Assembly (NCBI GenBank): GCA_019241495.1
Contig: JAFAWZ010000292.1
Coordinates: 1-36,267, forward strand
Length of the DNA stretch: 36,267 nucleotides
DNA from: Acidimicrobiales bacterium
GTDB lineage: Bacteria; Actinomycetota; Acidimicrobiia; Acidimicrobiales; Palsa-688
Direction of reading: 5' to 3'
The translations under genes and the position numbers were made by a program. Under the pieces are notes generated by a model that worked only from the letters and a program-made list of their open reading frames with translations, did no database searches and was not told the origin of the DNA. Positions 1 to 36,267 of the stretch are shown in pieces (position 1 is the stretch's first letter; every line of letters starts with the position of its first letter).

Positions 1-1
1 G

Positions 2-2242
2 TGGGCCCACGACCAGGCGGCGCGGCGAGGAGCCGGTCACAGGGTCGAGTTCGAGATGCTGGAGGGCATGTCGCCTGCCGTGGCCGAGGCGGTGGCGGCC
101 CGTTTCGGCGCCCTCCGCCTCTATGCGCCGGTGGTGGCGCGCGGCGAGCTCGAGGCGGCCATCGCCTATCTCGTTCGCCGCCTGGATGAGAACAGCGGGG
201 CCGACAACTTCTTGGCCCATCAGTTCGGTATGGCCATCGATTCGGCTGCCTGGCGGGCCGAGGCCGACCGCTTCCGGCGGGCGGTTGCCAGGCGGGCCGA
301 ACCGCGGCCGCCGACCCGCCGCACCCAGGATCGGTCGGTTGATTTCTGGACAAAGGGTGACCATTTCTCCAACCAGCCCGACACGGACTTCACCCGCCCT
401 GCCAATCGACGGTGGGTCCGGGACTGGCTGACGCGGGTGAACGACGAGGGCCTGCCCGAGTACCGGCCGGTGGTGGCCGGCTCGGCGACCGGGGAGCCGG
501 CCGGCGAGGTCGGGGTGGACCCCAGCCGGTCGGGTGCCCCCGCCTACCGGTGGGCATCAGCGTCGGTCGACACGGTCGAGGCGGCCGTCGCCGCGGCCCG
601 GCTCGGTCAGGACGGCTGGGCCGGCCGCTCGCCGGCCGAGCGCCGGGAGGTGCTGCGCAATGCGGCCCGGGAGCTGTCCCGGGCCCGCGGCCGGCTGCTG
701 GCCGTGATGGCCGTCGAAGCGGGAAAGACCGTCCGCCAGGGTGATACCGAGGTCTCCGAGGCGGTCGACTTCGCGCTTTACTACGGAGAGCACATCCCTG
801 AGCCAGCGACGGGGTTCCGACCCTACGGCACGGTGGTGGTGGTGCCGCCGTGGAACTTCCCGTTGTCCATACCGGCGGGCGGCGTCCTCGCCGCGCTGGC
901 GGCCGGGAACACCGTCATCCTGAAGCCCGCACCGGAGACGGTGGCGGTGGCCGCCGAGCTGGCGCGGGTCCTGTGGGCCGCCGGCGTGCCCCCGGCTGCC
1001 CTCCACTTCGTGCCGTGCGTGGACGGCGACGCCAGCGGGCGTCTGATCACCCACCCCGATGTCGATGCGGTGGTGCTGACCGGGTCGTGGGACACCGCCC
1101 GCATGTTCCTCGAATGGAGGCCCACCCTGAACCTCCATGCCGAGACCAGCGGGAAGAACGCCATGGTTGTCACCGCCACCGCCGATCCTGACGAGGCCAT
1201 CGCCGATCTGGTGGCCTCCGCGTTCGGCCACGCCGGGCAGAAGTGCTCGGCCGCCAGCCTGGCCATCTTGGAGGCGGCGGTGTTCGACGACTCTCGTTTC
1301 TTGCGCCGGCTGGTCGACGCGGTGGAGAGCCTGCGAGTAGGACCGGCTCCCATCCCCTCCACCGTGATGGGGCCGCTCATCCGCCCTCCCGGAGGAGCTC
1401 TAGAGCGAGCGCTGCGCCACCTGGACGCCGGCGAGCGGTGGTTGGTGCCCCCCCGCCCGCTCGACGCTTCGGGCTACCTGTGGAAGCCCGGGGTCAAGGT
1501 CGGCGTGGAGCCCGGCTCGAGCTTTCACCAGACGGAGTGCTTCGGTCCCGTCCTCGGCGTGATGCGCGCCGCCGATCTCGACCAGGCGGTGGCCTGGCAG
1601 AACGCCACGCCCTACGGCCTGACCGCCGGCCTGCAGGCCCTGGACCCGGCCGAGATCGACCATTGGCGGGAGCGGGCCGAAGCCGGAAACCTGTACGTCA
1701 ACCGGGGCATGACCGGGGCCATGGTCAGGCGCCAACCGTTCGGGGGTTGGAAGCGGTCGGTGGTCGGTGCCGGCGCCAAAGCGGGCGGGCCCAACTACGT
1801 GGCCAGCCTGGGGACCTGGCCGGTGGCCGGCCCTCGGGATCCACGGCCCGCCTGGCCGTCTCTTGACCCGCCGAGCGACCCGAGCGGTCTGCGGGCCGAG
1901 TCGAACGTGTTCCGGTACCGGCCCCTGCGGCGCGTCGCCCTGTACGGCCACGACGCGCGGGCCGCGGCCGCGGCCCGCGCCCTCGGCGTCGACCTGGTCG
2001 AGATCGGCCGCATCGAGCAGGTCCCGGCTACGGGCGCCGACAAGCTGCGCCTCCTCGGCCATCTGGACGACGGCGTCTTGCGGGCCGCCCATCGGACCGG
2101 CCTGTGGGTCGACAGCACCCCTGTGTCCGCCGATCCCAAGCGAGAGCTGCTGCGCTGGGTGCGTGAACAGGCCCTCAGCGAGAGCCGGCACCGCCACGGG
2201 AACGTGACGCGCCGCCGGCCCGGGCTACTCGCCCGTCCATGA
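2..2242 (+). CDS. putA: PutA-like proline dehydrogenase (C-terminal end) fused to L-glutamate gamma-semialdehyde dehydrogenase (ALDH); 5' end outside window
   Basis: Frame 2 is open from the window start (WAHDQAARRGAGHRVEFEMLEGM...). ALDH motifs: PWNFPLSIPAGG, ETSGKNAMVV, GHAGQKCSAAS (catalytic Cys), and a PutA-like C-terminus (ESNVFRYRPL). Confidence 0.88.
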   Translation, partial: WAHDQAARRGAGHRVEFEMLEGMSPAVAEAVAARFGALRLYAPVVARGELEAAIAYLVRRLDENSGADNFLAHQFGMAIDSAAWRAEADRFRRAVARRAEPRPPTRRTQDRSVDFWTKGDHFSNQPDTDFTRPANRRWVRDWLTRVNDEGLPEYRPVVAGSATGEPAGEVGVDPSRSGAPAYRWASASVDTVEAAVAAARLGQDGWAGRSPAERREVLRNAARELSRARGRLLAVMAVEAGKTVRQGDTEVSEAVDFALYYGEHIPEPATGFRPYGTVVVVPPWNFPLSIPAGGVLAALAAGNTVILKPAPETVAVAAELARVLWAAGVPPAALHFVPCVDGDASGRLITHPDVDAVVLTGSWDTARMFLEWRPTLNLHAETSGKNAMVVTATADPDEAIADLVASAFGHAGQKCSAASLAILEAAVFDDSRFLRRLVDAVESLRVGPAPIPSTVMGPLIRPPGGALERALRHLDAGERWLVPPRPLDASGYLWKPGVKVGVEPGSSFHQTECFGPVLGVMRAADLDQAVAWQNATPYGLTAGLQALDPAEIDHWRERAEAGNLYVNRGMTGAMVRRQPFGGWKRSVVGAGAKAGGPNYVASLGTWPVAGPRDPRPAWPSLDPPSDPSGLRAESNVFRYRPLRRVALYGHDARAAAAARALGVDLVEIGRIEQVPATGADKLRLLGHLDDGVLRAAHRTGLWVDSTPVSADPKRELLRWVREQALSESRHRHGNVTRRRPGLLARP

Positions 2243-2766
2243 CCCTCCTCCACACCGTGCGGGCCGCGGTCGTGGCCCGCCGGCCGGTGGACGGTCGAGA
2301 GGCGCGATCGCGCCACCAGATGCTGGTGGCGCTGGGCCGTTTGGCCCAGCCGTTCGATCGCGACGCCGACCTCACTCACGTGACCGGGTCGGCCGTGGTC
2401 CTCGGGCCGGCCGGTGTGCTGCTCCACCGCCACAAGCGCCTCGGCCTGTGGTTGCAGCCGGGTGGCCATCTCGAAGCGGGGGAGACCCCATGGGACGCGG
2501 CCCGGCGCGAGGCGGAGGAGGAGACCGGATTGTGCTTCGAGCCGTGGCCGGCCCCGCCGTCCCTGCTGCACCTCGACGTCCATGCCGGGGGCCGGGGCCA
2601 CACCCACCTCGACCTGCGCTACCTGCTCGAGGTGTCAGGTGACGACACGCCCAGGCCGCCCGGCGACGAAAGCCAGGACGTGCGCTGGTTCACCTGGCCC
2701 GACGCGCTGGCCCGGGCCGATCCGGGCCTCTCGGGCCTGCTTCGCCACCTCGTGGGCCACGTTTAG
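2239..2766 (+). CDS. NUDIX hydrolase
   Basis: NUDIX box GGHLEAGETPWDAARREAEEETGL; start overlaps the upstream stop (ATGA). Confidence 0.9.
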   Translation: MTLLHTVRAAVVARRPVDGREARSRHQMLVALGRLAQPFDRDADLTHVTGSAVVLGPAGVLLHRHKRLGLWLQPGGHLEAGETPWDAARREAEEETGLCFEPWPAPPSLLHLDVHAGGRGHTHLDLRYLLEVSGDDTPRPPGDESQDVRWFTWPDALARADPGLSGLLRHLVGHV

Positions 2767-2914
2767 CGCCCGCCACAGGACTGGCTTGGACGAAGAGGAG
2801 GCGGCGGCACTCGCGATGTGCCAGGGTTGCCGAGCCCTATCAGGAGATTTTCGATCGAAAGAACAGTGCCGCCGCCCCCCTCTTCGTTTACTCAGGTCCT
2901 GTGGCGGGCACTTA
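2763..2914. repeat. Long palindromic (MITE/REP-like) intergenic element, 'family B'
   Basis: Outer arms TTAGCGCCCGCCACAGGAC (2763-2781) / GTCCTGTGGCGGGCACTTA (2896-2914); inner arms ACGAAGAGGAGGCGGCGGCACT (2790-2811) / AGTGCCGCCGCCCCCCTCTTCGT (2865-2887); 53-nt centre. Confidence 0.85.
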
Positions 2915-3697
2915 GGCTGCCTGGACGGGCCGGAGGAGCACCTCCTGGGCCACCGTGGCCAGGTGGGTGCCGTCGGGGGTGTACACCTGGCCTATGGCCA
3001 GGCCACGCGGGGTACCGACGCCTTCGCAGTGGAAGTCGTGGAGCTGCCAGTCGTTACCGCAGACCGCTCCGTCGCCGCTCGCGATGGGCCGGTGGAACCA
3101 GATGGCGTGATCCAGGCTGGTGCTCTCCCAGTGCTTCCCGGTCACCCCGTCGGCGGTCTGGCGTTGCGACACGACCGCGTCGGTGGCCAGGTCGTCGGAG
3201 AGGTAGGCGAGGGCGGCCGCGGCGAGGACGGGGTCGTCGGCTGGCGCCTGGGGCACCCGCAGCCAGGCGGTGGCCCGGCCGTCCGCCTCACTGATGTAGC
3301 GGCGGTCGAAGATGGAGATCCAGCTGTCGTTGGCCATGCCGTCGGGCGGCGGGACGTCGGGGAACGGCGAGCCCAGCACGTAGCGCTCGGTCGGCTCGGC
3401 GTGGAAGGAGGCCGACATGTGGAAGATGGCACCGCGCGACTGGCGGGCGACCACGGCCCGGGTGACGAAGTTGCGCCCGTTGCGGAGCCGGTCCACGTCG
3501 AAGCGGATCGGCTCGTCGGCGTCACCCCGGCGGATGAAGTAGGCATGGAGGCTGTGGATCCCGTAGGCGGGGTCGACGGTGGCCGCCGCCGCGCCGAGGG
3601 ACTGGGCCACGATCTGGCCGCCGAACAACCCGCCCCACGGGTAGCGCGGACCCCTCGCGATGTAAGAGTCGGGCTCGCGCTCGTTGAGCGTCATCAT
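2912..3697 (-). CDS. tesB: Acyl-CoA thioesterase II (TesB-like)
   Basis: YPWGGLFGGQIVAQSLGAAAATV...IHSLHAYFIRRGDADEPIRFDVDRLRNGRNFVTRAV, double hot-dog TesB pattern. Confidence 0.88.
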   Translation of the reverse strand: MMTLNEREPDSYIARGPRYPWGGLFGGQIVAQSLGAAAATVDPAYGIHSLHAYFIRRGDADEPIRFDVDRLRNGRNFVTRAVVARQSRGAIFHMSASFHAEPTERYVLGSPFPDVPPPDGMANDSWISIFDRRYISEADGRATAWLRVPQAPADDPVLAAAALAYLSDDLATDAVVSQRQTADGVTGKHWESTSLDHAIWFHRPIASGDGAVCGNDWQLHDFHCEGVGTPRGLAIGQVYTPDGTHLATVAQEVLLRPVQAA

Positions 3698-3739
3698 CTC
3701 GAGGAAGCCGGTCCTCGCGGGTGCCTGATCGGGGATCGG

Positions 3740-3943
3740 TCAGTCCTTGGTGGCTACATGGTTGGGAACCACGTGCAAGGCCGGCTCGAAGCGTCCGACC
3801 TCCAGGTCGGCCGCATCACGCCTCTGGGCCGCCACGAGCTCGTCGCGGCAGGCGCGGCACGGTCCCCAGAAGCGCTCGGTGACTGTGCCGCCGCAACGCG
3901 GGCAGTCGAACTCCTCGACGTCGAGCTCTCCGGAGGTGGGCAC
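3740..3943 (-). CDS. Small zinc-ribbon protein
   Basis: VPTSGELDVEEFDCPRCGGTVTERFWGPCRACRDEL (CxxC...CxxC); GTG start 6 nt after TACCAT. Confidence 0.65.
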   Translation of the reverse strand: MPTSGELDVEEFDCPRCGGTVTERFWGPCRACRDELVAAQRRDAADLEVGRFEPALHVVPNHVATKD

Positions 3944-3971
3944 GGGTAGATGGTAGGCCGGGTCAGCTCTC

Positions 3972-4961
3972 TCAGGTGAGGCCCAGCGCTGCCGCGCAAG
4001 CCGGCCATTGGCCCCACCCGGCCTCGGCCTGGAGCTTCTGGGCCGCCTCGTCCTGCATACCGGGCGGCTCCTGGTCGGGGCGGCCCGGGAAGCCGAGGTT
4101 GTTCCAGGTGTCGGGGCTGAACTGGTAGGCGCCGTAGAACCCGTTGCCGGTGTTGGCCTGGTAGTTGTCACCCGACTCGCATTGGCGCAGCTGGAGCCAT
4201 ACCCCTCCCGCCCCGCCGTTGTCGGCGGGGGGAGGAGGCGGGGCCGGCGAGACCAGAGTCTGCACGGTGCTCACCAGCCCGTTGTTGACCGGGGCGCCCT
4301 GGGAGGGGGGAGAGGTCCGGGTCTGCTGGATCGCGGTCTGGGCCGCTTTGGCGTCGGCTTCGGCCCGGGCGGCCAACAGCTCGGAAAGTTGGGACTGGAC
4401 GGCGTCGAGCTGGGCCTGCACCGTCTCGGCCTCGCCGAGGGCGGCCTGGCGGGCCGCGTCGGCGGCTCGCACCGCCGCCTGACTGGCCCGTAGCTCCGAA
4501 TCTAGGGCGGCCGAAGCGGCGGCGATGTTCGCCACTTGGGCCCGGTACTGGTCGACCACCTCGCTCACGTCGCCGGCTGCGATCTGGAGGTACTCGGCCC
4601 GCACCGCCGGGTCCTCGGTACCCCCCAATCTCCGGCTGCCACTGGGAGCGTTCGATGCATTTCCCGTGTAGCCGTTGATGGCGTCCTCACGCAGGGCCTG
4701 GCGGGTGGTGTCGAGCTGGCTCTGGAACCGGGCCAACTGGGCGTGCCCGGCCGCCACCTGCTGAGTGAGCGATGCCGCCTGGGTGCTGGCCTGGTCGTAG
4801 GCGAGCGTGAGCTGGCGGATGTGGGCGGCGCCGGCCGCAGCCTGAACCTGCAGAGCTTGTAGCTGGGTCCTGGTCAGGCTGATCTGGTCGGCCCGGGCCG
4901 CACCGGCCACGGGCCAAGTGGCCGCGCCGAAGCAGACAACGGCGACAGTTAAGCCCGCCAT
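3972..4961 (-). CDS. Secreted coiled-coil protein with C-terminal resuscitation-promoting-factor/transglycosylase-like domain
   Basis: N-terminal signal-like MAGLTVAVVCFGAATWPVAGAARA, coiled-coil region, C-terminal WLQLRQCESGDNYQANTGNGFYGAYQFSPDTWNNLG. Exact start uncertain. Confidence 0.85.
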   Translation of the reverse strand: MAGLTVAVVCFGAATWPVAGAARADQISLTRTQLQALQVQAAAGAAHIRQLTLAYDQASTQAASLTQQVAAGHAQLARFQSQLDTTRQALREDAINGYTGNASNAPSGSRRLGGTEDPAVRAEYLQIAAGDVSEVVDQYRAQVANIAAASAALDSELRASQAAVRAADAARQAALGEAETVQAQLDAVQSQLSELLAARAEADAKAAQTAIQQTRTSPPSQGAPVNNGLVSTVQTLVSPAPPPPPADNGGAGGVWLQLRQCESGDNYQANTGNGFYGAYQFSPDTWNNLGFPGRPDQEPPGMQDEAAQKLQAEAGWGQWPACAAALGLT

Positions 4962-5177
4962 CGTCTGCTCTACGGAACGCACCCCCACTCTTCGAGACGG
5001 CGAAGGATTACCTGTCGGGGAGTCCGCCCGCACCAGCTTGGCGACGTGGAACAAGACGGGTCGAGACCCTAGCCGACGGTTCCGGGACGTCAAAACGGGA
5101 GAGGCCCATGACCGCCCAGAGTGGTCGCTGGCGTGGTCGATTTGCCAGCCCGGCGCATAGTCGGTAGTCCAGATCGG

Positions 5178-6344
5178 GTGAGCCGTGCCCAGCCCCACCT
5201 GGTCGCCCGCCTGCAAGGCCTGGGGACCACGATCTTCGCCGAGATGTCCGCCCTGGCCGAGGCGACCGGTTCGATCAACCTGGGGCAGGGATTTCCCGAC
5301 ACCGACGGCCCGCCCGAGGTAGCCGAGGCGGCCGTCGCAGCCATCCGCACGGGCGTCAACCAGTACCCGCCCGGTCCGGGATCAGCCGATCTGCGAGCGG
5401 CCGTTGCCGAGCACCAGCTCCGGTTCTACGGCATCGAGCTGGATCCCGCCTCGCAGGTGCTCGTGACCGCCGGGGCGACCGAGGCGATAACCGCCGCTGT
5501 GCTGGCCCTCTGCGAGGTGGGCGACGAGGTGATCGCGTTCGAGCCGTTCTACGACTCGTACCCGGCCGCCGTCGCCCTGGCCGGGGCGCAGCTGCGGACC
5601 GTCCCCCTCGAGCCGCCCGGCTGGTCGTTCGATCCGGAGCGGCTGGTCCGGGCGGTGTCCTCCAGGACCCGGCTGGTACTGCTCAACAGCCCGCACAACC
5701 CGACCGGCAAGGTGTTCTCGCCCGCCGAGCTGGACGCCATCGCCGAGGTGTGCGTCGCCCGCGACCTCATCGCGCTCACCGACGAGGTCTACGAGCACCT
5801 CGTCTTCGACGGGCACCATCTGCCTTTGTCGTCGCGGCCTGGCATGGCCGAGCGCACCATCGCGGTCTCGAGCGCGGGCAAGACCTTCTCCTTCACCGGT
5901 TGGAAGATCGGCTGGGTGACCGGGCCGGAGCCGTTGTTGAACGCGGTGCGGACCGTCAAGCAGTTCCTGACCTATGTCAACGGGGCGCCCTTCCAGCCGG
6001 CGGTCGCGACCGGGTTGAGGCTGGGCGACGGCTATTTCTCGGCCGCCGCCCAGGCCCTCCGGCAGCGGCGGGACCGGCTGGAAGCGGGCCTGTCCGCCTC
6101 CGGATTCGCCGTGCACGTGCCGGCCGCCACCTACTTCGCCATGGCCGACGCCAGCCCGCTCGGCTACCGCGACGGTGTCCTCCTGTGCCAGGAGATGCCG
6201 AAGCGCTGCGGTGTCGTGGCCGTGCCAGCCGCCGCCTTCTATCCAGCCGCGGCAGGACCCAGCCCGCTGGTGCGCTTCGCCTTCTGCAAGCGGCCGGAGG
6301 TGCTCGACGAGGCGGTGCGCCGCCTGGCCCTCCTGGTCGGGTGA
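5178..6344 (+). CDS. PLP-dependent aminotransferase class I/II
   Basis: INLGQGFPDTDGPPEV, NSPHNPTGKVFS, SSAGKTFSFTGWKIGW (PLP Lys). Proposed GTG start inside the longer ORF 5121..6344. Confidence 0.88.
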   Translation: MSRAQPHLVARLQGLGTTIFAEMSALAEATGSINLGQGFPDTDGPPEVAEAAVAAIRTGVNQYPPGPGSADLRAAVAEHQLRFYGIELDPASQVLVTAGATEAITAAVLALCEVGDEVIAFEPFYDSYPAAVALAGAQLRTVPLEPPGWSFDPERLVRAVSSRTRLVLLNSPHNPTGKVFSPAELDAIAEVCVARDLIALTDEVYEHLVFDGHHLPLSSRPGMAERTIAVSSAGKTFSFTGWKIGWVTGPEPLLNAVRTVKQFLTYVNGAPFQPAVATGLRLGDGYFSAAAQALRQRRDRLEAGLSASGFAVHVPAATYFAMADASPLGYRDGVLLCQEMPKRCGVVAVPAAAFYPAAAGPSPLVRFAFCKRPEVLDEAVRRLALLVG

Positions 6345-6391
6345 GACACCCGCGGTCCTTTCGGTCGCTGCCATCCCTCCAGGGGTGAGAT

Positions 6392-6460
6392 CTTTGTGAC
6401 GCGTCAACTGCACTATTTGCGGATTTCGCGTCACAAAGAGGCGAACGCGTTACAAAGAGG
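6392..6460. promoter_or_regulatory. Inverted plus direct repeat cluster (operator-like or hairpin)
   Basis: CTTTGTGACGCG (6392-6403), CGCGTCACAAAGAGG (6427-6441), CGCGTTACAAAGAGG (6446-6460). Confidence 0.6.
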
Positions 6461-6514
6461 GTGCCCACCTCGGGTGCGGGGTTGGGTTTGACGGAACGGC
6501 TACGTTGACCGGCC

Positions 6515-7300
6515 GTGCCTGAGATCTTTGGTGATGTGAGCGTCGAGCTGGGTTCTGACTTCGTGGCCGAGGTCGAGATCCACCGGCCACCCAACAACTT
6601 CTTCGACGTCCACCTGATCCGCAGCCTGGCCGATGCCTACGACAGCTTGAGCGCGGGGCGCGTCTGCCGGGCCATCGTCGTTTGCTCAGAGGGCAAGCAC
6701 TTCTGCGCCGGGGCCGATTTCAACAACGAGAGCGACGCCGAGGCCCTCCCCGAAGAGGGGGCGGGTGGGCTCTACTACGAGGCGGTCCGGATGTTCCGGG
6801 CCGAGCTGCCGGTAGTGGCCGCAGTCCAGGGCGCGGCCATCGGCGGCGGGCTGGGTGTGGCCTGCTCCGCCGACTTCCGGGTCGGCGCCCCAGAAGCGCG
6901 CTTCGCGGCCAACTTCGCCCGCCTGGGCTTTCATCAGGGCTTCGCCTTGAGCGTGACGCTGCCCCAGATCGTGGGTTCGCAGGCGGCCCTGGAGATGCTC
7001 TATACGGGCCGAAGGATCCCGGGGGCGGAGGCCCATGCTCTCGGGCTGTGCGACCGGTTGGCCGCGTCAGCAGGTACGGTGCGCTCGGAGGCACGCGCTT
7101 TCGCGACGGAGATCGCCTCGTCGGGCCCCCTCGCGGTGCGGGCCATCCGCAAGACGATGCGGGGTCATCTGGCCGACGAGGTGGCCCGCATCACCCCGCT
7201 GGAGGACGCCGAGCAGATCACGCTGCGTACCACGGAGGACTTCGCGGAAGGGACCAGGGCGAGCCTCGAGCGGCGCGAACCGGTGTTCAGGGGCGTGTAG
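6515..7300 (+). CDS. Enoyl-CoA hydratase/isomerase family (crotonase)
   Basis: SEGKHFCAGADF, VVAAVQGAAIGGGLGVACSADFRV, crotonase fold motifs; GTG start. Confidence 0.87.
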   Translation: MPEIFGDVSVELGSDFVAEVEIHRPPNNFFDVHLIRSLADAYDSLSAGRVCRAIVVCSEGKHFCAGADFNNESDAEALPEEGAGGLYYEAVRMFRAELPVVAAVQGAAIGGGLGVACSADFRVGAPEARFAANFARLGFHQGFALSVTLPQIVGSQAALEMLYTGRRIPGAEAHALGLCDRLAASAGTVRSEARAFATEIASSGPLAVRAIRKTMRGHLADEVARITPLEDAEQITLRTTEDFAEGTRASLERREPVFRGV

Positions 7301-7323
7301 CGGTTACGGCCGGGCGTGAGGTA

Positions 7324-7364
7324 GGCGCCGCCACGCTCCGGAGGAGGGGGGCATGTGGGGCGCC
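7324..7364. terminator. Candidate bidirectional terminator hairpin between convergent genes
   Basis: GGCGCCGCCAC (7324-7334) / GTGGGGCGCC (7355-7364) with internal CTCCGGAG; lies between convergent stops at 7300 and 7372. Confidence 0.45.
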
Positions 7365-7371
7365 CGCCGGG

Positions 7372-7539
7372 TCAGTGTAAGCGGTGGTACACGCCGTAGC
7401 CGCCGAGCAGGACGGCGCCCAACAAGAGGACGGCCATGACGATGGCGAAGATGAAATCCGCTTTGCGGGTCTTCAGCGCATAGATGCCGAGAACCTGGGC
7501 CATCACCAGCAGGGCAGCCGCGACGTAGATCAGGGTCAC
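7372..7539 (-). CDS. Small membrane protein (two predicted TM segments)
   Basis: VTLIYVAAALLVMAQVLGIYALKTRKADFIFAIVMAVLLLGAVLLGGYGVYHRLH; start chosen within ORF 7372..7611. Confidence 0.6.
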   Translation of the reverse strand: MTLIYVAAALLVMAQVLGIYALKTRKADFIFAIVMAVLLLGAVLLGGYGVYHRLH

Positions 7540-7580
7540 CTGGTGGTGGGAGTCTTCCGGCCCGGCATCGGCGGGGAAGG

Positions 7581-8171
7581 CTAGCCGGGCGGGCCCGTAG
7601 AATCGCGGCAAGCGGAGTACCGCGCCGGGTCACTCCATGCGCCGGTTCGCCGGTCGAAGCGGGCCGCTTCGGGCGCCATCCATTCGACCCGGCCGCCCCG
7701 GGCCAAGGTCGAGGAAACCCCGGCGTGGTCGGCGCCTATGTCGAGCACGGTCACCTGGGGCGGTAAGGCGGCAGGCAGCGGTGAACCCGGCCTGAGGGCG
7801 AGCAGGACGGGCGGCAGCGACGCCACCGCCCGGTCCCGGTCGGCGCCGGACCCTCCGTACCAGGTCGGGTCCAGTACCTGCAGCCACTTGTCGGCGCCCA
7901 TCACGACCGCGTCGTAGTCGCGCGAGATGTCGCCGATGAGGCGGGCGTCGGTAGTGCTGATCTCCAGCCACGGCCGGGACGCGGCCACGTCTTCGAGGAC
8001 TGCGACGCGGTCCTCGAAGGAGGGGACGGCCGGCGCTTTGCCGAGCGGGGTTCGCGACACGACCAGGTGGACTCGTTCCAGCCGCCCCTGCTTCCAGGCT
8101 GCCTCGGCGATGGCCAGGTGGGCGACGGTCGGCGGGTCGAAGGTGCCGGGGTAGGCCCCTATGCCGCCCAC
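7581..8171 (-). CDS. nadD: Nicotinate-nucleotide adenylyltransferase-like nucleotidyltransferase
   Basis: GAYPGTFDPPTVAHLAIAEAA (GxFDPxxxxH motif), SRTPLGKAPAVPSFEDRVAVLE, GADKWLQVLDPTWYGG. Confidence 0.72.
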   Translation of the reverse strand: MGGIGAYPGTFDPPTVAHLAIAEAAWKQGRLERVHLVVSRTPLGKAPAVPSFEDRVAVLEDVAASRPWLEISTTDARLIGDISRDYDAVVMGADKWLQVLDPTWYGGSGADRDRAVASLPPVLLALRPGSPLPAALPPQVTVLDIGADHAGVSSTLARGGRVEWMAPEAARFDRRTGAWSDPARYSACRDSTGPPG

Positions 8172-8180
8172 GGCCGCCTG

Positions 8181-9638
<1,458 letters not shown>

Positions 9639-9798
9639 GGGAGCTCCTTTATCTTGTCCTCGGTAGCCTTGGGCCTGCGACGCGGGCGCGCCGGCCCCGG
9701 TTCCTGCAGGCTGGGGCCCTCCGGCCCTTCCCGTCTGGTCAGCCCGATGCAGGGCCTATTGTAGACGGGCGGACCCGGGAGCGAGTTACGGTCGGGGA

Positions 9799-10521
9799 GT
9801 GAGCGAGAGCCGTCCTGTCCCAGCCCGGATCCTGGTCATTACCGCCCATCCCGACGATGTCGACTTCGGCGCGGCCGGGTCGGTGGCGGCTTGGACGTCG
9901 GCGGGCGCCTGCGTGACCTATTGCGTTGTCACCGACGGTGACGCGGGCGGCTTCGACCCGGCCGTTCCCCGGGACCGCATCCCGGCCATCCGTCGTGCTG
10001 AGCAGACCGTAGCCGCCGCGGTGGCTGGCGTCGAGGACCTGGTGTTCCTCGGCTATCCCGACGGGCGAGTGCAGGCGACGCTGGACCTGCGCCGCGACCT
10101 GGCCCGGGTCATCCGCCAGGTCCGGCCCGGGCGGGTCCTCTGCCCGAGCCCGGAGCGGATCTGGGAGCGGGTCTTCGCCAGCCACCCGGATCACTTGGCG
10201 GTCGGTGAGGCGGCCCTTTGCGCCGTGTATCCCGACGCCCGGAACCCTTTCGCCTTCCCGGAGCTGCTCGCCGAGGGACTGGAGGCCCACACCGTCGAAG
10301 AAGTGTGGGTCATGGCTTCGCCTCGAGCCGACACCTATGTCGATGTCACCGCCACTATCGACAAGAAGCTGGCCGCCCTCCGAGCCCATGTCAGCCAGCG
10401 GACCGACGCGGACGGCGGGCTCGAGCCTCGGATCAGAGAGTGGCTGGCTGCCAACGCGGCTCGCGCCGGGTGGGCGGCGGGGTCCCTCGCCGAGGCCTTC
10501 CATGTGGTGCCCACCCAGTGA
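9799..10521 (+). CDS. PIG-L (LmbE-like) deacetylase
   Basis: ILVITAHPDDVDFGAAGSVAAWTSAGACVTYCVVTDGDAGG (AHPDD motif), ASHPDHLAVGEAAL. Confidence 0.88.
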   Translation: MSESRPVPARILVITAHPDDVDFGAAGSVAAWTSAGACVTYCVVTDGDAGGFDPAVPRDRIPAIRRAEQTVAAAVAGVEDLVFLGYPDGRVQATLDLRRDLARVIRQVRPGRVLCPSPERIWERVFASHPDHLAVGEAALCAVYPDARNPFAFPELLAEGLEAHTVEEVWVMASPRADTYVDVTATIDKKLAALRAHVSQRTDADGGLEPRIREWLAANAARAGWAAGSLAEAFHVVPTQ

Positions 10522-10545
10522 GCTCCGGGTCGGACGGTGCCATCC

Positions 10546-11730
10546 TCAGCAAGTATCGGAGAAGGGCTTGTCCTTGTCCACCCGCGCTTCGGCGGGCAGG
10601 CCGAGTACGCGCTCGCCGAGGATGTTGCGCTGGATCTCGTCGGTCCCGCCCCGGATCGACAGCGACGGGCTCATCAAGAACATGCTCTGCCACTCGTCGG
10701 GCTCGCCGGCGACCACAGTGGCGGCCGGCCCTTCGACTTGGAGCCCGAGTGCAGCCAGTCGCTTGATCATGGCCGTGCCCCGCAGTTTCGAGCCTGAGTC
10801 CTCAGGCCCTGGCGGCAGCCCGGCCTGACGGGCCTGGCGGGCCCGCAACTCGGTCATCCCGATCACCCGGTGCTCGATCAACCGGGCGGCCCACCGGTCG
10901 CGGGCGACCGGATCGCCCGGGGCGATCATCTCTGCGAGTCGGGCGACCTGGTCCTCCTTGACCCCGAGACCACCCCCAAGAGCGCCCCGCTCGAAGGTCA
11001 GGCAGGTGAGAGCGATCCGCCAGCCGTCTCCCGGCTCGCCGATGCGGTCCTGGTCAGGGATCCAGACATCGTCCATGAAGACCTCGTTGAAGTGGGCGTC
11101 ATGGTTCATCTGGACGAGCGGCTGGACGGTAACGCCCGGAGAGGTCATGTCGAGGCCGAAGGCGATGATGCCCTTGTGCTTGGCGAGGCGCGGATCGTGG
11201 CGGGCGAGGAGGAGCCCCCGCTTGGAATAGTGGGCTCGGGATGTCCACACCTTCGAGCCGCTCACCCGCCAGCCGTCGCCGTCACGCTCGGCCCGGGATT
11301 TCAAGCCGGCCAGGTCCGAACCGGCGTCGGGCTCCGAGAACATCTGGCACCAGATCTCCTGGCCGTTGCGGATGGCCGGCAGCCAGCGGGCCTTCTGCTC
11401 CTCGTCGCCGTGGACGAGGATGGTCGGGCCGATCAGGTCCAAGCCCACGAGGAAGGGGTACATGTCGGGCGCCTGGTAGTGGGTGAGCGCCTGGCGGACC
11501 GCGTCGGCCTCGGTGCCGGACAGCCCCATGCCGCCGTGCTCGACGGGCCAGGTCGGCACCGCGTACCCGCCTGGGGCCAGCCGGCCCAGGTACGCCCGAC
11601 CCGAGTCGAGGTCATCGCTGCCCGCACCGAGGACGCCGACCCGCGCCTCTGGGCGGGGCGGCTCGAGAATGGCCTCCAGCTCGGCCCGGGTCCGATCCAG
11701 CCGGGCCGCGGCGATCTCGACCGTGCTCAT
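10546..11730 (-). CDS. Acyl-CoA dehydrogenase family protein
   Basis: WCQMFSEPDAGSDLAGLKSRAERDGDGWRVSGSKVWTSRA, SIRGGTDEIQRNILGERVLGLP. Confidence 0.93.
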   Translation of the reverse strand: MSTVEIAAARLDRTRAELEAILEPPRPEARVGVLGAGSDDLDSGRAYLGRLAPGGYAVPTWPVEHGGMGLSGTEADAVRQALTHYQAPDMYPFLVGLDLIGPTILVHGDEEQKARWLPAIRNGQEIWCQMFSEPDAGSDLAGLKSRAERDGDGWRVSGSKVWTSRAHYSKRGLLLARHDPRLAKHKGIIAFGLDMTSPGVTVQPLVQMNHDAHFNEVFMDDVWIPDQDRIGEPGDGWRIALTCLTFERGALGGGLGVKEDQVARLAEMIAPGDPVARDRWAARLIEHRVIGMTELRARQARQAGLPPGPEDSGSKLRGTAMIKRLAALGLQVEGPAATVVAGEPDEWQSMFLMSPSLSIRGGTDEIQRNILGERVLGLPAEARVDKDKPFSDTC

Positions 11731-11740
11731 CGGGCCAAAC

Positions 11741-12736
11741 CTACTGGCAACATCGGGCCGGACAGGGCGACGGGGCCGGCCCCATGGATCCGAGCGCCCG
11801 AGGCAGTGTCCGGGCGGGCTGGTGCAACTCGTCGATCAGCGTGCACACCATGTCCACGAACCTCGGATCGGCGCCCGGGGTGGCCGAGCGGACCATCTCG
11901 ATCCCTCGGGCCGCAGCGGCCTCAGCCGCCTGGATGTCCAGGTCGTAGACGACCTCCATGTGGTCCGAGACGAACCCGATCGGGGCGACGACCACCGAGC
12001 CCGTAGAGGCGGGAAATGCGTTTATGGCTTCCACCACGTCCGGGCCGAGCCACGGCTGGGCCGGCGAGCCGGACCGGCTCTGGAAGACGAGCGACCAGGC
12101 ATCGCCCGGGATGGAGGCCGCTTCGGCGACCAGCCGGGCCGTCTCCTGCAATTGCAGCTGGTAGCGGCTGCTGCCGGCCATGGCAGTGGGGATGCTGTGG
12201 GCCGACATGAGAACGGGCGCAGCCGGTCCGGCCTGCCGCAGCGCGGCGGCCACCCCGTCGGCGAGAGGTTCGATGAAGCCGGGATGGTTGAAGAACGGCC
12301 GCAGCTTTACCAGCTCGGGTGCTTTCGGTCCTACCGCCCGGCGGGCCGCCTCGATGTCCTCGAGGTACTGCCGGCAGCTGCTGTAGGAGGAGTAGGCAGA
12401 GGTCACGAACACCGCCGCCCGCCGGATCCCGTCGCGACCCATCTGGCTCACCGTGTCGGCGAGCAACGGGTGCCAGTGGCGGTTCCCCCAGTACACGGTC
12501 CGGGGGGTCCCGCGCTCGGCCAGCTGGATCGAGAGGGCCTGGACCAGGGCCCGGTTGTGCTCGTTGATGGGGCTGTGGCCGCCGAAGTGCATGTAGTGCT
12601 CGGCGATCTGCTCCGCCCGGCCCGGGGCCAGGGGGCGGCCCCGCAGGACGTTCTGCAGGAAGGGCACCACGTCGCCCGGGCCGTCCGGGCCGCCGAAGGA
12701 AAGCACGAGCACGGCGTCGAAGCCGACCTTGTCCAC
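11741..12736 (-). CDS. hemH: Ferrochelatase (coproporphyrin/protoporphyrin type not resolved)
   Basis: VLVLSFGGPDGPGDVVPFLQNVLRGR, YWGNRHWHPLLADTVSQM, FVTSAYSSYSSCRQYLEDI, PIGFVSDHMEVVYDLD. Confidence 0.92.
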   Translation of the reverse strand: MDKVGFDAVLVLSFGGPDGPGDVVPFLQNVLRGRPLAPGRAEQIAEHYMHFGGHSPINEHNRALVQALSIQLAERGTPRTVYWGNRHWHPLLADTVSQMGRDGIRRAAVFVTSAYSSYSSCRQYLEDIEAARRAVGPKAPELVKLRPFFNHPGFIEPLADGVAAALRQAGPAAPVLMSAHSIPTAMAGSSRYQLQLQETARLVAEAASIPGDAWSLVFQSRSGSPAQPWLGPDVVEAINAFPASTGSVVVAPIGFVSDHMEVVYDLDIQAAEAAAARGIEMVRSATPGADPRFVDMVCTLIDELHQPARTLPRALGSMGPAPSPCPARCCQ

Positions 12737-12796
12737 TCAGAACCAGCCTATGGGAGGCGGATCCTTTCCTACGGTACAGACCATTTGAGCGCTTTT

Positions 12797-12836
12797 GTGG
12801 TCACTTCACCTACATATGTGTGGGTCAAGTGACCAC
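12797..12836. promoter_or_regulatory. 40-bp dyad upstream of hemH (operator-like) or hairpin
   Basis: GTGGTCACTTCACCTACATATGTGTGGGTCAAGTGACCAC; perfect 10-bp outer arms, about 16 of 20 half-site positions symmetric. Confidence 0.55.
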
Positions 12837-12843
12837 TATTGCC

Positions 12844-12891
12844 GTCACCCCGTCACCCCACGTGGGGCGACGTGGGGCGGGGCGGGGTGAC
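12844..12891. terminator. GC-rich hairpin downstream of the 3D-domain gene
   Basis: GTCACCCCGTCACCCCACGTGGGGCGACGTGGGGCGGGGCGGGGTGAC; outer GTCACCCC/GGGGTGAC and inner CCCCACGTGGGG. Confidence 0.55.
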
Positions 12892-12898
12892 CAGCGAC

Positions 12899-14023
12899 TC
12901 AGCCCCCTTGCATCCAGACCATGCGGCTCTGGGCTCCCCACGCGTCGCAGGTGGCGGGGGAGGCCTCCCATATGTCCAGGCGCAGGCCCCGGATGGCCCC
13001 ACCTGTGTCCTCGGCGATCCGGGCGCCGGCCCCATCGACGTAGATGTGGCTGCCGAGGGGGATCACCGACGGATCCACGGCGACCGTGACCGAACTGGTC
13101 GGCGCTCCCGTAGCCGTGTTGCCCTGCAGGTCGTAGCAGGTGACGAGGAAGTTCCCGAGTGGAGTGCCGCTCGGCCCGAGGGTGGCGGCCTGGATGGCCG
13201 GGGCCGGGGTCGGCGCGGGCGCGGTGGCCAGCCAGTAGCCGTCGGCTCGGGGAGGGGCGGCTGCCGCGGTGACCCGGGTGCCGGTGGGCTCGGGGGCCAG
13301 GCCGCCGTGGAAGGTGGCGCCGCCGTAGGCGAATACGCCTCCGTCGGCGGCGGCTAGCCAGTAGCCGTTGCCGGTGGTGGTGGGGGCGATGCCGACTATG
13401 GGGGCGTTGAGGTGGATGCCTCCGGTGGAGCCGTGGAAGGTGGCGTCGCCGTAGGCGAATACGCCTCCGTCGGCGGCGGCTAGCCAGTAGCCGTTGCCGG
13501 TGGTGGTGGGGGCGATCCCGACGATTCCCGCCGCGGTGCCGGCGCCGGGGCCACCGAGGGCAGCCGCTTGGCCGAAGGCGGCCACCTGGCCGGGCCCGTT
13601 GCCGGCCGAACCCGGCGCCTGCTGGGCGCTGACGGCTTGGGCCCCAGTGGTCTGGGCAATCGGGGTTTGGGCAATCGCGGTTTGAGCAGCGCTGGTTTGG
13701 GCGATCGTGGCTGGGCCGCTCGAGCCGGTCGCGGCTCGGGGGGTGTGGGAGGCCTCGAGGGCGGTCCAGCCGGTGGCGCCGAGCACTCCGGCCAGGGCGA
13801 CCGGGGAGGTCAGGGCCGCGACTCGGGCCCGGCGCCGGCGGGAACGGGGGGAGGGAAAATGCCGGCCGTCCCGGGCTAGGGCAGACCGGTTGGACTTGGG
13901 CTTCTCAGGTCGGCAGGCACAGGCGTAGCAGGCATGGTTGTAGCGGGCATGGTTGGAGCAAGCAGGGTTGGCAGAAGATGCGGGCAAAGGTGGTTGACCC
14001 TTTCGTCGGGCGCGCCGGCCCAA
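12899..14023 (-). CDS. Secreted cell-wall protein with tandem WLA/DGGVFAYG repeats and C-terminal 3D (RlpA/DPBB-like) domain
   Basis: Repeats GIAPTTTGNGYWLAAADGGVFAYGxATFHG; C-terminal VTVAVDPSVIPLGSHIYVDGAGARIAEDTGGAIRGLRLDIW. N-terminus/start (TTG at 14023) is doubtful. Confidence 0.8.
   Translation of the reverse strand: MGRRARRKGQPPLPASSANPACSNHARYNHACYACACRPEKPKSNRSALARDGRHFPSPRSRRRRARVAALTSPVALAGVLGATGWTALEASHTPRAATGSSGPATIAQTSAAQTAIAQTPIAQTTGAQAVSAQQAPGSAGNGPGQVAAFGQAAALGGPGAGTAAGIVGIAPTTTGNGYWLAAADGGVFAYGDATFHGSTGGIHLNAPIVGIAPTTTGNGYWLAAADGGVFAYGGATFHGGLAPEPTGTRVTAAAAPPRADGYWLATAPAPTPAPAIQAATLGPSGTPLGNFLVTCYDLQGNTATGAPTSSVTVAVDPSVIPLGSHIYVDGAGARIAEDTGGAIRGLRLDIWEASPATCDAWGAQSRMVWMQGG
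13305..13522. repeat. Near-identical direct repeat, period 126 bp (42 aa), inside the 3D-domain gene
   Basis: The ~92-bp unit starting ccgtggaaggtggcg at 13305 recurs at 13431 with about two early and a few terminal differences. Confidence 0.85.
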
Positions 14024-14079
14024 GGCATATGGCTCCGCAAAGGGTGCTCAGGGGAAGTGGAGATGCGGACCAGCGCGGG

Positions 14080-14108
14080 CCTCCGCTGGGAAAGGGGAAG
14101 AGCGGAGG
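14080..14108. promoter_or_regulatory. Leader hairpin upstream of the 3D-domain gene
   Basis: CCTCCGCT (14080-14087) / AGCGGAGG (14101-14108), perfect 8-bp stem with 13-nt loop. Confidence 0.5.
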
Positions 14109-14247
14109 TTGGCTTGATGGCTCCCTCAGCGGTCTCTGGGACGGTCACCCGGGGGCCTTGTCTTTTCTCGGCCGACGACACTAACGGCAGGCGAGGCGCC
14201 GCCACCAACTTCTCGGGTCGTGACATGCGTCACAACCGCGGCCAGTG

Positions 14248-15651
14248 TCACCCCATGGCGACGGGTGGCGGAACGTATCCGCCGGTCAGCTCGGCCAACC
14301 GGGCGGCGAGGAACAGGGGAGTGCGGTCTTCGAGGTAGGGTCCCACGACCTGGATCCCGACAGGAAGGCCGGAGGGCGCGAACCCGGCCGGTACGCAGGT
14401 CGACGGCAGGTAGGCGACGCCCACCAGCCCGGTCCACGCGAAGGTCCGGGATTGGGGCCGGGTCTCGCCGTTGATGACCACCGAGCGGTCGTTGATGGTG
14501 CCGTGGTGATCATGGCGGAACGGCAGCATCGGCATAACCGGGCAGAGGAGCACGTCGTAGTCCTCGAACCAGGCGGACCACAACCGACGCAAGAGCATGC
14601 GGTCGTAGTGGCGGTCGAGCCAGGCCCGGTGGTTGCCGCCGAGGGTTTCGGCTGTCTTGCCCTGGAAGCTCACCGAGACGGCGGGCAGGATGAGAGAGCT
14701 GAACAAGCGCTCGACCTGGCCCAGCTCGATGGGGGGTCGGGCCTCCGAGACCTGGGCTCCGGCTTTCGCCAGCGCATCTGCTGCGCCTTGCAGGACCGCG
14801 CCCGCCTCGGAGTCCACCGAGCACGCCGGGTCGTCCAGCCAGGTCCCGACGCGGTAGTCCCGAAGATCGGTATGGCGGGGCGGTGGCAGGGTCAGGCGCC
14901 ATGCCGTGGCCAGCTCGACGTCGGGGCCGGCCACCGTGTCGAGCAGGACGCCGAGGTCGTCCACGCTGCGGGCGATGGGGCCGAACACATTGATGTCGGC
15001 GTCGATCACCCCACCGCCCACCCGGTCGAGGTAGCCGCGCTGGGACACGATCCCGTAGCTCGGCTTGTGGCCGCACACCCCGCAGTAGCTGGACGGGATG
15101 CGGACCGATCCCCCGATGTCGGTGCCGATCTCGAAGCTGGTGAGCCCGGTGGCGACGGCTGCCGCGGCGCCACCCGAAGAACCGCCCGGGGTCCGCTCGA
15201 GGTCCCACGGGTTCGAGGTCGTGCCGAACATGTCGTTGAAGGTCTGGATGTCGCCCGACCACCTCGGCACGTTGGTCTTGCCGAAGACGATCGCCCCGGC
15301 CCGGCGCAGGCGATCGACCACCGGGGCATCGTGGGCCGGCACGTGGGTCGCCAGCTCGGTCGCCCCTCCGGTGGAGCGCAATCCGGCCACCTCGATGGCG
15401 TCTTTGATCGTGATCGGCAGGCCGTGGAGGGGCCCGAGCGGTGCTCCCGCCGCGGTGGCATCGTCGGCGGCTCCGGCCGCGTCCCGGGCGCCCTCGGTGT
15501 CGAGGGTCACCACCGCGTTGACGGCTGGGTTGATGCGCTCGATACGAGAGAGGAACAGCTCGAGGAGCTCCCGGCTCGACACCTGCCGATCGCGGATCAT
15601 CTGGGCCAGGCGCCCCGCCGGTAGGAGGGCGATGGAATCGTCGATGGTCAC
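14248..15651 (-). CDS. Amidase (amidase signature family, GatA-like)
   Basis: GPLHGLPITIKDAIEVAGLRSTGG, ERTPGGSSGGAAAAVATGLTSFEIGTDIGGSVRIPSSYCGVCGHKPSYG. GTG start at 15651 is 8 nt after TAGGCT; ORF track start 15690 probably too early. Confidence 0.92.
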   Translation of the reverse strand: MTIDDSIALLPAGRLAQMIRDRQVSSRELLELFLSRIERINPAVNAVVTLDTEGARDAAGAADDATAAGAPLGPLHGLPITIKDAIEVAGLRSTGGATELATHVPAHDAPVVDRLRRAGAIVFGKTNVPRWSGDIQTFNDMFGTTSNPWDLERTPGGSSGGAAAAVATGLTSFEIGTDIGGSVRIPSSYCGVCGHKPSYGIVSQRGYLDRVGGGVIDADINVFGPIARSVDDLGVLLDTVAGPDVELATAWRLTLPPPRHTDLRDYRVGTWLDDPACSVDSEAGAVLQGAADALAKAGAQVSEARPPIELGQVERLFSSLILPAVSVSFQGKTAETLGGNHRAWLDRHYDRMLLRRLWSAWFEDYDVLLCPVMPMLPFRHDHHGTINDRSVVINGETRPQSRTFAWTGLVGVAYLPSTCVPAGFAPSGLPVGIQVVGPYLEDRTPLFLAARLAELTGGYVPPPVAMG

Positions 15652-15693
15652 GGCGCCGAAGCCTACGGCGGGAACACCGCCGCCGGGCACCTC

Positions 15694-15826
15694 AGAAGCT
15701 GTCGCAAAACTACTTCGAGGTGGGAGAAGGCGGCGGCTCGTCCCATGCTATGATGCGAGCGCTGAGGCGAGTTGGTCGACGACGAGCCGCCGTCTTCTCC
15801 CTCCCGCGGGTTTTGCGACAGCTTCT
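15694..15826. mobile_element. MITE-like palindromic element, 'family A' copy 1 (complete)
   Basis: AGAAGCTGTCGCAAAAC (15694-15710) ... GTTTTGCGACAGCTTCT (15810-15826); inner arms GGGAGAAGGCGGCGGCTCGTC (15722-15742) / GACGAGCCGCCGTCTTCTCCC (15781-15801); no ORF of its own. Confidence 0.85.
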
Positions 15827-17184
15827 CAGCCGGTGATGTGCCGGGGTGCGAACAACACCCCGGGGTTCAAGGACCCGGCCGGGTCGAGGGCCTGCTTGAC
15901 AGCGCGCATGACAGCGAGCTCGGACGGCGAGCGGGACAGGTTCAGCCAACCCGCCTTGGCCCGGCCGATGCCGTGCTCCGCGCTGATCGATCCGCCCATC
16001 GACGCGACCAGCCGGAGCACCGCCTCGTCCACCGCCTCGTCTTCGGGCGGCGGCCCGACCACGTTCACGTGGAGGTTTCCATCGCCCACGTGCCCGAACA
16101 ACACCAGCCTGGATCCGCTGGCAGTGGCGCTGACAACCGAGCGCACCGCGGTCTCGAACTCCGCCAGGCGGGCCTGCGGGAGGGTCACGTCCAGCTTGTG
16201 GGGGATCCCGAGGGCGGAGACTGCCTCGGTGTGGCGCTCGCGGTAGGCCCAGAGCCGCTCGATCCCGGCCCGGTCCGCGGCGACCGCGGAGCCGTCGTCG
16301 GAGACGTCGAGCCCGGCCAGGGCCTCGTAGAGGGGTCCGGAGGGATCGGTCAACCCGGCGCACTCCAACAACAGGTACACCGCCCACGGTCGCCCGAACG
16401 GCGCGGCCAGGCCGGCGTGCTCGAGAACGACCTCGAGCCCGTCGTGGTAAAAGATCTCCGCCGCCTGCAGCCCTTCCACCCGCCTGCGCACCGAGTCGAC
16501 CACCGCCACCGCAGCGGCCGTATCGGGCAGGCCGAGGAGGGCCACCACCCGCTCCGGGTGGGCGGGAACCAGCCGCAGCCGGGCCGCGGTGATCACGGCC
16601 AGAGTGCCCTCAGAGCCGACGAGCAGCTGGGACAGGTCGTAGCCCGTGTTGTCCTTCACCAGCCCACTCAGGCGCGATACCACCAGACCGTCACCGAGCA
16701 CTGCTTCCAGCCCGACGATCTGAGCCCGCATGGGCCCGTAGCGCATCACGTGCAGACCGCCCGCGTTGGTGGCGATCATCCCCCCGACGGTGGCGCTGTC
16801 TCGGGCGGCCAGGTCCACCGGGAACGACAGCCCCGCCTCGCCGGCCGCACCCTGAAGGCGGGCCAGCGTCACCCCCGCCCCGACGGTGATCTGGCTGGCG
16901 GCCAGGTCCACGGATCCGAGGTGGTCGAGCCGGACCGTGCTGAGCAGGACCGGCGCAGTGCCGTCGGTCGCTGCGGGGGGGACGCCCCCGCCGACCAGGC
17001 CGGTGTTGCCTCCTTGCACCACTACCGGCGTCTCGCGAGCCGTACAGGCTCCGAGCACCGAGGCCACCTCGCGAGTCGACGCGGGGCGCACCACCATCGA
17101 GCACGGCCCACCGAAGCGGCGGGTCCAGTCCGACTCGAAAGGGGCCCTGAGGTCGGCATCGGTCAAAACGTGGGCCGGGCCCAC
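15826..17184 (-). CDS. FAD-binding oxidase (GlcD/D-lactate dehydrogenase-like)
   Basis: VVVQGGNTGLVGGGVPPA, GGMIATNAGGLHVMRYG, LSQLLVGSEGTLAVITAARLRLVP, GHVGDGNLHVNV, SAEHGIGRAK. Reading frame extends upstream to about 17213, so start uncertain. Confidence 0.92.
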   Translation of the reverse strand: MGPAHVLTDADLRAPFESDWTRRFGGPCSMVVRPASTREVASVLGACTARETPVVVQGGNTGLVGGGVPPAATDGTAPVLLSTVRLDHLGSVDLAASQITVGAGVTLARLQGAAGEAGLSFPVDLAARDSATVGGMIATNAGGLHVMRYGPMRAQIVGLEAVLGDGLVVSRLSGLVKDNTGYDLSQLLVGSEGTLAVITAARLRLVPAHPERVVALLGLPDTAAAVAVVDSVRRRVEGLQAAEIFYHDGLEVVLEHAGLAAPFGRPWAVYLLLECAGLTDPSGPLYEALAGLDVSDDGSAVAADRAGIERLWAYRERHTEAVSALGIPHKLDVTLPQARLAEFETAVRSVVSATASGSRLVLFGHVGDGNLHVNVVGPPPEDEAVDEAVLRLVASMGGSISAEHGIGRAKAGWLNLSRSPSELAVMRAVKQALDPAGSLNPGVLFAPRHITG

Positions 17185-17239
17185 GATGTCGGCCAGCTCT
17201 TGAGACAGCCCGGAGGTAGAGATGGTTAAGTTCTAGCCA

Positions 17240-18079
17240 ATGGAGCGGCCCGAAGAACCCGCGTCGTCGCCCGGACGGGTATCGGTCACGGTCTCCGGAG
17301 GGGTCGCAGACGTCCGGTTGAACCGCCCCGACAAGATCAACGCGTTGGACCGGCCCATGTTCACCGCCCTCGTCGAAGCCGCTTCCAGCCTGGCCGCCGA
17401 TCCGGCCGTGCGGGCCGTGGTCCTCTCCGGCGAGGGCCGCGGGTTCTGTGCCGGGCTGGACTTCGCCTCCTTCGCGTCGATGGCCGGCTCCGAGCCCCGG
17501 TCGACGGAGGGGCTGGCCGATCGCCCGCCGGGGCGGATCGCCAACCTGGCCCAGCAGGCCGCCCACGGCTGGGCCGAGCTGCCCGTGCCGGTGATCGCCG
17601 CCGTGCACGGCGTAGCCCTGGGCGGGGGTCTGCAGATCGCCCTGGCCGCCGACTTGAGGATCGTTGCTCCCGACGCCCAATTGTCGATCCTCGAGATCCG
17701 TTGGGGGCTGGTGCCGGACATGACTGGGACTCATGTCCTGCCCCGACTGGTCCCCCTCGACGTGGCCAAGGAGCTGGTCTGGACGGGGCGCATGGTCTCG
17801 GGAGACGAGTCGGTCCGCCTCGGGTTGGCGACCCGGGTGTCGGAGGATCCCCGGCGAGAAGCCCTGGAGCTGGCCGCCCAGATCGCAGCCAAGAACCCCG
17901 ACGCCATCCGGGCCGGAAAGAGGCTGCTCGACCAGTCCGGTCTGGTCAGCAGGGCCCAACAGTTCCTCGACGAATCGGCCGAGATGGGCGCCCTGATCGG
18001 CAGCCCGAACCAGGCCGAGGCGGTCAGGGCCTATTTCGACCGGCGCGAACCGGTATTCACCGATCCGCGCCTAGTCTGA
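17240..18079 (+). CDS. Enoyl-CoA hydratase/crotonase family protein
   Basis: VRLNRPDKINALDRPMF, LSGEGRGFCAGLDF, IAAVHGVALGGGLQIALAADLRI. Confidence 0.9.
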   Translation: MERPEEPASSPGRVSVTVSGGVADVRLNRPDKINALDRPMFTALVEAASSLAADPAVRAVVLSGEGRGFCAGLDFASFASMAGSEPRSTEGLADRPPGRIANLAQQAAHGWAELPVPVIAAVHGVALGGGLQIALAADLRIVAPDAQLSILEIRWGLVPDMTGTHVLPRLVPLDVAKELVWTGRMVSGDESVRLGLATRVSEDPRREALELAAQIAAKNPDAIRAGKRLLDQSGLVSRAQQFLDESAEMGALIGSPNQAEAVRAYFDRREPVFTDPRLV

Positions 18080-18083
18080 GACC

Positions 18084-18380
18084 GTGACTGAAGCGACCGA
18101 GGCCGACCCAGTGACGAGCGATCTAGTGATGGGCGACGACCCTGAGACCAGCGAGCGCACCGACGCCGCAGTAGCCGCTTTCCGCCGCCAGCTCGAAGGC
18201 CAGGTCTCTGTGCCCGCCTCCGTCGTCCAGGACGGGTTGCTCGACCTGTGGGGCATCCTCCCAGAAGGAGACACCCGGACCGTTGTGGAGCGCTGGCTGA
18301 CCGAGACCCTCGGCCGCAACCTGTACTCGGTGACCGACGTGGACTCCCGTCTGGACGCCGTGCTGTCCGGCCAGGGCTGA
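18084..18380 (+). CDS. Small hypothetical acidic protein
   Basis: 98-aa ORF with GTG start 6 nt after TAGTCT; no recognised domain. Confidence 0.55.
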   Translation: MTEATEADPVTSDLVMGDDPETSERTDAAVAAFRRQLEGQVSVPASVVQDGLLDLWGILPEGDTRTVVERWLTETLGRNLYSVTDVDSRLDAVLSGQG

Positions 18381-18460
18381 GCTACCAAGGCTCTCCGGCC
18401 CTTTCCGGGCCCAGGCGTTCGCAGTACGTTGGCCGCGTCCAGACGCACACGGGAGGACTG

Positions 18461-19162
18461 ATGGTCGACACCGAGAACGCCCGCCAGAACGTGACGTTCC
18501 CCAGCAACGGAGGCGAGGCTCACGGCTACCTGGCCCTACCCGGATCGGGCCATGGTCCCGGGCTGATCGTCATCCAGGAATGGTGGGGGCTCACCTCCCA
18601 CATCGCCAACCTGGTCGACCGCTTCGCGGCCGAGGGCTTCGTCGCACTGGCTCCGGACCTCTACGGCGGCGCAACCACCCACGACGCGGCCGAGGCGGGC
18701 CGGCTGATGGAGGCCCTGCCCGTGGAGGGAGCGGCGCGCGATCTGGCCGGCGCGGTGGACTACCTGCTGTCGCGCGACGAGGTGCAGGGCGATCAGGTGG
18801 GTGTCGTCGGCTTCTGCATGGGAGGAGCCTTCGTGCTCAGCCTGGCGGCCAAGGAGGGGGGCAAGATCGGGGCGGCCGTCGCGTTCTACCCGGTCGGCGC
18901 CATGCCCGATGACTATGCCGGGCTGCAAGCCCCGGTCATGGCCCACTTCGGTGAGAAGGACGATTTCATCCCGCTCGCCAATGCCCAGGATCTCGTGGAC
19001 CAGGTCAAAGCGGGGACCGGCCAGGAGCCGATCATCCACACCTATCCCGCCGGCCACGCCTTCGTGAACGACGAGAACCTCCTCGGCACCCACGATCCCG
19101 ACCAGGCCAAGCTGGCGTGGGACCGGACTGTCGCCTTCCTCGAGGAGAACCTCGGCTCCTAG
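18461..19162 (+). CDS. Dienelactone hydrolase family protein
   Basis: GLIVIQEWWGLTSHIANLVDRFAAEGFVALAPDLYGG, VGVVGFCMGGAF; GGGAGGA Shine-Dalgarno before ATG 18461. Confidence 0.9.
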   Translation: MVDTENARQNVTFPSNGGEAHGYLALPGSGHGPGLIVIQEWWGLTSHIANLVDRFAAEGFVALAPDLYGGATTHDAAEAGRLMEALPVEGAARDLAGAVDYLLSRDEVQGDQVGVVGFCMGGAFVLSLAAKEGGKIGAAVAFYPVGAMPDDYAGLQAPVMAHFGEKDDFIPLANAQDLVDQVKAGTGQEPIIHTYPAGHAFVNDENLLGTHDPDQAKLAWDRTVAFLEENLGS

Positions 19163-19950
19163 ACGGAGCGGGCCCGGCAAACCCAGCGGCCGTCCGAGCT
19201 TTCCAGTAAAAGGGGCAGGCCGAAGGTGGCCGACAGGGCGCCTGCCTCGAGTACCTCTGGCAGCGGCCCGGAAGCCACCACCCGGCCCGCCCTCAACAAC
19301 AGCACGTGGGTGAACCCGGCGGGGATCTCCTCGAGGTGATGGGTGATCATCACCGTGGCCGGATGATCGGGCTGGGCCGCCATCCGTCCCAGCGCGGCAA
19401 CCAGCCGTTCCCGGCCGCCCACGTCGAGGCCGGCGGCCGGCTCGTCCAGGAGGAGCAGCTGAGGGTCGCTCATCATGGCCCGGGCGAGAAGCACGTGCTG
19501 GCGCTCCCCGTCGGACAGGAACCCGAACGGTCGGTCGGCGATGGCCCCGAACCCGGCCTCGATGAGGAGGGTACGAGCCTTCTCGTACTCGGCTTGGGTG
19601 TACTCCTGCCACCACGGCTCGAGCGCGCCGTGGCGCCCCGACACCACCACGTCGGTGGCGGTGATCCGCGGTATGAGCAACTTGGCTATGGCGGTCGACA
19701 CCAGGCCGATTCGCTGCCGCAGGCGCCGCACGTCGACCCGGCCCAGCCGATGGCCCAGTATCTCGACGCTGCCCCGAGTGGGGTGAAGATAGCCCGACGC
19801 CAACTCGAACAACGTGGTCTTCCCCGATCCGTTCGGCCCGAGCACGATCCACCGCTCGCCCGGCCCTACCTCCCAGTCGACGGATCGCAGCACGACGACC
19901 CCGGGCCGGTCCAGGTCGACCGAAGTCAGGCGAAGAGGAGGTTTGCGCAT
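19159..19950 (-). CDS. ABC transporter ATP-binding protein
   Basis: Walker A VLGPNGSGKTTLF, signature LSDGERQHVLLARAMMSDPQLLLLDEPAAGLD. Start corrected to ATG 19950; the 641-aa ORF extension is antisense to argS. Confidence 0.92.
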   Translation of the reverse strand: MRKPPLRLTSVDLDRPGVVVLRSVDWEVGPGERWIVLGPNGSGKTTLFELASGYLHPTRGSVEILGHRLGRVDVRRLRQRIGLVSTAIAKLLIPRITATDVVVSGRHGALEPWWQEYTQAEYEKARTLLIEAGFGAIADRPFGFLSDGERQHVLLARAMMSDPQLLLLDEPAAGLDVGGRERLVAALGRMAAQPDHPATVMITHHLEEIPAGFTHVLLLRAGRVVASGPLPEVLEAGALSATFGLPLLLESSDGRWVCRARSV

Positions 19951-19986
19951 GTGCTCGTGAAACCGTAGCGGCGCGACGATGGGAGG

Positions 19987-21726
19987 ATGGCCGGAACAGC
20001 TGACCTCTTGACGGCGCGCCTGCAGGCGGCCTTCGACGCCATGGAGCCGGGCGCCGACCCTGTGGTGCGGCCCTCGTCGCGACCCGGTGTCGACTTCCAG
20101 GCCAACGGGGCCATGGCGCTGGCCAAGCGGCTGGGACGCCCGCCGGCCGAGATCGCTGCCCAGGTCCTGGCTTCGGCCGACCTCGAAGGCCTGTGCCGCC
20201 AAGCCGAGATCGCGCCCCAGGGCTTCATCAACTTCACCGTGGACGAGACCTTCCTCGTGGCCCGAATCCAGGCTCAGGGGGCGGACCCCAGACTCGGAGT
20301 CCGCCCCGCGGAGACGGCGCTCGAGGTCGTGGTCGACTACTCGCATCCCAACGTGGCCAAAGAGATGCACGTCGGTCACCTGCGCACGACGGTCATCGGC
20401 GACGCCGTCTGCCGGCTGTTGGGGCTGGTCGGGCACCGGGTCATACGGGAGAACCACATCGGCGACTGGGGCACCCCCTTCGGGATGCTCATCGAGCATC
20501 TCGTCGACCTGGGAGAGGAGGAGGCCGCCCATGAGCTGTCGGTGGGGGACCTCGACACCTTCTACCGCCAGGCCCGGGCCCAGTTCGACGCGTCCGCCGA
20601 GTTCCGGGAGCGCAGCCGGCTTCGCGTGGTCCTGCTCCAATCCGAGGACCCTGAGACCACCCGCCTGTGGCGGATCCTGGTCGATCAGAGCGTCGCCTAC
20701 TTCCAAGAGGTGTACGACAAGCTCGGGGTCCTGCTGACACCCGACGACATCGTGGGGGAGAGCTTCTACAACGCCCTCCTCCCCGTCGTCGTCGAGGAGC
20801 TGGCCGGCAAGGGGCTGCTGGTCGACAGCGACGGAGCCCGGTGCGTGTTCCCGCCGGGCTGGGCCAACCGCGACGGCACACCGTTGCCGCTGATAGTGCA
20901 GAAGTCCGACTCGGGCTTCGGGTACGCGGCGACCGACCTGGCCGCGCTGCGCGACCGATTCGGCCGCCTGGGCGCCGATCTGGTGCTGTACGTCGTCGGG
21001 GCGCCACAGGCCCAACACCTCGCCATGTGCTTCGAGGTGGCCCACATGGCCGGCTGGCTGCCTAACCGGGATCAGGCCGTCCATGTCCCGTTCGGCAACA
21101 TGCTCGGGGCCGACCGCAAGATGTTCAAGACCCGCTCCGGGGCCTCCATCAAACTCGTGGACCTGATCGACGAGGCGGTGAGCCGGGCCACCGCCGCGGT
21201 GTCAGAGAAGAACCCCGATCTTCCCGCCGGGGAGCGGGACGAGGTGGCCCGCATGGTGGGCGTGGGCGCCCTGAAGTACGCCGATCTGTCGACCGACCGC
21301 GTCCGCGACTACGTGTTCGACTGGGACCGCATGCTCAGCTTCGACGGGAACACCGCCCCGTACCTGCAATACGCCCGGGTCAGGTGCCTGTCGATCTTCC
21401 GGCGGGGGGAGATCGACCCTGAGCCCTACCTGAAGGGCACCATCCCAGTCGGCCTCGACCATCCCGCCGAGCGGGCGCTGGCTCTCGGACTGCTCGAGTT
21501 TCCCGCCGCGGTGGAGGCCACCTTGGAGACCTGGAGCCCGCACAAGCTGTGCGCTTACCTGTTCGAGGTGGCCGGGCTCTTCACTACGTTCTTCGAGAAC
21601 TGCCCGGTGCTCAAAGCTCCAGGTCCCGACGCCCGCGACAGCCGGCTGGTGCTTTGCGCCCTCAGCGCGGCGGTGCTTGGCGCCGGGTTGCAGGCGCTCG
21701 GCATCGAGACGCCCGAGCGGATGTGA
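19987..21726 (+). CDS. argS: Arginyl-tRNA synthetase
   Basis: VDYSHPNVAKEMHVGHLRTTVIGDAVCRLL, RENHIGDWGTPFGMLIEHL, KMFKTRSGASIKL. Confidence 0.96.
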   Translation: MAGTADLLTARLQAAFDAMEPGADPVVRPSSRPGVDFQANGAMALAKRLGRPPAEIAAQVLASADLEGLCRQAEIAPQGFINFTVDETFLVARIQAQGADPRLGVRPAETALEVVVDYSHPNVAKEMHVGHLRTTVIGDAVCRLLGLVGHRVIRENHIGDWGTPFGMLIEHLVDLGEEEAAHELSVGDLDTFYRQARAQFDASAEFRERSRLRVVLLQSEDPETTRLWRILVDQSVAYFQEVYDKLGVLLTPDDIVGESFYNALLPVVVEELAGKGLLVDSDGARCVFPPGWANRDGTPLPLIVQKSDSGFGYAATDLAALRDRFGRLGADLVLYVVGAPQAQHLAMCFEVAHMAGWLPNRDQAVHVPFGNMLGADRKMFKTRSGASIKLVDLIDEAVSRATAAVSEKNPDLPAGERDEVARMVGVGALKYADLSTDRVRDYVFDWDRMLSFDGNTAPYLQYARVRCLSIFRRGEIDPEPYLKGTIPVGLDHPAERALALGLLEFPAAVEATLETWSPHKLCAYLFEVAGLFTTFFENCPVLKAPGPDARDSRLVLCALSAAVLGAGLQALGIETPERM

Positions 21727-21741
21727 TCGCCCAGTCCAGCT

Positions 21742-24390
21742 TCAGTCGAGCCCCTCCCCGTCGAGGCGGGCGGTGGCGATGGCCCAAGGCCCGAGAGGGA
21801 ATTCGCCTTCCCACCGCTGCTGCGGATCGCCTGCCAGGTTGACCAGCCAGCCGGATCGGTTCGGCACCTTCACGGTGACGGGAGCTCCGGTCGGGTTGAA
21901 CACCCGCACCTCGATGGCACCCTCCTGCCGGTAGAGGGCCGAGACCTGGGCACCCTCCAGGCGGAGGCGCTGCCCTTTGTCCGGAAGCAGGCCGGCTCCC
22001 ACCGCTCGGGTCGTGACGAGCGGCGTCCACGTCTCTTCCGCCAGGGCCCACGGGTCGTCACACCGCCGGGCCACGGCATAGCGGAAGACGTGGGGGCCGG
22101 GCATCTGCCCATCTCGCACCGGCACCGGGGGACCGGCGATCACCGGACGGTAGGGCGGAGCGGGCCGGGCGATGACACCGGTGGCCCGCAATAGGGTAAG
22201 GGCGAGGACCCGACCGGATTCGACCAGCTCGTACTCGAGGAGACCCTGGTGTGTGATGGTTGTGTCAGCAGCGGTGACGAATCGTCGGGAGGGGAAGGCG
22301 GGCAGCGGATGTTCATGGGGGCCCCCTTCTGCCTCGCGCCCCCGGATCACGGTCGTGAAGGCGCACTCCGCCTCGGTGCGGTCGGCCGGCCGGGCGAGGG
22401 GGAAGCACACCCGGACCCGGTGGTCGCGGCTGTGGTTCTCGAAGCTGGTCGTGATCCTCACGGCCCGCTCCCCGGCCCGCACCTCGAGATCCGAGATGAC
22501 CTCCGTCTCGACGTGGCCGAACGGCGCCCCGTTTTCGAGGCGTTGCATCCAGCGGTATCGCCGGCAGACCCGCAGCACGCCTCGCAACGGCCCCGCCTCG
22601 ATGATCTCGGTCGACACGTGGATCGGCTCGGTCACCTTGGGGGCGCCTGCTGAGGGCGAGAAGTTGTAGCTGTCACCGCAGTCCGGCTCGTCGACGATCA
22701 GGTTCTGCCCCGGGGTGCCGTCTAGGGCGAAGGTGCCGGTGCGGGGGTCCATCTGGAGCGAGACAAGCCCGTTGTCCATGTGCCCCTGACCCACGCTGAC
22801 GGGTGCCAAAGGAGGGCCTGTGGGCGAGCCGTCCCAGACGGCCCAGCCCCAACCCGGCACCTCTACGGACGCGACCACCCTCTGCCAGGCGGATTGACGG
22901 ACCCGGACTACCAGGCGTTGATCCCCGGCCGCGCCGGCCACGGCCCACGCCTCGGCCATGACCGCCGCCATGCCCGGTTCGGCCGGCCGGGTCGGGTCGC
23001 GGTAGATGGTCAGCTCGGTGAGGCCGTCATGGTGACGGACCTGGGCGGCCCGGCCCGGGGCGGAGGAGCCGAGCACCCCGTCGGCGGCCAGCCGGGCGAG
23101 TATGACGGCGAGATCCCTTCCCCAGCCTCGCCGCTCCACGACCACGGCTCCGGCGTTGGAGACCTGCTGGGTCCCATCAGGGGCCTCGGTCCCGGGCAGG
23201 TCGATCTCCACCAGGCCCCGGCGCTCCCGCCGCGTCGGGTTGACGACCATGGGGCCCGATGCGCGCGTTGCCATAGAGGCCACTGCGACTGCGTGTTCCA
23301 CCGTGGCGGTCGCCGCGGCGTTTGCCGTGTCGTAGCGCGACGCGACCGCCCGCCCCACCTCGTCGGCCGAGCATCCGCAGATCGAGTCGTGAGCCGAGTT
23401 CCGGATGACCTCCAGCCAGGCCCGGCCGAGCAGATCGCCGGGCCAGTCCTCAGGTGGGAGCCACAGCGTGGCGAGAGGTTCGGCCATCCGCTCGAGGGCC
23501 ACCTCCGTCGCCGCGGCCGCCTGCTTCAGGTCGACCCGGCTCGACAGGACCCCCATCAAGATGGGAGCCCGGGCCCCGCTCCGCAGCTCGCCTCTCCACT
23601 CGGGCAGCCCTTGGTCGGGGGCGTCGCGGAGGTAGCCGGCCAAGCTGGTCTGGCGGAACAGGTAAGGAGAACCGGGACGTTTGTTGGCCCGGCGGAGCAG
23701 GCCGGGGAGGGTGGTTTGCGGTCCTTGCTGGTCGCTGCCGTTCATCAGCAGGAGTGGCCAGCCCTCCGGCAGGTATTGCTCCAGTTCCCGCTCGTGGGCC
23801 GACACCCGGCGGACGAGAGACGCCTCGTCATCGGGCAGGAAGGCCCCGTTGGCGTAGCCCACCGGGAGGTACTCGGCCCGGACCGTGCTCCCGTCGGGAG
23901 CGCTCCACCAAAAGGCGGCGCGACCGACCTGGCCGGGGACTCCCCGCCACACGACCGCGTGATCGAGGCCGGCCTGGACGAGCAACTGGGGCATCTGGGC
24001 CACGTGGCCGAACATGTCAGGCAGGTAGCCGACCGCCGGCTCCGGCGCGCCCAGGCTCCCGGAGCGGGCCAAGCCGAGCTGGAGGTTCCGGACGATGGTC
24101 TCGCCCGAGACGCAGAACTCGTCCATGAGCACATACCACGGACCGATCCCCAGGCGTCCAGTGCGGACCAGCTCTTGCAAACGGGATGTCTGGTCCGGCC
24201 GGGCGCCGAGGTAGTCGTCGACGATCGCGGTCTGGCCGTCCAGATGGAAGTGGGAGTACTCCGGATCAGCGCCCATCACGTCGATCAGCCGGTCCATCAT
24301 CGCGGTCAGCCGAACCCGATACGACTCGAAGCTGGCGGACCATTCACGATCCCAGTGCGAGTGCGCGACGACGGCCACGTTGCGTGACAT
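21742..24390 (-). CDS. Alpha-mannosidase, glycoside hydrolase family 38-like
   Basis: VAVVAHSHWDREWSASFESYRVRL, PAVGYLPDMFGHVAQMPQLLVQAGLDHAVVWRG, RNSAHDSICGCSADEV. Confidence 0.92.
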   Translation of the reverse strand: MSRNVAVVAHSHWDREWSASFESYRVRLTAMMDRLIDVMGADPEYSHFHLDGQTAIVDDYLGARPDQTSRLQELVRTGRLGIGPWYVLMDEFCVSGETIVRNLQLGLARSGSLGAPEPAVGYLPDMFGHVAQMPQLLVQAGLDHAVVWRGVPGQVGRAAFWWSAPDGSTVRAEYLPVGYANGAFLPDDEASLVRRVSAHERELEQYLPEGWPLLLMNGSDQQGPQTTLPGLLRRANKRPGSPYLFRQTSLAGYLRDAPDQGLPEWRGELRSGARAPILMGVLSSRVDLKQAAAATEVALERMAEPLATLWLPPEDWPGDLLGRAWLEVIRNSAHDSICGCSADEVGRAVASRYDTANAAATATVEHAVAVASMATRASGPMVVNPTRRERRGLVEIDLPGTEAPDGTQQVSNAGAVVVERRGWGRDLAVILARLAADGVLGSSAPGRAAQVRHHDGLTELTIYRDPTRPAEPGMAAVMAEAWAVAGAAGDQRLVVRVRQSAWQRVVASVEVPGWGWAVWDGSPTGPPLAPVSVGQGHMDNGLVSLQMDPRTGTFALDGTPGQNLIVDEPDCGDSYNFSPSAGAPKVTEPIHVSTEIIEAGPLRGVLRVCRRYRWMQRLENGAPFGHVETEVISDLEVRAGERAVRITTSFENHSRDHRVRVCFPLARPADRTEAECAFTTVIRGREAEGGPHEHPLPAFPSRRFVTAADTTITHQGLLEYELVESGRVLALTLLRATGVIARPAPPYRPVIAGPPVPVRDGQMPGPHVFRYAVARRCDDPWALAEETWTPLVTTRAVGAGLLPDKGQRLRLEGAQVSALYRQEGAIEVRVFNPTGAPVTVKVPNRSGWLVNLAGDPQQRWEGEFPLGPWAIATARLDGEGLD

Positions 24391-24562
24391 GTGGCCCCAG
24401 GGTACGCAGGCCGCTGGGTGGGCGTGCTAGCTTCTCGGCGAGGGTGGAGCATCAAGACGAAGCAGAATCCCTCTCCGGCCCCGTCCACCGCGACGCCAGC
24501 CGGAGGCCGCCGGACCGCCTCTAGCGGGCTAGTCCGCTCCGGCCAGGAAAGGAGGGATTGTT

Positions 24563-24766
24563 TTGGCCACAGGAACAGTCAAGTGGTTCAACTCGGAGAA
24601 GGGGTATGGCTTCATCTCGCAGGACAGCGGGCCTGATGTGTTCGTGCACTTCAGCGCCATCGATGGAGCCGGGTACCGGAATCTCGAGGAGAACGAGAAG
24701 GTCGAGTTCGACGTGAACCAGGGTCCGAAGGGGCTCCAAGCGGCCAACGTCAAGCGCCTGGGCTGA
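24563..24766 (+). CDS. Cold-shock protein (CspA family)
   Basis: [66 protein letters not shown] start 6 nt after GGAGGG. Confidence 0.97.
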
Positions 24767-24791
24767 CCGCCCGGGGCCCGGCCCCGGCTCT

Positions 24792-24835
24792 CCGCGGCCG
24801 GTGATCGAAGTTCGAAGAGCCCACCGGCTCCGCGG
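24792..24835. terminator. Hairpin between convergent csp and fdhD
   Basis: CCGCGGCCGGTG (24792-24803) / CACCGGCTCCGCGG (24822-24835); no clear T-tract. Confidence 0.4.
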
Positions 24836-24861
24836 CCAGGTGGGCCTTCGACGCGCCCCTG

Positions 24862-24883
24862 TTCTGATCAGCTTCTGATCAGC
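24862..24883. repeat. 11-bp tandem duplication spanning the fdhD stop
   Basis: TTCTGATCAGC TTCTGATCAGC. Confidence 0.8.
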
Positions 24884-25739
24884 TGGAGTAGTCGATGCGT
24901 TCCGGATGGGTGTAGACGTTGAACGTCTCGCCCCGGACGAAGGCCGCGATGGTCACGCCCAGATGCCGGGCTGCCTCGATGGCCAGACTGGACGGCGCGG
25001 AAACGGCAGCGATGATGCCAATACCGGCCATCGCCGCTTTCTGGGCGATCTCGAAGCTGACCCGTCCCGATACGGCCAGCGCCAGGCCCGGGCCGGCCGG
25101 GGTCTGGTCGGGGCTCACCATCGCTCGCCCGGAAAGGACGGTCCAACCAACGACCTTGTCGACGGCGTTGTGGCGGCCGATGTCCTCCCGGGCGCAGCAC
25201 AGCGCCCCGGTGGCGGGGAACAGCCCGGCCGCGTGCAGCCCGCCGGTCCGATCGAAAGTCGTCTGCTCGTGACGCAAGCGGTCCGGCAGCGTGGTGATGA
25301 CCGATGCCGGGAAACAATGCGTCACCGTCACGGCACGACACTCGATGCTGACCTGGTCGATGGTCGCCTTGCCGCATATACCGCAACTCGAAGAAGCCGC
25401 GAACCGACGCTCGGGGCCGGCTCCCAACCAGGTGTGGGTCAGGTGCACGGTCACGTGGTTGAAGCGGGAGGCCGGATCGTCGCCCTCGATCGCCTGGCAG
25501 TAGTCGACCGACGCGATCTCGTGCGGTGCGGCTACCCCTTCGGTCACCACGAAGCCGGCGGCCAGCTCGAAATCGTGACCCGGTGTGCGCATGGTGACCG
25601 ACAGAGGGGCCGGTTGTTGACCGGCTCCGGCGACGAGGATCTGCATCGGCTCTTCCGTCGCCACCTCCTCGGGTAGCTCCAGGTGGCGGCCCGGCCCGAC
25701 TTTCAAAGCCCTGACCGTCGTCACCGGCCTTGGGATCAC
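24879..25739 (-). CDS. fdhD: FdhD formate dehydrogenase sulfurtransferase/accessory protein
   Basis: MRTPGHDFELAAGFVVTEGV, SSSCGICGKATID (CxxC), GLHAAGLFPATGALCCAREDIGRHNAVDKVVG; GTG start overlaps mobA stop. Confidence 0.95.
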   Translation of the reverse strand: MIPRPVTTVRALKVGPGRHLELPEEVATEEPMQILVAGAGQQPAPLSVTMRTPGHDFELAAGFVVTEGVAAPHEIASVDYCQAIEGDDPASRFNHVTVHLTHTWLGAGPERRFAASSSCGICGKATIDQVSIECRAVTVTHCFPASVITTLPDRLRHEQTTFDRTGGLHAAGLFPATGALCCAREDIGRHNAVDKVVGWTVLSGRAMVSPDQTPAGPGLALAVSGRVSFEIAQKAAMAGIGIIAAVSAPSSLAIEAARHLGVTIAAFVRGETFNVYTHPERIDYSS

Positions 25740-26365
25740 CCCTCCTCCCGATTGGGGTCGCCGAGCCGACCGTATCGGGCCAGGTCGGCTGGAGTGTCCA
25801 CGTCGTCGAGGGTCTGTGCCGAGGAGCCGGTAGCTCGCTCCCAATCCGCCTCGGCCACCAGGCAGGGACCTACCGCGACGAGCAGATCGTTCATGGCCAG
25901 GCGCCCCTGTGCGACGAGGTCCGTGGCCACGTCGAGGTCGCCCGGCGAGTAGCGGGCGCACAACGGCTGGGCCCGCCCTGCCGCGAGCGGCACCACCGAT
26001 CCCGGCGCCGGGTGGGCAGCCAGCCAGGACAATAGGGCGGACGTCATGGCCGGTAGATCCGTAGCCACGACGAGCACCGAGCCGTGCCAGCCCCGCTCAG
26101 CGAGGGCCTCCCACCCGCAGGCGATGGCCGCGAGTGGCCCCCTCATAGGGACGTCCTCTGCAACCGGCTCGAGGTGGGTGTGCCCGGGGCCCACCTCGAG
26201 GGCTGGCGCGGCCACTGCCTCCAGCAGCCGGGCGGTCCGCTCGGCCAGGGTCGATCCGGGCCCATCCGAGGGTAAGCGGCCATCTGAGGGCAAACGAATG
26301 GCCGCCTTGTCCCGGCCCATGCGGCGGCTGGCACCGCCAGTGAGGAGCAACCCGGCCACAGCCAT
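25736..26365 (-). CDS. mobA: Molybdenum cofactor guanylyltransferase (MobA-like)
   Basis: AVAGLLLTGGASRRMGRDKAAI, MRGPLAAIACGWEAL, VVATDLPAMTSALLSWL; adjacent to fdhD. Confidence 0.88.
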   Translation of the reverse strand: MAVAGLLLTGGASRRMGRDKAAIRLPSDGRLPSDGPGSTLAERTARLLEAVAAPALEVGPGHTHLEPVAEDVPMRGPLAAIACGWEALAERGWHGSVLVVATDLPAMTSALLSWLAAHPAPGSVVPLAAGRAQPLCARYSPGDLDVATDLVAQGRLAMNDLLVAVGPCLVAEADWERATGSSAQTLDDVDTPADLARYGRLGDPNREEG

Positions 26366-26444
26366 ACCGAGTCATTCTGCCGACTCTTGCCCGGGAACCA
26401 AAACGGCCATGACTGCCAGGGCAGGAAAGTCACCCGCATCCTCT

Positions 26445-26472
26445 TCAAGCTGTCTTGGCCGGCGACCGATAA
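26445..26472 (+). promoter_or_regulatory. Candidate sigma28/FliA/WhiG-type promoter
   Basis: TCAA (26445-26448) - N16 - ACCGATAA (26465-26472), compared with consensus TAAA-N15/16-GCCGATAA. Confidence 0.5.
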
Positions 26473-26528
26473 GAACCCTGGTGCCTTGTTTGTCCGGACA
26501 GAGGCGTCGGCGGACCCGGCAACTGTCC

Positions 26529-27208
26529 ATGATGGCCGGTGTCCTGCTCCTGCTCGCGGCCGCGTCGGTGTTTTCCCTCGCCGTGCGGCCGGGATTCGCC
26601 GCGGCCGCGGGGCGGGAGGAGTTGTCCGCCGTCGGCAAGGGTCACACCCCTGCGGACGGCAATCCTCCGGATCAGCAGAGCCCTCCGGATCAGCACGGCG
26701 GCCTCGTCCTCCGCACGTCCAGCTCCGTCGAGAAGCCGTCGCAAAACCATTTCCAGGTGGGAGAAGTCGACGGCTCGTCTCATCCCCAGGATGCGAGCGT
26801 AGGAGAGAGTTGGTCAAAGACGAGCCGCCCGCCCGGTCAGACCAGAGAGGACGCCAACGGGAACGAGTCCCGGGAGGCGGAGTCGGCCGCCTCCTCGCCG
26901 CGGCGAGCGGTACCGGGCTCACGCCACCCGCCGATAACGCCGGGGCTCCGGCTGCCATCACCGCGCCTGGGCCCACCCCGCCGGCCTCGCGCCTGTTACC
27001 TCGCAAGGGGCTGGACGAACCGATGGTTGCCTCAGGAGGTCCGTGGCACGGTCCGTCCCTCAAGACGGCGGGCGGTCTCGGCGTTCCCATCGCGATCGGA
27101 GCGTCGGTCGCGGCCTTCGTCCTGGCTCAAGCCCTCATCGACCGCCGCGATCCCAAGATGTCTCGGGCGCCGCAGCGGAGCCGGGACGACACCGTTGGAT
27201 TCGAATAA
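26529..27208 (+). pseudogene. Secreted/membrane protein apparently split across two frames (signal peptide in one, C-terminal TM in another)
   Basis: Frame from 26529: MMAGVLLLLAAASVFSLAVRPGFAAAAGREEL. Frame ending 27208: LKTAGGLGVPIAIGASVAAFVLAQALIDRRDPKMSRAPQRSRDDTVGFE. Family A repeat inside. Confidence 0.5.
26731..26829. mobile_element. Family A palindromic element copy 2 (right end truncated)
   Basis: AGAAGCCGTCGCAAAACCATTTCCAGGTGGGAGAAGTCGACGGCTCGTCTCAT...GATGCGAGCG...GAGTTGGTCAAAGACGAGCCGCC aligns along copy 1, including its centre. Confidence 0.85.
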
Positions 27209-27256
27209 CGTCCAAGACCGACACGAGCTCCGGCCCGGCGTGATCGCGACGGGACA

Positions 27257-28882
27257 ATGAGCTCCCACCCGCCCCGAGCCCTCTGGCGCGCCGGTCCCGC
27301 CTCGGCCGAGCTGACGAGCCTCGATGAGCGGCTGGGGCTCCTTCTCGTCGTCCGGATCGGCTTCGTGCTGCTCGTCATGCTCGGCTCGCTGTTCGCATCC
27401 GACCAGGTGATCGTGAGCGTCACAGACGTCGGACCGCTCAGCGCGGCCTACCTGGTCGTGGCGGCGGGCGCCGAGTGGTACCGCCGGAGCCAGCTCAAGG
27501 GCCGGATGCTCGTCCACCGGCTGGTGCTCCCTCTAGACGCCGTCTACCTGGCGGTGATCAGCACGCCCTCAGGGGGTCCCCGCAGCCCGCTGGTCGCGCT
27601 CTTCGCAGTTCAGCTGATCGCGGTGACGCTGCTCGGCAGCCCGCGGGCCGGGCTGCGCACCGCGCTCTGGGACACGTTCCTGTTCGTGCTCATCCCGGCC
27701 CTCTCGCTCAGCGGGCGGATCGGCCAGTTCCTAGGGGTGAGCCAGGTCGCCGCGCCATCCACTACCGAGACGACCGTCGCCATCCTCGGTTTCTGGGTCG
27801 TCGCCGGCTGCACCTCGATCTTCTCCGCGGTCAGCGAGCGCGAGCTGCGGCGCAGCAAGGCCGAGATGAGCGCGCTGGCCGAGATGGCGAGCACCCTCGA
27901 AAACGTTCGTGAAGAAGAGGAGATCCTCGCGATCCTCCTCCGCGCCTTGGTACAGGCGTTTCCCTTGAAGCGGGGCGCCCTCTGGTACACCCATGGCACC
28001 CGGCCCCTCGGACTTGTGCTGCCCTCGGCGACCGGGGAGGTCGCCAACGTCCCGGTTCCGCCACTGGCGCGCGCCGACCGGGTCGCTGTCCTCGCATGGG
28101 GCGACCGCGAACCTCAGCTCGTCCGCCACCTGAGCCCCGACGACGATCCGGTGGTCTCCGGCCTCTTGCCCGAAGCGGCGAACGTCGCGGTGCTGCCCCT
28201 GCAGGTGGAAGGGAACAACTCCGGAATAATCGTGCTCGAGCACGGCGGGCACCGGCTGAAAGCCCGCCTGCCTCGCCGCACCCTGGTCATGCTGGCCCAG
28301 TTCGCCGGTCACGCCTCCCTCACCCTCCGCAACGCCCGATTGCTCGCCGAGAGGGAGCGGCTCGCCGCCATCGACGGCCTCACCGGATTGGCCAACCGGC
28401 GGGAGTTCGATCAGGTGCTGAGCCGTGAAGTCAACCGGGCCGAACGGTCGCACGAACCGTTGAGCCTGGTGGTCTTCGACGTCGACCACTTCAAGCAGAT
28501 CAACGACAGCCGCGGCCACCTGGGCGGCGACGAGGTCTTGCGGTCGATCGGGTCGGTGTTGGCCGGGGCGGTGCGGGAGATGGACCTGGTCTCTCGCTAC
28601 GGAGGTGAGGAATTCGCCATCATCCTGCCCCGCTGCGATCAGCACGACGCCATACGGGTCGTCGAGCGCATCACCAAGGCGGTCCGCCAGCACCCCGACC
28701 TGGTAGCCATCACCCTCAGCTCCGGCGTGGCGACCATCCCGTTCAACGCGCCCGACGGCCTGTCGCTCGTCGCGGCAGCCGACGAGGCCCTCTACGAGTC
28801 CAAGCGCACCGGGCGGGACCGCTATTCGGTGTCCGCCCGCCGCCCCGACAGCACCCGATCGTTCGGCAGCCTCGGTGTATAG
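27257..28882 (+). CDS. Membrane-anchored diguanylate cyclase (multi-TM, GAF-like, GGDEF)
   Basis: TM-rich N-terminus, coiled linker, C-terminal DGLTGLANRREFDQVL, DVDHFKQINDSRGHLGGDEVL, SRYGGEEFAIILP; RxxD I-site (REMD) five residues before GGEEF. Confidence 0.93.
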   Translation: MSSHPPRALWRAGPASAELTSLDERLGLLLVVRIGFVLLVMLGSLFASDQVIVSVTDVGPLSAAYLVVAAGAEWYRRSQLKGRMLVHRLVLPLDAVYLAVISTPSGGPRSPLVALFAVQLIAVTLLGSPRAGLRTALWDTFLFVLIPALSLSGRIGQFLGVSQVAAPSTTETTVAILGFWVVAGCTSIFSAVSERELRRSKAEMSALAEMASTLENVREEEEILAILLRALVQAFPLKRGALWYTHGTRPLGLVLPSATGEVANVPVPPLARADRVAVLAWGDREPQLVRHLSPDDDPVVSGLLPEAANVAVLPLQVEGNNSGIIVLEHGGHRLKARLPRRTLVMLAQFAGHASLTLRNARLLAERERLAAIDGLTGLANRREFDQVLSREVNRAERSHEPLSLVVFDVDHFKQINDSRGHLGGDEVLRSIGSVLAGAVREMDLVSRYGGEEFAIILPRCDQHDAIRVVERITKAVRQHPDLVAITLSSGVATIPFNAPDGLSLVAAADEALYESKRTGRDRYSVSARRPDSTRSFGSLGV

Positions 28883-28919
28883 ATAGGTGGGCGCGGTCCC
28901 GGCGTGGCACGCTGGACCG

Positions 28920-30194
28920 GTGTCATCGCTTCTCGAGGACCTGCGCTGGCGCGGCCTGGTCCACCAGCTGACGGATCCTGAACACCTCCCGACCCGCCTC
29001 GATGCCGGGCCCATGGTGGCCTACATCGGTTTCGACCCGACCGCTGACAGCCTGCACGTCGGCCACCTCCAGCAGCTGTGCCTCCTGCGCCGGTTTCAGG
29101 CGGCCGGCCACCGCGTCATCGCCCTGGTCGGTGGGGGCACCGGCATGATCGGTGATCCGAGCGGCAAGAGCGAAGAGCGCAACCTGCTCTCGACCGATCA
29201 GCTCGAGCGCAACCGGGCGGCCATCCGAGACCAGATCGCCCGGTTCCTCGACCCCGAAGCGCCGGGGACGGCTGTCATCGCCGACAACTTCGAATGGCTG
29301 TCCACCGCCACCCTCCTCGAGTTCTTGAGGGACGTCGGGAAGTTGTTCAGCGTCAACGAGATGATCCGCAAGGACTCGGTACGGGCCCGGCTGGAGGGCC
29401 GGGAGCAGAGCCTGTCGTTCACCGAGTTCAGCTACATGCTGCTGCAGGCCTGGGACTTCGTCGAGCTGTACGACCGCCACGGATGCGAGCTCCAGCTCGG
29501 CGGCAGCGACCAGTGGGGCAACATCACCGAAGGGGTCGATCTCATCCGCCGGCTGCGCGCCGCCACCGCGTACGGCCTGACCTCGCCGTTGGTCACCAAG
29601 GCCGATGGCACCAAGTTCGGCAAGACCGAGGCGGGCACGGTGTGGCTGGATCGGGACCGGACCTCGCCCTACGCGTTCTACCAATTCTGGTTGCGGACCA
29701 ACGATCCCGACGTGGCCGCGTACCTCCGCCGGTTCACCATGCTCGACCGAGCCCGCATCGAGGAGCTCGAGGCGGCTTTGGTGGCCCATCCCGAGCGGCG
29801 AGAGGCGCCGCGGGCCCTCGCTTTCGAGATGACCGCCCTGGTGCACGGCCGGGTAGAAGCCGAGCGGGCCGAGGCGGCCTCGGCGGTGCTCTTCACCGAT
29901 CGGATCGACGACCTCGATCCCGACACGCTGGCCAGCGCCCTGGCCGACGCCCCGACGACGCATATCGAACGGGCCCAGCTCGCAGAAGGCCTGCCCCTGA
30001 CGGACGCCTTGGTGACCTCGGGTCTGGCCTCGTCACGCAACCAGGCCCGGCAGCTGCTGGCCCAGGGATCGGTGTACGTGAACGGGCGCAAGGCGGCACC
30101 CGACGCGCTGCTCGGATTCGCCGACCTTCTCCACGGCCGGTGGATCGTGCTGCGGAGGGGCAAGGCCAACCAGCACGTCCTGTCGGTGGGCTAG
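28920..30194 (+). CDS. tyrS: Tyrosyl-tRNA synthetase
   Basis: VAYIGFDPTADSLHVGHLQQLCLLRRFQ, GGTGMIGDPSGKSEERNLL, LGGSDQWGNITEGVDLIRR, KADGTKFGKTEAGTVWLD, C-terminal S4-like domain. Confidence 0.97.
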   Translation: MSSLLEDLRWRGLVHQLTDPEHLPTRLDAGPMVAYIGFDPTADSLHVGHLQQLCLLRRFQAAGHRVIALVGGGTGMIGDPSGKSEERNLLSTDQLERNRAAIRDQIARFLDPEAPGTAVIADNFEWLSTATLLEFLRDVGKLFSVNEMIRKDSVRARLEGREQSLSFTEFSYMLLQAWDFVELYDRHGCELQLGGSDQWGNITEGVDLIRRLRAATAYGLTSPLVTKADGTKFGKTEAGTVWLDRDRTSPYAFYQFWLRTNDPDVAAYLRRFTMLDRARIEELEAALVAHPERREAPRALAFEMTALVHGRVEAERAEAASAVLFTDRIDDLDPDTLASALADAPTTHIERAQLAEGLPLTDALVTSGLASSRNQARQLLAQGSVYVNGRKAAPDALLGFADLLHGRWIVLRRGKANQHVLSVG

Positions 30195-30616
30195 GAAGCC
30201 AGCCCGGTGAGCGCACCGCGCAGGCGGGCCGCCACCTCGCCGGCCTCCTCGGCGTCGCGGTAGCGCCCGCGGGGCCAGAAGAAGCCGCGCAGCCCGTCTT
30301 TGAACCGGCGGGGCACCACGTGGAGGTGCACATGGGGCACGCTCTGGCTGACCACGTCGTTCAAGGCGAAGAAGGTTCCGTCGCAGCCGAGCGCGACGCG
30401 TTGTGCGCCCGCCACCCGGGCCGCCGCCTCCCAAACGGCCCCGGCCAGATGAGTGGGAAGCACCGCCACCGTCGCGTAGTGACGCCGGGGCACCACCAAG
30501 GTGTGCCCGGGGAAAACCGGGCGGGCGTCCAAGAACGCGACCACGTCGGGTTCGTCGAGGACGAAGTCACCCGGGGTCTCGCCGGCGATGATGGCGTCGA
30601 AGACGCATTTTTCCAC
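30191..30616 (-). CDS. HIT family protein
   Basis: CVFDAIIAGETPGDFVLDEPDVVAFLDARPVFPGHTLVVPRRHY...SVPHVHLHVVPRR (HxHxH). Confidence 0.92.
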   Translation of the reverse strand: MEKCVFDAIIAGETPGDFVLDEPDVVAFLDARPVFPGHTLVVPRRHYATVAVLPTHLAGAVWEAAARVAGAQRVALGCDGTFFALNDVVSQSVPHVHLHVVPRRFKDGLRGFFWPRGRYRDAEEAGEVAARLRGALTGLAS

Positions 30617-30645
30617 GCCGGCCAGCGTCGCGCGACGATGCTCGC

Positions 30646-31086
30646 ATGGACAACGATCACACCGCGCCCCTGACCTCCCGGCCCCCCGAGACGATCCTCC
30701 CGGAGCCGCCGCAGGCGGCCCAGCAGGCGCTCGAGCGGGCTCGCCTGCTCTCGGGCGACGCCCGCCGCCAGGCATTGGTCGAGGTGGTGGCCGATCACCC
30801 GACCCTGCTCGACGGATGGGCGGACCTGGCCGAGGTGGGGCGCGACCGGGTGGAGTCCTATGCCTACGCCCGGGTCGGCTACCACCGGGGGTTGGACGCG
30901 CTGCGCGGCGCAGGGTGGCGAGGATCGGGTTACGTGAGGTGGTCGCAGCCCGCCAACCGCGGGTTCCTGCGCTCGCTCGATGCCCTGCGGACAGCGGCCG
31001 CGCAGATAGGGGAGACCGGCGAAGCCGAGCGCTGCGAGGTGTTCCTCCGCCAACTGGACCCCGAATACCGGGGAGAGAGGCAGTGA
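30646..31086 (+). CDS. DUF3151-like actinobacterial protein
   Basis: LPEPPQAAQQALERARLL...DHPTLLDGWADLAEVGRDRVESYAYARVGYHRGLDALRGAGWRGSGYVRWSQPANRGFLRSLDAL. Confidence 0.75.
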   Translation: MDNDHTAPLTSRPPETILPEPPQAAQQALERARLLSGDARRQALVEVVADHPTLLDGWADLAEVGRDRVESYAYARVGYHRGLDALRGAGWRGSGYVRWSQPANRGFLRSLDALRTAAAQIGETGEAERCEVFLRQLDPEYRGERQ

Positions 31087-31640
31087 CGGCGGAAGGCCGT
31101 CTGGTCGGGCCCATTCCCGACGGCGAGGATCCTGACGCCTACGACCGGCGCCGGCGGCGGATCCTGTGGACCATGCCGAGCGGGCTGTACGTCCTCGGCA
31201 GCCGGGCGGGGGAGCGGCGCAACCTCATGACCCTCAACTGGGCCACCCAAGTCGCCATGGATCCGAAGCTCGTGGCGGTCAGCGTCGAGGTGGCCGCCTT
31301 GAGCCACCGCTTGGTGGCCGAGAGCCGAGCGTTCGCCTTGAGCATCATGCGCCGCGAGGACCGAGCCGCCATCCGCAAGTTCGTCAAGCCCCTCGATGAT
31401 GTTGGTGACCCGGGCCAGCTCGCCGGCTTCTCGGTGTGGGCCGCGACGAGTGGGGCCCCAGTGCTCGACATGGCCGCGGCGTGGTTGGACTGCCAGGTGG
31501 ACAAAGAGGTCGCCTGTGGCAGCCACACCCTCTTCATCGGCGTGATCGTCGACTGCGGCTGGGGGCCGGCCACCGACCCCGGGTCGGACCAGCTCGAGGT
31601 CTTGCGCATGGAGGACACAAGGATGAGCTACGGCGGCTGA
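31083..31640 (+). CDS. Flavin reductase-like FMN-binding protein
   Basis: RRRRILWTMPSGLYVLGSRAGERRNLMTLNWATQVAMDPKLVAVSVEVAALSHRLVAESRAFALSIM; GTG overlaps upstream TGA. Confidence 0.8.
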   Translation: MTAEGRLVGPIPDGEDPDAYDRRRRRILWTMPSGLYVLGSRAGERRNLMTLNWATQVAMDPKLVAVSVEVAALSHRLVAESRAFALSIMRREDRAAIRKFVKPLDDVGDPGQLAGFSVWAATSGAPVLDMAAAWLDCQVDKEVACGSHTLFIGVIVDCGWGPATDPGSDQLEVLRMEDTRMSYGG

Positions 31641-31672
31641 GCCGAGCCGGGCCCGCGGTTAGGCTCAGCATC

Positions 31673-32866
31673 CTGGAGCAGAGTGGCATCCCTCTCATCG
31701 CCGAGGAGGCGGCCTTCAAGGATCTCGTCGAACGGGCGAGGCGTGCTGATCGTTATGCCCTCGATACGGAATTCCACCGGGAGCGGACGTACTGGCCGTC
31801 GCTGGCGCTGTTGCAGATCGCCTGGTCCGACCACCCGCGAGAGCATCCCCAGGTCGCGTTGATCGACCCCCTGGCCGTCGACATGGCGCCATTGGCCGAG
31901 GTGCTGGCCGGCCCGGGCGTCATGGTGGCCCATGCCGCCGAGCAAGATCTCGAGATACTGGAGCGGATCTGCGGGATGGGCCCCAGCCGGCTCTTCGACA
32001 CCCAGATCGCGGCGGGCTTCGCGGGTCACGGCTCTTCCAGCCTGAGCGCGCTGACCCAGGCGTTCCTCGGTCAGGAGATGGCGAAGGGCGACCGGTTGAC
32101 CGATTGGCGGGTGCGGCCCCTGACCGATTCCCAGATGGCCTACGCGGCGGCCGACGTCGAGCATCTCCTCCAGCTGGCCGATGCCATCGCGGCCGACCTC
32201 GATCGATCCGATCGCACCGCCTGGGCCGAGGAGGAGTGCGAGTACGTCCGGCTTCGGTCCCATGGCCCGGGTGACCCGCTCAAAGCGTGGTGGAAGCTGC
32301 GCGATGCCCGGTCCCTGAAAGGAGCGTCGCGGGGGGTCGCCCAGGAAGTGGCGGCGTGGAGGGAGCGCCGGGCCCAAGCCGTCGACCAACCGGTCCGTTC
32401 CGTGCTCCCCGACCTCGCCGTACAAGCGATCTCGCACCGCCCGCCGGCCGATCCTGCCGCCCTGACTCGCATCCGCGGCCTCGAAGGTCGCCACATGCGC
32501 CCCGCGGTGGTGGAGGAGGTCCTCGCCGCCGTCGAGCGGGGCCGTGTTCTCCCCTCGAGCGAGCTCTGCCTGCCGCCCGCCGAGGACGTGCCGCGCGAGC
32601 TAAGAGCGCCCGTCGCTCTGGTCATGGCGTGGATCGCCCAGCTGGCCCGGGACTCGCGGATCGACACGTCACTGCTGGCCACGCGCGGCGACGTGGCGAC
32701 CTATCTTCGGGGGGAACCGGACTCCCGCCTCTCAGGCGGGTGGCGCTCCGCCCTCGTTGCCGAGCCGGTCCAGGCGCTCGTCGATGGCCGCGCCGCCCTG
32801 ACCTTCGACTCGGGTGGGTCGCTCGTCTTGGAGGAGAGGTCCCGCCGGCCCTACGCCGGTCCTTGA
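31673..32866 (+). CDS. rnd: Ribonuclease D-like 3'-5' exonuclease with HRDC-like region
   Basis: ADRYALDTEFHRERTYWPSLALLQIAW, AHAAEQDLEILERICG, LFDTQIAAGFAGHGSSSLSALTQAFLG, YAAADVEHLLQLAD. No ATG/GTG/TTG close to the expected N-terminus; CTG 31673 proposed. Confidence 0.88.
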   Translation: MEQSGIPLIAEEAAFKDLVERARRADRYALDTEFHRERTYWPSLALLQIAWSDHPREHPQVALIDPLAVDMAPLAEVLAGPGVMVAHAAEQDLEILERICGMGPSRLFDTQIAAGFAGHGSSSLSALTQAFLGQEMAKGDRLTDWRVRPLTDSQMAYAAADVEHLLQLADAIAADLDRSDRTAWAEEECEYVRLRSHGPGDPLKAWWKLRDARSLKGASRGVAQEVAAWRERRAQAVDQPVRSVLPDLAVQAISHRPPADPAALTRIRGLEGRHMRPAVVEEVLAAVERGRVLPSSELCLPPAEDVPRELRAPVALVMAWIAQLARDSRIDTSLLATRGDVATYLRGEPDSRLSGGWRSALVAEPVQALVDGRAALTFDSGGSLVLEERSRRPYAGP

Positions 32867-33090
32867 TCGGTGGGGGTCTTGAACCGGAGGTCCACCCTCA
32901 AGGTCAAGATGCCGTCTTCGACGCTTCCGGTTGCATCCCCGATGATGGCGTAGTCCTGGAAGTCGATGCGGGCCTGGTCGATGAAGCGCTTGCGTTCGGG
33001 ACCCTCCAACGGCGGTATGCCGCGCTGGCGCACGGCCTTGGCCCGGGCCCGAAACCGGCTTGTCATCGCGTCGATGTCCAACTCTTCCAC
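32851..33090 (-). CDS. Small hypothetical protein
   Basis: 79-aa ORF MEELDIDAMTSRFRARAKAVRQRGIPPLEGPERKRFIDQARIDFQDYAIIGDATGSVEDGILTLRVDLR; GTG start 8 nt after TAAGGT. Confidence 0.65.
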   Translation of the reverse strand: MEELDIDAMTSRFRARAKAVRQRGIPPLEGPERKRFIDQARIDFQDYAIIGDATGSVEDGILTLRVDLRFKTPTDQGPA

Positions 33091-33103
33091 GGAACCTCAC
33101 CTT

Positions 33104-33126
33104 AGAAGCTGTCGCGAAACCCGCGG
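33104..33126. repeat. Family A element end fragment (copy 3)
   Basis: AGAAGCTGTCGCGAAACCCGCGG matches the reverse complement of copy 1's right terminus (AGAAGCTGTCGCAAAACCCGCGG) with one mismatch over 23 bp. Confidence 0.7.
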
Positions 33127-33214
33127 CTCGCGATGCCTGCCTTGACGAACCTACGGCGATACACTGGCCGCCCGGCCAGTTATCTGGCCTTTCTCGACCA
33201 ACGGGAGCTTTAGG

Positions 33215-33400
33215 GTGAAAAAGGGACGGCATCGGCGCTTCGAAGAAGCGCGTGCTCTGAAGCGATTTGAGGCTGAGGATGTCGTGGAGCCGTGTGCCGA
33301 GTGCGGTGCCGAACCGGGAGCCGACCACGCCAGCTGGTGCCTGGCCATGGAAGACCTCGACGACGACGAGCTCTCAGACTCCGAGGCTCACCGCCTCTGA
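33215..33400 (+). CDS. Small Cys-containing acidic-tail protein
   Basis: VKKGRHRRFEEARALKRFEAEDVVEPCAECGAEPGADHASWCLAMEDLDDDELSDSEAHRL; GGGAG about 9 nt upstream of GTG. Confidence 0.55.
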   Translation: MKKGRHRRFEEARALKRFEAEDVVEPCAECGAEPGADHASWCLAMEDLDDDELSDSEAHRL

Positions 33401-34212
33401 CGTAGCACCGGGTGGGGTAGGGGAACGGCGCTTCCCTTTGTCCGAACCTCGAGATAGGCCACCAGGCGGTCGTAGACCGCGTCTCCGACGAGTGCCCGCA
33501 GCTCCGATTCCATGGTCTGGTACACGGCGCGTCGGGAGCCGAAGGCCTCGGGGGCCTCGGTGCACCACCAGTGGAACTCCTCCCCGCCCCCGCCCCAATG
33601 CCGGCGATCCCACTGGCCGACCGTCGAGGTGACCCGGCCGGTGGACTCGTCGGTGCTGTCTTCGCGGCGCAGGGGGAGCTGCCAGCACACGTCCGGCTTC
33701 ATCTCGAGGGGTGGGTTTCCTCGGCGCAGTGCGGCCTGGTGCAGCGCGCACCCGGCGCCCGCCGCGAAGCCCGGTCGGTTCAAGAAGATGCAGGCGTCTT
33801 CGACCATCCTGGTGACCAAGGTGCCGTCGGGCTCGGTCGTGACCACGCCGCCCTTGCGGCCGATCGCCGCGAACTGCCACTCATCCGCGGTGAGGGTTCG
33901 AGCCGCCTTCCTGACCCGGGCCGCGTCGGCCCGGTCGGTGAAATGCGCCCCGTATGAGCAGCACCCCTGCTCGAGCTGCGGCGCCGGCCCGGTCAGCACT
34001 CCCTGACAGCCCCGCCCGAATATGCACTCCCAGCCTGAGGTCAGGAACGTGACATCGAATGCCCACGTCCGCAGCTCCGCCGGGTCGTCGAAGGTAAGCC
34101 ACTCGTGGGCCTCAGGAGGTGTGTCCCGGTAGCTCTTCACGGCGGCCTTGACTACCGCCGCCTTGACGGCCGCGGCTTTCTTGGCCGGACGGCTCTTCGC
34201 TTTGGGTGCCAT
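33388..34212 (-). CDS. Cysteine-rich conserved hypothetical protein with Lys/Ala-rich N-terminus
   Basis: GWECIFGRGCQGVL, EQGCCSYGAHF, EDACIFLNRPGFAAGAGCALH, KPDVCWQLPLR, WWCTEAPEAFG. Confidence 0.78.
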   Translation of the reverse strand: MAPKAKSRPAKKAAAVKAAVVKAAVKSYRDTPPEAHEWLTFDDPAELRTWAFDVTFLTSGWECIFGRGCQGVLTGPAPQLEQGCCSYGAHFTDRADAARVRKAARTLTADEWQFAAIGRKGGVVTTEPDGTLVTRMVEDACIFLNRPGFAAGAGCALHQAALRRGNPPLEMKPDVCWQLPLRREDSTDESTGRVTSTVGQWDRRHWGGGGEEFHWWCTEAPEAFGSRRAVYQTMESELRALVGDAVYDRLVAYLEVRTKGSAVPLPHPVLRQRR

Positions 34213-34215
34213 GGC

Positions 34216-35595
34216 TCAGCCTCCCCGTCCCAGCTCGATCAAAAGCTCACCCGCGGCCAGCAGCCCTTTCCAGAATTGATCCATGACCATCCGCTCGTTG
34301 GGGGCGTGGATGCGGTCGCCGGGAAGCCCGACGCCGAGAAAGAGCACCGGGGCCCCCAGCACCCGACCCAACGCCTCTTCCGGCCCGCTGCCGCCTTCCC
34401 GGGTGAACAGCGGGGCCTGGCCCCACACCGTCTCGATGGCCCGACACAGGGCAGCCATCGACGGATGCTCGACCGGAGTCAAGGCCGGTGCGACGGCGCC
34501 TTCGCGCGTCACGGTCACCTCGACACCTGCGGGCAGCCGGTCGGCCAACCACGCCTTGAAGGCCGGCTCCACGTCGCTCGGCTGCTGGTCGGGCACGAGC
34601 CGGAACGCCACCTTGAACCCAGCTGTGGCCGGAACGATGGTCTTGATTCCAGGCCCCCCATAGCCGCTGTGCAGCCCCACCACCTCGGCGGTCGGGCGCA
34701 CGCCTATGCGCTCCAGCGGGGTGTAGCCCTCCTCGCCTTCCAGGTACGCGACGGCGCCGGCTGCGGCCCGGAAGGCGATCTCGTCGAATGGTTGAGCGTG
34801 CATCGATGCCTGCTCGCGCGAAGACAGGGCCCTGACCCGATCGTAGAAGCCGGGCAGGGTCACTCGTCCCTGCTCGTCGTGCAAGGCGGCGACCAGCCGA
34901 GCGGCTACGGCCGCCGCGTTGGGCACGGTCCCGCCCCACATGCCGCTGTGGAGGTCGATCGACGCGGTGCGGATGGCCACATCGAAGGCGACCAAGCCCC
35001 GCATGCCGACCGTCGTGGAGGGAACCTCCGGGCTGATCATCCCGGTGTCGGACACCACGACGACGTCGCACCGTAGCCGCTCGGCTTCGCTATCGAGCAA
35101 CGCCTCGAAGTTCGGGCTGCCCACCTCCTCCTCGCCTTCGACGAGGATCTTCAGGTTGACCGGCAACGTGTTGTCTCTGGCGAGCAGACCGCGCGCCGCC
35201 TCTATCTGGTAGAGGGTCTGGCCCTTGTCGTCGATGGAACCGCGGGCCCGGCACTCTCCGTCCACCACGACCGGCTCGAACGGCGGGCTGGCCCATTCGC
35301 CCAACGGGTCGACCGGTTGGACGTCGTGGTGGCCGTACACCAAAACGGTCGGTTTTCCCGGCCCGGCCCCCAACCACTCTCCGTAGACGGCCGGCCCGCC
35401 CCCGGTCTCGATGATCTCGACTGCCTCCATACCCGCCTGGCGCATCAGCCCGGCGCAGAACTCGGCCGATGCTCGCAGGTCGCCGGCGTGGCCGGGATCG
35501 GCTGATATCGACGGGATGCGAAGCCAGTCGAACAAGGTGTCGGTTATGCGGCCCCGCTCTGCGGTCAGGTAGGGCTGCAGAACGGCTTCGGGCAC
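34216..35595 (-). CDS. M20 family metallopeptidase (dipeptidase-like)
   Basis: TVLVYGHHDVQPVDPLGEWASPPFEP, GSIDDKGQTLYQIEAARGLL, KILVEGEEEVGSPNFEALL. GTG 35595 is 6 nt after TACGGT; ORF track start is 35658. Confidence 0.92.
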   Translation of the reverse strand: MPEAVLQPYLTAERGRITDTLFDWLRIPSISADPGHAGDLRASAEFCAGLMRQAGMEAVEIIETGGGPAVYGEWLGAGPGKPTVLVYGHHDVQPVDPLGEWASPPFEPVVVDGECRARGSIDDKGQTLYQIEAARGLLARDNTLPVNLKILVEGEEEVGSPNFEALLDSEAERLRCDVVVVSDTGMISPEVPSTTVGMRGLVAFDVAIRTASIDLHSGMWGGTVPNAAAVAARLVAALHDEQGRVTLPGFYDRVRALSSREQASMHAQPFDEIAFRAAAGAVAYLEGEEGYTPLERIGVRPTAEVVGLHSGYGGPGIKTIVPATAGFKVAFRLVPDQQPSDVEPAFKAWLADRLPAGVEVTVTREGAVAPALTPVEHPSMAALCRAIETVWGQAPLFTREGGSGPEEALGRVLGAPVLFLGVGLPGDRIHAPNERMVMDQFWKGLLAAGELLIELGRGG

Positions 35596-35656
35596 CTCAG
35601 CACCGTAGTGCACTGCCTGGCCGGGCAGCCCGGCCCGCCGGTAGATTCGCCCGGTC

Positions 35657-36267
35657 ATGCGGCGCGCTACGGCCTGGACGAGGATCGGCGCCGCGGCGTG
35701 TGGTTTGTTCGTCCTGGCGGCGTGCTCCGGCGGCGCTTCGACCCCCGGCCGTTCCGCTCCTAGTCACTCGCCAGGGCCCGCTCCGAGCGGCTCGGCAGGG
35801 CCCACGTCTGAGGGCACCGCCCCCCACTGGGTGCCCTGTAAAGGGTCGGCTGGTCCGGCTGGCTACCAGTGCGCCTCCATCGCGGTACCCCGCGATCCCA
35901 CCGACGCGTCGAAGGGCCAGATCTCGATGGCCCTCGACCGCCGCCGGGCGTCGGGCGCCAAGATCGGGTCGCTCCTCGTCAACCCGGGTGGCCCCGGTGC
36001 GTCGGGCGTCGACTTCCTGCCCACCATCGTGGGGATGATCCCCTCGTCGCTGCTCGCCCGGTTCGACCTGATCGGCTTCGACCCGCCCGGAGTCGGTCGC
36101 ACTGCGCCCATCTCGTGCCTCGACCCGGCGGGCATGGCCCGGTACTTCCACGCCGACCCGGCCCCGGTCACCCCGGCCGGGCTGAGCTCACTGGTCGGCG
36201 AGTTCAAGGAGTTGGCCGCCGGCTGCGAGCGGCACAGCGCCCAGGAGCTGCCCTATACCAGCACGGT
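35657..36267 (+). CDS. Secreted lipoprotein alpha/beta hydrolase (tripeptidyl-aminopeptidase-like); 3' end outside window
   Basis: Own translation from ATG 35657: MRRATAWTRIGAAACGLFVLAACSGGAST (lipobox LAAC) ... SLLVNPGGPGASGVDFLPTIVGMIPSSLLARFDLIGFDPPGVGRTAPISC. Not listed in the ORF track because it runs off the window. Confidence 0.85.
   Translation, partial: MRRATAWTRIGAAACGLFVLAACSGGASTPGRSAPSHSPGPAPSGSAGPTSEGTAPHWVPCKGSAGPAGYQCASIAVPRDPTDASKGQISMALDRRRASGAKIGSLLVNPGGPGASGVDFLPTIVGMIPSSLLARFDLIGFDPPGVGRTAPISCLDPAGMARYFHADPAPVTPAGLSSLVGEFKELAAGCERHSAQELPYTST

Follow-up and report, generated by a model that had tools for sequence, protein, structure and literature searches.

The window, the whole 36,267-nucleotide stretch of Acidimicrobiales DNA that was analysed, contains a complete palindromic element wedged between an amidase gene and a FAD-linked oxidase gene, both on the minus strand. 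A first-pass annotation had described positions 15694-15826 as a two-tier inverted repeat with perfect 17-bp outer arms, an asymmetric internal loop of 11/8 nt, 21-bp inner arms with one mismatch and a 38-nt centre, an anatomy borne out by the arms, loop and centre and by the predicted RNA fold (-86.5 kcal/mol against -49.7 +/- 4.1 for dinucleotide shuffles; z = -9). The 17-bp arms do pair perfectly, but their outermost A...T belongs to a duplicated target, so that the ends measure 16 bp and the element proper spans 15695-15825. The features of the locus, and those of two further copies in the window, are as follows.

14248..15690, minus strand: amidase gene (PF01425), next on the same strand as the oxidase gene, with a GTG start 1 nt past the inner TGA copy
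15692..15694, no strand: left copy of the 3-bp target-site duplication (TCA), identical to 15826-15828
15695..15825, plus strand: complete MITE copy of 131 bp (family consensus 132 bp), from sequence, BLAST and covariance model
15695..15710, plus strand: left terminal inverted repeat GAAGCTGTCGCAAAAC, shared with the sister family in genome G013; its outer ~11 bp also occur in IS5-family ISs of the order
15711..15721, plus strand: left subterminal segment, the left side of the asymmetric loop; it differs from the right side, and its first bases, TAC, are common to the G013 family
15722..15742, plus strand: left inner arm, from arm pairing and RNA fold
15743..15780, no strand: 38-nt centre, homologous between copies
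15781..15801, plus strand: right inner arm, from arm pairing and RNA fold
15802..15809, plus strand: right subterminal segment (TCCCGCGG), largely conserved with the G013 family
15810..15825, plus strand: right terminal inverted repeat GTTTTGCGACAGCTTC, from arm pairing and comparison with the G013 family
15826..15828, minus strand: right copy of the target duplication, which is the TGA stop of the FAD-linked oxidase gene
15826..17184, minus strand: FAD-linked oxidase gene (PF01565, PF02913), ending in the duplicated TGA
26732..26829, plus strand: second copy, in the same orientation, right end lost (82% identity, E 1e-22)
33105..33126, minus strand: third copy, reduced to its right end, with TTA before it (23 bp, 96%, E 2e-5)

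The copies that had been reported at 26731-26829 and 33104-33126 are both real, and the former is indeed homologous through the centre, but it lacks the right end and the latter consists of a 23-bp reversed solo right end.

The host assembly (G000) is a fragmented actinobacterial MAG of 2.72 Mb in 335 contigs, 89% complete. BLAST retrieved at least 40 near-full copies from it, the outer arm matched 140 times with up to 3 mismatches (7 times for a reversed control pattern), and a covariance model built from 29 copies located the family at 70 distinct places, a figure that includes fragments and short derivatives; 57 of the 70 measure 120 bp or more. The abundant genome-wide family predicted from the window alone is therefore real. 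Copies have a median identity of about 90% to a 132-bp consensus with perfect 16-bp ends and no transposase of its own. The 60 relatives searched, none of the same genus, held no copies (two weak partial matches), plasmids gave no match, and a literature search with the end sequence returned nothing relevant.

Alignment of the flanks of all 70 places revealed an identical TNA on both sides in 40 (22 TGA, 17 TCA and 1 TTA), TGA or TCA thus accounting for 39 of the 40 exact TNA duplications; most other places appear degraded or truncated. Because the flanks read CTN-AG, the preferred target is CTSAG with TNA duplicated, and because TNA stands on both flanks the element runs from the G of GAAGCTGTC to the C of CAGCTTC. 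Two further copies, at C332:17332-17463 and C60:2357-2488, are flanked by identical non-TNA triplets (TCG/TCG and TCC/TCC, respectively), explicable by relaxed targeting or by parallel synonymous drift in third codon positions. The target-site duplications that the first-pass annotation had proposed looking for are thus present, and together with IS5-family elements carrying matching ends they support its designation as a non-autonomous MITE: the element is shorter than 600 bp, has terminal inverted repeats and no transposase, and occurs as dispersed copies with duplications at many sites. The same annotation had offered a REP/BIME-like sequence as an alternative, that is, a repeat moved by a RAYT (Y1 transposase) as a single-stranded hairpin and inserted without target duplication, which would agree with a palindromic, mostly extragenic element of high copy number. 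REP/BIME sequences are palindromes of 20-40 nt, without target duplication and with a RAYT partner; the element is instead 132 bp long, has identical 3-bp duplications in more than 40 copies and carries conserved outer inverted ends of the DDE-transposon type, common to IS5-family ISs, making such an origin extremely unlikely.

G013, a genome of the same taxonomic family and another genus, carries GNAGCTGTCGCAAAAC elements whose consensus is likewise 132 bp long. The two consensus sequences agree over the left ~19-20 bp and the right 19-20 bp, including the asymmetric part beside the arms, while their centres are unrelated; identical ends with different fillings suggest that the shared ends mark the sites recognised by a common transposase. 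Copies in G013 are bordered by TGA, TCA or TAA duplications and at least four lie on stop codons. The exact element end was present in 4 of 397 genomes of the order. A scan of 85,000 genomes with TNAGNNGCTGTCGCAAAAC gave, beyond G013 and among the matches listed, mostly isolated ones; an IS1182-like element among those listed was discarded, as it did not match the TNA duplication.

Domain searches detected neither PF01609 (DDE_Tnp_1) nor PF13340 (DUF4096) in G000, DDE_Tnp_4 (PF13359) and ISAzo13 (PF07592) were absent from both G000 and G013, and no transposase with exactly GAAGCTGTCGCAAAAC ends was found. A pair of ends 1.08 kb apart on contig C33, considered as an autonomous copy, proved to be two degraded MITEs flanking an ordinary gene, both on stop codons, and a search of viral contigs for the transposase confirmed no relative. 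MITEs usually, though not necessarily, share a genome with an autonomous element that has their ends, and MAGs often lose repeated ISs; G000, 89% complete, yielded no such partner. The search for an autonomous transposase with matching termini, also suggested by the first-pass annotation, produced none with exact ends, but an order-wide search with PF13340 led to IS5-family elements that match over ~11 bp.

L333, 922-1860: complete IS5-family element of 939 bp, ends GAGGCTGTCGCGTAT / GAGGCTGTCACGTAA inverted, TTA on both sides
L340: IS5-family element, end GAGGCTGTCGCGCATG (partner 14/16), GAGGCTGTCGC next to TGA
L335: IS5-family element, end GAGCCTGTCGCGAATAT (partner 11/16), GAGCCTGTCGC, TAA on both sides
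L336: IS5-family element, end GTAGCTGTCGCGTTTTT, GTAGCTGTCGC next to TGA

The transposases of L333, L335 and L336 match both PF13340 and PF01609, and the similarity between the MITE and the IS5-family ends GAGGCTGTCGC, GTAGCTGTCGC and GAGCCTGTCGC is confined to ~11 bp. Plasmid relatives are annotated as IS5 family and often have TAA, TGA or TTA duplications. ISLrh, of the IS1031 subgroup, has the terminal inverted repeat GAACCTGTC..., favours TNA as its target and has inserted at a TGA (PMC12016507). With its TNA target, 3-bp duplication and ends shared over ~11 bp, the MITE matches, at the sequence level, the IS5/IS1031-like group in target, duplication length and outer end, and we infer that it was moved by an IS5 transposase. 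Derivation from a different DDE family that makes short TNA-like duplications, such as ISAzo13 or PIF/Harbinger-like (PF13359), is unlikely. ISAzo13 (PF07592) is common in related genomes (10 of 32 over the cut-off) and some of its transposases are flanked by TAA or TTA, but its ends are unlike GAAGCTGTCGC, for which it was rejected as the helper; searches of G000 and G013 turned up no PF07592 and no PF13359, and it is the IS5-family ends that match over ~11 bp. At L326 and L327, ISAzo13-type transposase genes of related genomes have weak inverted repeats and TTA or TAA at their bounds, which suggests that ISAzo13 elements, too, may duplicate TNA. The order also holds a further IS5-family group (L349, L350, L351 and L359), with ends of the GAGC..GCGCGGATA type and duplications of TTA or TAA.

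With genes called by a simple codon-usage caller, the TNA of 27 of the 70 copies coincided exactly with a called gene's stop codon. These include the window copy: the minus-strand FAD-linked oxidase gene ends in TGA at 15828-15826, and the duplicated TGA leaves its stop intact. At the same loci, stops account for 3% of the TSA and 8% of the CTSAG sites, and among the 72 CTSAG sites outside gene interiors 29 are stops and 43 intergenic. Since the share of copies on stops is no higher than this last background, no stop targeting is needed, and specific targeting of stop codons was rejected; target preference combined with selection against genic insertions, and their loss, is enough to explain the siting. 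The 27 copies at gene stops, and the very stable fold, could also point to selection, at gene ends, of a functional RNA or of a regulatory 3'-end element acting as terminator or RNA stabiliser, its mobility incidental or past. We consider this very unlikely, given that the duplications record insertion, that copies also lie inside and upstream of genes, that no T-tract was noticed after the stem, that an Rfam search with the element returned only matches below threshold, and that the siting fits the target preference.

The first-pass annotation called the element non-coding, which holds for the window copy and not for the family as a whole. In at least six genes a full-length copy sits within the coding sequence, or at its very end, and the reading frame stays open through the element.

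C332:17332: in-frame copy in an NAD-glutamate dehydrogenase (GDH) gene
C117:6899: in-frame copy in a RecD gene
C139:6006: in-frame copy in an acyl-CoA carboxylase alpha chain gene
C60:2357: in-frame copy in a TetR regulator gene
C193:3587: in-frame copy in a TgpA/transglutaminase protein gene
C274:1573: in-frame copy in a YgjP-like protein gene, two codons ahead of its stop

All six have the T of their duplicated triplet at codon position 3 and an insert that reads EKLSQN...FATAS, both orientations being used, and the insertion adds 45 residues to the predicted protein (132 + 3 bp). Open frames are frequent in DNA of 70% GC and most other frames of the consensus are themselves largely open, so these positions could be chance readthrough of long GC-rich frames, or pseudogenes, instead of real protein inserts. 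The phase used is, however, available at 20% of TSA and 43% of CTSAG sites in called genes, so that its use in six of six copies has p about 7e-5 or 6e-3, respectively, and coding signal is present on both sides of the insert for several genes. Moreover, in profile searches against PDB sequences, RecD, GDH and the carboxylase each aligned as two blocks, with a break and an in-frame resumption around the element; the alignment gap in GDH and the carboxylase is some residues wider than the element, and RecD without the inserted residues aligns as a single block. The TetR domain matches break off at the insert. Chance readthrough thus seems improbable, and we infer that the inserts are translated as part of the host proteins. 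The use of one frame in six of six copies, with others open, suggests that its hydrophilic, Gly/Ser-rich version is the tolerated one. Most G013 copies tested for in-frame inserts carry internal stops, so that this coding behaviour would belong to the G000 family and not to that of G013. Two copies with uncertain start codons may be N-terminal in-frame inserts: C150:1511-1642 (L012), near the N-terminus of an AurF-like di-iron protein (MAGNEP-VQKLSQN...), and C227:8472, before a GlnE-like gene named from its sequence alone.

The whole set of observations is very probably explained by a 132-bp MITE moved by an IS5-family (IS1031-like) DDE transposase acting in trans, its copies being kept at stops or in frame. 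The MITE ends would be the recognition sites of this transposase, supplied in trans now or formerly. The enzyme would cut at 5'-TNA-3', preferably within CTSAG, and fill-in would generate the 3-bp duplication that is seen in the copies. As TNA is nearly always TGA or TCA in this GC-rich genome, insertion exactly on a TGA stop would restore TGA and leave the gene intact, as the sequence of such copies bears out. Where the target T falls at codon position 3, 45 stop-free codons (132 + 3 bp) are added with the host gene kept in frame and presumably translated. Other genic insertions would mostly have been purged, and copies would therefore build up at stops, in intergenic DNA and as in-frame inserts. 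Transcripts of the element would form a strong hairpin that could, as is the case for ERIC and Correia elements, alter how stable the flanking mRNA is.

Other IS5-family MITEs (IS1031-like, with ISLrh as a described example of the parent type) have the same TNA target, 3-bp duplication, ends starting GA..CTGTC and no transposase; the family in G000 differs in that no exact-ended parent IS was found in the genome, in its long nested palindrome and in its in-frame genic copies. The latter recall Rickettsia palindromic elements (RPEs), described in accounts of Ogata et al. 2000 given in PMC10969869 and PMC2229807 as coding palindromes of Rickettsia lying in-frame in conserved protein genes. Both are palindromic, about 100-150 bp long and in-frame, with one reading frame, here fixed in six genes, and tolerated by the host protein. 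The G000 element differs in its actinobacterial host, clear TNA duplication (that of RPEs is marked '?' in Table 1 of PMC2229807), IS5-like ends and many stop-codon and intergenic copies; the comparison is one of behaviour. It works like an RPE and is here filed as an IS5-type MITE, not as an RPE nor as a REP/BIME. ERIC, YPAL and the 107-bp Correia elements are also MITE-sized hairpins between genes, some of them fused in-frame to genes (PMC2229807); they have other ends, most listed with TA termini, and occur in enterobacteria and Neisseria. RUP of Streptococcus pneumoniae is likewise a MITE for which mobilisation in trans has been proposed, by an IS that shares its ends (IS630-Spn1; PMC2229807), but that IS is of another family and RUP has stops in all six frames, hence no coding insertions.

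What is new is the combination, in an IS5-type MITE, of a stop-codon-preserving duplication with in-frame genic copies, which gives a hairpin MITE two ways to spare a gene-dense genome, namely rebuilding a TGA stop or adding an in-frame insert. We tentatively raise, as a possibility that we consider somewhat doubtful, that the family is an RPE-type coding palindrome whose mobility can still be read: an IS5-derived MITE with TNA duplication, a length of 3n and a stop-free Gly/Ser-rich frame in both orientations, tolerated on stops or inside proteins. RPEs and comparable coding palindromes could in that case be relics of this same DDE-transposon route, with the frame perhaps having been selected for tolerance. 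An RPE-like element with a 3-bp duplication and IS5-type ends makes the mechanism by which coding palindromes spread testable with an IS5 transposase.

Short derivatives of 47-74 bp keep both ends, and mostly the TNA flanks, without the centre. Those of 48-72 bp with both ends and TNA flanks are located at C19:2656-2727, C183:3241-3303, C187:2822-2871, C227:8472-8519, C307:8483-8532 and C91:7455-7517. They look like deletions within the hairpin; two of them share a nearly identical 50-bp structure and may be mobile in their own right or result from recurrent hairpin deletions. On C274:1-4564 (L072), a stretch of 2.3 kb holds three full MITE copies, one of them reversed relative to the other two, with one copy on a stop codon and one two codons before a stop.
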